A DNA stretch of 64,000 nucleotides from Chryseobacterium sp. StRB126 (GTDB taxonomy: Bacteria > Bacteroidota > Bacteroidia > Flavobacteriales > Weeksellaceae). The notes under the pieces are model-generated. The model did no database searches. It saw only the letters and a list, made by a program, of their open reading frames with translations, and had not been told where the DNA came from. The stretch lies in NCBI RefSeq assembly GCF_000829375.1, contig NZ_AP014624.1:1054001-1118000 (forward strand), written 5' to 3'. The translations under genes and the position numbers were made by a program. Below, one piece after another: positions 1-64,000 of the stretch (position 1 is its first letter; each line of letters begins with the position of its first letter).

Positions 1-2773
1 GATCACGGATGAAGTTATTCACTGTATAATTAGCCAAAACACCAACAATAACGCCGTCATCCGGGTTATAATCCAAATTAGGATACCCAGCAAATGCATT
101 GTATTTTGGATGTTTGTAATTGTAGGTGTTTATCTCATAATCATCTGCAATATTTTTGGTAGTGTTTCCTGCATTGTAGGTGTTTTTTTGAGAGGCGAAG
201 TCGTAGATTTTTACTTTTCTTCCATCGGCCACATTATACACATCATGGTTATAGCCACCAATCAGTCTGATGTTCATTTTAGGGCGGCCGGATCCTACTA
301 CTTCATAAATGTCATCATCTTCCAGCCCATAAATCCAAAGTTCTTTTGTTTTTGAATCATGATAAGTCTTTTCAAAAACCAGTTCGTTTTTATCTTTGTT
401 TTTCCCTAATTTATATTGCTGTACAAGAACGGAGTGTCCGTTTTTAGTAATGACAAACTTATCTGGGTTCACGGTTCCTGCCAAAGGAACTTTTTCCTGC
501 AGGACATTATAATAATCGGATGCGTATTTCTGCAGTTTTGTTTTTCTTATTTTAAGTTTTCTCTGGATCTCTGCTACGGTGCTATCCTGAACTTCTTTAG
601 GAAGGTTGTGGAATGCATCATCAATATCTGCATCGGTCAGATGTTCCTGAATGTATTTTGCCTGAGCTTCCCATTCTTCCTGACTAGAACTTTTTAAAAA
701 AACAAGATCCATAGGATACGGTTCCATCGCCAGCCATTTTACGCTGCTGATATCTTCTGTAAAAGTTTTCATGTGTCGGATAGCCGGAACATTCATGATC
801 AGTCTGAATGCCGCCCCGTCATATTTACTGAACGCCTGATCTCTGTCTTTTGGAATCGGTTTATAGACAATTTTATCACCTTTTTCATATTCTGCCCATT
901 TCCACTGATCTGAATGCCTGTCCCAGTCACCAATCAGCATATCAAACAATCTTGCTCTGATGTAGGATTCCCTGTCTACAGAGTATTTGTAGTTTTTGGT
1001 CAGGTTTTTCAGGACATCGTCAGTAGAGACGATATCTTTTGCATGATCTAGGTAGGCCAATGTTTTAGGATCTGAAGAAAAACGTTCTTCAATCATATAC
1101 ATTTCATCACCATAGTTTTGATTATATTTTCCTAAAGCCTGCTGCTTGGGAATATAATATAACTTCGGATTGCTATGGAAAATGTTCAGTTTTTCTGACA
1201 TATTTCCTATGGTAAACGGAGTGAAAGGATGGTTGGTGGTATAGAAGTCCAAAAGGAATTTCTCCGGGAAAGTATTGGTAAGTTCTTCTCCCAATGTGCT
1301 TTTTTGGAAAGCCATATTGTTGAGGAACCGTACTGCACTTTTTTTCACTCCACGCATCACAAACTCCTGTCCGTCATTAGCTTTTAACCTTAAACTGTTA
1401 GATTGGTTTCCTCCTCCTTCTCTGAAAGGGATATAACCGCCATTTAGCTCAGAAAGATTGGCTGTAGGGGCCTCAATAGGAATTCCGTAATAGTTTCTGT
1501 AGTGATCTCCCCAAAGCCATCGGTAAAAACCACCTTTTTGGGTGAGCTGAACCGGATAGATGCTGGAAGAGAATGTAGCTGGGAATGTATTGGGAAAATT
1601 ATTCACAAATTCATCAGGCTTGGATATCACGGAAATCTGTGATAATTTCTGAAGCTTAGCATCCTTTGTGGAAAAAAATTCCACATCGGTACTCTGATCT
1701 TTTCTGAGATTAAGGACGGCAAAACCGTTTCCACCATAGGAAAAGTCTGTTTTTTCAGTAATGGTAGAAGGATCTGTTTTAGAACCTGCACCACTGATGA
1801 TCTGTCTTATATTTTCTTCTTCATGATACTGTAAATTATGGTCATGCCCGGAAACGAAGATGACATTATCTTTATCCTGCACAATACTTTTCAGTCTGTT
1901 GGCTAGCTCTGTATAGTGCTGATTGTTAATATCTGCCGGGCTGATTCCTGAAGAGCTTCTAAGAATATTAATAAGGCTTGCCACTCCCGGTACCGGTATT
2001 TTACTTTTCAGAGGAAAAAGGTGCGACTTTGCTGAATGAAATCCTGCGTGGGTTCCACTGCTGATGATCGGATGATGTAAGGCAACAATAATTTTTTTAC
2101 CCTGATTCTTAATGATAAGATCTTTAAATTCTGTGTAAAAGTCTTCACGGGTTTTGATGTTGCAGTTTTTATTAATTCCGGGATAGTTGTCCCAGTTGGT
2201 AATTGCCCATTCCGTATCAATGGCGATCAGTTTAATATCTTTAGTGATGCTGATGTCATCAATAGGACAGCCATTTTTAGGTAGGAAGGCCTTTTTATCA
2301 TCAAAATATTTTTTTACCAATGATTCCTGAGCGTTTAATCCGCTCAAGCCACTATACCAATCATGGTTTCCAGGGATGACAAGAGTTTTCCCTTTAAAAT
2401 TTTTAGTAATGGCAAGCTGGTCTTCCAGTTTTTGTTTGGCTAAAGCATAGCCTTTATCAGATTCCTTGGGCATTCCGCTGGGATAGATGTTATCTCCAAG
2501 AAAGATCAGCATAGAGTTGCTGTCTGCGGAATCCAGCTTGCCTTTAAGTAAATTCAGAGTTTTCTGTGCTTGTGGTTCATCTGCATTTCCGGCATCTCCA
2601 ATCAGGAAAATTTTAAAATCATTTTCAGATTTTATCTCAGAATCTTTTACTTCGAATAAGTTTTTGCCTTTTTGTACGTTATATGTTGCGCAGGAATACA
2701 TCACTCCGGCAGACATTACTGTTCTCAGAACAATAGAAGTATTTTTTAGATGAGTTTTAAAGGATAAATTCAT
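1..2773 (-). CDS. Metallophosphoesterase lipoprotein, 3' end beyond window
   Basis: The frame opens at ATG 2773 and stays open to base 1, so about 924 codons are seen and the C-terminus is missing. The N-terminus has a hydrophobic stretch ending in VMYSC (Cys28), which suggests a lipoprotein. Calcineurin-like phosphoesterase motifs follow in order: GDAG, LGDNIYPSG, GNHDWYSG, a HHP and GHDHNLQ. A middle region contains GDWDRHSDQWKW, typical of large Bacteroidota proteins of this type, which usually end in a surface-antigen-like barrel; that end lies outside the window. The substrate is unknown. Only 26 bp separate it from the divergent gene at 2800. Confidence 0.85.
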   Translation of the reverse strand, partial: MNLSFKTHLKNTSIVLRTVMSAGVMYSCATYNVQKGKNLFEVKDSEIKSENDFKIFLIGDAGNADEPQAQKTLNLLKGKLDSADSNSMLIFLGDNIYPSGMPKESDKGYALAKQKLEDQLAITKNFKGKTLVIPGNHDWYSGLSGLNAQESLVKKYFDDKKAFLPKNGCPIDDISITKDIKLIAIDTEWAITNWDNYPGINKNCNIKTREDFYTEFKDLIIKNQGKKIIVALHHPIISSGTHAGFHSAKSHLFPLKSKIPVPGVASLINILRSSSGISPADINNQHYTELANRLKSIVQDKDNVIFVSGHDHNLQYHEEENIRQIISGAGSKTDPSTITEKTDFSYGGNGFAVLNLRKDQSTDVEFFSTKDAKLQKLSQISVISKPDEFVNNFPNTFPATFSSSIYPVQLTQKGGFYRWLWGDHYRNYYGIPIEAPTANLSELNGGYIPFREGGGNQSNSLRLKANDGQEFVMRGVKKSAVRFLNNMAFQKSTLGEELTNTFPEKFLLDFYTTNHPFTPFTIGNMSEKLNIFHSNPKLYYIPKQQALGKYNQNYGDEMYMIEERFSSDPKTLAYLDHAKDIVSTDDVLKNLTKNYKYSVDRESYIRARLFDMLIGDWDRHSDQWKWAEYEKGDKIVYKPIPKDRDQAFSKYDGAAFRLIMNVPAIRHMKTFTEDISSVKWLAMEPYPMDLVFLKSSSQEEWEAQAKYIQEHLTDADIDDAFHNLPKEVQDSTVAEIQRKLKIRKTKLQKYASDYYNVLQEKVPLAGTVNPDKFVITKNGHSVLVQQYKLGKNKDKNELVFEKTYHDSKTKELWIYGLEDDDIYEVVGSGRPKMNIRLIGGYNHDVYNVADGRKVKIYDFASQKNTYNAGNTTKNIADDYEINTYNYKHPKYNAFAGYPNLDYNPDDGVIVGVLANYTVNNFIRD

Positions 2774-2799
2774 AAATTTACATTAACAAAAATTCAGGA

Positions 2800-3975
2800 A
2801 TGAACATTCTAGACAACGCTAAAAATTATGTTGAAATCTTATTCAAAGATAAGTTATCTTCAGTATATTTTTATCATAATTTTATTCATACTGCCTATAC
2901 GGTGAATAAAGCCGAGGAGATTATGAAGCATACCCCTGTTTCTGAAGAAGATCAGGAAAAAGTTCTTGTGGCCTTATGGTTTCATGATACAGGATATATA
3001 GAATGTGCCATGAACCATGAAGAAAGGGGAGTAGAGATTATGAAGAACTTTCTTCATCAGGAAAATTATCCGGAAAGCTATATCTCAGATGTGGAGAAAC
3101 TGATTCTGGCGACTAAAATTACCTATGTTCCTCAGAATTTACTGGAGAAAATTGTAAAAGATGCTGACTTCAGCCATTTTGCCGGTCATGATTACAATGA
3201 TATTTCTGATGCGTTAAGAAAAGAATGGGAACTTACCAATGTAAGATGCTTCTCTAATGAAGAATGGAATGCGGGAAATCTGGATATGCTTAAAAACAAG
3301 CATACTTTTTATACCGATTATGCTAAAGAAAATTGGGAACCTTTAAAAAAGAAAAATATCAAGAAGATCGAGAAGAAGCTGGGAAAAGAAGAAGAGAAAA
3401 AAGAGAATACGGATACTAAATCTGATAACAAAAAAGATAAAGAAAAATCAGACAGAAGTGTGGATACCTTATTCAGGGTAACGCTGAACAACCATACAAG
3501 ACTAAGTGATATTGCAGACAGTAAAGCGAATATCCTGCTGTCTGTAAATGCGATTATTATTTCCGTGTGTCTTTCGGTACTGGTGCCAAAGCTGGATGCT
3601 CCTAAAAACTCTCACCTGATCTTGCCGAGTTTTATATTGCTATTATCCAGTGTTCTCACCATTATATTTGCGATTCTGTCTACAAAGCCAAATGTAACGA
3701 AGACTACGTTTACCAATCAGGATGTTTCCAACAGAAAAGTGAATCTACTGTTCTTCGGGAATTTTCAGCAGATGTTGTTTGATGATTATCATAATGCAAT
3801 GAGAGATCTCATCAAAGACAGGGATTATATTTATGATTCTATGGTGAAGGATCTGTATTATCTTGGAAAGGTGCTAGACAGAAAGTATAAGCTTTTATCC
3901 ATTACTTATAAGATATTTATGGCAGGAATTATTATTTCCGTTTTATCTTTTGGGTACGCATTTCTTAGTCTTTAA
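2800..3975 (+). CDS. HD-domain protein fused to a Pycsar-effector-type (PycTM/DUF5706) membrane domain
   Basis: 391 aa. Residues 1 to about 180 form an HD phosphohydrolase domain: HNFIHT near residue 26, the HD pair at 62-63 (FHDTGY), His73, and DAD at 121-123. A charged Lys/Glu-rich linker covers about 183-220. Residues 225-391 match the PycTM pattern: RLSDIADSKANILLSVNA leading into a membrane helix, a second helix at about 273-294, and a third at about 370-390. In Pycsar defence, PycTM proteins are membrane effectors activated by cyclic pyrimidine nucleotides. No cyclase gene is next to it, so its role here is open; homologues are often annotated as Pycsar effector family proteins. It may be cotranscribed with the bestrophin gene 16 bp downstream. 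Confidence 0.8.
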   Translation: MNILDNAKNYVEILFKDKLSSVYFYHNFIHTAYTVNKAEEIMKHTPVSEEDQEKVLVALWFHDTGYIECAMNHEERGVEIMKNFLHQENYPESYISDVEKLILATKITYVPQNLLEKIVKDADFSHFAGHDYNDISDALRKEWELTNVRCFSNEEWNAGNLDMLKNKHTFYTDYAKENWEPLKKKNIKKIEKKLGKEEEKKENTDTKSDNKKDKEKSDRSVDTLFRVTLNNHTRLSDIADSKANILLSVNAIIISVCLSVLVPKLDAPKNSHLILPSFILLLSSVLTIIFAILSTKPNVTKTTFTNQDVSNRKVNLLFFGNFQQMLFDDYHNAMRDLIKDRDYIYDSMVKDLYYLGKVLDRKYKLLSITYKIFMAGIIISVLSFGYAFLSL

Positions 3976-3991
3976 TTAAAAATACATACAG

Positions 3992-4915
3992 ATGATAGTC
4001 AGACAGCGAACGAATTGGCTGAAAATGTTATTTATATGGAGAGGCTCTGTATTAAAGAAAATTGTTGTTCAGCTTAGCATCATCACGCTGTTTTCCTTGG
4101 CTATCTATATTTTCAAAGGGAGAATCTTTGATTATAAAGTACATTTGAATCCTACGATTTTTACATTGATAGGACTGGCTCTTGCTATATTTATGGGGTT
4201 CTGTAATTCTGCGAGCTATGACCGTTTCTGGGAAGGGCGAAAACTTTGGGGACTTCTTGTTATTGAAACCAGATCTTTGACGAGACAGATTTTATCCCTA
4301 GTCAATGATTCTTCTCCCGATGCTAAAGAAGAAAAAGAGAAAATCATTAAATTAATCTCTGCATTTTCCTGGTCGCTTAACTTCCAGTTGAGAGCTAAAT
4401 CCGGAACAGAACATCTTGAGAGACTTCTTTCTCCTATACAACTGGAACAGGTGAAGAATAAAAAATTTATTCCAAGTATTATTCTTGGATTTATTGCAGA
4501 CTGGCTTAACGAACAGAATAAAAAAGGAAATATTGATACCATTGTGATGACTTCTATGGATCATCAGCTGAATCAGTTTTCTAATATTTCTGGTGGATGT
4601 GAGAGAATTTATAACACTCCGTTACCATTTGCTTACAGCGTTCTTCTACATCGTACTGTATATCTTTACTGCTTCTGGCTTCCTTTCGGATTAGTAGATT
4701 CTTTGGGGTGGATGATGCCTTTAATTGTTTTGTTAATCAGCTATACCTTTATCGCTCTTGATGCTATTATTCAGGAGATTGGTGAGCCTTTTGGTGAAGA
4801 AGAAAATGACCTTGCCCTGAACAGTATTTGCCGCACAATTGAGTTTTCTATTTTTGAACAGGCAGGAATCTCTCAAGGTGAGCTGGAGAAGCCGGATACT
4901 TATTTTGTGGATTAA
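3992..4915 (+). CDS. Bestrophin-family (UPF0187) anion channel-like protein
   Basis: 307 aa, the usual size of bacterial bestrophins. The start region (RQRTNWLKMLFIWRGSV) and the segment NSASYDRFWEGRKLWGLLV near residue 70 are family hallmarks. Hydrophobic helices occur at about 20-40, 45-65, 218-235 and 240-262, and LPFAYSVLLHRTVYLYCF in the second half is also typical. Bacterial members form pentameric cation or anion channels in the inner membrane. It follows the HD/PycTM gene by 16 bp on the same strand, so the two may form an operon; whether this has functional meaning is inference. Confidence 0.8.
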   Translation: MIVRQRTNWLKMLFIWRGSVLKKIVVQLSIITLFSLAIYIFKGRIFDYKVHLNPTIFTLIGLALAIFMGFCNSASYDRFWEGRKLWGLLVIETRSLTRQILSLVNDSSPDAKEEKEKIIKLISAFSWSLNFQLRAKSGTEHLERLLSPIQLEQVKNKKFIPSIILGFIADWLNEQNKKGNIDTIVMTSMDHQLNQFSNISGGCERIYNTPLPFAYSVLLHRTVYLYCFWLPFGLVDSLGWMMPLIVLLISYTFIALDAIIQEIGEPFGEEENDLALNSICRTIEFSIFEQAGISQGELEKPDTYFVD

Positions 4916-4925
4916 AAATTGATTT

Positions 4926-7238
4926 CTATTCCTGAGGAAGCGTAAAAGAAACCCTCAGTGCCAGCAATCCCGTAATTCCCTGGAGATCCTCAACCTTTAG
5001 GAATTCTATATCATTTTGTAGAACTCCTTTTTTCTGAAGTTTGGAAATGTAGTCAAGGTATTCTTTTTGATTTTCCATTCCGAAATACACGATGGTGATT
5101 TTTCCGGGAGCGGTGATGCGTTCTGAAGAATCTTTCACATGCGCTTTATCCAAACGTTTTTTAATGATCTCGTAGTAGGAATTATAGGCTCCGTCTACAT
5201 CAAAGCGCTTTTCATCCATTCGGAAACGGATGTCTATTTTTTCATTATACACAAAAATCAGTGAGGCAATATCCAGCTGTACAGGAAGATTTTTTTTGAA
5301 CGACTGAAACTCCAGTTCCATTTTACAGATGGTTTTCAACTGCCAGTATCTCAGTTTGTGGACAACTTTTGAGGTATAGTGCAGCTCAGGAGCGATGGTA
5401 GATCCAATGTACAGATTATGCTCCACACCATCAGACTTAAATCTCTCATAGTAGTGCGGAAAAATTTCCTGCGCTTTTATCTGGCTTTCGTCCAGTAAAT
5501 CTGCCAGCTTTCGGTTGACCAGTGTGATAGAATCATCCAGGTTTTTTCTGTGATGATAAAACAGATCTGTAGGTGCAAAGATGTGTGAAAAATAATCTTT
5601 AATCTTTGCTTTTATTTCTCTGGAGCTTCTTACTTCCAATTTTCCCTGTAAAAAAGGATGAATTTCTTCCCTTAATAATCTTTGAAAACGCTGTTCTGTA
5701 TCCGCTTTGATTTCATTGTTTAATTCATTCTCAAAAATATCCAGTGCCAGTAAAAATTTTTCTGAATCGGAATTTGTGAGTACAAAAATTTCATTCAGCC
5801 ATTCAATCTGCTGATTAAGATCCTGAAGCATCAGATTAAAACGCTTCTCTGAAGAAGAACGGATATCAGAAACCCCGAATAGCGGAGTGAGATTTTTAAA
5901 AGAAATCTGTTTTAAAGTATATATTTTTTTCCCCAGTGATGCGGTAAAGTACTTTTCAGCTTCATTCCTGAATTTCCAGACTACACTATCGTGGATAGTA
6001 GTATATTCACGCTGGATAATAGCTTCTATCTGGTAATTTTTTTCAAAATAGAACCTGCTCAGAGAGAAAAGAATCATATCTGAAAAAAACTCCAGCTTCT
6101 TTAGTTTTAAGCCATTGAAACTTCCGGTAATAGGAGAAGTGAACTCCATGATTGCAAGAAGTTCAGCATCTTTCATGATAGGAATTACCATGAAACTGTT
6201 AACGTTATTATCCTTTAAAATGCTAAAGGAAGGAAGTTGTTTTACATTTTCATCCAGGTTGTTTACATTGGAAACAACAACGGGTTTTGAATTGTGATTT
6301 AAATTATTAAACGTACTCTTACGCGTATCTTCGTCAAAAGCGTTGATCCAGAAATCCAGAATATGATTGGTCAGAAGACTCTCATAAATAGGAAGTTTAT
6401 CCAGTTTCTGCTCTTTTTTGTTAAAGGTCATCAGTCCGAAGCTGAGTTCCGGAACATCAAAATAGGATTTGAAAATTTCAGTCAGATTTTCATTGGGATT
6501 CAAATCTTCGGGATCAATCTCAATCATGCTTGATTTCAGGTCAGAAAGTGCTACTTCAGACGTACAGTCTACCAGTGAAATAATAGTAAATCCTTTCAGT
6601 ATCCAAGATTGTGAGGGAAAATATTTTTTCCACAGTTTAAAATCATCCAGATTTTCCAACAGCATATCCAGAGTGTCATCAGAAGGGATTTTGGCTTCTT
6701 CTGTAGGAAAAATTTCAGTAAAATCTGAATTTACTGTAATTTTATAATGTTTCATGATTCCCTGTTTATTGGGAATATCATAATAAAAAGGAATAGTGCT
6801 TTTAATATCCTTTTTAAAATAAGACTGAAGAATCAGGCAGCAACAGAATACATAAAATTCATTATCATTAATATTTCTGAGTTCGATCTCAAAGTCTTTT
6901 CCTGCATCTTTCAGTATTCCTTTAAATCTTTCGGTATAATTGAAGGTGATATTGGAAAGAGGAATACTTGCCGCTTTTATTTCATTATTGGTAAGTCCGG
7001 TAGGGAAGAGGTCAGCAAGAAGTAATCTGATGAGGTCTTCATTTTTTTCCAAAAGACTAATGTCCTGAAAGCCATCTTTCAGTTCCTTAAAATTCTTTGT
7101 TTTCTCAATGAGAGATTCAGCGTAATTAGCCCTATATTCCAGGCGGTCATTATAACGGATATGCTCCAACACATCCAAATATTTTTTGAATGATATATAA
7201 ACCTGAAAGGGAGAGTCTTTTTTGTAAAGATTGGTCAA
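4926..7238 (-). CDS. Large GAF-domain-containing protein
   Basis: 770 aa, soluble, with no signal peptide. A GAF-like segment lies at about residues 340-430 (SFMVIPIMKDAELLAIMEF, then a helix before the next region). The flanks are long, helical and charged without a motif I recognise. No histidine kinase, GGDEF or HTH output domain is visible. Similar long GAF proteins occur as single genes in Chryseobacterium and relatives. It converges on the bestrophin gene with a 10-bp gap. The ligand and output are unknown. Confidence 0.7.
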   Translation of the reverse strand: MTNLYKKDSPFQVYISFKKYLDVLEHIRYNDRLEYRANYAESLIEKTKNFKELKDGFQDISLLEKNEDLIRLLLADLFPTGLTNNEIKAASIPLSNITFNYTERFKGILKDAGKDFEIELRNINDNEFYVFCCCLILQSYFKKDIKSTIPFYYDIPNKQGIMKHYKITVNSDFTEIFPTEEAKIPSDDTLDMLLENLDDFKLWKKYFPSQSWILKGFTIISLVDCTSEVALSDLKSSMIEIDPEDLNPNENLTEIFKSYFDVPELSFGLMTFNKKEQKLDKLPIYESLLTNHILDFWINAFDEDTRKSTFNNLNHNSKPVVVSNVNNLDENVKQLPSFSILKDNNVNSFMVIPIMKDAELLAIMEFTSPITGSFNGLKLKKLEFFSDMILFSLSRFYFEKNYQIEAIIQREYTTIHDSVVWKFRNEAEKYFTASLGKKIYTLKQISFKNLTPLFGVSDIRSSSEKRFNLMLQDLNQQIEWLNEIFVLTNSDSEKFLLALDIFENELNNEIKADTEQRFQRLLREEIHPFLQGKLEVRSSREIKAKIKDYFSHIFAPTDLFYHHRKNLDDSITLVNRKLADLLDESQIKAQEIFPHYYERFKSDGVEHNLYIGSTIAPELHYTSKVVHKLRYWQLKTICKMELEFQSFKKNLPVQLDIASLIFVYNEKIDIRFRMDEKRFDVDGAYNSYYEIIKKRLDKAHVKDSSERITAPGKITIVYFGMENQKEYLDYISKLQKKGVLQNDIEFLKVEDLQGITGLLALRVSFTLPQE

Positions 7239-7459
7239 TTGCTGAAATTTAGAGTAAAGTTATGAAAAAAAGAGTATTTCCAATTGTGTTTCAGATTTGT
7301 GAAAATGATTCTTTATAGTTATTTTGTTCAGTTTTTTTGAAGAAATAGTCAAAATGTATATAACATTGAATGGTTCTGATTTACTTTTTAAAAATGTTTG
7401 CAGTGAGATTATCTTTCGAAGAATAATTGAATAAAATTGTAAGGCTTCTTTGCGGTATA

Positions 7460-8380
7460 TTATAACGCTTGTTTAAGCTTGCCGTCTGGCTGTATTTTAT
7501 ATTTCTTTTTCAATATCCTTTTTTCAGTGGTATTTTTTCTTGTGTAGAGTTCAATCTCAAAATTCTTGGTAATGATGAAGTCGTTGACTGTCTCACCGTC
7601 AAATTCTGCAATCTGCAATGATGAAATCACTTTGTTTTTTGTAGCCACTATCAGGTCGTAACCTTCCACATCAGAATCCGTATACCCAAGAATAAAAGGC
7701 TGCAGGTTATTGATTTTGGGAAGCATGAAGAAGCTGGTGGGAGTATCTTTGATCCCATATTCCTCAAGAATATTTTTGTTTTCAGGATAAGAATACCGTG
7801 GATATCTATTTGCACATTCTTTTTCATCAAATTTTACATAACATGTGGAATAATAATCCTCATGATCGAAAGGTAAAGCAGATATCCTGTATTTTGTATT
7901 GGCAGAGTTGTTCTGTTCCTTTGATTGTGGAATTTCAACCTTCTTATCTTTAATGAGTGAAGCTGCAAATTCTTTGAATGATTCCTGAGCATTGAGGATA
8001 TATTCATCCAGAATGTTCTTTTGGGTTTCCTCATTGATGATTTTATCAATTTCCCCGGTGTTGCTGTAGTAAAAAAGATAGGTTTCTTCATTGGTTTCCT
8101 CCAATTTGTCATTCATATAGTTTTCCACCTTGAACTTTACCTTTACAGAAGTTTTATCCTGGGAAATCTCTTCAGCTGTGTAAGTGGCTGCACATCCTGA
8201 ACCACAGCTGAGAGTGAAAGAATTATTTTCCATATCTGCGATGTTTTCTTGAGAAGGAGCTGCTGTAACTGTAGTTTGTGCTGGAGGAAGATTTTCTATT
8301 TTTTGTTCCATCGTTTTCTTCTTGCAAGAAGATAAAAGGGAAATAATGAATAGAGATGCTAGAATTGTTTTCTTTGTCAT
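7460..8380 (-). CDS. Hypothetical lipoprotein (306 aa)
   Basis: The N-terminus is an SPII signal with LLSSC (Cys19), followed by a Lys-rich linker, so a periplasmic or envelope lipoprotein is expected. The mature part is largely soluble beta/alpha sequence with a Cys-containing segment (LSCGSGCAATYTAEE) near residues 57-72. I do not recognise a family. It is the last gene of a four-gene minus-strand cluster starting at 10314, with a 17-bp gap to the ankyrin gene upstream. Confidence 0.6.
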   Translation of the reverse strand: MTKKTILASLFIISLLSSCKKKTMEQKIENLPPAQTTVTAAPSQENIADMENNSFTLSCGSGCAATYTAEEISQDKTSVKVKFKVENYMNDKLEETNEETYLFYYSNTGEIDKIINEETQKNILDEYILNAQESFKEFAASLIKDKKVEIPQSKEQNNSANTKYRISALPFDHEDYYSTCYVKFDEKECANRYPRYSYPENKNILEEYGIKDTPTSFFMLPKINNLQPFILGYTDSDVEGYDLIVATKNKVISSLQIAEFDGETVNDFIITKNFEIELYTRKNTTEKRILKKKYKIQPDGKLKQAL

Positions 8381-8397
8381 ATCATGATTTGGATTGA

Positions 8398-9054
8398 CTA
8401 TTTTTTGAATAAGCTAAAGATGCTTTTATTATTTTCTTTGGCGTAATTATAGGCAGACAAGCCTTCAAAAGTCATTTCGTGAGGATCTGCTCCTTTTTCA
8501 AGCAATAATGTAATCATTTCAAGTTGATTGCCTTGAGTGGCTTCTAATAAAGGGATAAATTTTTTGTTTCCTTCGGGATCGGTAAATGTTTCAACTTTCG
8601 TTCCGGATTGTATCAATAGGTTCACCATATTTGCATTCTTGGAGTTGATAGCTGCTATAAGAAGAGAATATCCTTCATCATTGATCTGTGTATTCAGATC
8701 CGCTTTATGGTCTATAAGGAATTTTACCATTGCTTCATTTCCTGTATTGATGGCAATATACAAAGCTCCATAAGCATAGTATTCATCTTCTGCAGCATTG
8801 TTAATATCAGCCCCGTTTTTTAATAGTTTTCCGGCTTCTTCAATGTTTCCGGATTTTACAGCCAATCCAAGTTGATTATATTTTAAATGATCTTCCTGAT
8901 CCTGAGAAGAAGTTTCAACAATTTGCTGAGGTTTTGCTGTAGTATCTTTTAGGGTTACTTTTTCAACTTCTGGCTGGGGGTCTTTTTTTTCTTTTTTGGA
9001 GTTACAACTCCCTAATGAAATTATGGCTAATACAGCTACTACATGTTTTATCAT
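8398..9054 (-). CDS. Ankyrin-repeat lipoprotein
   Basis: 218 aa. SPII signal with lipobox SLGSC (Cys17), then a charged linker. From about residue 57 there are four ankyrin-type repeats: LGLAVKSGNIEEAGKLLKNG, ALYIAINTGNEAMVKFLIDH, LLIAAINSKNANMVNLLIQS and LLEATQGNQLEMITLLLEKG, with the usual G-A/T-D/K turn residues. Ankyrin repeats bind other proteins, so an envelope scaffold or immunity-like role is possible, but the partner is unknown. It lies 13 bp downstream of the next lipoprotein gene. Confidence 0.75.
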   Translation of the reverse strand: MIKHVVAVLAIISLGSCNSKKEKKDPQPEVEKVTLKDTTAKPQQIVETSSQDQEDHLKYNQLGLAVKSGNIEEAGKLLKNGADINNAAEDEYYAYGALYIAINTGNEAMVKFLIDHKADLNTQINDEGYSLLIAAINSKNANMVNLLIQSGTKVETFTDPEGNKKFIPLLEATQGNQLEMITLLLEKGADPHEMTFEGLSAYNYAKENNKSIFSLFKK

Positions 9055-9067
9055 ACACCAAAAGTAT

Positions 9068-9520
9068 TTATTTTTCTTTTATTAAAGGCATTTCATTATT
9101 TCCCGGGTTAATAAAATAGATGGGATAGCCGGAAATTAAATAGATATTATCCGATTTTTCAATATAAATAATTCCCATTTCATCTTCTAATGAAGGGTTG
9201 AAAATCAGTTTTATTTTATCATCATTGAGCGTTTCTGCCTGTATATGAGAATAAGATTCTTGATCTCCATCTTCATTAATTTGGATTGAAATATCATTTA
9301 AGGAATTAATCGTAATGTCATAGCTCGTTTTAATCTGATCTCTGTTTGAGGCTTCAAAATGATAATGCCCATTCCAATGATTCGGAGGACTTATAGATTT
9401 TGTTGGGTTATTCTGAGATGGAGCTCCTGTATTTTCTGTGGGTTGAACAATTACTTGATGATTGTCTTTCTTACAGGAAAAAAGAGTTAAAAATGAGAAT
9501 AAGATGATGAGGTTTTTCAC
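9068..9520 (-). CDS. Small hypothetical lipoprotein (150 aa)
   Basis: SPII signal MKNLIILFSFLTLFSC (Cys16), then a Pro/Asn/Ser-rich linker to about residue 48. The mature domain starts at HWNGHYHFEASN and reads as a small beta-sheet domain (lipocalin-like in pattern, by eye only). No catalytic motif is visible. It sits in a cluster with two other lipoproteins and a single-pass protein, with gaps of 13-17 bp, which suggests one transcript. Confidence 0.6.
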   Translation of the reverse strand: MKNLIILFSFLTLFSCKKDNHQVIVQPTENTGAPSQNNPTKSISPPNHWNGHYHFEASNRDQIKTSYDITINSLNDISIQINEDGDQESYSHIQAETLNDDKIKLIFNPSLEDEMGIIYIEKSDNIYLISGYPIYFINPGNNEMPLIKEK

Positions 9521-9537
9521 TTTCTTCTTTTGATATT

Positions 9538-10314
9538 TTATCGCGCGATGCTATCCGCAACAATTATGTCTTCATCACCACGATAGGATGCTTCTTCTCT
9601 CGCGGCTTTGATATCATCATTGGTATACTGATAAAAATTCTCAAAGTTTTTGGTCTTGGAATCATAGAGTACAACCCGTTTATCATTTTTATTTTTGATG
9701 ATTAAGCCATCCAGGGGAGAAGGTTCCAGTTCCATTTTATCCATGAAGATTTTGCTTCCCTGTGAAAATGAATTGATGATAGGAAGTTCCTGAGAATATT
9801 CTTTCCAGTACAGAACATTCCCATCGTGAGAAATAATATATAAGGCGCTGCTGGCATAATCTGATTTTTCAACTAAAAATGCCATATCCGGTTTTTTCTG
9901 AACACTACCTGTAAAATTTCCAAAAGCAAATGTGCTTTTTCCACGGGTCTCTATCTTCGACAGGAAATATTCTCCGGTTTCAGTATATTTATTATCCATG
10001 AAAATTTTAACGATAGCTCTTTTATAATCTTTTTCAATCTCGTCATAGGCATGAGTGGCAAAGATGGAAGGTGCCCAATATTTATAATCTTCATCAGAAG
10101 CCAGAAAAGTACCATATGCATAATCAACCGCTGTAGCAGAGTCATCAGCTAGAGTAATCTCATTTTCTCTATTCTTTTTCTCTTCAAAATATTTATATAC
10201 AAACCCGCCTAATATTGCGATAATGACGATAACCGAAGTGATGATAATAATTCTTTTTTTCTTTTTGTTACTCGAGTTTTGAGGGGTGTTTGTGTTTTCT
10301 TTTATTTCTTCCAT
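9538..10314 (-). CDS. Single-pass membrane protein of unknown function
   Basis: 258 aa. An Asn/Lys-rich cytoplasmic head (1-20) precedes one strong membrane helix (about 22-43, IIIITSVIVIIAILGGFVY). The rest (45-258) is presumably periplasmic. It contains repeated aromatic and acidic residues but no motif I know. It is the first gene of the four-gene envelope cluster and lies downstream of the nuoN terminator, so it probably has its own promoter in 10315-10400. Confidence 0.6.
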   Translation of the reverse strand: MEEIKENTNTPQNSSNKKKKRIIIITSVIVIIAILGGFVYKYFEEKKNRENEITLADDSATAVDYAYGTFLASDEDYKYWAPSIFATHAYDEIEKDYKRAIVKIFMDNKYTETGEYFLSKIETRGKSTFAFGNFTGSVQKKPDMAFLVEKSDYASSALYIISHDGNVLYWKEYSQELPIINSFSQGSKIFMDKMELEPSPLDGLIIKNKNDKRVVLYDSKTKNFENFYQYTNDDIKAAREEASYRGDEDIIVADSIAR

Positions 10315-10405
10315 GTCTTGATAATTCTTTTTCTTGAGTATTAGTTGTATTCAGTTTTAAAAATAACAAAATTTCCCTTAGCGGAGAAGAAATAGAGAAG
10401 TACAA

Positions 10406-10435
10406 AAAAACCTTTCAGATTTCTGAAAGGTTTTT
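10406..10435 (-). terminator. Terminator after nuoN
   Basis: A 13-bp perfect stem (AAAAACCTTTCAG) with a 4-nt loop, flanked by A and T runs, so it can act on both strands. It lies 21 bp past the nuoN stop and separates the nuo transcript from the envelope cluster. Confidence 0.8.
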
Positions 10436-10455
10436 GATATTGTATGGATAACTTT

Positions 10456-11835
10456 TTACAGTCCGAACACTTTTGCAAACAGATCCGGGAAGATACCCAG
10501 AACGATAATTGCTACAATTACAAATACTGCAACAATATTGTAAGTAAGTGTTACTTTTTCTGATGATTTGAATGTTGATTCTTTAAAGAAGAACATTGCG
10601 ATAATCAGTCTTAAATAGTAAGCGATAGATAGGGCAGAACCTAACACTGCTACTAATACCAAGAAAGCTGCTCCGTTCATTGCCTGAGAGAATAAAGCAA
10701 ATTTCCCCATGAAACCAGCCGTTAGCGGAACTCCAGCCATTGAAAGCATGGAGATGGCTGCTGCTGTTGCCAATAAAGGTTCTGTTTTTGCCAATCCTTT
10801 GAACGCTCCGAAAGAAGTTTCTCTTTTTAATTTCTCTACCCAGATCAGACACATGAACACTCCTACTGTAGATAAAGCATAAGCGAATAAATAGAACGCT
10901 AAGTTATAAGTAGAAAGGCTTGTCATTCCGAAGAATACCAATCCAATGTATCCTGCATGAGATACTGAAGAGTACGCCAACATTCTTTTTGCATTTGTCT
11001 GTGCAAGACCCATTACGTTTGCCAACAATAAAGTGATGATTAAGAATACTCCTAAAACATTAATCCATTCGTGAGTCACTCCGGCAAATCCGATGGTCAT
11101 CAATCTGAATAGAGCGAAGAATCCTGAGATTTTTACCACACTCGCCATGAATGCTGTAATTAATGAAGGTGATCCTGCATATACATCAGGACTCCACATG
11201 TGGAATGGTGCTAATGCTACTTTAAATGCCAATGCACAAAGGATAAGCAATACCCCTAAGATGAACATTACATTTGAAGCGTTTGCTACTCCAAAGTCAT
11301 GGATTTTATATAAATCAAAGCTTCCAGCGCTTCCGTAGATGAATGCGATTCCAAAAAGTAAGAAACCTGTTGCGAATGCACCCATTAAGAAATATTTAAT
11401 TGAAGCTTCGTTTGATCTCAGATCAGTTTTGTTGGCACCTGCCATTACATATAATGGAATAGAAAGGATTTCAACACCTAAGAACATGGTAACCAGGTTC
11501 TGGTATCCGAAAAGAACAATTCCTCCACATAATGCAAATAGCATCAATGCATATAATTCTGATTGGTGGCTTCTGTGATTGCTGAATGCAAAACCTCCCA
11601 AGAAGAATAACAATAAAGTTGTTACAATGGATAATTTGGTGAATAATGCAGTATTGGCACTGTATTCATACATATGCTTGTATTGATCGAAGAACGAACA
11701 TTCAGGCATAAAGCTTACGTACAATGCGATGATTAAACCCAAAATCCCAATGTATCTTGCGAATTTTCCTTGTTCGAAAACTCCTGAAAATAACGCAATA
11801 ACTGCCGTTAGGAAAACAATAATTAAAACACTCAT
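10456..11835 (-). CDS. nuoN: NADH-quinone oxidoreductase subunit N
   Basis: 459 aa, with about 14 membrane helices. It is one of the three antiporter-like proton-pumping subunits in the membrane arm of complex I. Family marks include a Glu in the GVEILSIPLYVMAG segment near residue 123, Lys in FKVALAPFHMWSPDVYAGSP near residue 215, and AYSSVSHAGY near 290. It is the last gene of the nuo operon, followed by a strong terminator. The 161-bp gap to nuoM is AT-rich and low in complexity. Confidence 0.95.
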   Translation of the reverse strand: MSVLIIVFLTAVIALFSGVFEQGKFARYIGILGLIIALYVSFMPECSFFDQYKHMYEYSANTALFTKLSIVTTLLLFFLGGFAFSNHRSHQSELYALMLFALCGGIVLFGYQNLVTMFLGVEILSIPLYVMAGANKTDLRSNEASIKYFLMGAFATGFLLFGIAFIYGSAGSFDLYKIHDFGVANASNVMFILGVLLILCALAFKVALAPFHMWSPDVYAGSPSLITAFMASVVKISGFFALFRLMTIGFAGVTHEWINVLGVFLIITLLLANVMGLAQTNAKRMLAYSSVSHAGYIGLVFFGMTSLSTYNLAFYLFAYALSTVGVFMCLIWVEKLKRETSFGAFKGLAKTEPLLATAAAISMLSMAGVPLTAGFMGKFALFSQAMNGAAFLVLVAVLGSALSIAYYLRLIIAMFFFKESTFKSSEKVTLTYNIVAVFVIVAIIVLGIFPDLFAKVFGL

Positions 11836-11996
11836 AATATAGATTTGAGATGTGAGATTTTAATTGAAAGTATAAAGTTAAAAATTGAAAGTTTGAATAA
11901 TATCCGAAAACCGGTTCTTAAAGTCTTTGTTCTTTTCTCTTTATTCTTTGTCTCTTTTAATCTCTTATTTTTTTAATTTTTAAATCTTTTAATTTT
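11836..11996. repeat. Low-complexity spacer between nuoM and nuoN
   Basis: 161 bp of AT-rich sequence with iterated motifs: AGATTTGAGATGTGAGATTTTA at the nuoN side and runs of TCTTTT/TTTTAAT at the nuoM side. No gene fits. Similar AGATTT-rich text recurs in the other nuo spacers (16801-16949, 18015-18110, 22000-22090, 23315-23386, 24449-24551). Confidence 0.6.
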
Positions 11997-13490
11997 TTAG
12001 TTAGCCATCGCTGTGTAGATAAACTTCACTGAACTACTCACCATATCGATTACCGGTTGTGGGAAAATACCAAGTAAGATCACAAAAACCGCTATGCTAG
12101 CCAATACAGAGAATTCTACACCAGATAAATCTTTTGCTGTGCTTAGAACTTCTGCATTCCCTTCTCCGAACATTGCTTTTCCGTAGAATCTCAATAAATA
12201 CACCGCACAAAGAATTACCGTAAGACCAGCAATTACTGCTGCTGTTCCGTTGAAATCATATACTGATTTTAGCAGGATAAATTCTCCGATGAATCCATTC
12301 GTCAATGGAACTCCCATTGAACCTAATATAATAATCAGGAACAACACCGCAAACTTAGGGGCTACTTTAGCTAAACCACCCATTTGTCTGATGTCTCTTG
12401 ATTTAAATCTCTTGTATAAAATATCACAACAGTAGAATAACCCCACCACGTTGATACCGTGAGCGAAAGTTTGTACCAATGCTCCTTCAGCTCCTTCTAC
12501 ATTGAAAGTTCCTCTTAAAGTAACTACTGCAGAAGCGAAGATACCCGCTACCATCAATCCTACGTGAGAGAAAGATGAATAAGCAATAATTCTCTTCATA
12601 TCTGTTTGGATGATGGCAATCAATGCTCCGTGAACAATTCCCACAATAGCAAGGATAATTACAATCTGTCCTGAAATTCCTGCAATCGGAAGTGGAGTGA
12701 TTGGAAGTAAATAACGCAATACCCCATACACTGCCATTTTAAGCATGATACCGGATAACAACATTGATCCCTGAGTAGGAGAATAGGTATACGTATCAGG
12801 CTGCCATGTATGGAAAGGGAATACCGGTAATTTCACGGCAAAAGCAAAGAAGATGAACCAGAATACCACAGTCTGTTGTGTTTCATTCAGTTGTGCATTG
12901 TATAGATCTGTTAAAGCGAATGATGCAGAGTGGTTGTACACATAGATCAATCCGGCTAACATAAATAAAGATCCAACGAATGTATATACGAAGAACTTCG
13001 TAGTGAATTCAAACCTTTTATTCTCTTGTCCCCAAAGTCCGGCAATAAACCAAATTGGAATCAAAGTGACTTCCCAGAAAATGTAGAACAACAATCCATC
13101 TAAAGAAGTAAATACTCCTACAAGGCCGAATTGCATCAACAGAATCAATCCGTAGAATGTATTTCTGTAGTTTACACTTTCATTGAAAGAAGATAAAATG
13201 ATGATTGGCGCTAAAATGTTCGTCAGCAATAAAAGAAGCATGCTCATCCCATCGATACCGAAGTGAAGAGAGCTCTTCATAAATTGTGACCACGGATAAT
13301 TGATCTCGTGCTGCAATACGCTGTCTACTGTCGGAGTAAAATCAAAATCCGATAGTATATAGAACGTAAGAAGCATTTGAACCAATGCAATCCCTAGTGC
13401 CAAATATTTGCTGGAATTACTCTTCCACGCAAAAACTAATCCCGAACCTACTAGAGGTAATAGTAATAATGTTAATAATAAACAAGACAT
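11997..13490 (-). CDS. nuoM: NADH-quinone oxidoreductase subunit M
   Basis: 497 aa, polytopic. It is the second antiporter-like proton-pumping subunit of complex I. Diagnostic segments are FYIFWEVTLIPIWFI (conserved Glu near residue 138), FAVKLPVFPFHTWQPDTYTYSPT with the conserved Lys, and AYSSFSHVGLMVAG. Its start lies 2 bp after the nuoL stop, so the genes are closely coupled. Confidence 0.95.
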   Translation of the reverse strand: MSCLLLTLLLLPLVGSGLVFAWKSNSSKYLALGIALVQMLLTFYILSDFDFTPTVDSVLQHEINYPWSQFMKSSLHFGIDGMSMLLLLLTNILAPIIILSSFNESVNYRNTFYGLILLMQFGLVGVFTSLDGLLFYIFWEVTLIPIWFIAGLWGQENKRFEFTTKFFVYTFVGSLFMLAGLIYVYNHSASFALTDLYNAQLNETQQTVVFWFIFFAFAVKLPVFPFHTWQPDTYTYSPTQGSMLLSGIMLKMAVYGVLRYLLPITPLPIAGISGQIVIILAIVGIVHGALIAIIQTDMKRIIAYSSFSHVGLMVAGIFASAVVTLRGTFNVEGAEGALVQTFAHGINVVGLFYCCDILYKRFKSRDIRQMGGLAKVAPKFAVLFLIIILGSMGVPLTNGFIGEFILLKSVYDFNGTAAVIAGLTVILCAVYLLRFYGKAMFGEGNAEVLSTAKDLSGVEFSVLASIAVFVILLGIFPQPVIDMVSSSVKFIYTAMAN

Positions 13491-13492
13491 TA

Positions 13493-15406
13493 TTATTGTA
13501 ATAAAAAGTTAACAATTAATATAATTCCCACAGCTAAAGACATGATAAGAATATACGTCTCTACATTTCCGTTTTGAACACGCTTCATAGCTTTTCCGCT
13601 GTCTTCAGCACCATCACCTACAAAGTTTACAAAACGGTCTAAGATACCCTTATCAAACATCTTTCCTCCGCGTCCTAATCCTTCAACAGTTTTTACAATC
13701 AATGCGTTGTAAAGTTCGTCAACGTATAATTTCTTAGCAGAAAGCTTTTCCCATCCGGTATAGTTTTCTTCTGCCACAGCCATTTTTTTCTTTTTCACGT
13801 AGGTATTTCTAACGATAAACCATACAGAGAAGAACATAAGAACTGTAGCTGCTAATAAGATCATTTCAGTGTTGAAATCTACTCCTGAAAGAGTAGCTTC
13901 CATTTGGCTGTAGCTTTGTTCAGTAAGAACAGGCTTTAACCATTCCATCAATTTAGCATAGTGTCCGTGACCAATGAAGTGTGGCAAATTGATGAAACCT
14001 CCAACTACAGAAAGGATGGCCAATACGATCAATGGTAATGTCATATTAGATGGGCTTTCATGTAAGTGGTGTTTTTGCTCTTCAGTACCTCTGAACTCTC
14101 CGTGGAATGTCAGATAGTATAGTCTGAACATATATGTTGCAGTCATTGCCGCTAAAACAAATAAGATTACCCAATAGATTGGATTTTTAGCGAAAGCTGC
14201 TACTAAAATTTCGTCTTTAGAGATCATCCCTGATAATAAAGGGAAACCTGAGATGGCTAATGTTCCGATCAGGAATGTAGCATGGGTAAGAGGAATGTAT
14301 TTTTTAAGACCTCCCATGAAACGCATATCTTGCTCGTTGCTCATAGCGTGGATTACAGAACCTGCCCCTAAGAATAGTAAAGCTTTAAAGAAAGCGTGCG
14401 TCATTACGTGGAACATAGCTGTTGTATAAGCTCCCAATCCTAAAGCGATGAACATAAATCCAAGCTGTGAAACGGTAGAGTATGCCAATACTTTTTTGAT
14501 GTCGTTCTGACGTAGTGCATAGAATCCTGCTAAAGCTGCAGTTAAGAATCCGATTAATAAAATTCCTCCTTGTACCGTTGGTGCTAAAGTAAATAAGAAG
14601 TTTGATCTTACTACCAAGTAGATACCCGCTGTTACCATCGTTGCTGCGTGAATTAACGCAGAAACAGGAGTTGGTCCGGCCATTGCGTCCGGTAACCAAG
14701 TATATAATGGAACCTGAGCCGATTTACCGGTAGCACCGATGAATAAACTCGCTGTGATAAAGATAATCACTGTTCCGTCTAATTCAAATTTTGAAGCATT
14801 TTCAGCTACTGAAAGGTAATCTACAGCATTCGTCTGAGCAGCAATCATAAAGATACCGATCAATAATGCTAAGTCACCAATTCTGTTCATGATGAAAGCT
14901 TTTCTTGCAGCTTTACCGTATTCCTCATTGGTGTACCAGAATCCGATCAATAAGTAAGAACAAAGACCTACACCTTCCCATCCGATGAATAGGATAAGGT
15001 AGTTACTTCCCATCACTAAAAGTAACATTGAGAAGATGAAAAGATTCAGGTAAGTAAAAAACTTATAAAATCCTTTATCATGACTCATATATCCGATAGA
15101 GTATAAGTGGATCAGTGAACCGATACCCGTAATGATCATTACCATCATTAAAGACAGCTGATCGATCTGGAATCCAAAATTGATCTGAACCCCGTTTACT
15201 CTAAACCATTCAAAAGCTTTTACGATTACAGGCTGACTTTCAGAATTGAAATTCATGAAAAGACTTACAGCAATACAGAATGATCCGAAAACCATAGCTG
15301 TTGCTAAAGATCCAACCAATATTTTTGGAAGATTTTTTCCGAATAAACCGTTAATAAGAAACCCTAAAAGTGGTAAAAGTACTATTGCATATACTAAATT
15401 CTCCAT
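13493..15406 (-). CDS. nuoL: NADH-quinone oxidoreductase subunit L
   Basis: 637 aa. It is the largest antiporter-like subunit, with the long lateral helix at its C-terminus. Characteristic segments: FIGWEGVGLCSYLLIGFWY near residue 145, GATGKSAQVPLYTWLPDAMAGPTPVSALIHAATMVTAGIYL near 225-265 (given as landmark ends: GATGKSAQ, DAMAGPTP, HAATMV), and AYSTVSQLGFM. The C-terminal region includes a charged segment and a final membrane helix. It sits between nuoK and nuoM with gaps of 2 bp. Confidence 0.95.
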   Translation of the reverse strand: MENLVYAIVLLPLLGFLINGLFGKNLPKILVGSLATAMVFGSFCIAVSLFMNFNSESQPVIVKAFEWFRVNGVQINFGFQIDQLSLMMVMIITGIGSLIHLYSIGYMSHDKGFYKFFTYLNLFIFSMLLLVMGSNYLILFIGWEGVGLCSYLLIGFWYTNEEYGKAARKAFIMNRIGDLALLIGIFMIAAQTNAVDYLSVAENASKFELDGTVIIFITASLFIGATGKSAQVPLYTWLPDAMAGPTPVSALIHAATMVTAGIYLVVRSNFLFTLAPTVQGGILLIGFLTAALAGFYALRQNDIKKVLAYSTVSQLGFMFIALGLGAYTTAMFHVMTHAFFKALLFLGAGSVIHAMSNEQDMRFMGGLKKYIPLTHATFLIGTLAISGFPLLSGMISKDEILVAAFAKNPIYWVILFVLAAMTATYMFRLYYLTFHGEFRGTEEQKHHLHESPSNMTLPLIVLAILSVVGGFINLPHFIGHGHYAKLMEWLKPVLTEQSYSQMEATLSGVDFNTEMILLAATVLMFFSVWFIVRNTYVKKKKMAVAEENYTGWEKLSAKKLYVDELYNALIVKTVEGLGRGGKMFDKGILDRFVNFVGDGAEDSGKAMKRVQNGNVETYILIMSLAVGIILIVNFLLQ

Positions 15407-15408
15407 TC

Positions 15409-15738
15409 TTATCCTCTTAATTTATTAAATATACTCACATCTACAGAACGGGTATTTCTATACAGCATAGCAATAATTGCCAGACCTACCGCTACTTCAG
15501 CAGCAGCAACCACCATAATGAAGAACACTAAAAGTTGTCCGTCTCCGTTACCTTTGTATGCTGAAAAAGCAGCCAATAAAAGGTTTACAGAATTAAGCAT
15601 AAGCTCTACACAGCCCAGAATCACAATAGCATTTTTTCTAAGCAATACGCCCATCACTCCCAAGCAGAATAATACTGAACAAAGGATAATGAAGTAGTTC
15701 AAAGGGATGCTTTGTATAAATGTATTTACTTCTCCCAT
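15409..15738 (-). CDS. nuoK: NADH-quinone oxidoreductase subunit K
   Basis: 109 aa with three membrane helices, the normal NuoK fold. The two conserved membrane glutamates are seen in GCVELMLNSVNLL and VAAAEVAVGLAI. These residues are part of the proton path of complex I. It is packed between nuoJ and nuoL with gaps of 4 and 2 bp. Confidence 0.95.
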   Translation of the reverse strand: MGEVNTFIQSIPLNYFIILCSVLFCLGVMGVLLRKNAIVILGCVELMLNSVNLLLAAFSAYKGNGDGQLLVFFIMVVAAAEVAVGLAIIAMLYRNTRSVDVSIFNKLRG

Positions 15739-15742
15739 AATT

Positions 15743-16240
15743 TTATAAATCTTTTTTACCGATTAATACCGCGCCTACAATACCTGCTAAAATCAGGATG
15801 GAAGCAAGCTCAAACGGTAAAACATATTCATTAAACAAAAGTCTACCCAGGTTTTTAGTAAGACCAACCCCTCTGTCTACATTCTCAACAACAATTTGGT
15901 TTTGCTGAACTCCTCTGAATACTCCTAATACTCCTACTAAAAGAAGACCTGCAGTAAAAACTCCAATAAATTTTAAAGTATTACCCTTCTTACTTTCGTC
16001 TGCTTTATTAAGGTTAAGCATCATTAAGATGTAAAGGAAAAGTACCATGATGGCACCTGCGTACACTATAATCTGGATAATCGCTAGGAACTGAGCATTC
16101 AAAAGAATGTACATTCCGGCAATTGAAAACATCGTAACAATTAATGACAAAATAGCATATAAAGGGTTTCTTGCAAATACAAAGTAAACTGCACTCGCCA
16201 CTGCTAAAAACGCCACCAAGAAAAATAAAAACTGATCCAT
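15743..16240 (-). CDS. nuoJ: NADH-quinone oxidoreductase subunit J
   Basis: 165 aa with five membrane helices. The segment IIVYAGAIMVLFLYILMML is the pi-bulge helix typical of NuoJ/ND6. Its first base overlaps the last base of nuoI, which indicates translational coupling within the operon. Confidence 0.93.
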   Translation of the reverse strand: MDQFLFFLVAFLAVASAVYFVFARNPLYAILSLIVTMFSIAGMYILLNAQFLAIIQIIVYAGAIMVLFLYILMMLNLNKADESKKGNTLKFIGVFTAGLLLVGVLGVFRGVQQNQIVVENVDRGVGLTKNLGRLLFNEYVLPFELASILILAGIVGAVLIGKKDL

Positions 16241-16797
16241 TATTTTACCGCATTTTTTTGTTTCTCGGATTGTCTGGTCGTGATGTCAATCCTTTCATTT
16301 ATTTTTTCAACTAATTTATCTTTTCCGTAAATGAAAGAACCTCTGTTGGTTTCTACGTCTACCAATCTGTCTGTAAGATAGATGGCAGATTTAGGACAAG
16401 CTTCTTCACACATACCGCAGAAAATACATCTTAGCATATTGATTTCATATACTGAAGCATATTTTTCTTCTCTGTAAAGTCCTTTTTCCTCTTTAGTTCT
16501 TTCAGCAGCAGTCATTGTAATGGCTTCTGCAGGACAAGCTACCGCACAAAGTCCGCAAGCAGTACATCTTTCTCTGCCTTCCTCGTCTCTTTTCAAAACG
16601 TGCTGACCTCTCCAGATGGTAGTTCTTGGCTTCTGTACTTCCGGATACGAATATACTGCGGGAGCACCTTTTATCACGGTTCTTACAGCATGCTTAAATG
16701 TAATCCCCATCCCTGTAAAAATAGCAGGTAGGTAGATTTTTTCAGCAAGGGTCATTTCTTTATTGGAAACAACTTTTGATCTGTTTGTAAGTTTCAT
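16240..16797 (-). CDS. nuoI: NADH-quinone oxidoreductase subunit I
   Basis: 185 aa ferredoxin-type subunit of the peripheral arm. Two 4Fe-4S motifs are present: CTACGLCAVACP near residue 80 and CIFCGMCEEACP near residue 125, which carry clusters N6a and N6b between NuoG and NuoB. The N-terminal segment is amphipathic (FTGMGITFKHAVR). It overlaps nuoJ by 1 bp and follows a 149-bp low-complexity spacer. Confidence 0.95.
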   Translation of the reverse strand: MKLTNRSKVVSNKEMTLAEKIYLPAIFTGMGITFKHAVRTVIKGAPAVYSYPEVQKPRTTIWRGQHVLKRDEEGRERCTACGLCAVACPAEAITMTAAERTKEEKGLYREEKYASVYEINMLRCIFCGMCEEACPKSAIYLTDRLVDVETNRGSFIYGKDKLVEKINERIDITTRQSEKQKNAVK

Positions 16798-16800
16798 TTA

Positions 16801-16949
16801 ATTATAGATATTAGATGTTAGACACCAGATTTTAGACTAATCTTGTCTGCTATCTTAATTATTTAATATTGATGATTGAATATGATAGGCTAAAGATAAA
16901 ACTTTGATTTCATTATCAAATTTTCAAATCAGCTCATTTTCAAATTTTC
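16801..16949. repeat. Low-complexity spacer between nuoH and nuoI
   Basis: 149 bp of AT-rich text with iterated TAGATATTAGATGTTAGAC-like and TTTTCAAAT units. No reading frame or hairpin terminator is apparent, so transcription probably continues through it. Confidence 0.5.
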
Positions 16950-18014
16950 TTAGTTTGCAAATGCTAAAATTACAGCTCCTGTAATTAATAGGTTTACCAA
17001 TGCCATCGGGATTAATGTTTTCCATCCTAAGTGCATTAACTGGTCATATCTGAATCTTGGAAGCGTCCATCTGATCCACATGAAGATCAGAATTCCGATT
17101 ACAGTCTTCGTTAAGAATGCTACGATACTTAAGATTCCTGCAATGTTTTCTCCCCAGTTCTGAGTTACCCATTCAATACCAGGATAGTTGTAACCTCCAA
17201 AGAAAAGAACAACCATGAAAGCATTGGAAATAAACATGTTCACGTATTCCCCGAACATATATAAACCTAACTTCATGGAAGAGTATTCTGTAGAGTATCC
17301 TGTTACCAATTCAGATTCACACTCAGGTAAATCGAACGGGTGTCTGTTAGTTTCTGCTAAAGCGGCTACAAAGAATACAAGGAAAGCAATTGGCTGATAG
17401 AAAATATTCCAGTTCATCCCGGAAACCCAAGGAATAATTCCCCATAGTTTTCCGGTAGTCTGGCTTTCCGTGATTGCTTTTAAATCTAAGCTTCCAGACA
17501 TCATAATGATAGAAAGAAGCGCTAGTCCCATTGCCAATTCATAAGAAATCATCTGAGAAGAAGCACGGATAGCACCTAATAATGAATATTTATTGTTCGA
17601 AGCCCAACCTCCGATCATAATTCCGTAAACCCCGATAGAAGCCATTCCGATGATGAAAAGTACACCAACGTCAATATTAGCTACCTGAAGATCAAAAGAA
17701 GTACCTGCAATATTTAAACTTTTACCCCAAGGAATAACGGCTCCTGTGATTAATGAAATAAACATTACTAAAGCCGGTCCCAATACGAAAAGGAATTTTT
17801 CTGCATTGGCAGGCGTAAAGTCTTCCTTGAAGAAGAATTTTCCACCGTCAGCAAGAGGTTGCAATAGTCCGAAAGGTCCAGCTCTGTTAGGACCAATTCT
17901 ATCCTGCATGATAGAGGCAACTTTTCTTTCTGCCCAGGTAGAGTAGGCTGCAATCGTTAACGAAAGCAGGAAAAGTGCTAGTACAAGTATAAGTTTAAAT
18001 GTAAGTAAATCCAT
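16950..18014 (-). CDS. nuoH: NADH-quinone oxidoreductase subunit H
   Basis: 354 aa with eight or nine membrane helices. NuoH joins the peripheral and membrane arms and forms much of the quinone chamber. Family segments: ERKVASIMQDRIGPNRAG near residue 30, WASNNKYSLLGAIRASSQM near 136, and ETNRHPFDLPECESELVTGY near 220. The usual length is about 320-350 aa. Confidence 0.95.
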   Translation of the reverse strand: MDLLTFKLILVLALFLLSLTIAAYSTWAERKVASIMQDRIGPNRAGPFGLLQPLADGGKFFFKEDFTPANAEKFLFVLGPALVMFISLITGAVIPWGKSLNIAGTSFDLQVANIDVGVLFIIGMASIGVYGIMIGGWASNNKYSLLGAIRASSQMISYELAMGLALLSIIMMSGSLDLKAITESQTTGKLWGIIPWVSGMNWNIFYQPIAFLVFFVAALAETNRHPFDLPECESELVTGYSTEYSSMKLGLYMFGEYVNMFISNAFMVVLFFGGYNYPGIEWVTQNWGENIAGILSIVAFLTKTVIGILIFMWIRWTLPRFRYDQLMHLGWKTLIPMALVNLLITGAVILAFAN

Positions 18015-18110
18015 TTTTGTTTTAAAGATTTTTAGATGTGAGATGTCAGATACTAGATATGAGGTTAAGTCTGATGTCTTGTGTCTGAAATCTAATTGTC
18101 TTTATTAAAA

Positions 18111-19109
18111 TTATTTTTCGTCTTTTTCACTGATTTCCTTAGCCATAGGATTGTCTAAAACTCTTAGCTCATCTTTCGGCTTTTCGTAGTGGTTCAATGA
18201 AATTACAGAGTGTCTGTCGATATGTCTAGGACCTTCGATATTCCAGTCTGATAATGCTTTTCTTTCGAAACGGCATGTATCGCAGATGAATTCTTCAACT
18301 TCACCCCACTGGTCTTTTCTTGCAGTTACTCTTACGATTTCATCACCTTTCATCCAAACTACAGTTTTTCCTGAACACTTATCACATTTACAAGTAGCAT
18401 TCATTGGTTTTGTAAACCATACTCTGCTTGCAAAACGAGAGGTTCTGTCTGTTAATGCTCCTACCGGACAAACGTCGATAACGTTTCCGATGAAGTCATT
18501 GTCTAAAGCTTTATTTAAATACGTAGAAATTTCAGCGTGATCTCCTCTGAAAAGAATACCATGTTCTCTTTCACCCGTCAATTGGTTGGCAGCTAATACA
18601 CATCTAGCACAAAGAATACAACGGTTCATGTTCAACTTGATGTGTGGTCCAAGATCATCAGCTTCGTAAGTATTTCTTTCGAATTCTGTTCTTGTCTCAA
18701 GATTTCCATGTTCATATCCAAGATCCTGAAGGTGACATTCACCAGCCTGGTCACAAACCGGACAGTCCAGCGGGTGATTTACCAATAAGAACTCGGTAAC
18801 CGCTTTTCTTCCTTCCTGAGCTTTCTCAGAAGTAAGGTTTTTAACTTCCATACCGTCCATTACATTCGTTCTGCAACTTGCTACCAATTTAGGCATAGGA
18901 CGCGGATCTGCTTCAGATCCTTTAGAAACTTCTACAAGACAAGTTCTGCATCTTCCTCCACTGGTTTCTAATTTGCTGTAGTAGCACATAGCAGGAGGTA
19001 CAGATTTACCACCAATTTGTCTTGCCGCCTCCAAAATAGAAGTACCAGGCAAAACTTCAGTAGTTTGTCCGTCTATAGTTATTGTGAATTTTTTAACTTC
19101 TTCGCTCAT
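18111..19109 (-). CDS. nuoG: Short NuoG-type iron-sulfur subunit of complex I
   Basis: 332 aa. The N-terminal 2Fe-2S domain has CYYSKLETSGGRCRTCLVEV near residue 42, then LVASC. The His-Cys cluster motif HPLDCPVCDQAGECHLQ is near residue 113. The ferredoxin-like motif CILCARC is near 164 with a distal CPVGAL. A fourth Cys set, CKCDKC and CDTC, lies near 240-278. The large molybdopterin-like domain of classical NuoG (about 900 aa) is absent. The reading frame ends cleanly, and short forms are the norm in Flavobacteriia, so this is lineage-specific reduction rather than a broken gene. Confidence 0.88.
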   Translation of the reverse strand: MSEEVKKFTITIDGQTTEVLPGTSILEAARQIGGKSVPPAMCYYSKLETSGGRCRTCLVEVSKGSEADPRPMPKLVASCRTNVMDGMEVKNLTSEKAQEGRKAVTEFLLVNHPLDCPVCDQAGECHLQDLGYEHGNLETRTEFERNTYEADDLGPHIKLNMNRCILCARCVLAANQLTGEREHGILFRGDHAEISTYLNKALDNDFIGNVIDVCPVGALTDRTSRFASRVWFTKPMNATCKCDKCSGKTVVWMKGDEIVRVTARKDQWGEVEEFICDTCRFERKALSDWNIEGPRHIDRHSVISLNHYEKPKDELRVLDNPMAKEISEKDEK

Positions 19110-19150
19110 ATTGTATGCTTTAAGCTTTATGCGTTAAGCAATAGGCTTTG

Positions 19151-20023
19151 TTATTTATATTTCTTAGTATTAAATGTATATCCAATTCCCCCCATAATCT
19201 GTCCGAAAACAAAATCCTGCTGGGCTTTGTCAGGTTTATTATTTAATGTGGTTTTAATATCCCACATATTGATATAACCTGCTTTTCCTTCTAATCTTAC
19301 CATTACATGGTTCCAAAGTACTAAGTTAAGACTGGCTCTTACATCAGTTCCCATCCCTGCAACGTGGAAACGGTCACTTCTTTCATTTCCAAAAAGCTTT
19401 ACATTACTTTTTGGGAACATAAATCCGATACCGGCTCCATAAGACCAAACTAAATCAACATTTTTCTTGTTGATAAGGCTTTGGTATTTTTCAAGACCTA
19501 AGTTTTCATAATTAAGTCCGTCTGTATGTTCAAAAGTAAGGAACTTCTCATCTGCCAGGTTTACCTGACCGTTTTGTACCATGGCTGCATATTCAGGATC
19601 TGAAATATGTCCTTTAAAGTTAACGGTTTGATCTTGATCCATCACATATTTCATGTGATCAATCCCTAAAACAAGTGCTAAATTATCTTTAATAAAATAT
19701 CCTATTCTGAAATTATACTGCGTTACCGTAAACCAGCTTGGATCAAAATAAACAAGTCCAAATTTTGTAGGTCTATCCTGAGCAGTTACATTATTCAGTT
19801 GGAAATCATATCCATTTCCTTTAAAACGGATGTCAGAATTACTGAATGCCGCTCTGTTCCACCCGTAAAAAAAGAACATTTGTCCTTTTTTGCTTAAAGG
19901 CTCAGGTTTTTTAGAAACAGGAGCTTTAAACAGGTCTGCATTATTTTCTACTAGTAGAGAATCTTTTTTTTGTCCGAAAACAAAACTCGACATCATTAAG
20001 CCGACAACAAACAATCTTTTCAT
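19151..20023 (-). CDS. Outer-membrane beta-barrel-like protein embedded in the nuo operon
   Basis: 290 aa. A Sec signal peptide is clear (RLFVVGLMMSSFVFGQ). The mature part has alternating beta-strand sequence with aromatic girdles, such as MFFFYGWNRAAFSNSDIRF and a C-terminal strand ending in GGIGYTFNTKKYK, as in porin-like barrels. It is not a complex I subunit. It lies between nuoF (5-bp gap) and nuoG (41-bp gap) on the same strand, so it should be cotranscribed. Its role is unknown. Confidence 0.65.
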   Translation of the reverse strand: MKRLFVVGLMMSSFVFGQKKDSLLVENNADLFKAPVSKKPEPLSKKGQMFFFYGWNRAAFSNSDIRFKGNGYDFQLNNVTAQDRPTKFGLVYFDPSWFTVTQYNFRIGYFIKDNLALVLGIDHMKYVMDQDQTVNFKGHISDPEYAAMVQNGQVNLADEKFLTFEHTDGLNYENLGLEKYQSLINKKNVDLVWSYGAGIGFMFPKSNVKLFGNERSDRFHVAGMGTDVRASLNLVLWNHVMVRLEGKAGYINMWDIKTTLNNKPDKAQQDFVFGQIMGGIGYTFNTKKYK

Positions 20024-20028
20024 TTCAA

Positions 20029-21387
20029 CTATGCATTCTTTTCAACAGCCGGAATAGGATCTGCATAATGTGCCAATCCATAATTTTGGGTCTGAGATAA
20101 CTCAGGGTTTTTCACATGCCACTCAAATTCATCTCTGAAGTGACGAATCGCTGCTGCAACAGGCCAAGCCGCTGCATCTCCTAATGGACAGATCGTGTTT
20201 CCTTCGATTTTTCTCTGGATATCCCAAAGTAGATCGATATCTTCCATTTTTCCTTCTCCTTTCTCAATTTTCTTCAGTATTTTGTACATCCATCCTGTAC
20301 CTTCACGGCAAGGTGTACATTGTCCACAACTTTCATGGTTGTAGAATCTTGCTAAAGTCATTGTGTGATCTACAATACACTGGTCTTCATCCAATACAAT
20401 GAAGCCTCCTGAACCCATCATTGTTCCGGTAGCAAAACCACCATCAGCTAATGATTCGTAATTCATATATCTTGGTTCTCCGTTCACTGTTCTCAACAAT
20501 AAGTTTGCTGGAACGATTGGAACAGAACTTCCTCCAGGAATACAAGCCTTTAATCTTTTTCCGTCTTTAATACCACCGCAATATTCATCAGAATAAATGA
20601 ATTCTTCTACGGTGATGGTCATATCGATTTCGTATACACCCGGTTTGTTGATGTTTCCACAAGCAGAAATTAATTTCGTTCCTGTAGATCTACCTACACC
20701 AATTTTAGCATACTCAGCACCTGTAATATCAATGATTGGAACAATTGCTGCGATAGACTCAACGTTATTTACTACGGTTGGTCTCTCCCAAAGACCTTTT
20801 ACGGCAGGGAATGGCGGTTTTAATCTTGGGTTACCTCTTTTTCCTTCAAGGGATTCAAGCAATGCAGTTTCTTCACCGCAGATGTATGCTCCACCACCTC
20901 TCTGTACATAGATTTCAAGATCGAAACCTGTTCCTAAAATATTTTTACCTAAAAATCCTGCTGCTTTAGCTTCTTCAATAGCTTCTTCAAGGATATCCGG
21001 AATCCATGAATATTCTCCACGGATGTAGATATAAGAAGTGTTTGAACCTAAACAGTAAGATGAAATTAGCATTCCTTCAATCAATAGGTGAGGAAGGAAC
21101 TCCATCAAATATCTGTCCTTGAATGTCCCGGGCTCAGATTCATCCGCATTTACGACAAGGTGTCTTGGGACGCCTTCTGGTTTTGCCAAAAAGCTCCATT
21201 TCATCCCTGTTGGGAATCCAGCTCCACCACGTCCTCTTAATCCTGATGCTTTTACCTCTTCAAGAATTTCGTCAGGAGTCATCTTCAAGGCCTTTTCAGC
21301 TGCAGTGTAACCTCCCTGTTTACGGTATGTTTCAAAGTAGCGAATACCTTCTATATGTGCGTCTTTAAGTAAAAGTTTTTTACTCAT
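20029..21387 (-). CDS. nuoF: NADH-quinone oxidoreductase subunit F
   Basis: 452 aa, the normal length. It binds NADH, FMN and 4Fe-4S cluster N3. The FMN/NADH region has GLRGRGGAGFPTGMKWSF near residue 50 and the acidic ADESEPGTFKDR near 82. The cluster N3 motif is ESCGQCTPCREGT near residue 350. A second glycine-rich stretch, GGGAYICGEETALLES, is near 163. NuoE lies 102 bp upstream. Confidence 0.96.
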   Translation of the reverse strand: MSKKLLLKDAHIEGIRYFETYRKQGGYTAAEKALKMTPDEILEEVKASGLRGRGGAGFPTGMKWSFLAKPEGVPRHLVVNADESEPGTFKDRYLMEFLPHLLIEGMLISSYCLGSNTSYIYIRGEYSWIPDILEEAIEEAKAAGFLGKNILGTGFDLEIYVQRGGGAYICGEETALLESLEGKRGNPRLKPPFPAVKGLWERPTVVNNVESIAAIVPIIDITGAEYAKIGVGRSTGTKLISACGNINKPGVYEIDMTITVEEFIYSDEYCGGIKDGKRLKACIPGGSSVPIVPANLLLRTVNGEPRYMNYESLADGGFATGTMMGSGGFIVLDEDQCIVDHTMTLARFYNHESCGQCTPCREGTGWMYKILKKIEKGEGKMEDIDLLWDIQRKIEGNTICPLGDAAAWPVAAAIRHFRDEFEWHVKNPELSQTQNYGLAHYADPIPAVEKNA

Positions 21388-21489
21388 TGTTATTTGCTTA
21401 TTGCAATCAGCTTTTGGCTTCCTGCATTAATTAGTATTAAACGTTAAGTGAATAATTTAAAATCTAAAATGTAGAATTTAAAATTTCTA

Positions 21490-21999
21490 TTAGTCTAAAG
21501 CAACCTGCCCCTGTCTGCAAAGCTCAAGGATTTCGTCTACTTTTTCTATCGTTAAATTTTCATGAAAGAACTTTCCAAGCTGTAACATGGGTGCATATCC
21601 GCATGCTCCAAGACATTCAGCAGGTTTTAAGGTGAACATACCGTCTTCAGTAGTTTCTCCGTCCTTAATGTTCAGTTTCGTTCTGATATGGTCAAGGATT
21701 TTTTCGCTTCCACAAACCATACAAGGTCCTGTTCTGCAAACCTCCAACACATATTTACCTACCGGCTTCATGTTGAACATGGTATAGAAAGTAGCCACTT
21801 CATATACTTCGATCGGTTTGATACTTAATAGTCCGGCAACATAATCCATCACAGGAACATCTAACCATCCTCCGAATTCTTTCTGTGCCAAGTGAAGTAC
21901 AGGAAGAAGAGCAGATTTTTGTCTTCCTTCAGGATATCTTGCGATAATTTTGTGTACCTGTGCTAAACTTTCCGGTTTAAAAGCTATTGTTTCGCTCAT
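21490..21999 (-). CDS. nuoE: NADH-quinone oxidoreductase subunit E
   Basis: 169 aa thioredoxin-fold subunit with 2Fe-2S cluster N1a. The four ligands are in CRTGPCMVCG near residue 86 and CLGACGYAPM near residue 130. It pairs with NuoF. The flanking spacers (21400-21489 and 22000-22090) are AT-rich and repetitive. Confidence 0.95.
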   Translation of the reverse strand: MSETIAFKPESLAQVHKIIARYPEGRQKSALLPVLHLAQKEFGGWLDVPVMDYVAGLLSIKPIEVYEVATFYTMFNMKPVGKYVLEVCRTGPCMVCGSEKILDHIRTKLNIKDGETTEDGMFTLKPAECLGACGYAPMLQLGKFFHENLTIEKVDEILELCRQGQVALD

Positions 22000-22090
22000 T
22001 TTTGAAATTTTAGATTTTAGATTTTAAATTCTAAATGAATAACGGTCTAAAATCAATTTATAATTTATAATTCAAAATTTATAATCCCAG
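22000..22090. repeat. Low-complexity spacer between nuoD and nuoE
   Basis: Iterated TTTTAGATTTTAGATTTTAA followed by inverted AT-rich copies (TTTATAATTTATAATTC). It resembles the spacers at 23315-23386 and 24449-24551, which contain the same AGATTT words in direct and inverted form. Confidence 0.6.
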
Positions 22091-23314
22091 TTATGCGTCT
22101 AATTCTCCCGCAATAATATTCATACTACACATCGTTACAATGGCATCTGAAATAACAGAACCTGTAATCATTTCAGGGTATGCCTGATAGTAGATGAAAC
22201 ATGGTCTTCTGAAGTGAAGTCTGTAAGGGCTTCTTCCTCCGTCACTCACAAGATAGAAACCTAATTCTCCGTTTCCTCCTTCTACCGCATGGTAAACTTC
22301 TCCCTTCGGTACATCAGTTTCTCCCATTACAATTTTGAAGTGATAGATCAGCGCTTCCATTTTCTGATATACATCTGCCTTTTCAGGAAGATAGAAATCA
22401 GGAACATCCGCGTGGAATGGTCCTTCCGGAAGGTTTTCGTAAGCCTGTTTAATAATTTTAATTGATTCCCAGATTTCTTGTTGACGAACCATGAAACGGT
22501 CGTAAGTATCTCCTGAAGTCCCAACAGGAATAATGAAGTCGAAATCTTCGTATGAAGAATAAGGCTGTGCAACTCTCACATCGTAATCTACACCTGCTGC
22601 ACGTAAGTTTGGACCAGTGAAACCGTAGCTTAATGCTCTTTCGGCAGAAATAGCTCCTGTACCGATGGTTCTGTCCATGAAAATTCTGTTTCTTTCCAAT
22701 AGTGTACAGAATTCTTTGAATCTTGGTGGGAAAGTCTTTAAGAAGTCTTTCAATAACTCATGGAACTTAGTAGTGAAATCTCTTTCAAATCCTCCGATTC
22801 TTCCCATGTTAGTAGTCATCCTTGCCCCACAGATCTGCTCATACATATCATAAATACGTTCTCTTTCGATAAACATATAAGTAAGACCTGTAATCGCTCC
22901 TGAGTCCATTCCGGTTACCCCGTTACAGATCAGATGGTCACCGATTCTTGCCAGTTCCATTAAGATAACACGCATATAGTCTACACGTTTTGGAACTTCA
23001 ATGCCAATCAGCTTCTCTACTGTCATGTGCCAACCTAAATTGTTGATAGGGGCAGAACAATAATTCATACGGTCGGTAAGGGTAGTGATCTGAGAATAGT
23101 TTCTTCTTTCGGAAATTTTCTCAAATGCTCTGTGGATATATCCTACCGTTTGCTCAGCATGAAGGATTCTTTCTCCGTCCATCGTTAAGATATTCTGGAA
23201 AATCCCGTGAGTGGCAGGGTGGGTAGGTCCTAAATTGAGGGTGTATAATTGTCCATCAATCTGTTCCTTACTTTCGTATTGGTTTAGTATATTAGATAAT
23301 GAGTTATCTTTCAT
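22091..23314 (-). CDS. nuoD: NADH-quinone oxidoreductase subunit D
   Basis: 407 aa from ATG 23314. A start 15 codons further upstream is possible but would encode KLTIQISNLKSKYI from the repeat-like spacer, so the internal start is preferred. Family segments: LNLGPTHPATHGIFQNIL near residue 26, the quinone-site RVDYMRV, and the C-terminal VISDAIVTMCSMNIIAGELD. NuoD with NuoB forms the quinone-reduction site. NuoC and NuoD are separate genes here, as in most Bacteroidota. Confidence 0.94.
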   Translation of the reverse strand: MKDNSLSNILNQYESKEQIDGQLYTLNLGPTHPATHGIFQNILTMDGERILHAEQTVGYIHRAFEKISERRNYSQITTLTDRMNYCSAPINNLGWHMTVEKLIGIEVPKRVDYMRVILMELARIGDHLICNGVTGMDSGAITGLTYMFIERERIYDMYEQICGARMTTNMGRIGGFERDFTTKFHELLKDFLKTFPPRFKEFCTLLERNRIFMDRTIGTGAISAERALSYGFTGPNLRAAGVDYDVRVAQPYSSYEDFDFIIPVGTSGDTYDRFMVRQQEIWESIKIIKQAYENLPEGPFHADVPDFYLPEKADVYQKMEALIYHFKIVMGETDVPKGEVYHAVEGGNGELGFYLVSDGGRSPYRLHFRRPCFIYYQAYPEMITGSVISDAIVTMCSMNIIAGELDA

Positions 23315-23386
23315 AATATATTTAGATTTGAGATTTGAAATTTGAATTGTTAACTTCAAATCTCAAATATCCAATTTCAAATTTAT
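23315..23386. repeat. Inverted low-complexity spacer between nuoC and nuoD
   Basis: Contains TTTAGATTTGAGATTTGAAA and the near-inverse AACTTCAAATCTCAAATATCC about 20 bp later, so the spacer can fold into a hairpin. No T tract follows on the transcribed strand, which argues against a terminator. Confidence 0.55.
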
Positions 23387-23881
23387 TTATCTTCCGAACA
23401 TATTATCATCCTTGTCGGTTCTTGTACCGTCTTCAAGGCGATATTCTTTCAACATTGGGTGGTATCCAAGATCTTCCATATTCAAAATAGGTCTAAGATC
23501 CGGGTGTCCTTTAAATTTAATCCCATAGAAATCATACGTTTCTCTTTCCATCCAGTTGGCTCCTGCATATAGCTCAACAAGTGAGTCTACTTCAATGTTT
23601 TCTCTGGACATAAAGATCTTCAGACGTAATCTGAAGTTGGCCATCATATTATGTAAATGGTATACAACACCAATTTCCTTTTCAGGGAATTCAGGATAAT
23701 GAATACCACAGATATCTGTAAGGAAGTTAAATTCCAATGATGAATCTTTAAGATAGTGAATGATTTTCTTGATATCTTCTTTCTTTACTTCAATGGTCAA
23801 CATTCCATAAGGCTCTGAACTTGAAATAACAGATTCCGGAAATTCTCTGGTGATTGCTTCTAATACAAATTCGTTTGTCAT
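23387..23881 (-). CDS. nuoC: NADH-quinone oxidoreductase subunit C
   Basis: 164 aa. The 30-kDa-subunit signature is seen as EREVYDFYGIKFKGHPDLR-type sequence near residue 110 (here METETYDFYGI and GHPDLRPIL). It forms part of the peripheral arm next to NuoB and NuoD. A 6-bp gap separates it from nuoB. Confidence 0.94.
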   Translation of the reverse strand: MTNEFVLEAITREFPESVISSSEPYGMLTIEVKKEDIKKIIHYLKDSSLEFNFLTDICGIHYPEFPEKEIGVVYHLHNMMANFRLRLKIFMSRENIEVDSLVELYAGANWMERETYDFYGIKFKGHPDLRPILNMEDLGYHPMLKEYRLEDGTRTDKDDNMFGR

Positions 23882-23887
23882 TTCCGT

Positions 23888-24448
23888 TTAGTTGCTTATG
23901 TTGTAAGAATCTAATAATTTCTGATATTCAGGCATGTCTCTTCTTCTGATGCTTTCGCTTTCTGCAAGAGCTTGTACCTGCATTACTCCTTCAATAATCT
24001 GTTCAGGTCTTGGAGGACATCCAGGAACATAAACATCTACCGGAATAATTTTATCAATTCCCTGAAGTACGGAATAGCTATCAAAAATACCTCCGCTGGA
24101 GGCACAGGCCCCAACAGCTACTACCCATTTCGGCTCCGCCATCTGAGTATATACTTCTTTTAGGACTGGTCCTAATTTCTTTGATATAGTTCCGCAAACC
24201 ATCAGCATATCTGCTTGTCTTGGAGAGAAAGAGTTTCTTTCCATACCAAATCTTGAAGCATCGTAAGTAGGGTTCAGGGTAGCCATAAACTCAATACCAC
24301 AACAAGAGGTTGCAAACGGTAATGGCCAAAGTGAAAACTTTCTTGCCATCCCGATTACACTGCTCAGTTTTGTTGCGAAAAACCCTTCTCCTTCATAACC
24401 TTCGGGAGCAGGTGCATCTGTTTTTATTACTGGTTTTTTATCTGACAT
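23888..24448 (-). CDS. nuoB: NADH-quinone oxidoreductase subunit B
   Basis: 186 aa. It carries cluster N2, the last iron-sulfur centre before quinone. The adjacent cysteines are in FATSCCGIEFMA near residue 50, with further ligands in GACASSGG near 113 and YVPGCPPRPE near 143. The cluster motif set is complete. Confidence 0.96.
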   Translation of the reverse strand: MSDKKPVIKTDAPAPEGYEGEGFFATKLSSVIGMARKFSLWPLPFATSCCGIEFMATLNPTYDASRFGMERNSFSPRQADMLMVCGTISKKLGPVLKEVYTQMAEPKWVVAVGACASSGGIFDSYSVLQGIDKIIPVDVYVPGCPPRPEQIIEGVMQVQALAESESIRRRDMPEYQKLLDSYNISN

Positions 24449-24551
24449 CTTGTAGATGATTTTAGATTTTAAATTTTAGATTTTAAATTAATACGATTGG
24501 TTTAATTTAAAATCACCATCTAAAATTTTTAATTTAAAATTTATAATTGCT
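24449..24551. repeat. Low-complexity spacer between nuoA and nuoB
   Basis: 103 bp made of TTTTAGATTTTAAATTTTAGA repeats and inverted AATTTAAAATC copies. It is the clearest example of the AGATTTTA spacer type in this operon. No gene or terminator T tract is seen. Confidence 0.6.
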
Positions 24552-24923
24552 CTATTTATCCCAATCTAGTGCACCACGCTTCCAAACATAGAAAAACGCC
24601 ACGAAGAAGATCGCAACGAACGTAAGCACAGCCAGGAATCCTTCCATACCGAATTCTCTGAAGTTTACCGCATAAGGATAAAAGAATACGATTTCAATAT
24701 CGAATAGTACGAACAATACCGCAGTCAGGAAGTACTTGATAGAAAACGGTGTTCTTGCGTTTCCTTCACTAGGAACCCCACATTCCCAACTCTGGTTTTT
24801 TACAGAATCTCCTTTTTTCTGCTTTGGACCTAAGAAATGTGCCCCAAGCAATGAAACAGCGACAAATCCTACTGCTACACCTGCCTGGATAAGGATTGGA
24901 ATATAACTTTCAGGTAAATTCAT
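24552..24923 (-). CDS. nuoA: NADH-quinone oxidoreductase subunit A
   Basis: 123 aa with three membrane helices, the normal NuoA/ND3 size. The conserved loop KNQSWECGVPSEGNART is near residue 42 and the second helix holds FDIEIVFFYPYAV, both diagnostic. It is the first gene of the nuo operon. Confidence 0.95.
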   Translation of the reverse strand: MNLPESYIPILIQAGVAVGFVAVSLLGAHFLGPKQKKGDSVKNQSWECGVPSEGNARTPFSIKYFLTAVLFVLFDIEIVFFYPYAVNFREFGMEGFLAVLTFVAIFFVAFFYVWKRGALDWDK

Positions 24924-24945
24924 TTTTGCATTATTATCTCAATTT

Positions 24946-24954
24946 GCAAATTTA
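24946..24954 (-). promoter_or_regulatory. Candidate nuo operon promoter (-7 box)
   Basis: On the minus strand this reads TAAATTTGC, which fits the Bacteroidota -7 consensus TAnnTTTG and ends 22 bp before the nuoA start. The -33 TTTG/TTG element is not convincing. Confidence 0.45.
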
Positions 24955-25045
24955 ACGAATAAACAAGAAAGCATGAAATTTATCAGCTTAAAAGTAGGGT
25001 GAAAATAGAGAAAAGTTACAATTTAGAATCAATAAAAATAACAAA

Positions 25046-25222
25046 TTATTTCTTCATTTTTTTAAGAAGAGAGTAGGCCATGAATGCAATATATCCAAAA
25101 AGAAGACTTGCAAAAACAATGTTAATCACTGTATTTGTTCGGTTGTCCTGCGATTGGAAAAAGAAATTGTAAGCAATAAATCCAGCAATTAAAACAGCGA
25201 AAATGATAAGTTGTGGCTTCAT
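25046..25222 (-). CDS. Small two-helix membrane protein
   Basis: 58 aa from ATG 25222. A longer frame up to 25291 exists, but its first 23 codons overlap the end of the GNAT gene and look non-native. The protein has two membrane helices (LIIFAVLIAGFIAYNFFF and VINIVFASLLFGYIAFMAY) and a Lys-rich tail. Function is unknown. Confidence 0.55.
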   Translation of the reverse strand: MKPQLIIFAVLIAGFIAYNFFFQSQDNRTNTVINIVFASLLFGYIAFMAYSLLKKMKK

Positions 25223-25280
25223 GGGGTGAAAATATTTGAGGGAGAATTTTAGAGTGGATGAGTGAGATTGTACCCACTCG

Positions 25281-26414
25281 TTATTTATCATTTATCACAA
25301 GTGAGTATGTTCTTCTTCTCTTATGATTCACAGGATTGTAGTCCTGCCATAAAAGCTGTACACTTTTGTTTTCTTCAAGTTCAGGGTTGGTTTCAGCAAA
25401 ATTAATTCCCATACTTGTAAATCGGACAAAGATTTCCTTGAAAATGATAGCGGTTACTCCACGTCTCTGATATTCAGGATGAATTCCGATAAGATAAAAA
25501 TTAGCACGGTCATTTTTCTTGGCAGCCTGTAAAAAATGCCACCATCCAAAAGGAAATAGTTTGCCTTTTGACTTCTGTAAAGCCTTTGAGTAGGACGGCA
25601 TGGTAATGGCAAAAGAAACCAGTTGCTGGTTTTCGTCTACCACGCAGATAACATAGTTCTTATCGATAAGAGGGAAGTATTTTTCTTTGTAGGTTTTGAT
25701 CTGTTCGTCCGAAATTGGGGTGTAAGTGGAAAGATGTTTATACGTTTCATCCAATAGTTTAAACATAGGTTCTACATAAGGAAGAATTTCTTCTTTTGAT
25801 TTGAATTTAAGAACACTAAGTTTATATTTTTGAGCAATCAATCCGCTGAATTTCTCTACTTTTTCAGGCAGTACTTTTGGAAAATTCATTTCATATTCTA
25901 CCCATTCTTTTTCTTTTATTAATCCAAGGCTTTCAAGATGTTCCGGATAATAGGCATGATTATAAATTCCAATCATAGTAGCCAGTTTATCAAATCCCAT
26001 CGTCAACATACCTGCTTTGTCCAGATTGGTGAAGCCCATTGGGCCTTCGATCATATCAATATTATGTTCCTTGGCGTAATCAATTGCAGTTTGGATTAAA
26101 GCTTTGGAAACTTCCGGATCATTAATGAAGTCTATCCAGCCAAATCGTACTTTTTTGATGCCTAATTCTTTTTCTTCTTTATGGTTAATAATTACAGCAA
26201 TTCTTCCTGTTATTTTGTTGTCTTTTATGGCTAGAAATTGTTTGGATTCGGAATATTGTAATGCAGGATTTTCTTTTGCGTCCCAAATTTTCATTTCATC
26301 TTTAATAAAGGATGGAACATAGTATGGATTATTCTTATATAAATCCATCGGAAATTTTACGAATTGCTTGAGATGATCTGCTGTTTTTACTTCAATAATT
26401 GAAACCTTAGACAT
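25281..26414 (-). CDS. GNAT-type acyltransferase-like protein
   Basis: 377 aa from ATG 26414; the upstream extension of 31 codons crosses the promoter region and is rejected. The protein has a duplicated GNAT-like build. The C-terminal half holds the acetyl-CoA-loop pattern IGIHPEYQRRGVTAIIFKE near residue 315, and the N-terminal half has GRIAVIINHKEEKELG near 65. Related Bacteroidota proteins are soluble enzymes of unknown substrate. A TAnnTTTG box (TATATTTG on the minus strand, 26438-26445) lies 24 bp upstream. Confidence 0.7.
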   Translation of the reverse strand: MSKVSIIEVKTADHLKQFVKFPMDLYKNNPYYVPSFIKDEMKIWDAKENPALQYSESKQFLAIKDNKITGRIAVIINHKEEKELGIKKVRFGWIDFINDPEVSKALIQTAIDYAKEHNIDMIEGPMGFTNLDKAGMLTMGFDKLATMIGIYNHAYYPEHLESLGLIKEKEWVEYEMNFPKVLPEKVEKFSGLIAQKYKLSVLKFKSKEEILPYVEPMFKLLDETYKHLSTYTPISDEQIKTYKEKYFPLIDKNYVICVVDENQQLVSFAITMPSYSKALQKSKGKLFPFGWWHFLQAAKKNDRANFYLIGIHPEYQRRGVTAIIFKEIFVRFTSMGINFAETNPELEENKSVQLLWQDYNPVNHKRRRTYSLVINDK

Positions 26415-26519
26415 AACTTTTGATGGTAATTTAGGGACAAATATAAATAATAATATCGTATACTTTGGCACAGTTTTTATATCATTATGGTTAAAAATTG
26501 AACACAAAATCTAAATAAA

Positions 26520-27230
26520 ATGATGGGTTATTATATCATTATTGGTATTTCAATGCTGGTGAGCTGGTGGGTTTCATCCAGGTTGAAATCAAAATTTGAA
26601 TATTATTCCAACGTACATCTTCGAAATGGTCTTTCGGGAAAAGAAGTAGCGGAAAAAATGTTGAGAGATAACGGGATTAATGATGTTCAGGTAATATCAG
26701 TTCCCGGACAGCTAACGGACCACTATAATCCGGCAGATAAAACAGTGAATCTTTCCGAAAGTGTTTACATGCAGAGGAATGCTGCTGCTGCTGCTGTAGC
26801 AGCTCACGAATGCGGACATGCCGTACAACACGCAGTAGGATACTCAATGCTGAACTTACGTTCAAAGCTGGTTCCTGTTGTTAATATAAGTTCCAATCTG
26901 ATGCAATTTGTTCTCATTGCAGGTATTGCGATAATGGCAGCTACCAGAACAATAGAGAATCCTAACGGAAATACAGCGATTCTGGCCATTGGGGTAGCAA
27001 TGTTTGCAGTTACCACTTTGTTTGCTTTTGTAACATTGCCGGTAGAATATGACGCAAGTAACAGAGCAATGAAATGGCTTAAAGATACGGGTACTGTAAC
27101 TGCTGAAGAATTTGTAGGAGTTCAGGATAGTTTAAAGTGGGCAGCAAGAACTTATGTTGTGGCAGCTTTAGGATCTTTAGCTCAGCTTCTTTACTGGGGG
27201 TCTTTACTTCTCGGTGGAAGAAGAGATTAA
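26520..27230 (+). CDS. Membrane zinc metallopeptidase (YugP family)
   Basis: 236 aa. The zinc motif HECGH is near residue 99 (AAVAAHECGHAVQHAVGY), and the membrane helices are at about 3-17, 122-144, 150-175 and 215-232. This matches the Zn_peptidase_2/YugP family of integral-membrane peptidases, whose substrates are unknown. ATG 26520 and the next ATG at 26523 are both possible starts. Its 3' end overlaps the convergent yigZ gene by 4 bp. Confidence 0.85.
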   Translation: MMGYYIIIGISMLVSWWVSSRLKSKFEYYSNVHLRNGLSGKEVAEKMLRDNGINDVQVISVPGQLTDHYNPADKTVNLSESVYMQRNAAAAAVAAHECGHAVQHAVGYSMLNLRSKLVPVVNISSNLMQFVLIAGIAIMAATRTIENPNGNTAILAIGVAMFAVTTLFAFVTLPVEYDASNRAMKWLKDTGTVTAEEFVGVQDSLKWAARTYVVAALGSLAQLLYWGSLLLGGRRD

Positions 27231-27832
27231 TCATTAAATTCAAATGAAACATATTGCATCTCAGATAATTTTTCTGAGATGCTTTCTTTTTGTGCCAGTT
27301 TTAATGAGGCGGTAAGGATGCAGTTTTCATTCGCATCAAAATTAACAACCTTGGCATCAAACTTTGAAAGCAGGGTAAAGATGGTGTTTTGTTGATTGAA
27401 GTTGAATTGGATTTCAATTTCAGTTTCCAGTTCTCTAGTAATGATACTGGCTTCTTCTAATGTAATCTTTGCAGATTCTTTATAGGCTTTTACTAAACCT
27501 GAAACGCCTAGTTTGGTTCCACCATAATAACGAACTGAAATAACAAGAACATTGGTTATTTCGTTTGCTAAGAGTTGATTGTAAATGGGAAGTCCTGCAC
27601 TTCCAGAAGGTTCACCATCATCATTAGCACGGTAATTTTCCCCATTCAATCCCATTCTGAAAGCATAGCAGTGGTGTGTTGCTTTTGGATGTTCTTCCCT
27701 GATTTTTTCCAATGCAGCTTTTAATTCCTTTTCATTGGTAACCGGAAAGGCAAATCCGATAAATTTGCTTCCTTTTTCTTTTAATAAGGTGTTTTCTATG
27801 GGTTTATCAATGGTTTTGTATTCAAACGTCAT
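27227..27832 (-). CDS. YigZ/IMPACT (UPF0029) family protein
   Basis: 201 aa, the usual size. The family signature is visible near residue 50-110: HPKATHHCYAFRMG, NDDGEPSGSAGLPI and VLVISVRYYGGTKLGVSGLV. The family is linked to translation control in eukaryotes (IMPACT), but the bacterial role is not settled. The gene converges with the YugP peptidase. Confidence 0.9.
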   Translation of the reverse strand: MTFEYKTIDKPIENTLLKEKGSKFIGFAFPVTNEKELKAALEKIREEHPKATHHCYAFRMGLNGENYRANDDGEPSGSAGLPIYNQLLANEITNVLVISVRYYGGTKLGVSGLVKAYKESAKITLEEASIITRELETEIEIQFNFNQQNTIFTLLSKFDAKVVNFDANENCILTASLKLAQKESISEKLSEMQYVSFEFND

Positions 27833-27896
27833 TTGTATTCCGGCTTTATTTATGCAAAAGTATTAAATGCTTTATAAACTTGCACCTTTATTGGTA

Positions 27897-27926
27897 AAGA
27901 AGCTGTCGGAATTCCGACAGCTTCTT
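27897..27926 (-). terminator. Terminator of the T9SS beta-propeller gene
   Basis: A perfect 30-bp palindrome (AAGAAGCTGTCGGAA and its complement) directly downstream of the stop at 27935 on the minus strand. A short AT-rich tail follows, so it probably terminates from both sides. Confidence 0.75.
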
Positions 27927-27934
27927 CATTATTT

Positions 27935-29995
27935 TTATTTTTTTATTATTTTTTGGGTAAACCATTTTCCATTGGATTCAAATTTGACAAAGTAAACTCC
28001 TTGTGGCAAATGTGATATATTGATGCCGTTATTTTCTTTATTAAATTGAACTGTTTTTCCATTTGTATCATAAACCTGAACTTTATCTAAAGTCACTGGT
28101 GTTTTAAAGAAAACTGATGATGTAGTAGGGTTGGGATATAATAACAGTTGTGAGTCATTTTTGTTTACAATATCATTTTCATGGGTTGCTAAGGCTGTAT
28201 TCGAAAAATCAACGATATAGATATCTGAATAATTTCCTACAACTATAACTTTGTTATTAAAATATTTATAAGCATTAATACTTACAAGATCTAAATCTTC
28301 ATTGCTTGCAGCAGAAACAACAAGTTGTGAGGTAGCACCTCCGTCTGTAGTTCTGTAGAGAGCGTTATTAGAGCCATAATAATAGCCTAGATTTTCATTG
28401 ACAAAATAATATTTAGAAGAAACAGAATTTGTAGTTTCTACCCATGTTGCTCCTGAATTATTACTCATATATGCTTTTCCATAATTGGCTGTTATAGAAA
28501 TTTTAGAAGCACTAATTACATTGACAGAATTTAGATAACCTGTTGCTTCGAAAATAGAATTCCAGGTAATTCCCCCGTCCGTAGTTTTATACAGTTTTTG
28601 GGAGCCGCCTGCATAGCCAATCATATCGTTATAGAACTGAATGGATTCTATTTTTCCCATTTCGGTAAATTGGGAAGCGGTTGAGGGGGGTGATATGAAG
28701 TGTATTCCATTTGGAGGGCTTATATAAGGTGATGCAGTACCTAATAAGACATCTCCATTATCTTTAATCCAGAATGCAGAAGGATATATTGCTGGATTGG
28801 TTGAACTGGAACTATTCCATGTTTGACCAAAATTTGATGTTAAAGAATAATTTCCATTCCCAACAAGAATACCTTTTCCGTTTTCTTTTAATTGTACCCC
28901 TTTAAAAGCATTCAATGTAAATGTTGCTGCTTGATTAATCCAAGTGTGCCCACCGTCAGTTGTACGGTAAACAACACTGTATAATCCGGTAGATCCGCTT
29001 CCTACGATAGTTCCCTGGTTGTCATTTGCAAAAGAAATGCTTTTTAACTCGGAAGGATAAACCCCAGGAACTAATAAGCTCCAGTTGGTTGTATCAGTAG
29101 ATTTGTAAATGTTTGATTTACCTCCAACGATCATATTACCATTGATAATGCCAATGGAATTAAGGTCGAAGTAAGGATAAGTATTAATTAATCTTTGATT
29201 CGTCCAGTTTTGTCCCATATCTGGAGACTTATACAGTCTATTGTCATCGCCAACAATATAAAGCTGGTTGGAGTACAATTTTATATCATTTAAATTATAA
29301 GTTGCTGAAATACTTACAGGAGACCAGTTTGCACCTTGATCATTTGTTTTAAAGAGTTTACCGTTATTTCCTACAATAAATGCATCTGTACTGTTAATAA
29401 AAAGAATTTTATTGATGCTGGTTGTACTTAAACTTGTAGCAGTCCAGTTTGCTCCCTGGTTTATTGTTTTATAGACTTTTCCATTAGTGGCGCACACAAA
29501 CCCGATATTCTCGTCTATAAAAAAGATATCATTAATATTACTTTGTTCCGGTAATGAAACAAAAGAGAATGAATCTCCTGAATTTAATGTTTTGTATATA
29601 ACACCTGAATTCCCACCAAGAAAACCTACAGATTCATTTACAAAATAAAAACTTCTTAAAAAAGCAGCATTGGCTGATTTGTAAACAGAAGTCTTAAATC
29701 CATTTGTAGTTTTATAAATTCCAGTTTGTGTTAAAACAAATCCAAGATTATTATTGAGCATTTGAATATCTCTGTATATTTCATTTCTGAAGAGCTTTTT
29801 CCAGGTTTTCCCTCCATCCTTTGAAGATGCTACGATTCCATATTCAGACTGATCAAGCATGTATAATGTTTGATCGGGTGTAACCTCCAGATTAGTGATG
29901 GTGGAAAAAGATTTTACAGGGGTTAAAAATTTCCATTCTTGGGCTTTGATGAAAGAGACTAAGCTCAAGAAAAGAATAGAAAAGTATTTGTACAT
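27935..29995 (-). CDS. Secreted T9SS protein with YCF48/BNR-type propeller repeats
   Basis: 686 aa from ATG 29995; the 12 extra upstream codons are not signal-like. The signal peptide is YKYFSILFLSLVSFIKAQ. About ten repeats follow, with variations of YKTTDGGxTW (SKDGGKTWKKLF, YKTINQGANWTATS, YRTTDGGHTWINQ, YKTTDGGITWNSI). The last 75 residues form a type A sorting domain (LLYPNPTTSSVFFKT, GVYFVKFESNGKWFTQKIIKK). The propeller resembles photosystem II assembly factor-type repeats, which occur widely in adhesins and hydrolases. No enzyme motif is seen. Confidence 0.85.
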   Translation of the reverse strand: MYKYFSILFLSLVSFIKAQEWKFLTPVKSFSTITNLEVTPDQTLYMLDQSEYGIVASSKDGGKTWKKLFRNEIYRDIQMLNNNLGFVLTQTGIYKTTNGFKTSVYKSANAAFLRSFYFVNESVGFLGGNSGVIYKTLNSGDSFSFVSLPEQSNINDIFFIDENIGFVCATNGKVYKTINQGANWTATSLSTTSINKILFINSTDAFIVGNNGKLFKTNDQGANWSPVSISATYNLNDIKLYSNQLYIVGDDNRLYKSPDMGQNWTNQRLINTYPYFDLNSIGIINGNMIVGGKSNIYKSTDTTNWSLLVPGVYPSELKSISFANDNQGTIVGSGSTGLYSVVYRTTDGGHTWINQAATFTLNAFKGVQLKENGKGILVGNGNYSLTSNFGQTWNSSSSTNPAIYPSAFWIKDNGDVLLGTASPYISPPNGIHFISPPSTASQFTEMGKIESIQFYNDMIGYAGGSQKLYKTTDGGITWNSIFEATGYLNSVNVISASKISITANYGKAYMSNNSGATWVETTNSVSSKYYFVNENLGYYYGSNNALYRTTDGGATSQLVVSAASNEDLDLVSINAYKYFNNKVIVVGNYSDIYIVDFSNTALATHENDIVNKNDSQLLLYPNPTTSSVFFKTPVTLDKVQVYDTNGKTVQFNKENNGINISHLPQGVYFVKFESNGKWFTQKIIKK

Positions 29996-30050
29996 TATTA
30001 TTAATTTTTGCAAAACTAGTAAAAGTATCAATAGTTTGTATTTAAAAAAG

Positions 30051-30079
30051 TATAAGCCGTCAAATTTTGACGGCTTATA
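30051..30079 (-). terminator. Terminator after the double-glycine peptide genes
   Basis: A perfect stem TATAAGCCGTCAAA / TTTGACGGCTTATA with a 1-nt centre, starting 25 bp past the stop of the peptide gene at 30104. An A-rich flank gives a U tract on the minus-strand RNA. Confidence 0.75.
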
Positions 30080-30103
30080 TCATTTTGAATGTAAAAATTT
30101 TTC

Positions 30104-30289
30104 TTAAATTCCATCTCCGCAAAGGTCCATTGGAATCAGACACATATAGCTTGTAGGGCCACAGAAATCCTGAGGACATCTATCTCTACATCTTGTTGGT
30201 TGTCCATTAGGCAATGTACATGTTACAAAAACAGCACCTCCCTGGATTGTTTTTAATCCTGCTCTGGATAGTTTTTTTGAATTTTTCAT
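30104..30289 (-). CDS. Double-glycine leader peptide, bacteriocin-like precursor 1
   Basis: 61 aa. The leader MKNSKKLSRAGLKTIQGG ends in Gly-Gly, as in substrates of C39-peptidase transporters. The core holds six cysteines (VTC, TRC, DRC, DFC, YMC, DLC) and no membrane helix. The leader closely matches that of the neighbouring peptide at 30332. Chryseobacterium genomes carry many short proteins with this leader type, usually called bacteriocin-like. No maturation enzyme, transporter or immunity gene is next to it. Confidence 0.7.
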   Translation of the reverse strand: MKNSKKLSRAGLKTIQGGAVFVTCTLPNGQPTRCRDRCPQDFCGPTSYMCLIPMDLCGDGI

Positions 30290-30331
30290 GATACTATTTT
30301 TAGTTTGATTAATTTGTACGGTTTCACATTA

Positions 30332-30496
30332 TTAGCATGGGAATGATCCGTCTGCCCAAGGTGGTGGACAACTCATACTTGATGGGGTTGCACAACAGTG
30401 TTGTAATGAAGGCGGATAAAACGAACAACATTCAGGTGCTATACCTCCCTGTACTTTTTTTAAACTTTGTCTTGAAACTTTCTTTACATTTTTCAT
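30332..30496 (-). CDS. Double-glycine leader peptide, bacteriocin-like precursor 2
   Basis: 54 aa from ATG 30496. The leader MKNVKKVSRQSLKKVQGG is clearly related to that of the downstream peptide (identical MKN, KK, SR, LK, QGG positions), while the core is quite different: Pro-rich with six cysteines in the pattern CC, CC, C, C. The two genes are 42 bp apart and share the terminator at 30051-30079. It lies 41 bp downstream of ribD. Confidence 0.65.
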   Translation of the reverse strand: MKNVKKVSRQSLKKVQGGIAPECCSFYPPSLQHCCATPSSMSCPPPWADGSFPC

Positions 30497-30537
30497 GATA
30501 ATATTTTTTTGGATATTACTAAGGTAAATAAATTATT

Positions 30538-31587
30538 TCATTCCAAAGTGATAAAGTTGTTTTGTTTTGATTGAAAAAAAGAAATGGTATTATCCCTATA
30601 GTTTTTTGTTTTGTAAGGATTCTGAGTAAATTCCGGAGCTTTTGTCCCGTTTTCCAGTTTCAGATTTTCATTTTTAATAACGATAGCTTCGTCCCAGAGA
30701 CCGGCATCAATAAATTGCTGTAAGGTAAAGCGACCTCCTTCAATAATGATAGACTGAATATGTTCTTTGTATAAAGCTTCCATCAAATCAGACAAAAAAT
30801 TATTTTTTTCGATCTTAATGAATTGGATGTGGTCTTCGGTTCCTTCTTTAATGGTGTTTAAGACTAATGTTCTGGCTTCGTTATTGTAAATTTTGAAGTC
30901 TTCAGGAACTTTCAGATCAAAGTCAATAAGAACTCTAACCGGATTAATTCCTTCAACATTTCTTACAGTAAGACTTGGATTATCAGTTAAAGCAGTTTGA
31001 GTTCCTACCAGAATAGCATGTTCATTTGCTCTTAACTGGTGAACAAACTGGTTAACCAAAGCGTTTGAAACAGCTGTTGGTTTAAAATCTTTATCTAAAA
31101 ATCCATCACCGGATTCAGCCCATTTTAAGATGATATAAGGTCTTTTCTTTTCATGATAGGTGAAAAACCTTTTGTTCAGTTCAATACATTCCTTTTCAAG
31201 AACTCCAGAAAAAGCTTCTATTCCTGCATCCTGAATGATCTTTTTCCCTTTTCCATTGACTTTATCATGAGAATCCATAGCACCAATAACTACTTTTTTA
31301 AAGCCCAGTTCTTTAATCTTTAAAGCACATGGCGGTGTTTTTCCATAATGAGCGCATGGTTCCAAAGAAACATAAATGGTTGATTCCGGAATGAGACTTT
31401 TATCTTTTACTGAATTGATGGCATTGATCTCTGCATGGTTTTCTCCAGCTTTGTGATGGTATCCTTCGCCAATAATTTCTCCGTTGTGAACAATCACACT
31501 TCCTACAAGAGGATTAGGGTAGGTTTTACCAAGGGCTTTTTGAGCCAGCTCAATGCATCTTTTAATATAGAGTTCGTCGTTATTCAT
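30538..31587 (-). CDS. ribD: Bifunctional riboflavin biosynthesis deaminase/reductase
   Basis: 349 aa. The N-terminal deaminase domain has HAEINAI near residue 50 and PCAHYGKTPPCALKI near 77, the zinc ligands. The C-terminal reductase domain has VGTQTALTDNPSLTVR near 195 and IIIEGGRFTLQQFI near 290. It catalyses the second and third steps of riboflavin synthesis from GTP. The other rib genes are not in the window. Confidence 0.94.
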   Translation of the reverse strand: MNNDELYIKRCIELAQKALGKTYPNPLVGSVIVHNGEIIGEGYHHKAGENHAEINAINSVKDKSLIPESTIYVSLEPCAHYGKTPPCALKIKELGFKKVVIGAMDSHDKVNGKGKKIIQDAGIEAFSGVLEKECIELNKRFFTYHEKKRPYIILKWAESGDGFLDKDFKPTAVSNALVNQFVHQLRANEHAILVGTQTALTDNPSLTVRNVEGINPVRVLIDFDLKVPEDFKIYNNEARTLVLNTIKEGTEDHIQFIKIEKNNFLSDLMEALYKEHIQSIIIEGGRFTLQQFIDAGLWDEAIVIKNENLKLENGTKAPEFTQNPYKTKNYRDNTISFFQSKQNNFITLE

Positions 31588-31651
31588 AGTGTATAAAAAG
31601 AAAAAGCGAAGACAAATTGCTTTGCTCCGCCCTTATCTATTTTGTTAAGAT

Positions 31652-33454
31652 TTATTCTCCGGCAATAATGCTGTGGAGATTTTGTTTTAAAGTTTCCAAA
31701 TGAGCTTTCTTTTCATCAATAGTGTTAAAAGTATCTCTTAATAGAGGATTTTCTCTTGATGGTTTATTAAAGAATGAAAGATTATTTTCAAGTTTAACAA
31801 TTTCAGCTTCAAGATCAGAAATCTGGTTTTTGATCTTTCTTGCCTTATCGGTAAGTTGATTTTCGGATAATCCTTCTTCTTTCAATTCAAGTTCATTGAT
31901 CTTATTGATCTTCAGTTTCTCTCTTAAAGTCTTATTGAATTCAGAGTTGATTGCAATTTTATCTCTTGGAACTTTTCCGATATTATTCCATGCTGTTTTA
32001 ATTGCTTCTATTTTTTCAATGCTTCCTTCGTCATTGGAAACCAATTTCAATTCGTCAAGAAGGGCTTTCTTGTTTTTGTGATTTTCTTTCCAATTGTCGG
32101 TAGGAGTATTGCTCTTTTCTCTATAATTATTAAAGAAGGCATTGCAAGCATCACGGAATTCATCCCAGATTTTATTGGTCATACTCTTTGGAACGTGCCC
32201 AATTTTTTTCCAGTCTTCCTGAAGCTTTTTGAACAATGGAACAGCGATATCCCATTCTTCATTACCCTGATTATCCTGAGCAGTTTGGATTAGTTTTAAC
32301 TTTTCTTCCAGATTAGCTTGCTGAGAACCTTTTAAGGATTTATAATAATTATTTTTTGTAGTATTAAAGGCTCTAAGGGTAGTTTTGAAGTCATTCCAGT
32401 TCTGATTGGATAGTTTTCTTGGAACACTTCCGGTTTTCAGGAAATCAGAACGAAGGTCTTCAACTCTTTTGATGGCATTTTGCCAGTAATTATGGTTAGG
32501 GGTTTCAGAAGGTTCTGAAAGCTTCTTGATTTCAGCAATAATCTGACTTTTCTTTTCAAGATTGGCTGTCTGTTCTTTTTCAATAGATGCTGAAAGTTCA
32601 GATTTTCTTTCGTGAATTTTATTGGAGATTTCTTTGAATTCTTCCCAAGTTTTTTCACGGAATTCTTCTGCAACGGGCTCTGCTTCTTCTTTCCACAGTT
32701 TATGGAGATATTGAAGTTCATTTAAAGCCTTTTGGATAACAGGTTCATTCTCCAACTCCTGAGCACGGGCGATAATGTGCTGTCTTTTTTCAAGGTTATG
32801 GCTGTATTCCTGCTCCAAAAATTCCTTATTCAAATCCAGCATTTGATAAAACTGGTTCAAATGGTGGAAATAATTATTGTTAAGGATTTTGAACTCAGAC
32901 TTGGCAACCTGTCCGGCTTTTGACCATTCTTCTTTAATTTCACGAATAGATTTGAAAAGATTGACTCCCGGTTCGGAATTAGTATATAGATTTTTTAATC
33001 TTTCAATAATATTCTGACGGTGCTCCAAGTTTTTTTTCTGTTCTTCCTCCTGTCCCTTCTGGAATTCGTCATGCTTTTCTCTGAAAATATTGACTAAAGC
33101 AGAGAATTTAGCCTGTGAGGGATGCTCATAACTGAAGGTTTCGGTAGCATTTCCTGCTTCTGCAAACTCATGTTTTTTATCTTCCACTTCATCATGGATG
33201 TGATGACTTGCTTTTTCTTTTAGCTGAATGAATCTTTTGGAGTTCTCACCGGCATTAGGTGCATTGATGATTTTTTCCATTTCTTTCAGGGCATCAGCCA
33301 GAGAGATTTCGACATCTTCATGTTCTTCCAGGTGTTCAGTATCATCTTCATGGGGGTGGGCATCATGAGAAACAGGGTTCTCCGATGTCTCCTGAGATAC
33401 TTCGTTAGGATTTTTCTTTTCTTCGTTTTCAGAAAGATTGTTTTCTGTAGTCAT
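31652..33454 (-). CDS. DUF349 coiled-coil protein
   Basis: 600 aa, strongly charged and helical. The N-terminus is acidic with a His/Glu-rich stretch (HDAHPHEDDTEHLEEHED). Several DUF349 units follow, each about 70 aa with a W..IG/AG.VP/K core: IKEEWSKAGQVAKSE, LRSDFLKTGSVPRKLS, LQEDWKKIGHVPKSMT and IKTAWNNIGKVPRDKI. A coiled coil closes the protein (about 530-595). The family is common in Bacteroidota, and its role is not established. Confidence 0.85.
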   Translation of the reverse strand: MTTENNLSENEEKKNPNEVSQETSENPVSHDAHPHEDDTEHLEEHEDVEISLADALKEMEKIINAPNAGENSKRFIQLKEKASHHIHDEVEDKKHEFAEAGNATETFSYEHPSQAKFSALVNIFREKHDEFQKGQEEEQKKNLEHRQNIIERLKNLYTNSEPGVNLFKSIREIKEEWSKAGQVAKSEFKILNNNYFHHLNQFYQMLDLNKEFLEQEYSHNLEKRQHIIARAQELENEPVIQKALNELQYLHKLWKEEAEPVAEEFREKTWEEFKEISNKIHERKSELSASIEKEQTANLEKKSQIIAEIKKLSEPSETPNHNYWQNAIKRVEDLRSDFLKTGSVPRKLSNQNWNDFKTTLRAFNTTKNNYYKSLKGSQQANLEEKLKLIQTAQDNQGNEEWDIAVPLFKKLQEDWKKIGHVPKSMTNKIWDEFRDACNAFFNNYREKSNTPTDNWKENHKNKKALLDELKLVSNDEGSIEKIEAIKTAWNNIGKVPRDKIAINSEFNKTLREKLKINKINELELKEEGLSENQLTDKARKIKNQISDLEAEIVKLENNLSFFNKPSRENPLLRDTFNTIDEKKAHLETLKQNLHSIIAGE

Positions 33455-33528
33455 AGCAAATCTTTTATGTGAGTGGCGTTAATATCCTTTATATATGGCT
33501 GTAAGGCCAATTAAAGTACTAATTTATG

Positions 33529-34266
33529 TTATTTTTTTTGAAAATTCCAAATTTCCCAAGCTTTTTCTGCTTGCTGCTCAAGCATATAATAACCGTTTAC
33601 CGTTTTTGCTCCTTTTTCTGAAGCATTGATGATAAACTGTGTATAGTTGGGGTTGTAAATTAAATCGATAACTAAATGTTCCGGAGAAAGCGCATCAAAT
33701 GGAAAGCTTAGGCAGTCTTCAATATTCGGAAATGTGCCTACCGGTGTACATTGGATAATAATTTTATGCTCCTGTACAGTTTGCTTATCCAGATTTTCAA
33801 AATTGATTTCTGTGCTTCTTGAAATGGTTTGGGAGGGAATATTATGTTTGTCCAAAACATATTTTACAGCTTTTGCAGCTCCTCCATTACCCAGAATTAA
33901 TGCTTTGTCCTGTGATGGTTTTTGGTGAAGAAGAAGGGTCTTTTCAAAACCGAAAGCATCCGTGTTGTATCCGGTTTTTTTACCGTCTTGAATTAAAACA
34001 CAGTTCACTGCACCAATTTTTTCAGCTTCATCACTTAATTCATCAAGATAACTGATGATCTTTTCTTTGTAAGGAATGGTAACATTAAAGCCTAACAATT
34101 CCGTCGAGGAGAAAAGGTTTTCTACTTCATCAATTTCATTCAAATCAAAAATATCATAGGAAAAACCTTTAAGCATAAGCTTTTGGAATTTATTTTCGAA
34201 GAATTTTTTAGAAAAGGAATAGGAAATATTTCGTCCTATCAAACCTAATTTTTTATTGGAATCCAT
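33529..34266 (-). CDS. aroE: Shikimate dehydrogenase
   Basis: 245 aa, somewhat shorter than the common 270 aa, as is usual in this phylum. Substrate-binding sequence SYSFSKKFFENKF is near residue 15. NVTIPYKEKI holds the catalytic Lys near residue 66, and NTDAFGF with Asp near 102. The NADP fold has LGNGGAAKAVKYVL near 125. It reduces 3-dehydroshikimate in aromatic amino acid synthesis. Confidence 0.92.
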   Translation of the reverse strand: MDSNKKLGLIGRNISYSFSKKFFENKFQKLMLKGFSYDIFDLNEIDEVENLFSSTELLGFNVTIPYKEKIISYLDELSDEAEKIGAVNCVLIQDGKKTGYNTDAFGFEKTLLLHQKPSQDKALILGNGGAAKAVKYVLDKHNIPSQTISRSTEINFENLDKQTVQEHKIIIQCTPVGTFPNIEDCLSFPFDALSPEHLVIDLIYNPNYTQFIINASEKGAKTVNGYYMLEQQAEKAWEIWNFQKK

Positions 34267-34285
34267 ACATCAAAATTATAAAAAA

Positions 34286-34306
34286 AGACCGGATAAATCC
34301 GGCCTT
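34286..34306 (-). terminator. Terminator of the secreted endonuclease gene
   Basis: Stem AGACCGGAT / ATCCGGCCT (one G-T pair) with a 2-nt loop, followed on the minus strand by a U-rich run from the A tract at 34279-34286. It lies 24 bp past the stop at 34330. Confidence 0.75.
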
Positions 34307-34329
34307 TAGTTTGAAATATTTTGTAATAA

Positions 34330-36114
34330 TTATTCTACAATGAATTTAGTAGAGAAATTATCTGTTTTTAAGATGTAAGTTCCTTTCACTAAACCTTTAA
34401 GATTAATTTTATTTGAGTTTTTGAAAGGATTAACAAGTGTTTCAATTACTTTTCCTGAAATGTCATAGATTTCAGCTTTTGAAATTTTGCTAAGGTTTTC
34501 GCCTTTTACAAACAGTTCATTATTTCTTACCGGGTTAGGGTAGATAGTGAATTCTGATTTATCTTTTTTGATTTCAGAAGTTGCTAATGCTCCGCTGTAG
34601 CAAGTCCATTTCAGATCATCAATTGCTATTCGGTCATTCGGGTTAGGGGTTACAATTTTAATAGTGGCATTTCCACTGACATTTACATTGATTGAGTTTG
34701 TTGCCACTGATGCACTATAAGGAATTGTTCCCACTAAATTATCATTTACAAAAACATTTAGGGTACTATCCCCACCATTGTATTTACGTTGAGTAGTTAG
34801 CGTTAATGTTTGAACTCCGCCAGGTACATTAGAACTGGTTAGATCACCTCCTTGAAGTGTTATTGCCTTACCGCTAATAGTTTGATCAGTTCTTGCCAAT
34901 GTTGCAGTCCAGCTTACATTGTTGTTTGTCCATGTTCTGGTTTTATAATCGCTTGCATTTCCAGGAATATTAGTGAAATTCTCATCACCACAGTTTCCTA
35001 CATTTACTGGGCCGTCAAGAGTAGTTCCTGGGGCAACATTACTTTTCGGGGAAGCATTTCCAAATGCATCTTTTGCAATGACATGGAATGAATAGGTAGT
35101 AAGTGGTAACAATCCGGATACTGTAGCCGTTGTTGATGTTCCAGAAACAGTAGATTTAAATGCATCATTTACATAGATATCATAACCTGTTACGTCCACA
35201 TTATCTGTTGATGCAGTCCAGCTTAATGAAATAGAATTTGAAGTTGGAGTGTTTGTTGCTAAATTCGTAGGGGCTGTAGGGGCTTGGTTATCTACAACCG
35301 GAGTTCCCCAGATTAAATCAACATAAGCAGGATTATCAATAAATGGATTTCTGTTCCCCTGAAATGTATAGGATGCGTTATTTCTCGCAATTTCTGTAGC
35401 AGATACAGGATCCATAGCATGCCATTGTAAAAGTTGTTGAAGTTCCCATGCCTGAAGACCTGGAAAAGCAGAGCCTCCAAGCATATTACCGGAGCTGAAT
35501 GTAGAAAGTTTATCTTCATATCTTGTTACAAAATAAAAGATCATTCTGGCCACATCTCCTTTAAATGCATCGATAGGTTCAAATACAGTTCCTGAATATC
35601 CAAGAGATGCTGAGTTACCTAATTTAGATTGATTTTGAGAAGTAAAAGATGGTGATCCTACCTTTCCGAATGGATAATTCGATCTCATCCCATTTACTTT
35701 TCCATCTGTAGGTCGAATAAAGTGAACATCTGCCACCATTGGTGATTTCTTTCCAAATAAACTCTGAGGAACGATATGTTCACGATTATAGCAATCACTT
35801 TCATTGGAATAGCTTCCACATTTTTTTAACCCTGGTGTATAATTATATGGATCTGGTCCGGAAGGGTTTTCTGAGTAGATATCTAAAACTGTACCATCAT
35901 TTTCATAGAAATAGTCGCGATCTGTAGTGTCGTAAGCTGTCCATAGCCCATCATATCCATGGTCTATATGTCCGTTTTCAATGATGCCTTTTAAGGCAGT
36001 TTTTAGTGTAGCACCTGTTAAACCGGCTGCTGCATTATAGTAACCAGCTGGAGCCTGTGCAAAAGCATTAATGAATGCAAAGCTTAATAAAAAAAAAGAT
36101 AAAATTCGTTTCAT
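34330..36114 (-). CDS. Secreted endonuclease I family nuclease with FN3 and T9SS sorting domain
   Basis: 594 aa. Signal peptide RILSFFLLSFAFINAFAQ. Residues 20-270 form an endonuclease I domain: NREHIVPQSLFGKKSPMVAD near residue 110 holds the metal-binding His, and DVHFIRPTDGKVNGMRSNYPFG is typical (landmark DVHFIRPTD). A fibronectin type III domain follows (about 277-365), then a beta domain, and the last 75 residues are a type A sorting domain (IYPNPVRNNELFVKG, ending KGTYILKTDNFSTKFIVE). It probably degrades extracellular DNA for nutrient use. Confidence 0.88.
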   Translation of the reverse strand: MKRILSFFLLSFAFINAFAQAPAGYYNAAAGLTGATLKTALKGIIENGHIDHGYDGLWTAYDTTDRDYFYENDGTVLDIYSENPSGPDPYNYTPGLKKCGSYSNESDCYNREHIVPQSLFGKKSPMVADVHFIRPTDGKVNGMRSNYPFGKVGSPSFTSQNQSKLGNSASLGYSGTVFEPIDAFKGDVARMIFYFVTRYEDKLSTFSSGNMLGGSAFPGLQAWELQQLLQWHAMDPVSATEIARNNASYTFQGNRNPFIDNPAYVDLIWGTPVVDNQAPTAPTNLATNTPTSNSISLSWTASTDNVDVTGYDIYVNDAFKSTVSGTSTTATVSGLLPLTTYSFHVIAKDAFGNASPKSNVAPGTTLDGPVNVGNCGDENFTNIPGNASDYKTRTWTNNNVSWTATLARTDQTISGKAITLQGGDLTSSNVPGGVQTLTLTTQRKYNGGDSTLNVFVNDNLVGTIPYSASVATNSINVNVSGNATIKIVTPNPNDRIAIDDLKWTCYSGALATSEIKKDKSEFTIYPNPVRNNELFVKGENLSKISKAEIYDISGKVIETLVNPFKNSNKINLKGLVKGTYILKTDNFSTKFIVE

Positions 36115-36194
36115 TTTTTTAAAATTGGGGCGTAAAGGTACAAAAAAATGAAACTGGAAAAGTTTTTTGAAGTTAAATGTGTAAGTGTAGTATG

Positions 36195-37400
36195 TTAACT
36201 TTTAGTAATATACTCTTTGCTGATTTTTGAGAAGAACCATGAGATTGCAATTCCAAATATGGAAGCGGTAAGAGCAACAATAAGATAATTTTTGCCTACT
36301 ATTTTTACAGGGAAGGGCAATACTTCATTTGCTCTGAAGAATTCTGTGTAAAGCTGGAAATAACACAAAGCTGTTCCACAGATTAAGCCGGTAATTACTC
36401 CGGAAATAACAATAAGAAGTCCGGTATAGAAATAGGTCATTCTCAGATGGTTTAAAGGAAACCCTAAAGAAATAAGAGATTTTGCCTGTTCTTTTTTATC
36501 AAGCTGTAAGATAATAATAGCTCCTGCAAGATTAAAAGTCGTGATGAAAATAACCAGTGCAAAAATCAGGTAGATGAATAGCTTTTCAGTATTAATCATC
36601 TTCCAGAAGGCCGCATTTTCCTCTTCTTTGGTTTTGATTTCAATATTTTTACCAAAAGAAGATTGTAGATTTTGTTTTACAGCATCAGCATTTTCAGGGT
36701 TTCTTAATTTAATAACAATCTGATATGCTGATTTTTTCGGAAGACTTAATAATTCTTCGGTAAGTTCAATAGGAGAGATGATGTAGCTGTCCAATTGGTC
36801 TTTACCAGGGAAAACACCTGTTACCAGGATGTCTCTTTTATTGTAGATATCTTCTTCTTTATTAATGATTCCGGTTCCAGGCTTAGGCATGAAAACGGTA
36901 GCATAGTGATTGGAAGAATCTACCGGAATGGATAACCGATTATCAAGACTGTTTTCCATCAATACTTCATTAGAATATTTGAAACTTGGATAAGTTCCGT
37001 AAAATACTTCTTTATTGATAGGATTTACTTTTACATAGGCAGAATCAACACCACGTAAGTAGGCTATGTCCCCTTTTCCGTTAAAGCTTATATATACTTT
37101 TTCTTCGATAACACGGGAATAGCTGCTGATTTCTTTATTGCTTTTTAAAATCTTGTTAACCTGATCCAGGTTTTTAATGGTTTTACCCGATGCACTTTTT
37201 AAGGTAAGGTCAGCATGAAGATTAGAAATCAAGTCTTTGTTCAGATCCTCAAGACCTGAAAAAACTGAAATAATAACGAACATTGCAGTCACAGCAACCG
37301 TCATGGCACCTACTGCCAGCCACGTAATAAATGTAACAGCGGTACTGCCTTTTTTGGCCAAAAGGTATCTGGATGCTATGTAAAATGCAATATTCTTCAA
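36195..37400 (-). CDS. LolE/FtsX-type ABC transporter permease
   Basis: 401 aa. The MacB/LolCE layout is clear: an N-terminal helix at about 23-48, a large periplasmic loop (50-265), and three C-terminal helices (about 273-297, 322-345, 372-392). The start KNIAFYIASRYLLAKKGSTAVTF is the usual LolC/E opening. The ATPase partner is not in the window, so lipoprotein release is inference. It lies 3 bp downstream of rbfA. Confidence 0.85.
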   Translation of the reverse strand: MKNIAFYIASRYLLAKKGSTAVTFITWLAVGAMTVAVTAMFVIISVFSGLEDLNKDLISNLHADLTLKSASGKTIKNLDQVNKILKSNKEISSYSRVIEEKVYISFNGKGDIAYLRGVDSAYVKVNPINKEVFYGTYPSFKYSNEVLMENSLDNRLSIPVDSSNHYATVFMPKPGTGIINKEEDIYNKRDILVTGVFPGKDQLDSYIISPIELTEELLSLPKKSAYQIVIKLRNPENADAVKQNLQSSFGKNIEIKTKEEENAAFWKMINTEKLFIYLIFALVIFITTFNLAGAIIILQLDKKEQAKSLISLGFPLNHLRMTYFYTGLLIVISGVITGLICGTALCYFQLYTEFFRANEVLPFPVKIVGKNYLIVALTASIFGIAISWFFSKISKEYITKS

Positions 37401-37403
37401 GAT

Positions 37404-37763
37404 CTATAAAACGGGATTGTCGCCCTCGCCTCTTAATTCTCTTTCCAATTTTTCTACATCATCAAGAGCCGTGTCTAAGTAAAAGTTAAGCTGCGGAATG
37501 ATACGTACCTGTTTTGCCATTTTCTGGCCAATAAAGTTTCTGTATTGAGGTTTGTTTTCTTCAATTTCCTTCATTACCGCTGTACGGTGTTCCTGAGGGA
37601 AAATACTTAAATAAATTTTAGCAATACCTAAATCTGCTGTTACTTTTACATCAGAAACGGATACCAATATACTTTGTTTGCTGTCAGCAGCCTGCTTGCG
37701 GAAAAGTTCTGCGAAGTCCTCCTGAATAATCTGTGCTACTTTTCTTTGTCTGTTACTTTCCAT
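37404..37763 (-). CDS. rbfA: 30S ribosome-binding factor A
   Basis: 119 aa KH-like protein that acts in 16S rRNA maturation. Family pattern RQRKVAQIIQEDFAELF at the start, VSVSDVKVTADLGIAKIYLS in the middle, and KQVRIIPQLNFYLDTALDDVEKLE at the end (landmark RIIPQLNFYLD). A minus-strand TAAATTTG box lies about 10 bp upstream of the start and may be its promoter. Confidence 0.92.
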   Translation of the reverse strand: MESNRQRKVAQIIQEDFAELFRKQAADSKQSILVSVSDVKVTADLGIAKIYLSIFPQEHRTAVMKEIEENKPQYRNFIGQKMAKQVRIIPQLNFYLDTALDDVEKLERELRGEGDNPVL

Positions 37764-37856
37764 AATTTATGCAAATTTAGTACTTTTGTTTGAATTGATA
37801 CTTTGAAATTCTGCTATCGTATCAAATTTACGAATTAATTATATTTATTAGTATTT

Positions 37857-38255
37857 ATGAAGCTAGAACATATCGGTATTGCCGTAAAATCTTTAGGCGT
37901 TTCTGACGAACTTTTTGCTAAATTATTAGGAAAAGAATCCTACAAACAGGAAACTGTAGAAAGGGAAGGAGTGATAACTTCCTTCTACGAAACCGGAGAA
38001 AGTAAAATTGAGCTTTTGGAAGCCAGTAATCCTGAAAGTCCCATCTCAAAATTTATTGAAAAAAAGGGTGAAGGGATCCATCACCTGGCTTTTGGAGTTG
38101 AAAACATCCTGGATGAAGTAAAAAGATTAAAAAAAGAAGGATTTCAATTTATCTCTGAAGAACCCAAAGAAGGTGCTGATAACAAATTAGTTGTGTTCCT
38201 TCATCCGAAATCTACCAATGGCGTTCTGGTAGAACTTTGCCAAGAAAAGCAATAA
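37857..38255 (+). CDS. mce: Methylmalonyl-CoA epimerase
   Basis: 132 aa VOC-fold enzyme. Metal ligands are in KLEHIGIAVKSL (His4), GEGIHHLAFGVEN (His near 74) and the final VLVELCQ (Glu near 128). It interconverts the (R) and (S) forms of methylmalonyl-CoA. It is divergent from rbfA with a 93-bp shared promoter region that carries a TACTTTTG box in the plus direction. Confidence 0.9.
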   Translation: MKLEHIGIAVKSLGVSDELFAKLLGKESYKQETVEREGVITSFYETGESKIELLEASNPESPISKFIEKKGEGIHHLAFGVENILDEVKRLKKEGFQFISEEPKEGADNKLVVFLHPKSTNGVLVELCQEKQ

Positions 38256-38260
38256 AAAAT

Positions 38261-38290
38261 TTTGTAGTGAAAGAAATTTTACTATTTTTG
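38261..38290 (+). promoter_or_regulatory. Promoter of the CAT-anticodon tRNA
   Basis: TTTG at 38261-38264, an 18-bp spacer, and TATTTTTG at 38283-38290, matching the Bacteroidota TTG / TAnnTTTG consensus. It lies 27 bp before the mature tRNA 5' end. Confidence 0.6.
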
Positions 38291-38317
38291 CAAACACAAA
38301 ATTTAACCAAGTTTTGA

Positions 38318-38391
38318 GGTCCTATAGCTCAGTTGGTTAGAGCACCTGACTCATAATCAGGTGGTCCCTGGTTCGAGCCCAGGTGGGACCA
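38318..38391 (+). tRNA. tRNA with CAT anticodon (probably Met)
   Basis: Complete cloverleaf of 74 nt. The acceptor stem GGTCCTA pairs with TGGGACC (one T-G pair), the D stem is GCTC/GAGC, the anticodon stem CCTGA/TCAGG has loop CTCATAA, and the T arm holds GGTTCGAGCC. CCA is not encoded. CAT could be elongator Met or lysidine-modified Ile2; I cannot separate these by eye. The 3' end is the integration site of the adjacent element. Confidence 0.92.
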
Positions 38392-38393
38392 CA
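38364..38393 (+). other. attL core (tRNA 3' end)
   Basis: 30 bp covering the T arm and 3' acceptor strand of the tRNA, repeated exactly at 50674-50703 in the same orientation. After one mismatch, AAAATCAA is also shared, so the duplication extends to about 39 bp. Confidence 0.85.
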
Positions 38394-38401
38394 TAAAATC
38401 A

Positions 38402-38432
38402 AGCACTTACAGAAATGTAGGTGCTTTTTTTT
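38402..38432 (+). terminator. Terminator of the CAT-anticodon tRNA transcript
   Basis: Stem AGCACTTAC / GTAGGTGCT with a 6-nt loop and an 8-T tail, 10 bp after the tRNA. The right end of the element has an analogous hairpin at 50711-50740. Confidence 0.8.
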
Positions 38433-38526
38433 GTGCTTTATTCTCTATTTCAGGGTGTTGTAATATTGTCTTAATTGCAACAGTTCAATTTAATCTATGT
38501 AATCAGATATATAGAATACTTGTTAA

Positions 38527-38570
38527 AAGGTGTCCTATTAGGTGTCCCACTTCTACTTTTTGGTGACCCA
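38527..38570 (+). promoter_or_regulatory. Candidate integrase arm-type sites, left end
   Basis: Three related 11-mers: AAGGTGTCCTA (38527-38537), TAGGTGTCCCA (38539-38549) and TTGGTGACCCA (38560-38570). A fourth, AAGGTGTTCTA, is at the right end (50585-50595). Short directly repeated sites near both ends are what tyrosine-recombinase arm domains bind; this assignment is inference. Confidence 0.4.
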
Positions 38571-38589
38571 TTTTCTAAAACTTAAATCA

Positions 38590-39798
38590 ATGAATAACAA
38601 TAAATTATCAATACTTTTTCTATTGCAAAAAGTGAAACTAAATAAACAGGGTAAGTGCCCTATAAAGTGTAGGATTACTTTTCACCAGGATAGAAAAGAG
38701 TTTTCTACTGGATTATTTGTAAATCCTAAGCAATGGGATAGTAGATTACAGAAGGCTAAACCGCCCAATCAGGAAAACAGTTTTATTAATACACAATTAG
38801 GTCTGATTAAGAATGAAATTAATCAGGCTTTTTTATTTCTGCAAGTCAATGAAGAAAACTTTGATGTAGGAGATATTTACTTACAATACAAGGGAGATGT
38901 CTCAATCAGAACCAAAACAATTCTTGAGCTTTTTAAAGAGCATAATGACAGACTTGAGAAGCTTGTAGGAAAAGAGTATTCAATTGCTACACTTTGGAAG
39001 TTTAAACAGGCAAGGGACTTAGTTAAAGGTTTTATTACGTTTTCATTTACTAAGGCAGACTATCAGTTTAAAGATTTGGATTTAAAATTTGTTCAGGATT
39101 ATGAATTTTATTTGAAAACAGAGAAGTCTTTAGCTCTTGCAACAGTAAACAAGATGATTCAAAGGTTTAGGAAAGTTGTTAAAATAGCCATCTCACAAGG
39201 AATTATAGATAGAGATCCTTTTGTAGGGTATAAGGTAAAACGTGTTAAAAAAGAGATAGTTTATTTAACAACAGAAGAATTAAAGAAACTTGAGATGTAT
39301 CAATTTAAGGCAGAAAGATTACAAACAGTAGCCGATATGTTTATTTTCTGTTGTTATACAGGACTAGCTTATAATGAAATGACTAATCTTGAGAAATCTC
39401 ATATTGTAAAGGGCTTTGATGGCAATGAATGGATTAATATGAAAAGGCTTAAAACTCAACAAACTTTATCTATTCCCCTATTGACTAAAAGTAAATTCAT
39501 CATTGAGAAATACAACAATGCACATGAAGTAAAAGTACTGCCAAGTTTCAGTAATCAGAAGTTTAATGCCTACCTTAAAGAAATAGCAGACATTGTTGGG
39601 ATAGAGAAAAGACTGACCCACCATTTAGCAAGAAGAACCTTTGCAACAACAGTATTACTCTTTAATGATGTCCCTATGGAGATAGTGTCAGAGTTGTTAG
39701 GTCATTCAAAAATTACTATTACCCAGGAGCATTATGCTAAAGTTGTAAATAAGAAAGTTAGTGAGCAAATGAATAAATTAAATTCTAAGTTGAAATGA
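38590..39798 (+). CDS. Tyrosine-type site-specific integrase
   Basis: 402 aa from ATG 38590. An earlier in-frame start at 38542 would run through the repeated arm-like sites and is less likely. An N-terminal Arm-DNA-binding region (1-90) is followed by a SAM-like core-binding domain (about 100-200) and the catalytic domain. The box II motif THHLARRTFATTVL and LLGHSKITITQEHYAKV give His, Arg, His and Tyr. At the box I position it reads CCYTGLAYNEM, with Ala where most recombinases have Arg, as in some Bacteroidota integrases. It should catalyse insertion into and excision from the tRNA. Confidence 0.92.
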   Translation: MNNNKLSILFLLQKVKLNKQGKCPIKCRITFHQDRKEFSTGLFVNPKQWDSRLQKAKPPNQENSFINTQLGLIKNEINQAFLFLQVNEENFDVGDIYLQYKGDVSIRTKTILELFKEHNDRLEKLVGKEYSIATLWKFKQARDLVKGFITFSFTKADYQFKDLDLKFVQDYEFYLKTEKSLALATVNKMIQRFRKVVKIAISQGIIDRDPFVGYKVKRVKKEIVYLTTEELKKLEMYQFKAERLQTVADMFIFCCYTGLAYNEMTNLEKSHIVKGFDGNEWINMKRLKTQQTLSIPLLTKSKFIIEKYNNAHEVKVLPSFSNQKFNAYLKEIADIVGIEKRLTHHLARRTFATTVLLFNDVPMEIVSELLGHSKITITQEHYAKVVNKKVSEQMNKLNSKLK

Positions 39799-39804
39799 TT
39801 TAAT

Positions 39805-39841
39805 ATTAACTGTGTTATAGTATTTTTATAGCACAGTTAAT
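39805..39841 (+). repeat. Inverted repeat between integrase and helicase genes
   Basis: 15-bp arms ATTAACTGTGTTATA and TATAGCACAGTTAAT (one mismatch) with a 7-bp loop, ending 7 bp before the helicase ATG. No T tract follows, so it is either an attenuator-like hairpin or a protein-binding operator. Confidence 0.6.
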
Positions 39842-39848
39842 TACAATT

Positions 39849-42335
39849 ATGAAAGGAGAATTTATAGATCCAATTAATGGAGTTGAAATTGAGTTTAAAC
39901 AAATAAATACAGATGATTTTGAAAGTAAATATTATTCTGTTGAAAAAGAAATTATAAAACCCAATAAGAAAGGATATTTAGCTGATTCCTTAAAACCAAT
40001 ATTAGATGATGAATTTGATGTTAAAAACACTGTTGTAATAAATGCAGGAGTTGGTCAAGGTAAATCAAGAACCATCATGGATAAGGTTTTAGATTATTCA
40101 ATGAGTAAAGAATATATTGTAATTATAGCAGTACCTTCTAATAATCTTATAGAACAATATGAAACAGATTGCTTAGTTAGAGGAATTGCTCCAGATAATA
40201 TCTTTAATATCATTCGTATTAATCAATATGATTTTTTAAAGAGTGAAAAGGAAATGACAAGTCATGCGATAAATTTCTTTCACGTTGATGATACTGACTT
40301 AATTAGGAAATCAAATATTTCAGATTTTAGAGTTCATATAATGACTACTAATGCATTACTAGGTAATCCTGGTGAAAACTTTATCTTCCCTGCAAGTAAA
40401 AGAATTAACTATTTTGAAAAACTTGTTGATCATTGTAACATCAATAAGAAAAAATTAATTATTGTTTTTGATGAAATTCATGATGCTATACAGAACTTTA
40501 GAGAAGAATACATCTATAAATTATGGAATTTCCAGAACTTAGTTCATAAGACATTTATCATTAGTGCAACATTCAATGAGGCATCAAAAGAAGTCATAAA
40601 ATACATCTCTGAGTTTACAGAAAAAAAAATAAAAATAATTGAATCTGAAAGGGTCATAATACCTGCAAGACAAAGTAAATTGAATTTTATCTTCAATGAT
40701 TATAAAAAAATTAATAACAATACTTTTTATAAAGAGTTAATAGTTAAATTACTTAATAGTAAAAGTACATTTGATATAATAGTATATTCAAAAAAGCAAA
40801 TTAAACAGTTAATTAAAAATGGTCCTTTATCACAGATTAAAGGAGAATTAAACTTATGCTATAGAGATGTTTTTGACTTTGAGAATGATAATGATAAAAA
40901 ATATGATCATGATGAAAAAGTTATTAATGTAGGTACAAACTTTACTACTGGAATTAATATTGAAAAAAAGGATCATATATATATTATCATTTTACCTAAA
41001 AGATTAAAAATAGATTTTGTTAATAATAGAGGTGTTTTTACCAATGGTGTCAATACAATTATACAAACATTAGCTAGGCAAAGGCTTCCAGGAGAAATTT
41101 ATATCATAATGCCTACACCATATTATATAAATGCTAAATCTCTCCCTTATGATTCTGAGATCAATACTCAGATAGTCAATTCTTTCCAAAAATATGCTAG
41201 TGGTAAAGTGGTAAGCTATTCAGATACAAATAAAGAAAAGAAGCTGTTGAATAAGGCATATAAAAAATTAACTGATTTAAATACTAAGGCATCTGAAAAC
41301 ATCCAAAATACTGAAAGAACTGGTATGAATAGTTTGGATTACCCTTCTAAAGAAAGATTTATTTTAGAGAAAGGAGAAAACTATTTAACTCAAAAGTTTT
41401 TTGATGGTGATTTGTCTACCTATACCTTCTTTGCAGCTTTAAATAATCAATTTCTAAATTGCAGAATAAATAAACTCTATAGGGATAACAAAATTATTTT
41501 TGAAAAAGGTTCTTTTTTTGAAACTATACAAGAAATGTATAATGATTATGCATTTGATGTAGTACCACCAGGGGTGGAAGGGGGGTACAAGGAAGAAAGA
41601 TATGCTGAATATTACTCTGAGTTCTATGTTTGGAATAAATTGCTAAATATGTTGCCTTCCAAGGAGTTTTATTTTGAAGGAGGTAAGCGTGATGCAACCC
41701 CTGCTGAAATAGTATTTATAAAGAGATACCTTCTCATGTTAGTTATTAGTCATGGTAAAATAGATAGGGAATTTACTTCCAGAGAACTAGGTAAAGAACT
41801 TACTCATGCATATTTAAAATCATGCATTAGATTTTCTAATATACCTCTCTTTGAGGATGAAGCTAAGTATTATACAAAAACAGAATATAATGATGACTAC
41901 CCAATTTCAATAACAGATGCTAATTTAATTCTTCACTATAAAAAATGGGATGAATATATTAACTTAATAGAAAATGAAATATTCTTGTACAAAAACAAGA
42001 GAATTCTACCAAAATTTCCAAGTACTGATTTTGTAAATAAGTTTAAAAAAGAGAAGTTTAATACAGAACTAGAAAATTTATTGACAATTGACCCAATAAT
42101 AAGTGCTGATATCATTCCATTTAAAGATACTTATTCTAATACAGTTAAAGCAAAGAGAGTAGAGTCTTTCTTCAACTTATTAATAGACTCATTTTTCAGT
42201 AAAAATATTAAAGATATACAACCTACTATTAATGGTAAAAGGGAACAAAGACATTATCGAGATATTGCTAGAATTGATTTGGCTCAATTTTATCTTAATC
42301 TTCTCTATGATAAAATACCATCAGCAATTTTATAA
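39849..42335 (+). CDS. SF2 helicase-like protein of the element
   Basis: 828 aa. Walker A is NAGVGQGKSRTIM near residue 65. The DEAH-like box is IIVFDEIHD near residue 205, motif III is IISATF near 242, and a motif VI-like segment is IIQTLARQRLPGE near 408. The C-terminal 400 residues have no motif I recognise and are rich in Lys, Asn and Asp. Such proteins in phages and islands usually serve replication as origin-binding or replicative helicases. It is the largest element gene and lies between two inverted repeats. Confidence 0.7.
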   Translation: MKGEFIDPINGVEIEFKQINTDDFESKYYSVEKEIIKPNKKGYLADSLKPILDDEFDVKNTVVINAGVGQGKSRTIMDKVLDYSMSKEYIVIIAVPSNNLIEQYETDCLVRGIAPDNIFNIIRINQYDFLKSEKEMTSHAINFFHVDDTDLIRKSNISDFRVHIMTTNALLGNPGENFIFPASKRINYFEKLVDHCNINKKKLIIVFDEIHDAIQNFREEYIYKLWNFQNLVHKTFIISATFNEASKEVIKYISEFTEKKIKIIESERVIIPARQSKLNFIFNDYKKINNNTFYKELIVKLLNSKSTFDIIVYSKKQIKQLIKNGPLSQIKGELNLCYRDVFDFENDNDKKYDHDEKVINVGTNFTTGINIEKKDHIYIIILPKRLKIDFVNNRGVFTNGVNTIIQTLARQRLPGEIYIIMPTPYYINAKSLPYDSEINTQIVNSFQKYASGKVVSYSDTNKEKKLLNKAYKKLTDLNTKASENIQNTERTGMNSLDYPSKERFILEKGENYLTQKFFDGDLSTYTFFAALNNQFLNCRINKLYRDNKIIFEKGSFFETIQEMYNDYAFDVVPPGVEGGYKEERYAEYYSEFYVWNKLLNMLPSKEFYFEGGKRDATPAEIVFIKRYLLMLVISHGKIDREFTSRELGKELTHAYLKSCIRFSNIPLFEDEAKYYTKTEYNDDYPISITDANLILHYKKWDEYINLIENEIFLYKNKRILPKFPSTDFVNKFKKEKFNTELENLLTIDPIISADIIPFKDTYSNTVKAKRVESFFNLLIDSFFSKNIKDIQPTINGKREQRHYRDIARIDLAQFYLNLLYDKIPSAIL

Positions 42336-42339
42336 AAAT

Positions 42340-42385
42340 GCACAAGTTTTCCTGAGTGTATATATTAACTGAGGAAAATCTGTGC
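42340..42385. repeat. 46-bp palindrome, copy 1
   Basis: Arms GCACAAGTTTTCCT and AGGAAAATCTGTGC, separated by an 18-bp centre that contains TATATAT. The same structure, with identical arm length, identical 18-bp spacing and an AT-rich TATATA centre, occurs at 48291-48336. It starts 4 bp after the helicase stop. Confidence 0.8.
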
Positions 42386-42397
42386 AGATTTTATCAG

Positions 42398-42428
42398 CCA
42401 ATCTTATTCATATAAGGTTGGTTTTTTT
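42398..42428 (+). terminator. Terminator after the helicase gene
   Basis: Stem CCAATCTTAT / ATAAGGTTGG (one G-T pair), 4-nt loop, seven Ts. Confidence 0.75.
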
Positions 42429-42516
42429 GTTTTCTGAAGTATACCAGGAACAGAATATTATTCATTTTCAACATTAAATAATCAATTAAAAATATTAATA
42501 ATTAAAGTTTATAACT

Positions 42517-43470
42517 ATGCAATTAAAACAATCACAAAGACAACAGGTAAAGCTCAGATTAGGTTTGTCAGGTGCATCAGGCTTTGGAAAGACCAAGTCA
42601 GCCCTATTATTAGCCTATGGTATGACAAAAGATTGGAGCAAGATTGCTGTCATTGATACAGAAAATTCCTCTGCTTCTTTATATTCAGATTTAGGAAATT
42701 ATAATGTATTGGATTTACAAGCTCCTTATAGCCCTGAAAGATACATACAGGCAATTGAACTGTGTGAAAAGTCAGGAATTTCTGTTATTATCATTGATTC
42801 TGCAAGCCATGAATGGAATGGTACTGGTGGATGTCTTGATATTCATGAGAAACTAGGTGGAAGATTTCAGGATTGGGCTAATGTCACACCAAGACATCAA
42901 GCATTTATTAATAAGATACTACAGTCAACCTGCCACATTATTACCACTACTAGGAGAAAAATAGACTATTCTTTAGATGTTGGAAGCAATGGTAAAACTC
43001 AGGTAGTAAAGCATGGAACCAAAGAAATCACCAGAGATGGTTTTGAGTATGAATTAACCATAAATTTTGAGTTAGTCAATGAAAACCATTTAGCTAAGGC
43101 AAGTAAGGATAGAACAGGACTATTTATGAACAAGCCTGAATTTATTATTACCTCTGACACAGGTAAATTAATATTGAACTGGTGTAATTCTGGAATTGCA
43201 GAAACTGCAACTGTTTCAACTGGTATGGATTCCCCTGCCAGTCCTCAAAGCTCTATCAAACCTATTACTTTTGATCCTGGTATAAATTACTTATCTAAAG
43301 ATGATATTCTAACTAAGATTAAAACCAGTAATACCATTGCAGAGCTTTTAGCTATCTATAAACAATATCCTGAATACCAGAAAGAACTAAGATCTCAATA
43401 TGAAGCCAGAAAATCATTCTTAATCAAATTATCCAACCCTCAAAACTTTTCAACCAATGGACACCATTAA
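42517..43470 (+). CDS. Sak4-like RecA-fold ATPase
   Basis: 317 aa. Walker A is GLSGASGFGKTKSALLLAYG near residue 19, the first strand end is IAVIDTENSSASLYSD (Walker A-prime acidic), and Walker B is VIIIDSASHEWNG near residue 92. This order and spacing match phage Sak4/AAA_24 proteins, which are single-strand annealing or recombination ATPases. The C-terminal 90 residues are probably a flexible tail. It ends 14 bp inside the start of the DUF3871 gene, so the two are translationally coupled. Confidence 0.75.
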   Translation: MQLKQSQRQQVKLRLGLSGASGFGKTKSALLLAYGMTKDWSKIAVIDTENSSASLYSDLGNYNVLDLQAPYSPERYIQAIELCEKSGISVIIIDSASHEWNGTGGCLDIHEKLGGRFQDWANVTPRHQAFINKILQSTCHIITTTRRKIDYSLDVGSNGKTQVVKHGTKEITRDGFEYELTINFELVNENHLAKASKDRTGLFMNKPEFIITSDTGKLILNWCNSGIAETATVSTGMDSPASPQSSIKPITFDPGINYLSKDDILTKIKTSNTIAELLAIYKQYPEYQKELRSQYEARKSFLIKLSNPQNFSTNGHH

Positions 43471-44638
43471 TAAAATCAGACCAGTTACATTAGAAGAAGC
43501 ATTTGAATTGAGACCAGCACAGAATATTAAAGAGATTTCTTTGTATGAAAGTAGAATGAACAATGGCACAGCTCATCATTCAAATCAGGATTATTTTATT
43601 CCTGGTGCTGTTTCAACTGAATTAGAACAAGATAAAGTCTGGCAAGAGTTTGATAGTTCTCTTCAAAGTATTGAAGTTCACCAGGAAAATAAATCAATAG
43701 AAGAGAAACCATATGAATACAAACCTTTCATTGAAGCAAACACACAAGAAGTCAATCTCTATCAGTTAAAGAATGATTGTATTATTCCTGTATTCTCTAA
43801 AGACAATGAAAAAAACATTGCTCATCAGGAATTTATTGATATTACACAGGACTGTATTAGTAAAGTGTTTTCTCATCAATCTTTTATGCAACCTGAAATA
43901 AGAGTTTCACATCAAATTAAAGGCAGAACTCCTGATGCTATTTATAAGAATGCAAAAGATTTATTAGATCATGAAAGAACACAGTATTTTGAAAGGATGG
44001 CATTTATTATTAGGATTCCTGGTATAACAGATTCAATTAATGGTAATGAGCTATCATTAACAGTTGGTGGAGTTAGAGCCTATAATCAGGAGAATTTATA
44101 CAATAAAAAAACTTTTGAAAAGTTTAAGTTCTTCATTGGCTTCCAAAACAAAGTGTGTTGCAACTTATGTGTTTGGAGTGATGGTTTTGTAGATGATATG
44201 AGAGTAAACTCATACCAAGAGTTGCAAAGTAAAATAATGAACACTTTGACAGAATACAATGCACAACAACATCTATTGGAAATGCAAGGGTTTTCAGACC
44301 ATTACTTAACTGAGCATCAGTTTGCTCAATTATTGGGAAGAACTAGGCTGTATCAACACATATCTAAAACTGAAAAACAGAGATTAAATATCCCTCAGTT
44401 AACTTTCAATGATAGCCAGTTAAATACAATAGCTAAAGACTACTACGAAGATGAGAGTTTTTGTAAGGCTGATAATGGAGAGATTAACCTATGGAATGTA
44501 TATAATCTCTTTACACAAGCTAATAAGAGTAGTTATATAGATACTTTCCTAGATAGGAATTTGAATGCCTTTGAATTTACTAAAGGGATTCAGAAAACAC
44601 TCAGTGATAATTCTAATTATCATTGGTTTTTGAGTTAG
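43457..44638 (+). CDS. DUF3871 family protein
   Basis: 393 aa. After a variable N-terminus (1-145), the conserved part starts at IRVSHQIKGRTPDAI. It continues through LTVGGVRAYNQENLY, FKFFIGFQNKVCCNLCVWSDG and the C-terminal NLWNVYNLFTQANKSSYID. The family is almost restricted to Bacteroidota mobile elements and has no known activity. Overlap with the Sak4-like gene suggests a joint role in element DNA metabolism. Confidence 0.8.
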   Translation: MDTINKIRPVTLEEAFELRPAQNIKEISLYESRMNNGTAHHSNQDYFIPGAVSTELEQDKVWQEFDSSLQSIEVHQENKSIEEKPYEYKPFIEANTQEVNLYQLKNDCIIPVFSKDNEKNIAHQEFIDITQDCISKVFSHQSFMQPEIRVSHQIKGRTPDAIYKNAKDLLDHERTQYFERMAFIIRIPGITDSINGNELSLTVGGVRAYNQENLYNKKTFEKFKFFIGFQNKVCCNLCVWSDGFVDDMRVNSYQELQSKIMNTLTEYNAQQHLLEMQGFSDHYLTEHQFAQLLGRTRLYQHISKTEKQRLNIPQLTFNDSQLNTIAKDYYEDESFCKADNGEINLWNVYNLFTQANKSSYIDTFLDRNLNAFEFTKGIQKTLSDNSNYHWFLS

Positions 44639-44641
44639 ATA

Positions 44642-44660
44642 GGCTACTCTTTTGAGTAGC
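44642..44660. terminator. Short convergent terminator hairpin
   Basis: GCTACTC / GAGTAGC with a 4-nt loop between the convergent DUF3871 gene and the 199-aa gene. The T tract is weak (TTATTT), so function is tentative. Confidence 0.45.
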
Positions 44661-44664
44661 TTAT

Positions 44665-45264
44665 TTACACATCCAATTCTACTCTAATGTGCTTAAGAAC
44701 TCCTATTAACCATTTTGTTACTTTCGCAGGCTCAGAAATCTTATGAATATGGGTTTCATCTTGTTGCCAATTACCTAACATAGCAAAATGGAAATTCTTA
44801 ATATCGAAAACCTCAGCTTTTGATAGTTCAAAAACCTCAAATGTTACTTGCTCCTTTTCCCCTAAAAAGTTATTAAAATTATTTGAAATTGCAACATCAG
44901 TTGTAATGTGCCAATGAGGTTGTGCATGAATTTCATCATCTCTATCATAGTCATCCCATTCTGCTCTAAATAACTGGTGCTTATTTGACTGAGCATCTGC
45001 TCCCTTAAAGACAGAGAGTGAAATAAAAGTATGATTTGAAACAAATCTAACCTCAACATACAAATAAAAATCTTCAAACCAATTTAATACAGAAACTTCA
45101 AAAATGTCATTTTTTTTTCTATTTAAAGCTTTAGAGTTTCCTTGTATCTTATATACTTTAGCACTATTTGATAAGATATTTTCTTCAAGCTTGAAAACCT
45201 GATTAGGGAAAAGGTATTTACAGCTATCATTTATATTAGTAATTAATTCCTCATGATTAATCAT
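44665..45264 (-). CDS. Unknown protein paired with the N6-methylase
   Basis: 199 aa, acidic, soluble, no signal peptide. It has a His-rich segment HAQPHWHITTD near residue 114 and a late THIHKISEPAKVTKWLIGVLKH, with an aromatic/acidic stretch RAEWDDYDRDDEIH between. I do not recognise the family. It begins 6 bp after the methylase stop on the same strand, so the two genes form one operon. In known defence systems a small unknown gene directly after a methylase is often the effector, specificity or inhibitor part, but that is inference. Confidence 0.6.
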   Translation of the reverse strand: MINHEELITNINDSCKYLFPNQVFKLEENILSNSAKVYKIQGNSKALNRKKNDIFEVSVLNWFEDFYLYVEVRFVSNHTFISLSVFKGADAQSNKHQLFRAEWDDYDRDDEIHAQPHWHITTDVAISNNFNNFLGEKEQVTFEVFELSKAEVFDIKNFHFAMLGNWQQDETHIHKISEPAKVTKWLIGVLKHIRVELDV

Positions 45265-45270
45265 AATAGT

Positions 45271-47598
45271 CTAAAATTTAGGATAGAAATAAGTTGTCAA
45301 AACCTCATCTATTGAATATTTAGCAAGCGAATTTCCATTAGATAATTCTTTACCTAATTCTACTAGTTTTACATATTCCTCTGATTTTTTATCAAGGTTA
45401 TAAATGTTTGGGATAGGTATATCTTTAGTATATGTTTGTCCTAAGTAATAACCAGACATTATAGGCTTAGAGAAGATTGAAAGAAAATTATCAAATATCC
45501 CACTTGAAAAGACAGATAAATAAAAGAAAAAATCATCATCACTCATAGCTCTCTTAGAGCTCCATGCATTCCCTCTTTCAACTACAAAGTCACCAACATT
45601 ATCAAATCCAAAAGAATCTGATTTACCAAATTCTGTAGAGAATAATCTTTTTTCTTTTTTTCTTAACCATGCTCTATGCTCACTTAGTAACCACCAATTA
45701 GCTTCAGAATTTCTAGGTCTATTTGTTAACACGTTTTTATATTCAAGTAATCTGGAGTATGAGTATGGTGCAAAATCTAATAGTTCTCCCTCACTTTGAA
45801 ATAAAGATTTTTCTTCATTATAAGGATACCATATATAGTTTTTTAAAGTGATAACACCATTTTTAATTGAGTCATTTCCTATTACTTTTCTATATAAATG
45901 TATCTCAGCTTCAGGAATGGACTCAAATTCTTCTTTTGATATGATAAATGCATTGTTGTTACCACTTCTTATTCCCTGCTTGACTGTAAATATTTTTGAG
46001 ATGTGAACTAGTTTATTGTCTAAAATAAACCTTTCAGTATTCTTTATGAAATTATTTTCCTTAAGTGAGATAATATTCCATGAATCTTTTACAAATGGAA
46101 ATGATGTTGGAGTATATATGCTATAATTTTTTTCTTCAACTGACAATTCATTGTTTTCCGTTGACTTTCTTAACTCCCTAAGTGCTTCTTGTACAGTTCC
46201 TTTTTCATTTTTGGTCCAAATTACTTTTGGGGCTAATGCTGACTTAGGTTTTTTTCCTATAAATAAACTGACATCTGTTAACGCATCTTCAAATACAAAA
46301 TTTCCAAGTTTCGCAATTAATTTAATTGTTAATTCTTCTTGAAATTCATTTCTCAAAGAACTGTATGATTCTCTTTGTAAAATTGATGATGGGAGGACAC
46401 ATCCTAAAATTCCAGAACCCGCTAATGCTCCTTTTGCTTTGTAAAAGAAAGCACTTGCTTGATTTGGTTTTCCTTTTTTAAAAGATGCTGATAAAGTATC
46501 TAATATAATAGCTCTGCTATCCTTGTTCTTAATAAGCTCCCATGAAACAAAAGGAGGGTTCATTAGTATTATATCATTATTATCACCCCAGTTTTCTAAT
46601 AAAGAGTCGTCAACGACTCTTAACTCAATGCTTAAGTTATTTTGCCATTGTATTCTATTTTCGTACTCTAAAAGAAATCTAGATGTATTGATAGCACTTT
46701 CTGATATATCAAAGCCCCTTATAGAAACTCTACCCTTGTAATCTAATTCTCTTAATTGTTTAAGTACTTCAATTAGAAATTCAGAAGACCCACAAGCAGG
46801 GTCAAGAATGGTTAATTCATTCTTGTCTATATCAATTTCTTTTAAGCAATTTTCTACTATACTTCTTGCAATATATTGTGGAGTATAATGTATACTTGAG
46901 TAAGAGTCTGTTTTAGTTATCAGTTTACTGGATACTCCTCCAAATAAATCTCTTTGAGGACTAAAATAAATCACTTCTCTATGAGCCTCTTGAAATAAAG
47001 CTCCTGAAGTATGCCTCAAAATTAAATCAAGATTAGGTTTTATAGATTTTATTCCAGCTCTTATTGTTTCTACAAAATATTCAAACCTATCAGGAATGTT
47101 TTCTACATTAAATCCCCAATCCTCAAATTTAATAGTTGAAAAATCTTCTTCAATACTTACTAGTAGAAGATATAATAGGTTTAAAGCTTCTTTAGCATTT
47201 TCCTTTTCAAGAGTAAGATTACGTAATTGTCTAAAAACATCTATTATAAAAGGAACAACATCATTTTGAGTTTTAAAAGATTTTAATAATAAATATTCAT
47301 AAAATTTTTCAGAATTAGATATTATTTGGGTTTTAGATACTTCTTCAACAGAGTTATTGTACCAGTTGAAAATTTTTAATTTATCCTCCCCCAGTATTAA
47401 ATAATTTTTAGTATTTGTAGACCAGGAAGATTGAAAATAAGTTTCCAAACTATCATCACTATCAAAAGATTGAAAACAAAAATCTGAGGTACCACCATTA
47501 AGCATCAGAAACCTTTCTTCTCCATTTTGTGGCACAAGATGCATAGGTAAAAGACCATAGTTCTTTTTCCAAAAATTTTTATCTCCTAGATTTCTCAT
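45271..47598 (-). CDS. N6-adenine DNA methylase, type IIG/Eco57I-like
   Basis: 775 aa from ATG 47598. A frame up to 47790 exists but its extra 64 residues run through the promoter region and are rejected. Methylase motif I is LDPACGSSEFLIEVL near residue 264, and motif IV is ILMNPPFVSW near 340, the NPPF form of gamma-class N6-adenine enzymes. A target-recognition-like region follows (from about 540, IFTVKQGIRSGNNNAF). Residues 1-200 are helical with no clear PD-(D/E)xK nuclease motif. A TATTTTTGC box lies 4-12 bp upstream on the minus strand. Confidence 0.78.
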   Translation of the reverse strand: MRNLGDKNFWKKNYGLLPMHLVPQNGEERFLMLNGGTSDFCFQSFDSDDSLETYFQSSWSTNTKNYLILGEDKLKIFNWYNNSVEEVSKTQIISNSEKFYEYLLLKSFKTQNDVVPFIIDVFRQLRNLTLEKENAKEALNLLYLLLVSIEEDFSTIKFEDWGFNVENIPDRFEYFVETIRAGIKSIKPNLDLILRHTSGALFQEAHREVIYFSPQRDLFGGVSSKLITKTDSYSSIHYTPQYIARSIVENCLKEIDIDKNELTILDPACGSSEFLIEVLKQLRELDYKGRVSIRGFDISESAINTSRFLLEYENRIQWQNNLSIELRVVDDSLLENWGDNNDIILMNPPFVSWELIKNKDSRAIILDTLSASFKKGKPNQASAFFYKAKGALAGSGILGCVLPSSILQRESYSSLRNEFQEELTIKLIAKLGNFVFEDALTDVSLFIGKKPKSALAPKVIWTKNEKGTVQEALRELRKSTENNELSVEEKNYSIYTPTSFPFVKDSWNIISLKENNFIKNTERFILDNKLVHISKIFTVKQGIRSGNNNAFIISKEEFESIPEAEIHLYRKVIGNDSIKNGVITLKNYIWYPYNEEKSLFQSEGELLDFAPYSYSRLLEYKNVLTNRPRNSEANWWLLSEHRAWLRKKEKRLFSTEFGKSDSFGFDNVGDFVVERGNAWSSKRAMSDDDFFFYLSVFSSGIFDNFLSIFSKPIMSGYYLGQTYTKDIPIPNIYNLDKKSEEYVKLVELGKELSNGNSLAKYSIDEVLTTYFYPKF

Positions 47599-47601
47599 AA
47601 T

Positions 47602-47610
47602 GCAAAAATA
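47602..47610 (-). promoter_or_regulatory. Candidate promoter box of the methylase operon
   Basis: Minus strand reads TATTTTTGC, fitting TAnnTTTG, ending 3 bp before the ATG. This would give a very short or absent leader. The upstream -33 element is not clear. A C-rich stretch with three CCCCC runs follows at 47668-47721. Confidence 0.4.
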
Positions 47611-47836
47611 TACAACTTTTATCTTTAAGGTTATATTTTTTCTAAAAAAAAAATATTTAAGGATAAATCCCCCTCTGAAGACCCCCACCAATAATTGGGA
47701 AAGGAAAACATCCCCCCACCAGTAAGAATAGAAAGAAAATTTCGCAGGCAGTAATATTATCAAGGTGATAGCTGATGTACTATTGCTCACAATTCTTTTG
47801 TTCCTGGTGTTTTATCTAACTCAAAAATCAACTATA

Positions 47837-48232
47837 ATGGTAACAATTATCAACTACAAACAAAGACAAAAAGAAGATGGTTCTACATTCTATGTACTAG
47901 AAGTTCAGGGAGGTATTGAAATGGTTATGAGCCAAACTACAAATCAGTTCTATGCCACATCCAAAAAGGCTTCCATTTCATCAACATTTGATGAACTTAC
48001 TTGCCAAGCTCTTATAGGAACTCAAATGCAAGGTAGTATCATTAAACAAGAATGTGCCCCTTATGAATATACTGTTAAGGACACTGGAGAAGTGATTGTT
48101 CTTCATCACAGATTTGTATACTCAGCACAGGAACCAGGAGCAAAGAATACTGTTAAGCAACAGGTAAGCAATAGTTTTGCTACTGATATGGAGTCTTTCT
48201 CTAAGAATGGAAAGCACATTGAGTTTGCTTAG
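47837..48232 (+). CDS. Small conserved element protein (131 aa)
   Basis: Starts at ATG 47837. The preceding 24 in-frame codons form a hydrophobic run (VLLLTILLFLVFYL) that does not fit the rest and is probably not translated. The protein has a compact beta-rich pattern: GSTFYVLEVQGGIEMVMSQTT, TFDELTCQALIGTQMQGSII and APYEYTVKDTGEVIVLHHRF (landmarks). It lacks known motifs. Similar small proteins accompany Sak4-like and RadC-like genes in Bacteroidota islands, so a single-strand-binding role is possible but unproven. Confidence 0.6.
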   Translation: MVTIINYKQRQKEDGSTFYVLEVQGGIEMVMSQTTNQFYATSKKASISSTFDELTCQALIGTQMQGSIIKQECAPYEYTVKDTGEVIVLHHRFVYSAQEPGAKNTVKQQVSNSFATDMESFSKNGKHIEFA

Positions 48233-48247
48233 CCTAACAACATAATA

Positions 48248-48290
48248 TCCAAATTTTATTATATAGATTTTAGTAAGATTTGGATTTTTT
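48248..48290 (+). terminator. Terminator after the 131-aa element gene
   Basis: Stem TCCAAAT / ATTTGGA with a 23-nt AT-rich loop and six Ts, ending directly at palindrome copy 2. Confidence 0.55.
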
Positions 48291-48336
48291 GCACAAGTTT
48301 TCCTTTTCTATATATAAGAACTAGGAAAACCTGTGC
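48291..48336. repeat. 46-bp palindrome, copy 2
   Basis: Arms GCACAAGTTTTCCT and AGGAAAACCTGTGC (one wobble position) around an 18-bp centre with TATATA. The left arm is identical to copy 1 at 42340. It lies between a terminator and the RadC-like gene. Confidence 0.8.
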
Positions 48337-48384
48337 ATTTATGTTTAAAGCATGGCTTCACTTAACTTAAAATATTACAATACA

Positions 48385-48813
48385 ATGGAGATATCAGTCA
48401 TTTATAACACTAATAATCAGGAAAGAATAAAAATAACAAATCATAAAGAAGCCTATGAATTAATTATTAAGAATTGGAATCTTAATATCATTGAATTTCA
48501 GGAAGAATGTAAGGTGATTTTAATGAACAAAGGAAACTATGTTTTAGGAATTTATGATGTTTCAAAAGGAGGTATAGATAGTTCAGTAGTTGATATAAGA
48601 ATTATTTTGGCTGTAGCTCTTAAATGCAATGCTACTCAGTTGATCCTGGTACACAATCATCCAGGTGGAAATCTTAATCCAAGTAGTTCAGACATAAATA
48701 TTACAGAAAAATTAAAGAAATCATGTGAGCTATTGAATTTGTCTTTACTGGATCATTTAATTATCACAAGACATCATTACTATAGTCTCAATGAGGAAAA
48801 CAAGTTTTTATAA
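48385..48813 (+). CDS. RadC-type JAB domain protein
   Basis: 142 aa from ATG 48385; an upstream start at 48352 would add 11 poorly matching residues. The JAMM-like metal motif is LVHNHPGGNLNPSSSD near residue 89, preceded by GNYVLGIYDVSKGGIDSSVVD and followed by LLDHLIIT. Short RadC-like proteins are common in Bacteroidota mobile elements and lack the HhH domain of chromosomal RadC. The activity is not established. Confidence 0.85.
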   Translation: MEISVIYNTNNQERIKITNHKEAYELIIKNWNLNIIEFQEECKVILMNKGNYVLGIYDVSKGGIDSSVVDIRIILAVALKCNATQLILVHNHPGGNLNPSSSDINITEKLKKSCELLNLSLLDHLIITRHHYYSLNEENKFL

Positions 48814-48905
48814 TGATTATGCATATACAGCTTTACCAAATCACTTATAAATTTCTATTTATTTTTTGATTTGAAAGTAGCAATAGATAGGTATTAATAG
48901 CTAAT

Positions 48906-49127
48906 TTATACTTCAAAATTAAGAAGCTCAAACACCTCAACTTCTAACTTTTGAGCAATAACATATAATGTATAAGCTGTAGGGTTAGTATTTCCAGCTT
49001 CAAGTCTGCTCATATTGGACTTTTCAAAGTTACAGAATGCAGCAAGCTCAACTTGTGATATTTTCTTTTCTTCACGAAGTTGTCTTATTCTTTTACCAAT
49101 AGCAATCTGAAACTCTTTCTTATCCAC
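48906..49127 (-). CDS. XRE-family helix-turn-helix regulator
   Basis: 73 aa, a single HTH domain: RIRQLREEKKISQVELAAFCNFEKSNMSRLEAGN (landmarks REEKKISQ and SNMSRLE). It ends soon after, with a short tail and no sensor domain. It is divergent from the lipoprotein gene at 49227. Candidate half-sites lie between them at 49161-49189. It probably controls the cargo or the element itself. Confidence 0.85.
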   Translation of the reverse strand: MDKKEFQIAIGKRIRQLREEKKISQVELAAFCNFEKSNMSRLEAGNTNPTAYTLYVIAQKLEVEVFELLNFEV

Positions 49128-49160
49128 TTTTTTATATTAATAGCCAAAAGTGGTCATAAA

Positions 49161-49189
49161 TGATAATTTTAGGTTATCATTATTGATAA
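49161..49189. promoter_or_regulatory. Candidate operator of the XRE regulator
   Basis: Three half-sites of one hexamer: TGATAA (49161), TTATCA (49174) and TGATAA (49184). The last two form the palindrome GTTATC-N6-GATAAC. They lie in the 99-bp gap between the divergent XRE and lipoprotein genes. Confidence 0.5.
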
Positions 49190-49226
49190 CTTTAATATAT
49201 TTGTTAAATTTTAAAACTTACATTTT

Positions 49227-49655
49227 ATGAGAAAATCAATTTTATTACTTATTGCACTATTAACACTAACAGTATCTTGTAGTAGTAATGATGACAATAA
49301 CAATGATAGTTCTACCTTGGTAAAGCTTGATAATACTGCATGGTCAGGGGTATTCTCTTCTACTGAAATTAAAATCATGACCAATAACACCATGAATTGG
49401 GATAATGAGAAGATACAAGTTCAATTTAAAGAAAACAACGGTTTTAAGCTGTATGGATATGGAAAGAACTCACAGAATCAATGGATTATTAATAGTGGAC
49501 CATATAATGGGACTTACACATATTCATCTACTGGTACAATAAAACTTAATTATGAATCTGGAGCTACTTTTAATCCTCTAAATAGTGGTACAATTTCAGG
49601 TTCTGTAATGACATTGAAAGTAGGAGATAACCAGTATAAATTTAACCAGGAATAA
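49227..49655 (+). CDS. Small lipoprotein cargo gene (142 aa)
   Basis: SPII signal with lipobox LTVSC (Cys18), then a Ser/Asn/Asp linker. The mature domain is beta-rich (WSGVFSSTEIKIMTNNTM, YNGTYTYSSTGTIKLNYES) like small lipocalin-type or calycin folds, judged by eye only. It is followed after 5 bp by a membrane protein gene, so the two probably form a pair. Function is unknown. Confidence 0.65.
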   Translation: MRKSILLLIALLTLTVSCSSNDDNNNDSSTLVKLDNTAWSGVFSSTEIKIMTNNTMNWDNEKIQVQFKENNGFKLYGYGKNSQNQWIINSGPYNGTYTYSSTGTIKLNYESGATFNPLNSGTISGSVMTLKVGDNQYKFNQE

Positions 49656-49660
49656 AGAAA

Positions 49661-50065
49661 ATGTCTACTTTACTATTTATCATTTCAGTAGTTTTATTTC
49701 AGCTACCATTTGCAACTTATCAAGACACAATTAGAAGATTTAAAAGAATGCAGAAGTATAATCCAGATAAGGCTTTTAACTATGAGCTTAAAAATGGCAA
49801 ATTAAGTGAAAATACATTACTTCTTTTCCTGGTATTTTTCAGTGGATTTATAATTGCATTATTCCCTTTATATAAGGGTATTAACTTGCATTGGTTGATA
49901 CTTATTATAAGCAATATTATCTGCCTGTATTTAGTAACGCCTTTTATTGCATTTAGATTATATCCTTCTGAATTAATTTATGATAGAAAGATAGTGCTCA
50001 CTAAAACAGTTATGTACATTGTTTTTGGAGTTATTTTTTATGTTATAGGAAATAGCCTTAAATAG
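49661..50065 (+). CDS. Small membrane protein cargo gene (134 aa)
   Basis: Four hydrophobic helices: about 3-18, 53-69, 77-100 and 114-131. An amphipathic Arg/Lys-rich stretch follows the first helix (TIRRFKRMQKYN). No conserved motif is seen. It lies 5 bp downstream of the lipoprotein and ends before a terminator hairpin. Confidence 0.6.
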   Translation: MSTLLFIISVVLFQLPFATYQDTIRRFKRMQKYNPDKAFNYELKNGKLSENTLLLFLVFFSGFIIALFPLYKGINLHWLILIISNIICLYLVTPFIAFRLYPSELIYDRKIVLTKTVMYIVFGVIFYVIGNSLK

Positions 50066-50120
50066 ATTAATACTTATGGGATTCTATCATGAGTTAAGAA
50101 TAATATAAAACTAATATTTA

Positions 50121-50147
50121 GCCACCATAAATAAGGTGGTTTTTTTA
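50121..50147 (+). terminator. Terminator of the lipoprotein/membrane pair
   Basis: Stem CCACC / GGTGG with a 9-nt loop and seven Ts, about 55 bp past the stop at 50065. Confidence 0.6.
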
Positions 50148-50161
50148 TACCTGTAAACCAA

Positions 50162-50569
50162 ATGAAAAATGAGATACATAAGCATCTGAAATTTAGGATT
50201 GGGGAAGAACAATGTAAACATGAGTTTGAGCTTTTTTATAAAGAAGAATACTGTTGTAAAAAGTATTGCTATGAAGTATATGAGTTTGATAAGGCAGATA
50301 ATGAGCATTTATTTGACCTGAAAATTGAAGAAATACTATTATACTACAATGCTGATATATTAACTAAGATAGACTACTATTTCAAACCTAATTTATATAC
50401 AAAATTAAAAGTGTGGATAGAGCAGTTTATAGGCATTGCTTATGAGCAAAAGTTTATTAACAATACTTACTTTTGCTCCTGGTATGTTGGAAGATATTTT
50501 ATAATACTGAAAAGAATAATGAACAATGACCAAATAACTTTATCATACCAAAAAAGGAAATATATTTAA
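50162..50569 (+). CDS. Unknown cytoplasmic protein at the right end of the element (135 aa)
   Basis: Charged, aromatic and Cys-rich (EEQCKHEFELFYKEEYCCKK near residue 17) with no signal or membrane helix. It does not match any family I know. The start at 50162 follows the terminator at once, so the gene needs its own promoter. It is the last gene before attR. Confidence 0.5.
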   Translation: MKNEIHKHLKFRIGEEQCKHEFELFYKEEYCCKKYCYEVYEFDKADNEHLFDLKIEEILLYYNADILTKIDYYFKPNLYTKLKVWIEQFIGIAYEQKFINNTYFCSWYVGRYFIILKRIMNNDQITLSYQKRKYI

Positions 50570-50584
50570 TAAAAGGCACGTTTT

Positions 50585-50595
50585 AAGGTGTTCTA
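50585..50595 (+). promoter_or_regulatory. Candidate integrase arm-type site, right end
   Basis: AAGGTGTTCTA differs by one base from AAGGTGTCCTA at 38527 at the left end of the element. Confidence 0.35.
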
Positions 50596-50627
50596 AGTTA
50601 TGACCAATGATTATACTAAAGCTATAA

Positions 50628-50701
50628 GATCTATGTCCTCAGTTGGTTAGAGACAGGGATTGATAATCCCAGTGTCCCTGGTTCGAGCCCAGGTGGGACC
50701 A
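50628..50701 (+). pseudogene. tRNA-like decoy with GAT anticodon at the right end
   Basis: Aligns with the real tRNA at 38318 over 74 nt without any insertion or deletion. The D loop (CTCAGTTGGTTAGAG) and the T arm to the 3' end are identical. The anticodon arm differs but keeps four of five base pairs by compensatory change (GGGA/TCCC) and shows loop TTGATAA, anticodon GAT (Ile). The acceptor 5' strand no longer pairs at three of seven positions, so a functional tRNA is unlikely. Confidence 0.6.
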
Positions 50702-50703
50702 CA
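50674..50703 (+). other. attR core
   Basis: Exact 30-bp direct copy of the tRNA 3' end at 38364-38393. It defines the right boundary of the element. Confidence 0.85.
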
Positions 50704-50710
50704 GAAAATC

Positions 50711-50740
50711 AACCGCTTACTTAATGTGAGCGGTTTTTTT
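50711..50740 (+). terminator. Hairpin terminator outside attR
   Basis: Stem ACCGCTTAC / GTGAGCGGT (one G-T pair), 5-nt loop, seven Ts. It lies the same distance from the core as the tRNA terminator on the left and may be the ancestral tRNA terminator. Confidence 0.7.
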
Positions 50741-51111
50741 ATTTTAAAACATATCACTTAATAATTAAAATAGCAGATTACCTACTCAAACTGACTTATA
50801 ATATTTAAAAACTTCTATTAAGAGTAAATTCCCAAAAGATTTTTTTAAGTCATGTATATTTGCTTCCTTGTTTAGTTTTATCATTAATCAATTAAGACAG
50901 GATTTATTACCTTTTGGATTTAAAGTTATTCCTGCTGATTCTTTTAAAGGATTGAAAATTATTTTTGCCACAAAAAGGAGTAGTTAGCCATTCACTTTTT
51001 ATTTAGGCATATTCCCATTAGTACCGTTTCATCAGATAAATAAGTCTTTTCGTCGATATCGTGTTGTTTTCTTGTTACTCAATTTTTACTTTTGAACCAT
51101 AAATTAAAACT
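50741..51111. other. Intergenic stretch without a supported gene
   Basis: 371 bp of AT-rich sequence between the element and the DUF5694 gene. Short open stretches exist on both strands (for example about 30 codons on the minus strand ending near 50897) but none has a credible start or family. No repeat is obvious. Confidence 0.4.
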
Positions 51112-51894
51112 ATGAAAAGAATAAGTGTTATTTGTGGATTTTTGATGAGCATGTGGTTATCAGCACAAAAGATAGAGGTACTTAATTTTGCTACCTTTCA
51201 TATGGGGGAAACACCGGATGCAGCAAAAGTTAAATTTGATCCAAAAAGCGAGAAAAGTCAAAAAGAAGTTTTGGAAATCGTAAAACTGCTCGCTGAGTTT
51301 AAACCAACTGTTATTTGTGTTGAGATTCTTCCGGCTGAGAATGAAAAGATCCAGAATGATTATCAGAACTTCTTAAAGAATAAAAACTTTAAAACGGCCT
51401 ATGAAGGCGAAGTTTCACTATTGGCCTATCAGATTGCAAAAATAGCCAACGTGAAAAAAATATACGGAATTGATGAGCAGGAAACGAGCAAATACAATTA
51501 TAGACTAGGAGAACAGCTGAAGGACCAGGTAGATAATACCACGTATAAACGTTTTATAACCACATTTATTGAAGGATTTGGAAAACATGAAAACCTTTCT
51601 GTAAAAGAAAAACTCATTAATTATAATAAAGAATCCACTTTACAGGAGCTCATTACAGCTAATGCTGATATTTTGACACACGTAAGCACTACCGGTCATT
51701 TTGAGGGAGCGGACGAGGCTGCCAAATACTATAGAAGAAATCTGAGAATGTATTCTAACCTTAATCAGATTCCGCTTTCTGAAAATGATAAAGTCCTTAT
51801 TATTTCCGGAGCTACTCATGCTGCATTTTTTAGTGAATTTTTAAAACGAAGTCCAAAATACCAGACTGTAGATGTGTTTAAATATTTAAAATAA
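51112..51894 (+). CDS. DUF5694 family secreted protein
   Basis: 260 aa. Signal peptide RISVICGFLMSMWLSAQ. The mature part has NFATFHMGETPD near residue 24, FKPTVICVEILPAENE near 63, KKIYGIDEQE near 118 and a late ISGATHAAFFSEFLKRSP. The fixed His and Glu residues recall the TraB/GumN fold, to which the family seems related; no activity is known. It is the first backbone gene after the element. Confidence 0.75.
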   Translation: MKRISVICGFLMSMWLSAQKIEVLNFATFHMGETPDAAKVKFDPKSEKSQKEVLEIVKLLAEFKPTVICVEILPAENEKIQNDYQNFLKNKNFKTAYEGEVSLLAYQIAKIANVKKIYGIDEQETSKYNYRLGEQLKDQVDNTTYKRFITTFIEGFGKHENLSVKEKLINYNKESTLQELITANADILTHVSTTGHFEGADEAAKYYRRNLRMYSNLNQIPLSENDKVLIISGATHAAFFSEFLKRSPKYQTVDVFKYLK

Positions 51895-51899
51895 AAGAT

Positions 51900-51930
51900 T
51901 TGAGAGGGCAATTAACCCTCTCAAGTCTTT
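51900..51930 (+). terminator. Terminator after the DUF5694 gene
   Basis: Stem TTGAGAGGG / CCCTCTCAA with a 7-nt loop, then a T-rich tail, right after the stop at 51894. Confidence 0.75.
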
Positions 51931-52053
51931 TTTAATAATCAATACTTTATAAAAATATTATGTCAAACATATGTTTAAAAAAAGCGTAAAGAATAATTAA
52001 AACTCAGTTAACAGCCTTCTTCCACAGATACCGTTGCTTTGCAGAAAAAAGTA

Positions 52054-53808
52054 ATGATGGAAAATAACAATCTACTTAACAGGAGACGGTTCCTTAAGAA
52101 TTCACTGCTGGCAGCCGGAGGGCTTTTTATTGCTCCTCTAATTATAAGCTGCAGCGATGATGATTTTACAGAAGGAGAGACTGCTCCTAATGATCTTAAA
52201 AATTCAGGCTTTGATACCGGAATCGCCAGTTTTGATCCTACAGCAACAGGTGTAATTTTGTGGACAAGATATTCCGGAGGAATAGATGCAGAAATCACTT
52301 GGGAAATAAGTAGAAACAGCAATTTTTCCAATGTTTTAAGAAGAGGAAAAGCAAGTGCATCAGCTATTAATGACTTTACAGTAGCGATAGATGTACAGGA
52401 TATTCCATCCAATACTAAATATTACTATAGATTCTATAACCTTGCAACAAAGGAAATCAGTGTAACAGGGGAAACCATTACCTTACCATCCAAAACAGAT
52501 GCTGTAAATGATGTGAAAATGGCGGTGGTATCGTGTTCCAATTTTCCTGCAGGACTTTTCAATGTATATGGAGCGGTTGCTAAATCTGAAGCTGATGTAA
52601 TAGTACACCTTGGTGATTATATTTATGAATATGCTCCGGGACAATACGGAACCAATCCTTACACCAATCCACTGGGCAGAGCCCATAAACCAGCTAAAGA
52701 AATCCTGAATCTGAACGATTACAGAGAAAGATACAGACAATACAGAGGCGACAAAAATCTTCAGTTGGCTCATCAGAAAAAACCTTTTATCTGTGTGTGG
52801 GACGATCATGAATTTGCAAATGATACTTATAAATCCGGAGCAGAAAATCATCAGCCGGATGAAGGTGATTTTGAACTAAGAAAAAAGGCAGCTTTCCAAG
52901 CATACAGTGAATACATTCCTCTTAAAACAGGTAAAGATCTTAGAATCTACAGAAGCTTCAACTTCGGAAATATTGTTTCCCTTTACATGATGGATACAAG
53001 GGTGATTGCAAGAGATAAGCAATTAGAGTATTCAGATTATCTGGATAATACGGGAAACTTCGATCAGGTGAAATTTAAAACCGCTTTTTTAGATTCTAAC
53101 AGAAATCTTATTGGAAGTGAGCAAATGGCTTGGCTAGGTTCACAGATCAATGCTGATGCTGCAAAATGGAAAGTATTGGGACAACAGATCCTGATGACCA
53201 AAATGATGGTTCCTGCAGAATTATTAATGCTGCTTAATCAGATTTTAGCAGAGATCAAAAAGCTCGGAAGTGCTCAGCCGGCTACCATGCAGGCTCTTCA
53301 GAATACCATTGCCCAACTGATGGTTCTAAAAGCCAGACACAAAGCTCAGGATCCTACTCTTACTCCACAGGAAATAGCAAGAATTACCACTACATTACCT
53401 TATAATCTTGATGCATGGGACGGATATTTTATGGAAAGAGAACAGCTATATTCTATCCTTGCAGGTAAAAAAATAGTAGTATTAGCAGGTGATACCCACA
53501 ACGCATGGTTAGGAACACTCACTAATGCACAAGGGAAAGTTATCGGAACCGAATTAGCTTGTAGTTCTGTTTCTTCGCCAGGTCTTGAAGGGTATCTTGG
53601 GATCACATCAGACCCTAGTCAGGCAATGGCATTGGCTCAGGCATTTTCATCATTAATCGATGATCTGGAGTATGCCAATCTTTATAAAAGAGGATATCTG
53701 CATGTGAAATTTACGACAGGAGAATCCTTTGCAGAATGGAGATTTGTAGACAATGTTACCTCAGAAATTTTTAGTACGACTACAGAAAAAACACACATCA
53801 TCTCATAG
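52054..53808 (+). CDS. PhoD-family alkaline phosphatase with Tat-type signal
   Basis: 584 aa from ATG 52054 (a second ATG follows at once; a TTG at 52039 is less likely). The Tat motif RRRFLKNSLLAAGGLFIAPL precedes a lipobox-like ISC. Metal-site segments of PhoD are present: VVSCSNFPAG near residue 160, VIVHLGDYIYEY near 185, WDDHEFAND near 250 and LAGDTHNAWLG near 480. It should act as a phosphodiesterase/phosphatase exported in folded form for phosphate scavenging. Confidence 0.9.
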   Translation: MMENNNLLNRRRFLKNSLLAAGGLFIAPLIISCSDDDFTEGETAPNDLKNSGFDTGIASFDPTATGVILWTRYSGGIDAEITWEISRNSNFSNVLRRGKASASAINDFTVAIDVQDIPSNTKYYYRFYNLATKEISVTGETITLPSKTDAVNDVKMAVVSCSNFPAGLFNVYGAVAKSEADVIVHLGDYIYEYAPGQYGTNPYTNPLGRAHKPAKEILNLNDYRERYRQYRGDKNLQLAHQKKPFICVWDDHEFANDTYKSGAENHQPDEGDFELRKKAAFQAYSEYIPLKTGKDLRIYRSFNFGNIVSLYMMDTRVIARDKQLEYSDYLDNTGNFDQVKFKTAFLDSNRNLIGSEQMAWLGSQINADAAKWKVLGQQILMTKMMVPAELLMLLNQILAEIKKLGSAQPATMQALQNTIAQLMVLKARHKAQDPTLTPQEIARITTTLPYNLDAWDGYFMEREQLYSILAGKKIVVLAGDTHNAWLGTLTNAQGKVIGTELACSSVSSPGLEGYLGITSDPSQAMALAQAFSSLIDDLEYANLYKRGYLHVKFTTGESFAEWRFVDNVTSEIFSTTTEKTHIIS

Positions 53809-53843
53809 TTTTAAAAACATATCTTATTTTCAATTTTGTACAG

Positions 53844-53872
53844 AGCTTCAGAGAACACTGGAGCTTTTTTTC
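53844..53872 (+). terminator. Terminator after the phosphatase gene
   Basis: Stem AGCTTCAG / CTGGAGCT (one G-T pair), 6-nt loop, seven Ts, 35 bp past the stop. Confidence 0.75.
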
Positions 53873-53900
53873 GATTCTCATTTTTCTGTATCCTGAACAG

Positions 53901-54241
53901 ATGCAAGAGGATTTTAGAAAAGAGTTTTTACCATTAGCTACCAAATCTAGCCGACAGTTACATGGCTGATTAATATTTTAGGAGGAGGAGTGTTGCTGGT
54001 TATGGTTATAATACTTGCTGTGTTTCTCTTTTTAGTCTCCGGGAGTGTAAAAATATTTGTTGTCATTGCTATATTGTATTATCCTGTTTGGGCTATAGCT
54101 ATGTGCCCGCTTCAGACCAGATGGGAGAACAGATCCATTGGTATATGAAGAATTCAGTACTCATTCCGAAAAATTTATGTTGGACGGGAAAAGATATATA
54201 AAACATATTATAGAAAGGACTGTCACAGTAGGAGTTTTATG
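53901..54241 (+). pseudogene. Probable frameshifted small membrane-protein remnant
   Basis: Three coding-like pieces follow one another in shifting frames. Piece A begins at ATG 53901 (MQEDFRKEFLPLATKSSRQ). Piece B from 53966 is a two-helix membrane stretch in a different frame (VMVIILAVFLFLVSGSVKIF, then IAILYYPVWAIAMCP). Piece C from about 54132 returns to frame A (DPLVYEEFSTHSEKFMLDG) and stops at 54241. The whole would be about 110 aa. Two frameshifts are needed, so decay is likely; a chance arrangement cannot be excluded. Confidence 0.35.
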
Positions 54242-54284
54242 ATTGAAGGAGTCAACCATATGTCTTCAAAACTTGATTGAAATA

Positions 54285-54416
54285 GGTTGTCTCAAAAATT
54301 TAAAATAGACTTTTGTCATTCTGAGAACAGTGAAGAATCTTCAATAATCTGGCAATGAAGAGGGTGTGTTTGCAGATTTGTAAGTCTGTACTCAGAATGA
54401 TACTTTTGAGACAGCC
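54285..54416. repeat. 132-bp dispersed inverted-repeat element
   Basis: Outer arms GGTTGTCTCAAAA (54285) and TTTTGAGACAGCC (54404), inner arms GTCATTCTGAG (54315) and CTCAGAATGAT (54391). Partial relatives: TTGTCATTCTGAATGAAGAATCT at 57292 and CTGTCTCAAAAAAAC at 63210. It looks like a REP/MITE-type intergenic repeat. Confidence 0.6.
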
Positions 54417-54580
54417 TTTTATATTTTGGAATCAAATCACAAGAGTTGATAATTTAAAAATGAAAAATTCCTAAAAAAAATCCTTATAGATATTTTTCGG
54501 TTAAGTTTGAAAACCAGATAAAAAACAATCATATTTATCAAAAAATATATAAATTGGTTTAAAAATTAATTGAGAAACAA

Positions 54581-56161
54581 ATGGTGGAAAATTTTATTTA
54601 TTATCTGGGGTTGGTTCTGGTAATTATTGGAGCGATAATGCTGGCCAATCGATTAAAAGTAGCTTATCCCATTATATTGGTGATTGCTGGCCTGCTTATT
54701 AGCTTTATTCCTGGTTTACCCCCCTTAAAAATTGATCCTGAACTTATCTTTATCATTTTTTTACCCCCATTATTATACGAAGCTGCTTTTGCCGTTTCAT
54801 GGAAGGAAATCTGGAAGTTGAGGCGGATCATCACCAGTTTTGCTTTTATTGTAGTTTTTCTTACAGCTATATCGGTAGCTTTTGTGGCCAATTCATATAT
54901 TCCCGGGTTTTCATTAGCATTAGGCTTTGTGCTGGGAGGAATTGTCTCTCCGCCGGATGCAGTGAGTGCGGGAGCTATTTTAAAATTTGTAAAAGTTCCT
55001 AAAAATTTATCTACCGTTTTAGAGGGCGAGAGCCTGTTTAATGATGCTTCTTCACTAATTATCTTTAGGTTTGCCATGGTGGCCGTAGCTACCGGACAAT
55101 TTATATGGCAGGATGCAGTGGTAAGTTTTGGATGGATGGTATTCGGAGGATTGGGAATAGGTCTGGTACTGGCGTTTATATTTCTCAAAATTGAAAAAAT
55201 ATTTCCCACAGATGTCAATATGGATGCTATACTCAGTCTGGTAGCTCCTTATGTGATGTATATTGCTGCGGAGGAAGTTCATTCATCCGGTGTTTTGGCG
55301 GTGGTAAGCGGTGGATTATTTCTTTCCATCAGAAGACATGAAATTTTCCGAACCTCAGAATCAAGGCTTAAAGGCTCCAATGTATGGGAAAGCTTTGTAT
55401 TTCTGATTAACGGAATTGTGTTTCTATTGATCGGATTAGATCTACCGGAGATTATGGTAGGTTTGCATAAAGAAGGTATAAGCCTTACAGATGCGATTAC
55501 TTATGGATTACTCATTACAGCAGTTTTGATTATCGTCCGTTTCTTATCCTCTTTTGGAGCTGTTTTTGTAACCTTAATTATGCGGAACTTCATTAATGTA
55601 GCCGATAGAGATCCGGGAATGAAAGCACCAATACTCATGAGCTGGACAGGAATGCGCGGAGTAGTTTCACTGGCCGCAGCTTTATCAATTCCTGTCGTAA
55701 TGGAAAACGGGCAGCCTTTTCCCCATCGTGATCTCATTCTCTTTATTACCTTTATTGTGATTTTAGCCACCCTTATTATTCAGGGACTTACCTTGCCGGC
55801 TTTAATTAAAAAACTCAATCTGTCTGATATTGGAAGAGGGTACTTGTCTGAAGAAGAATCAGAACATTTCCTAAGGAAAGAAATGCGTCGTGTTGCCTTA
55901 AAATATCTCAACGAAAATTATAAAGAAAGAAGAAACGAAAATGAATATTTCAACAGGCTGATGGATCGTTGGGAGCAGGAAGACAAAGAAAGTTCTGTCC
56001 ATAAACTGTCTGATGAAGCCAAAGAAATTTATTTTGAAACGCTGGAACAGCAGCGCATCTGGCTTAGAGAAGAAAACAGAAAAAATTTGAATATGGACGA
56101 AGAATATATAAGACATTATTTAACAAGGCTGGATCTTGAAGAAGAGAGGCTGAGAATGTAA
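54581..56161 (+). CDS. CPA1-type Na+/H+ antiporter
   Basis: 526 aa with about 12 membrane helices and a cytoplasmic tail from about 425. The ion-binding pair is in EGESLFNDASSLIIFRFAMV near residue 150 (Asn-Asp), as in NhaP-type carriers. FLPPLLYEAAF near 61 and SWTGMRGVVSLAAALSIP near 355 are further family marks. The tail is charged and coiled-coil-like. It lies 13 bp upstream of the MBL-fold gene. Confidence 0.9.
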   Translation: MVENFIYYLGLVLVIIGAIMLANRLKVAYPIILVIAGLLISFIPGLPPLKIDPELIFIIFLPPLLYEAAFAVSWKEIWKLRRIITSFAFIVVFLTAISVAFVANSYIPGFSLALGFVLGGIVSPPDAVSAGAILKFVKVPKNLSTVLEGESLFNDASSLIIFRFAMVAVATGQFIWQDAVVSFGWMVFGGLGIGLVLAFIFLKIEKIFPTDVNMDAILSLVAPYVMYIAAEEVHSSGVLAVVSGGLFLSIRRHEIFRTSESRLKGSNVWESFVFLINGIVFLLIGLDLPEIMVGLHKEGISLTDAITYGLLITAVLIIVRFLSSFGAVFVTLIMRNFINVADRDPGMKAPILMSWTGMRGVVSLAAALSIPVVMENGQPFPHRDLILFITFIVILATLIIQGLTLPALIKKLNLSDIGRGYLSEEESEHFLRKEMRRVALKYLNENYKERRNENEYFNRLMDRWEQEDKESSVHKLSDEAKEIYFETLEQQRIWLREENRKNLNMDEEYIRHYLTRLDLEEERLRM

Positions 56162-56173
56162 AAAAATAAGGAA

Positions 56174-57220
56174 ATGAATTTAGTAAAACAGCTCGGGCAG
56201 TTTCCTGATGAAAAAAGAAAGGAATACTTCAGCACACTTCCCAATTATGCCAATGGGAAATTTCAGAATATCCTCATCACACCAGCCTTATTAGAAGGCG
56301 AAAGTATGACCAAAGCCCTTTTGGGAAGTCTATGCAAAGTTGAGCATACCTCTCCCAGAACTGCTCTTCCATTTGTAATCACCGATTTGAAAAAACTTCC
56401 TCTGGAAGAAAACGTGCTGATATGGTTTGGGCATAGCTCATATTTTATACAGGTTGATGGCAAAAAATTCCTGATAGATCCTGTTTTCAGTGGGAATGCA
56501 TCACCAATGCCAGGATCTATAAAAGCATTTCCGGGAGCAGACTACTATAAGCCGGAACATATGCCGGATATAGACTTTCTGTTGATTTCACACGACCATT
56601 GGGATCATCTGGATTATAAAACCATACAGGAATTAAAAAATAGAGTAGGAAAAGTAATTTGTGGACTGGGAACAGGACAGCACTTCGAATACTGGGGTTG
56701 GAAACCAGAAAAAATCATTGAAAAAAACTGGTGGGAAAGTATTGATATTGCAGAAGGTTTTAGAATTACCCTTACACCGGCAAGACATTTCTCCGGAAGG
56801 CTGCTGAACCGAAATATTTCATTGTGGACCTCCTTTGTACTGAAAACACCTACCAAAAACCTATTTTTAGGAGGGGATAGCGGTTATGGAGATCATTTTA
56901 CAGAAATAGGTAATAAATATGGTCCGTTTGACCTTGCTGTTATGGAATGCGGCCAGTACAACGAAAAATGGCCCTACATTCATACATTACCGGATCAGCT
57001 TATCGGAGAAATACAGGAATTAAAAGCAAGAAACTTTATCCCTGTGCATCATTCAAAATTTAAACTTTCTCAGCATGCATGGTTTGAGCCCGTAGAATTG
57101 GCCGCTAAAAATGCAGAAGATAATAACCAACCCATTACTTTACCTGTTATAGGTGAAAAAGTAGATCTGGATCAGTTAGGAAATGTGATTTGGAAAAAAT
57201 GGTGGGAAGAATATTGGTAA
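56174..57220 (+). CDS. MBL-fold metallohydrolase (UlaG/NAPE-PLD-like)
   Basis: 348 aa. The metal motif is LLISHDHWDHLDYKTI near residue 135, with further ligands in PARHFSGR near 198, GGDSGYGDHF near 233 and FIPVHHSKFKLS near 287. A segment IWFGHSSYFIQVDGKKFLIDP near 83 is typical of the UlaG and NAPE-hydrolysing branch (landmark WFGHSSY). The substrate is unknown. It probably forms an operon with the antiporter. Confidence 0.88.
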   Translation: MNLVKQLGQFPDEKRKEYFSTLPNYANGKFQNILITPALLEGESMTKALLGSLCKVEHTSPRTALPFVITDLKKLPLEENVLIWFGHSSYFIQVDGKKFLIDPVFSGNASPMPGSIKAFPGADYYKPEHMPDIDFLLISHDHWDHLDYKTIQELKNRVGKVICGLGTGQHFEYWGWKPEKIIEKNWWESIDIAEGFRITLTPARHFSGRLLNRNISLWTSFVLKTPTKNLFLGGDSGYGDHFTEIGNKYGPFDLAVMECGQYNEKWPYIHTLPDQLIGEIQELKARNFIPVHHSKFKLSQHAWFEPVELAAKNAEDNNQPITLPVIGEKVDLDQLGNVIWKKWWEEYW

Positions 57221-57350
57221 GAATTAACATAATTTTCATATCCTTCCAAACATAAATAAAGGAAAACTGTCATGATGTAAATAAAAAGAGTTGTCATTCT
57301 GAATGAAGAATCTCTCTTTCTGCAATTTTCAGGATGAACCAATAAAATTA

Positions 57351-57377
57351 AAAACCTGCCCATAATGGACAGGTTTT
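57351..57377. terminator. Convergent terminator
   Basis: AAAACCTG / CAGGTTTT hairpin between the MBL gene (+) and the duplicated lipoprotein gene (-), with A and T tails usable from both sides. Confidence 0.65.
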
Positions 57378-57398
57378 TCCTTATAAAAATAATAATCA

Positions 57399-58256
57399 CT
57401 ACTGAGGCTCTTTGTGAGAATCCTTAGTATGAATAATATCGTAAAATACAGACGGCTGGGTGGTATCAGGAGTAATTCTGTAAGTAAACGTAGTTTCGTT
57501 CAGTACAAGAATCTCTACAGTACGGGTAAAAAGTACATTACCATTAGCATCTAAAGCAACCAAAGTTCTGGTCTTTCCATCAGGAGAAATAGTCCATGTT
57601 CCCTGAGATCTTAGTACATCGTTTAATCCGAAGATTTTAAAAGTTCCGTTAGCTTTGAAGTAAGAATATCCTACATAACCTGCTACACTCGCATTATCTA
57701 AAGCCACATCACTACCACTATTATTTTTGGCTCCTGTAGTTTTCCATGGAGTAGAAGCTAAGGTAAGTTGTCCGTTTTTAGGTTCCGCATGAGCAGTTCT
57801 CGTATGGATAATATCATAATAAACAGATTGATCAGCAGCATTAGGACGAATTCTGTACGTGAATTGATTTCTGTTTAGTACAAGAATTTCAACATCACGT
57901 TTGAAAATGGTTGTTCCATCCGGGTTTAAAGCTGCAATAGTTCTCGTTTTTCCCTGAGCATCTACAGACCATGTTCCTCTTGATCTCAACACATCAGTTA
58001 AGTTGTAAATAGCAAAATTTCCGTCTGCTTTAAAATAAGCAAAACCTACATATCCGGCTACGTTAGCATCAGTTAAGGCTACATTAGCACCGTTTTTATC
58101 TTTAGCTCCCGTAGTTTCCCATGGAGTAGAAGCCAGAACCTGTGAGGGAGTCTGTTGTTCAATAACAATTTCGTTGTCATCGCTGGAACATGAAACGAAA
58201 GGGGCAGATAGAAGAATCGCCGCAGACAGATAACATAATTTTTTCAGTGTATTCAT
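57399..58256 (-). CDS. Lipoprotein with two tandem homologous domains
   Basis: 285 aa from ATG 58256. Lipobox APFVSC (Cys23). Two copies of a domain of about 115 aa follow. Each has STPW(E/K)TTGAK, VAGYVG(F/Y)(A/S)YFKA, LTDVLRSRGTW or LNDVLRSQGTW, VEILVLN and a closing YDIIHT. It resembles DUF4822-type proteins, as far as memory allows. The two halves are far more alike than chance, so an internal duplication is clear. Function is unknown. Confidence 0.75.
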   Translation of the reverse strand: MNTLKKLCYLSAAILLSAPFVSCSSDDNEIVIEQQTPSQVLASTPWETTGAKDKNGANVALTDANVAGYVGFAYFKADGNFAIYNLTDVLRSRGTWSVDAQGKTRTIAALNPDGTTIFKRDVEILVLNRNQFTYRIRPNAADQSVYYDIIHTRTAHAEPKNGQLTLASTPWKTTGAKNNSGSDVALDNASVAGYVGYSYFKANGTFKIFGLNDVLRSQGTWTISPDGKTRTLVALDANGNVLFTRTVEILVLNETTFTYRITPDTTQPSVFYDIIHTKDSHKEPQ

Positions 58257-58374
58257 AAGGGTAATTTTAAGTCTTTGCAAACTTATCCCTAATACACCTT
58301 AAAAGTGTTGTATAAAATATCTCTTTTGTTGTAAAAAATATAACCGAAGTCCTTTTGAATTGAATAATATAATA

Positions 58375-59235
58375 CTACCAGCCTGTTACCAAAATATTTT
58401 TAGCTGCTTTTACACTGCATTTCTGGTATTTTGAATAAGCTAATGCTGCACGGCTTCTGATCTGTTCTCCAGTTTCATGATTAATATATCCTGTTAAAGC
58501 ATCATGAAGAATATAAGCTTCGGGAGCCATCAGATGGCTTGTCCATACCAAAGGATTGGCTTTTGTTTCTTGTAATAAAGGGGAAAAGAATTTTTTACTG
58601 TAGCAGGCTAAAATGATACAATCCCTTGTTTGCCCATCCCTATTTTTAAAAGATTCTGAAAGCTGGAAATCCATTAATCCATCATGTCCTATGTAAGAAA
58701 GAAGCTTAGCATTTCCGTAAAGTCCAATTTTGGTGCTATTAACGGAAAGTACATCTTTCATCTGCCCTGAACTGCTGTAGAAAAAATCTTTTGTGCAATT
58801 TTTAATATACTCACCATCATAGGCATCGGCAACCAAATAATAGTTTTTCTTTGAAGTATGCTGGAAAATAAGCCTTTCCATTCTTATTGAATCCTTTTTT
58901 TCAGACTTTAAAAATTTCCAGTCTTTACTCTTTTTGAAATAAGTTCTGACTCCATAACCTGCTCCCCAATACAAATTCTGATCAGGATCCTGACCATTTT
59001 CTATTTTTTCAGGAACCGGAACAATGCCCTGGTATTTATTATCACATAAAGCAACCAATACATGGATCGTTTGCGTGTTTTTATCAAAGATATCCACATT
59101 TTTCAGCTTTTCTGTTTCCTTTTTCGTTCCAAAAATATTTCCAATTTTTTCTTTTCCTTTGCTTTCACAACTTTGAAAGGAAAAACAGAAAAAGAAGAGC
59201 AGTATAATAAAGGAAAGCTGATTAGGTATTTTCAT
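58375..59235 (-). CDS. Lipoprotein with caspase-like His/Cys arrangement
   Basis: 286 aa from ATG 59235; an upstream extension to 59295 is not signal-like. SPII signal with FQSC (Cys23). The body has a strand-like IHVLVALCDN near residue 57, then NYYLVADAYDG near 131, then LLSYIGHDGLMDF with His184 followed by Asp-Gly. DCIILACYSKKFF holds Cys211. Such an H-x-G, then hydrophobic strand plus A-C-x-S order is what caspase-fold (clan CD) peptidases show. The family is not otherwise recognised, so the call is tentative. Confidence 0.55.
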   Translation of the reverse strand: MKIPNQLSFIILLFFFCFSFQSCESKGKEKIGNIFGTKKETEKLKNVDIFDKNTQTIHVLVALCDNKYQGIVPVPEKIENGQDPDQNLYWGAGYGVRTYFKKSKDWKFLKSEKKDSIRMERLIFQHTSKKNYYLVADAYDGEYIKNCTKDFFYSSSGQMKDVLSVNSTKIGLYGNAKLLSYIGHDGLMDFQLSESFKNRDGQTRDCIILACYSKKFFSPLLQETKANPLVWTSHLMAPEAYILHDALTGYINHETGEQIRSRAALAYSKYQKCSVKAAKNILVTGW

Positions 59236-59336
59236 GATATGATGCATTTTCCTTAAAAGTACAATAAACCGTTTGTACAGACAATTATCTGCCAAATTTT
59301 AAAGCTGAAGCTTTCAGAAAACTATATTTTATTTTC

Positions 59337-59401
59337 CGCAGATTTCACAGATTCTTACAGATGATGGTGGAAAAATCTGCGTGATCTGTATAATCTGCGA
59401 G
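59337..59401. repeat. CCGCAGATT-type dispersed repeat
   Basis: CCGCAGATTTCACAGATT at 59337 and the near-inverse AATCTGCGTGATCTGTATAA from 59374, with further AATCTGCGAG at its end. A hairpin with an AT-poor stem can form. This type recurs in flavobacterial intergenic regions. Confidence 0.55.
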
Positions 59402-59433
59402 CACTTTATATTCAAAAAATTCTATTTTTGAGT

Positions 59434-60153
59434 ATGAATAACAGAAACCGCGGAAAAAATACAGGCGATGACACCCTGTTCGGTTCAGAAAAACAGATCG
59501 GTAAGCTAAAACTTGCTGTTCAGGATATGCAGTATTTACTCACAAGAGGATATGCAGAAAAAGCAGCCTCTGATCTTGTCGGAAACAGATACAGATTGAA
59601 AACACGACAGATACAAGTGTTGCGAGGAGCTTCTGCATCTGAGGAGCAAATTCATGACCGAAAATTGAAACAACAGGATATTTCAGCTTTGAAAAATAGA
59701 ACCATTTATCTTGATGGCTTCAATGTGTTGATCTTGTTGGAAAGCCTGTTGTCAGAGGCCTATATTTTTGAAGGAGTTGATGGCTGTCTACGGGATCTTT
59801 CCGGTGTTCACGGAACGTATAAGAGGGTGAACCAAACCCAGAGAGCCATAGAACTTGTTGCTATATTTTCTAAAAAATCTCAGGCTCAGAAATTAATCTG
59901 GATTTTTGACCAGCCGGTTTCCAATAGTGGAAGAATTAAGCAGATTATTCTTGATTTTGCTATTGAAAATCAACTGAATTGGGATGTTGAATTACAATTC
60001 AGTCCGGATAAGTTTCTCACAGAAAGTTCAGACGTTATTATTTCTTCAGATGCCTGGATTCTGGATCATTGCAAAGAATGGTTCAATCTTATTGGCTACC
60101 TCATCAAAGAAGAAAATCTCTTCGTTAATATGATACAATGTGATGAAGAATAA
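59434..60153 (+). CDS. DUF434 family protein (PIN-like)
   Basis: 239 aa from ATG 59434. An N-terminal helical part (1-80) leads to a nucleotide-hydrolase-like core: TIYLDGFNVLILLESLL near residue 90, IWIFDQPVSNSGRIKQII near 160 and SSDAWILDHC near 208. These Asp/Asn positions fit the PIN/NYN ribonuclease-like pattern, so an RNase activity is a hypothesis. It overlaps the next gene by 11 bp. Confidence 0.75.
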   Translation: MNNRNRGKNTGDDTLFGSEKQIGKLKLAVQDMQYLLTRGYAEKAASDLVGNRYRLKTRQIQVLRGASASEEQIHDRKLKQQDISALKNRTIYLDGFNVLILLESLLSEAYIFEGVDGCLRDLSGVHGTYKRVNQTQRAIELVAIFSKKSQAQKLIWIFDQPVSNSGRIKQIILDFAIENQLNWDVELQFSPDKFLTESSDVIISSDAWILDHCKEWFNLIGYLIKEENLFVNMIQCDEE

Positions 60154-60802
60154 GTTTGAACAGTATATTCCTTTGATCTCAAATGATTGGAAGGAAAAAT
60201 ATAACGCTATTTTAACCGAAGAACATCTCAAAAACCTGTCACAGAATATTCAAAAATTTCAGGATAAAACTTTGGTGTGGAGTCTTCCTTATTTCAATGA
60301 AGAAATTAAGATTAATAGGGAAGAAGTTTTTAATCAATTTATCAATATTTTTAATAGCAATGATGCTGATGCTGAGGTTAAAGCAAAGCAGTTGGTATCC
60401 ATTCCATTTGAAAATTGGTTGATTGTTTTAGGACAAAGACTGACTTCTGCCAGTATCCGTGATGAAAACGCTGTTCCACCACTGAACTCAGTGTTGATAG
60501 AAGCTTGTCAGGAGCCATTTAACGAAGAAATTACCATTGCTCAACGTGCTTGGGAAAAACATACCGGAAGAATGAATGATGATGATTTCTGGGGTGAAGT
60601 GAAAGGAAATAACCAACAGAAACAGGAAAAAGTGATGCAGAAAATTCAGTATATTCTTGAAAATAAAACCTGGTGGAATGTTTTCTTTCATTATAAACAT
60701 GAACTTGTTTTTGAAGTCAGAGAAAAAGAAGGCCATGGTATCCGATGGAGCCACGGTGGAACCAAATTGATAGGTTTTCTGGAAAAATTTATCAATGAAT
60801 AA
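60143..60802 (+). CDS. Unknown soluble protein coupled to the DUF434 gene
   Basis: 219 aa from ATG 60143 (a GTG at 60140 is also in frame). No signal, no membrane helix. Aromatic motifs SLPYFNEEIKINREEVFNQF near residue 48 and a late HGIRWSHGGTKLIGFLEKF stand out, but I do not recognise a family. The overlap with the DUF434 gene suggests coupled translation and a joint role. Confidence 0.6.
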   Translation: MKNKFEQYIPLISNDWKEKYNAILTEEHLKNLSQNIQKFQDKTLVWSLPYFNEEIKINREEVFNQFINIFNSNDADAEVKAKQLVSIPFENWLIVLGQRLTSASIRDENAVPPLNSVLIEACQEPFNEEITIAQRAWEKHTGRMNDDDFWGEVKGNNQQKQEKVMQKIQYILENKTWWNVFFHYKHELVFEVREKEGHGIRWSHGGTKLIGFLEKFINE

Positions 60803-60840
60803 AAGGCTGGAAGCAGGAAGAAGGAGGCTGGAAGCTACTC
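60801..60840 (+). repeat. GGCTGGAAG repeat, copy 1
   Basis: 40-bp unit AAAAGGCTGGAAGCAGGAAG followed by AAGGAGGCTGGAAGCTACTC. A second copy about 90 percent identical lies at 61051, and an inverted copy at 63080-63115. Confidence 0.6.
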
Positions 60841-61050
60841 TTTGTCTTGTAACTTCTAGAGGTCATTTTTAAACTGTTTTAAAAAAGAAAAAATAAGATT
60901 GAACTCTCTGACCATTTTTCAGTCCAATTAATCAATATTTCTTTACTACACAAAAAGATTGCGTTTACTATAAATAATTTTGACAAAAAAATGTAAACCA
61001 GACAAAACAAGGAAATTGCCGCTCCTGAAAATAAATAACTAAATTCAAAT

Positions 61051-61090
61051 AAAAGGCTGGAAGCTGGAAGAATGAGGCTGGAAGTTACTT
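61051..61090 (+). repeat. GGCTGGAAG repeat, copy 2
   Basis: Direct repeat of 60801-60840. An inverted fragment CATCTTCCAGCCTCTT lies at 61189-61204, so the 61051-61204 stretch can pair into a long hairpin. The remaining 60841-61228 is AT-rich and has no gene. Confidence 0.6.
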
Positions 61091-61228
61091 TTAGTTATAT
61101 TATTACTGAAAGCACACAATAACACAATAAAAGGAATATTAAAAACAATAAAAAATTGGTAGCTATTCTTTATGACCTTCATAACCCCCATCTTCCAGCC
61201 TCTTAAATAACACAACAATTTAAAACAA

Positions 61229-62014
61229 ATGAACACATACATTGATATTGGCATTAACCTGACCAATAAACAGTTCTATAATGAACACGAAGAAGTCATT
61301 AATCGCGCTCTGGATAATGGAGTAGATTATATGATCCTCACGGGAACAAGTATCCGCGGAAGCAAAGAATCGGCAGCAATAGCAGAAGATTATCCTGATG
61401 TTCTATTTTCAACAGCGGGAATTCATCCTCATGATGCAAAATCTTTTAATCATGAAAGTATTAATGAGCTTAGAAAATTATTGAAGCAGGATCATGTTAT
61501 TTCAGTAGGAGAATGCGGATTGGATTTTGATCGTGATTTTTCACCAAGACCTGCTCAGGAAAAATGCTATAAAGCTCAGCTGGAATTAGCAATAGAAGTG
61601 AATAAACCTCTTTTTCTCCATGAAAGATCTGCTTTTAAAAGGTTTAATGAAATAACGGATGATTATCTTTCCAAACTGCCGGAAGCCGTTGTACATTGCT
61701 TTACTGGAACATTAGACGAAGCAAAAATATATCTGGACAAAGGATTTTATCTGGGCTTTACCGGAGCCGTCAGCGATGAAAAAAGATTCAAACATTTAGA
61801 AGAAGTGATCCGATATGCCCCTCTGGACAGAATAATGATTGAAACAGACGCTCCCTTCATGCTTCCGAAGAATATGCCGAGAATGCAGAATAGACGAAAT
61901 GAACCTTCCTTTCTGCCGTATGTAGCACAGACGATTGCCCATTTGAAGAAGGTCAGTATTTCCGAAATTGCAGACGAAACTACAGAAACTGCCAGAAAAT
62001 TTTTCAGACTATAA
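61229..62014 (+). CDS. TatD-family hydrolase
   Basis: 261 aa. Metal ligands and signature blocks are visible: YIDIGINLTNKQF at the start, GIHPHDAKSF near residue 71, GECGLDFDRDFSPR near 98, KPLFLHERSAF near 130, VVHCFTGTLDEAKIYL near 155 and IETDAPFMLPKN near 205. TatD enzymes are 3'-to-5' DNA exonucleases/DNases acting in the cytoplasm. Some relatives are named TatD but differ in substrate. Confidence 0.88.
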   Translation: MNTYIDIGINLTNKQFYNEHEEVINRALDNGVDYMILTGTSIRGSKESAAIAEDYPDVLFSTAGIHPHDAKSFNHESINELRKLLKQDHVISVGECGLDFDRDFSPRPAQEKCYKAQLELAIEVNKPLFLHERSAFKRFNEITDDYLSKLPEAVVHCFTGTLDEAKIYLDKGFYLGFTGAVSDEKRFKHLEEVIRYAPLDRIMIETDAPFMLPKNMPRMQNRRNEPSFLPYVAQTIAHLKKVSISEIADETTETARKFFRL

Positions 62015-62050
62015 AAAAGAGCTCTACTGATTCAGTAAAGCTCTTTTTTT
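62013..62050. terminator. Bidirectional terminator between tatD and deoD
   Basis: AAAAAAGAGCTCTACTGA / TTCAGTAAAGCTCTTTTTT: long stem with one bulge, A tract on the left, T tract on the right. Confidence 0.8.
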
Positions 62051-62076
62051 ATAGTGTTGAAAGGTTAGACCTTTTC

Positions 62077-62787
62077 TTATAAACTCTTGATAGCAGACTC
62101 TAATGCCAATTCCATCATTGGCTTCAAAGCAGTTTCTCTTTCGTCAGCAGAAATTTTTTCATGAGTTGGGATAATGTCAGTTACCGTTAGAATCGTAGCT
62201 GCATTTTTACCTAAGTGCTTAGCATTTGCAAACAATCCGAAAGCTTCCATTTCTACCGCAGGACAGTTATATCTTGTTGCAATTTCAGGAGTGTTAGGAT
62301 CTTTTCTGTAGAAAATATCACTGCTGTGGATATTAATCGCTTTAGCATCTATAGATAATTCTTTAGCAGTTTCATTGATCGTATTGAAGATATTTCCCTG
62401 GTGAGAAAGAATGTCTTCTTCAATTCCCCATGCATATTTAGCATATGTACTTTCGCTGGCGGCATTTTCAATATTTAAAATATCAAAAAGCTTAAGGTCT
62501 GTATTGTAAGCCCCGCATGTTCCGATTCTGATGATTGTATCTACTTCATATTCTGTATATAACTCAAAAGAATAGATCCCGATACTTGGGAATCCCATTC
62601 CGCTGGCTCCTACAGTGATTTCCTTACCTTTGTAAAGACCTGTATAATAAAGGATACCTCTGGTTTTGCTTACCAGTTTTGCATTTTCTAAATAATTTTC
62701 AGCAATATACTGTGCACGAAGCGGATCCCCCGGCTGCAATACTACTTTAGCAATTTCTCCTTTTTTTGCACTGATGTGAATACTCAT
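62077..62787 (-). CDS. deoD: Purine-nucleoside phosphorylase
   Basis: 236 aa, the normal size for the hexameric form. Phosphate-site GDPLRAQYIAENYL near residue 20, VTVGASGMGFPSIGIYS-type segment near 58 (here EITVGASGMG), IRIGTCGAY near 86, and VEMEAFGLFA near 178, the Glu that contacts ribose. It cleaves purine nucleosides to base and ribose-1-phosphate. Confidence 0.94.
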   Translation of the reverse strand: MSIHISAKKGEIAKVVLQPGDPLRAQYIAENYLENAKLVSKTRGILYYTGLYKGKEITVGASGMGFPSIGIYSFELYTEYEVDTIIRIGTCGAYNTDLKLFDILNIENAASESTYAKYAWGIEEDILSHQGNIFNTINETAKELSIDAKAINIHSSDIFYRKDPNTPEIATRYNCPAVEMEAFGLFANAKHLGKNAATILTVTDIIPTHEKISADERETALKPMMELALESAIKSL

Positions 62788-62894
62788 AATTTTATTTTGA
62801 ATGGCACAAAGATAATAACTTTTATATTGATCGCATCATTGTAAAAAGTAAAATGAAGAAGCCAATTTATAAGAATGTAATAGGTAAATAATTG

Positions 62895-63151
62895 TATATA
62901 ACCTGAGTTCGGGATAAGACATTTCTGTTTTTAGGAAGGAAGTAAGGAAGGAAGCCTTGAGCTGGGAGAGGGAAGTGAGTTGAGTTTAAAAAAACACTTA
63001 CAACCCTGTAATGTATTATTCCTTTAAAGACTACTTCATCAAATTTTACGGCAACGTCAGAAATTGTAGCTCCGAGAGTAACTTCCAGCCTCACTCTTCC
63101 AGCTTCCAGCCTATTATCCTTAATTTTATGATCCCGAACTCGGGTTATATA
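62895..63151. mobile_element. MITE-like element with 21-bp terminal inverted repeats
   Basis: Left end TATATAACCTGAGTTCGGGAT (62895-62915) and right end ATCCCGAACTCGGGTTATATA (63131-63151) are inverted with one mismatch. The 257-bp unit has no gene of its own; a 75-codon frame inside is not credible. It carries an inverted GGCTGGAAG repeat at 63080-63115. No target-site duplication is clear. The rest of 62788-63340 is AT-rich with no gene. Confidence 0.6.
63080..63115 (-). repeat. GGCTGGAAG repeat, copy 3 (inverted)
   Basis: The minus strand reads AATAGGCTGGAAGCTGGAAG and continues AGTGAGGCTGGAAGTT, matching copies at 60801 and 61051. It is nested in the MITE-like element. Confidence 0.6.
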
Positions 63152-63340
63152 AGTATTTTGTTTATTGCTGTCTACCCCGAGGCTTAAGATCTTTGTTTTT
63201 TAGTCTGTCTCAAAAAAACTCCTTGGCAAGATGAAAAATAAAACAGGTAAATACAGAACAAAGATAGAATAACAGAGAGCGGATATGCCATCGTTATCCA
63301 GGCTATTTTTGCAGCGTTACTTATATTAAATTTTTAAAAG

Positions 63341-63730
63341 ATGAAAATAGAACATATTGCTTTTTGGGTAAAAGATCTTGAGAAAACCAGAGCATTTTAC
63401 CAGAAATACTTTGGAGCTGTTTCCAATGAAAAATATGAGAATCCGATCAAAGATTTTCAATCTTATTTTCTCAGCTTCGAGAATGGTTGCCGCCTTGAAA
63501 TCATGACCCGACCAGATATTTCAGAAAGTGGAAATTCCTACGAATCCCAACAGTTCGGGATCATTCATTTTGCCTTCTCCACAGGAAGTAAGGAAAAAGT
63601 AAATGAACTTACAGAAATCTTAAGAAAAGATGGCTATACCATTGCCGCTGAACCCAGAACAACCGGTGATGGGTATTATGAAAGCGTTATCCTCGATCCG
63701 GAAAACAACATCATTGAAATAGTAGCCTAA
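63341..63730 (+). CDS. VOC-family (glyoxalase/bleomycin-resistance-like) protein
   Basis: 129 aa. A single VOC module with metal-ligand positions KIEHIAFWVKDL (His4), FENGCRLEIMTR (Glu near 54), FGIIHFAFSTG (His near 76) and VILDPENNIIEIV (Glu near 127). Residues EKTRAFYQKYFGAV are typical of the fold. The exact reaction is unknown; relatives include lyases and dioxygenase-like proteins. Confidence 0.85.
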   Translation: MKIEHIAFWVKDLEKTRAFYQKYFGAVSNEKYENPIKDFQSYFLSFENGCRLEIMTRPDISESGNSYESQQFGIIHFAFSTGSKEKVNELTEILRKDGYTIAAEPRTTGDGYYESVILDPENNIIEIVA

Positions 63731-63732
63731 TT

Positions 63733-63774
63733 CGTCATTGCGAGGAGCGCCAGCGACGAAGCAATCTCTTTTTT
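63733..63774. repeat. REP-like palindromic element
   Basis: CGTCATTGCGAGGAGCGCCA followed by GCGACGAAGCAATCTCTTTTTT. The core can form a hairpin (GCGAGGAGCGCC region) and such GTCATTGCGAG...GAAGCAATCTC units are spread over many bacterial genomes. It sits just after the VOC gene. Confidence 0.6.
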
Positions 63775-63900
63775 TGCCACTATGCGCGAATTATTTTATT
63801 CATGCATTAGTGGCTTTTTATTAGTAATTTTAGCAGCATATAATTTTATTGCAGATAAAATCCTAGCGCCTTAAAAACATGTAGAAAGGAAAGAAAATTA

Positions 63901-63932
63901 GTGTCTTAGTGTCTTAGCGTCTTAGCGTCTTC
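63901..63932. repeat. Four tandem octamers GNGTCTTA
   Basis: GTGTCTTA GTGTCTTA GCGTCTTA GCGTCTTC, in the gene-free end of the window. Flanking words CATTAGTGGCTTTTTATTAG (63804) and GTGCATTCGTGGCC (63974) look like further dispersed-repeat text. Confidence 0.55.
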
Positions 63933-64000
63933 CAACATAAAAACATTTTTCACAATCCTTCCAAAGTAAAATTAGTGCATTCGTGGCCAATAAAACCACA

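Follow-up and report, generated by a model that had tools for sequence, protein, structure and literature searches.

Chryseobacterium sp. StRB126 carries, integrated in a tRNA-Met gene, a mobile element of approximately 12.3 kb in which one long palindrome occurs twice, raising the question of what these paired sites do. The element lies within a window of 64,000 bp – the whole stretch of DNA that was analysed, whose first letter is position 1 – and has the following features, with the evidence for each in brackets:

38318..38392, + strand: tRNA-Met (CAT), into which the element is integrated, at the left end (ARAGORN, Rfam)
38364..38393, + strand: left attachment core, 30 bp at the tRNA 3' end (repeated without mismatch at 50674-50703)
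38542..39798, + strand: tyrosine integrase (Pfam Arm-DNA-bind_5, Phage_int_SAM_5, Phage_integrase)
39849..42335, + strand: hel, an 828-aa SF2 helicase whose C-terminal region (about 545-828) is divergent, proposed to be an origin-binding helicase (Pfam DEAD, conservation profile, AF2 model, Foldseek, palindrome co-variation)
42340..42385, unstranded: palindrome P1, proposed OriS-like site with 14-bp arms and an 18-bp AT-rich spacer (pattern search, comparison of relatives)
42396..42423, + strand: terminator-like hairpin with a T-run, separate from and downstream of P1 (terminator listing, RNA fold)
42517..43470, + strand: Sak4-like recombinase (AAA_24; phrog_1366, for which no function is given there)
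43457..44638, + strand: DUF3871 protein, conserved core gene (Pfam, E 2e-144)
44665..45264, - strand: cargo, 199-aa protein with no family match in the searches run (Pfam, PADLOC and NCBIfam among them)
45271..47790, - strand: cargo, N6-adenine DNA methylase of restriction/defence type (Pfam, PADLOC, and NCBIfam below its cut-offs)
47837..48232, + strand: p155, conserved core protein, OB-fold-like and SSB-like (alignment, AF2 model, Foldseek)
48241..48291, + strand: hairpin 3' of p155 (palindrome listing, RNA fold)
48291..48336, unstranded: palindrome P2, second proposed OriS-like site (pattern search, comparison of relatives)
48352..48813, + strand: RadC-like JAB-domain protein (Pfam)
48906..49127, - strand: small XRE-type helix-turn-helix regulator (translation)
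49227..50569, + strand: three small ORFs (142, 134 and 135 aa) at the right end (ORF list, NCBIfam)
50674..50703, + strand: right attachment core, a 30-bp copy of the tRNA-Met 3' end (exact match to the left core)

The name Sak4 for the AAA_24 gene at 42517..43470 is one that we assume, following the first-pass annotation, and the ORF at 48906..49127 is presumably an XRE-type regulator, judging from its sequence. Alignment places the likely start of p155 at residue 25 of a 155-aa ORF, and the best Foldseek matches of its AF2 model are SSBs, at a weak E of 8e-3 (none at 1e-3). The hairpin at 48241..48291 has an arm like that of the palindrome following p155 in a related element (L055), and is perhaps a relic. 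The first of the three right-end ORFs has a sub-threshold match to the BSAP-5i immunity protein.

The pattern GCACAAGTTTTCCT-N18-AGGAAAAYCTGTGC matches at 42340-42385 and 48291-48336, with none expected (100 shuffles), so that the paired 46-bp palindromes described in the first-pass annotation are borne out. Each has 14-bp arms and an 18-bp centre containing TATATA, and the other strand matches the same pattern with three mismatches at P1 and two at P2. The arms are better kept than the centres, as had been noted: they are identical at 27/28 letters – the sole difference being the T/C position – and the centres are unlike except for TATATA. Both are intergenic, P1 beginning 4 bases after the helicase stop and P2 ending 15 bases before the RadC-like ORF. 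With up to three mismatches allowed, these are the only two places in the 5,503,743-base genome, and since both are inside the island the sites are not scattered at random through the genome without link to the element. Extending the suggested search beyond this genome, a relaxed pattern found no match in viral contigs or in 97 other genomes, but comparable palindromes with other arms are present in related islands.

These relatives, all in Bacteroidota, share a common plan of int - helicase - sak4 - DUF3871 - variable cargo - p155 (SSB-like) - RadC. Genome contigs gave no match to a single helicase sequence and 47 loci to the helicase alignment, and the plasmids and phage records searched contained no match. 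From 70 near-full helicase sequences 50 non-redundant members were kept, the split-helicase loci L135 and L136 being excluded, and 43 of the 50 have a comparable palindrome, with different arms and an AT-rich centre, either at the helicase stop or a short way after it (loose threshold 8.5; L071, L153, L170, L175, L181, L183 and L184 were dropped). The place is thus conserved and the arms turn over between elements. A palindrome scoring at least 9.4 and starting between -20 and +45 from the stop is present at 44/57 hel loci; when each locus is shuffled 20 times, 3.5% of the shuffles have one, as do 19% of the 757 other ORF ends compared. At a score of at least 11 the figures are 37/57, 0.7% and 9.5%.

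Placement after stop codons, together with strong predicted folds (-22.2 and -20.6 kcal/mol, z -6 and -7), would also suit a role in RNA, as hairpins or terminators where the hel and p155 transcripts end. We regard this as very unlikely, because P1 is followed by a terminator-like hairpin of its own (42396-42423), neither palindrome is in the terminator listing or has directly after it the T-run that follows the short-loop GC stem of an intrinsic terminator, there is no Rfam match at either, and the arm mismatches have no G.U bias (28 G.T and 33 A.C for P1, 23 and 16 for P2). Elements differ, moreover, in how the second copy is oriented with respect to the first.

The first-pass annotation also observed that the sites bracket the Sak4, DUF3871 and methylase genes. 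These genes do lie between them, but the interval is not simply cargo: the variable segment of the family runs from DUF3871 to p155, and Sak4, DUF3871 and p155 belong to the core. Islands of this group often carry defence genes. Inverted arms, a short centre and a variable region between the two sites might suggest attC- or lox-like site-specific recombination sites for cargo exchange, a role that we consider highly improbable. Integron attC sites enclose single-gene cassettes and recombine through IntI; here the sites flank conserved core genes and not the cargo borders, the integrase is of the Arm-DNA-bind_5/SAM_5 tyrosine type beside a tRNA, and the centres of P1 and P2 differ, whereas such recombinases usually require identical crossover centres.

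If the palindromes are recognized by an element-encoded protein, the two sites of an element should match each other and co-vary with that protein. Using the P1 of each element as query in a whole-locus scan, the best second site lies in the gap following p155 in 19/29 elements; this gap makes up 2.5% of the sequence, and foreign P1 queries land there in 18.8%. A site scoring at least 15 in this gap is present in about half of the elements (16/29 own pairings versus 8.9% of 812 foreign pairings, p=5e-5), and the other 13/29 have no strong second site of their own type; among the 29, L130, L131 and L067 are closely related and the helicase of L158 is truncated. In Mantel tests, into which the 43 palindrome-bearing elements were entered and for which all genes were present in 37, P1 co-varies with the N-terminal (r 0.40) and C-terminal (r 0.38) parts of hel (p=0.002, n=37), and does not track int (r 0.09, p=0.11), sak4 (0.02) or DUF3871 (0.05), the absence of an integrase signal arguing further against recombination sites. 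The P1 sites of L047, L073 and L075 were themselves defined by the P1-P2 cross-match, so that a match is favoured in these three elements, and because P1 adjoins hel, physical linkage contributes to the P1-hel co-variation. The C-terminal part adds no signal beyond the N-terminal part in one test and a small one in the other (partial 0.125, p=0.013), and P2, with one P2 of L048 added by hand, correlates at 0.03 with the C-terminal part, 0.26 with the N-terminal part and 0.28 with p155 (n=23). The C-terminal part is thus weakly supported as sole specificity determinant, by one null result and one small effect, and with the P2 test against it.

The XRE protein offers another candidate partner, as a dimeric regulator using both palindromes as operators to control the sak4 and radC operons. 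The dyad symmetry would fit, as would the positions of P1 and P2 upstream of sak4 and radC, respectively, and XRE similarity does correlate with P1 (r 0.25, p=0.003, n=22), but less strongly than hel does in the same 22 elements (0.43). A similar XRE ORF is also present in 11/17 elements that lack the helicase, and in the StRB126 island P1 begins at the hel stop with the terminator-like hairpin between it and sak4, so that operator function appears quite unlikely.

The helicase-less elements are informative about the int-sak4 slot, which contains either hel, a gene with what we take to be polymerase-like motifs, or a winged-helix-like protein, an alternation suggesting that the slot is a replication module. 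The int-sak4 gap is listed for 16 of 17 such elements and has no palindrome of comparable build in 14, among which are several shorter hairpins (about 22-32 bp) and a 50-bp hairpin without TATATA in L050. An int-sak4 palindrome with AATAAAAGATAT arms is present in L054 and L079, each of which carries the winged-helix-like gene; there is no other dyad copy of it in either locus, and it is missing from the similar L051. These two elements rule out the idea that the gap is palindrome-free in all helicase-less elements. Following p155, a similar palindrome is present in 7/13 of the helicase-less elements that bear this gene.

Persistence of the post-p155 palindrome in those elements, and the location of the two sites, P1 next to hel and P2 next to the gene for an SSB-like protein, are compatible with the palindromes being cognate sites of hel in a role other than initiation, such as partition, control of copy number, incompatibility or self-recognition, or assistance in excision. 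The evidence for hel-site pairing fits such roles equally, and we consider them unlikely rather than implausible, given the alternatives found in the int-sak4 slot and the fold searches, which point at origin-binding proteins.

Pfam DEAD is found in 50/50 helicase members, with the SF2 motor in the N-terminal part, and the hel conservation profile falls at about residue 545 of 828. Similarity to herpesvirus UL9 and OriS – an arrangement of palindrome and helicase otherwise known to us from herpesviruses – was guessed before any structure search. In a Foldseek search of PDB with the AF2 model of hel, HSV-1 OBP with OriS accounts for the first four chains (E 2e-12 to 4e-11, the next match being 3e-8; 879-958 alignment columns with TM-scores of about 0.3). 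A giant-virus SF2 helicase heads the matches from a viral library, with OBPs from rank 2 and 8 of the first 12 rows named origin-binding proteins. VIA-align matches residues 17-546 to SF2 helicases; its first places go to generic DEAD-box helicases, and its best 50 matches do not include OBP. The Pfam profile Herpes_ori_bp (PF02399) has no match to hel at E up to 10, with filters that drop most matches above 0.1; it matches 5/50 helicase members weakly (best 1.7e-4), and across the genus 11/171 genomes, with 2/14 control genomes below the cut-off. Nearly all of the genus matches span 54-75 residues at the motor start, and they occur also in an unrelated 850-aa helicase family (seven loci inspected), so that the profile was dropped as support for a UL9-like hel. 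In this unrelated family no TATATA-type palindrome follows the stop in 7/7 loci, and other post-stop hairpins, scoring 9.0-11.2, are present in 3/7. Because hel does not match PF02399, we describe it as a protein that may work like UL9/OBP and do not file it as a member of that family.

On balance, we think that P1 and P2 are probably replication-origin elements of an excisable island, recognized by its own helicase. Among the unranked options of the first-pass annotation, the comparative evidence thus favours an origin element tied to the helicase, and disfavours an RNA hairpin, a terminator and a cargo-bracketing recombination site. We infer that the arms, 14 bp each, would be bound as inverted pairs by the divergent C-terminal region of hel, whose SF2 motor would melt the AT-rich TATATA spacer between them. 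The exposed strand could then be taken over by the SSB-like p155 and the Sak4-like recombinase, with the host replisome copying the excised circle.

Other integrated elements provide a partial parallel. Phage P4 has a bipartite ori/crr origin with short iterons as sites and a primase-SF3 helicase, alpha. The StRB126 island resembles P4 and other satellites (e.g. PICI) in being integrated, with an integrase, a replication-type helicase gene and two separated cis sites, and with no virion family among the 10 island ORFs searched (Pfam, PHROG); unlike in P4, no helper or packaging gene was identified in it. Satellites of the PICI/P4 type also show packaging or interference that is specific to a helper. 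A literature search of titles and abstract openings gave no account of these islands or of a UL9-like origin in Bacteroidota; DUF3871 is named in one of the papers searched.

The closer parallel is with HSV-1, where the sections of PMC12543377 on OBP describe a helicase at residues 1-535, DNA-binding at 536-851, and Boxes 1 and 2 as an inverted pair with an AT-rich spacer between them. The C-terminal DNA-binding domain of the UL9/OBP type is sequence-specific and has an RVKNL motif. Both proteins are SF2 helicases of similar length (828 residues for hel, 851 for OBP) with an N-terminal motor and a C-terminal region of about 300 residues, which in hel may play the part of the OBP DNA-binding domain. 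Judged by sequence, both palindromes have the OriS build of inverted boxes around an AT-rich spacer, and the SSB partner, ICP8 in those sections of PMC12543377, may have its equivalent in p155. The differences are that hel has no clear sequence-family match, that the island arms bear no relation to Box 1 and vary from element to element, and that the palindromes are in a small integrative bacterial element. SF2 helicases related to UL9 are also described on prokaryotic mobile elements, as pVOG9714 and in T4-like phages and SPbeta, but the passages concerned (PMC5862659, PMC1594570) present them as phage proteins and primase fusions and mention no origin sites, whereas hel is a stand-alone helicase with paired palindromes.

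A broader proposal, possible but doubtful, is that these islands replicate from OriS-like palindromes with a UL9-like helicase, that the arms diversify fast to give each element its own specificity group, and that a post-p155 cluster of at least two differently armed palindromes lets the helicases of other elements fire it, giving mutual parasitism or exclusion at origin recognition.

The arrangement of gene plus palindrome, as read from the DNA, recurs with other sequences in dozens of related islands. If the origin interpretation is correct, recognition by an SF2 helicase of a palindrome with a melting spacer would not be confined to herpesviruses, and the same type of origin would be present in small bacterial elements open to ordinary genetics, whose many natural helicase-site pairs would make up a large specificity set for studying how DNA is read by helicases of this kind. 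It would account for the replication of islands that often bear defence genes, and would bear on the source of the herpesvirus replication system.

The first-pass annotation had reported a pair of 46-bp palindromes in this island, and the pair proved exact. At both positions 14-bp arms flank an 18-bp gap, a pattern expected zero times in shuffled sequence. No further copy with up to three mismatches is present in the whole 5.5-Mb genome. Both palindromes, here P1 and P2, lie inside an integrated 12.3-kb element, whose left end carries the intact tRNA-Met with the tyrosine integrase adjoining it. The gene order is tRNA-Met, integrase, an 828-aa SF2 helicase (hel), P1, a terminator-like hairpin, a Sak4-like AAA_24 protein and DUF3871, followed by a restriction-type methylase and its 199-aa neighbour (on the other strand), the conserved ORF p155, P2, a RadC-like protein, a small XRE regulator and three small ORFs.

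Features of the element (window coordinates)
38364-38393 and 50674-50703: element ends, an exact 30-bp repeat of the tRNA-Met 3' end
42340-42385: P1
47765-48232: p155 as listed, overlapping the methylase start; conservation begins at residue 25, so the true start is probably 47837
48241-48291: terminator-like hairpin 3' of p155; its arm ATCCAAATTTTA is similar to the post-p155 palindrome of the related element L055, and it may be a shortened former site
48291-48336: P2
49227-49655: right end of the island, sub-threshold match to the BSAP-5i immunity protein (E 8.5e-5)

A palindrome of ~45-65 bp recurs at the hel stop codon in relatives, typically as AAAATGTCCACTTTTCGTA - AT-rich centre - TACGAAAAGTGGACATTTT or in forms beginning AATCCGTCCAAAATCCC, GCATCATTTTTTCC or ACACTTTTTTGTAAA. 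Palindrome scores of at least 9.4 are reached at 44 of 57 hel stops, compared with 3.5% of shuffles and 19% of 757 other ORF ends, and the site is a feature of the element family. One locus (L159:3255-3450) has P1 twice, as identical tandem copies 3' of the helicase. RNA hairpins were among the readings proposed for these palindromes. Arm mismatches show no excess of G.U, either at 43 P1 sites (28 G.T, 33 A.C) or at 33 P2 sites (23 G.T, 16 A.C), neither difference being significant; the orientation of one copy relative to the other varies among elements, and a terminator-like hairpin exists apart from the palindromes. Putative DNA-binding sites are the better reading of these sequences.

In whole-locus scans, the best second match to an element's own P1 falls in the gap after p155 in 19 of 29 elements. 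A strong own-P1 match is found there in 16 of the 29, against 8.9% of 812 pairings with foreign P1 sites (permutation p=5e-5); in the other 13 these scans found no strong own-type second match. Among the 13, L067, L130 and L131 have P2 sites with similar inner and different outer arms, the locus of L159, with its doubled P1, stops just past p155, and L052 stands in tandem with another element. In two loci outside the 29 (L074, L134) no p155 was recognised, and a strong second site lies 3' of a 126-aa ORF. More than one palindrome is frequently present in the post-p155 gap, each with arms of its own (e.g. L048, L065, L072); the clusters of L048, L049, L065, L072 and L075 each combine a palindrome matching that element's P1 with one similar to the site of another element.

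P1 similarity tracks hel (r about 0.4 in 37 elements) and does not track the integrase, sak4 or DUF3871 in the same elements. Over a shared set of 22 elements the correlation is 0.25 for the XRE regulator and 0.43 for hel, and 11 of the 17 elements that lack hel have an ORF resembling the XRE one. Residues 1-545 of hel are conserved and the C-terminal part is variable; a TTTTCC inner arm accompanies nine of the ten helicases that cluster with the window's hel over the C-terminal part, and also L067, outside that cluster. That this part may be the sole determinant of site specificity is weakly supported.

Of the helicase-less elements with the post-p155 gap listed, 7/13 have a similar palindrome there (L054, L055, L058, L062, L063, L064, L077), and these palindromes would require relics, modular exchange of right ends, or helicases acting in trans. 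L063 shares a genome with the hel-bearing L068, and their P2 sites are nearly identical; L077 shares one with L052, whose post-p155 palindromes are similar to its own. For the other five, no hel from their genomes is among the matches of the genus-level search (173 genomes). In helicase-less elements the slot between integrase and sak4 holds one of two genes, or nothing.

Genes in the hel slot of helicase-less elements
L046:6923-8407, L053:6951-8414, L055:6547-7947, L058, L062 and L078, minus strand: 466-494-aa gene with NSQP and HDS motifs
L051, L054 and L079: 240-246-aa protein, C-terminal part winged-helix-like

The motifs of the longer gene recall, in our reading, family-A polymerases; three tested copies had no Pfam match, and it is possibly an alternative replication gene. 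The shorter protein, tested from L054, matched TFIIE_alpha only, weakly. The slot was listed for 16 of 17 helicase-less elements, and 14 of these have no comparable palindrome in it. In L054 (oriented ~8550-8593) and L079 (oriented ~2405-2460), a palindrome with AATAAAAGATAT arms, unrelated to hel-type sites, lies 3' of the winged-helix gene; it has no second copy elsewhere in either locus, is missing at the matching place in L051, and looks like a small palindromic insertion.

DUF3871 is present in 25 of 147 related genomes, in 23 above its cut-off. The hel alignment matched 21 of 173 genomes in the genus (one by a short weak stretch only, four by fragments or split genes only), 18 of 386 in the order (10 strong, 8 weak) and 5 of 395 in the class, all weak except the window's own genome. 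Genome contigs gave 47 loci (Chryseobacterium, Flavobacterium, Zunongwangia, Tenacibaculum, Dysgonomonas and others), and viral contigs three loci on two contigs. Where sequence is long enough, the common order, with some exceptions, is integrase, hel, sak4, DUF3871, variable genes, p155 and the RadC region. A tRNA gene (Met, Ser, Val, Asn or Asp) lies within ~400 bp of the integrase at 17 of 20 loci scanned, and none was found at L052, L075 or L163. Ten of 37 listed cargo ORFs, from seven elements, were submitted to PADLOC, and six matched models, including type IIG restriction enzymes, LmuB of Lamassu and a CARF protein. L052 and L076 (G025:C1:2261001-2301000) are tandem family elements with identical helicases and different cargo, and in two relatives (L135, L136) the helicase gene is split into two frames.

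A likeness to the herpesvirus origin-binding helicase OBP (UL9) and its HSV-1 origin OriS was put down before any hel structure existed. OBP is described as binding inverted boxes that flank an AT-rich spacer, with residues 1-535 forming the helicase, 536-851 the DNA-binding part, and the SSB ICP8 as partner (PMC12543377). With an AF2 model of hel (pLDDT 86), the top four PDB chains in Foldseek are HSV-1 OBP (E 2e-12 to 4e-11; next 3e-8); in a viral structure library a giant-virus SF2 helicase ranks first, with proteins named as origin-binding in 8 of the first 12 rows. The p155 model (pLDDT 77) is a strand-rich, barrel-like domain whose best Foldseek hits are SSBs, weak at E 8e-3 and with none at 1e-3. 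Weak matches to the Pfam model Herpes_ori_bp also occur in an unrelated 850-aa Chryseobacterium helicase family (L203-L209) without TATATA-type palindromes, which is a caution on that model. Foldseek TM-scores of hel to OBP are ~0.3, a rigid structural aligner puts DEAD-box helicases first, and matches to Herpes_ori_bp do not support hel as a member of that family; for these reasons we liken the island, by analogy, to a system that would work like OBP and OriS, rather than filing it in that family.
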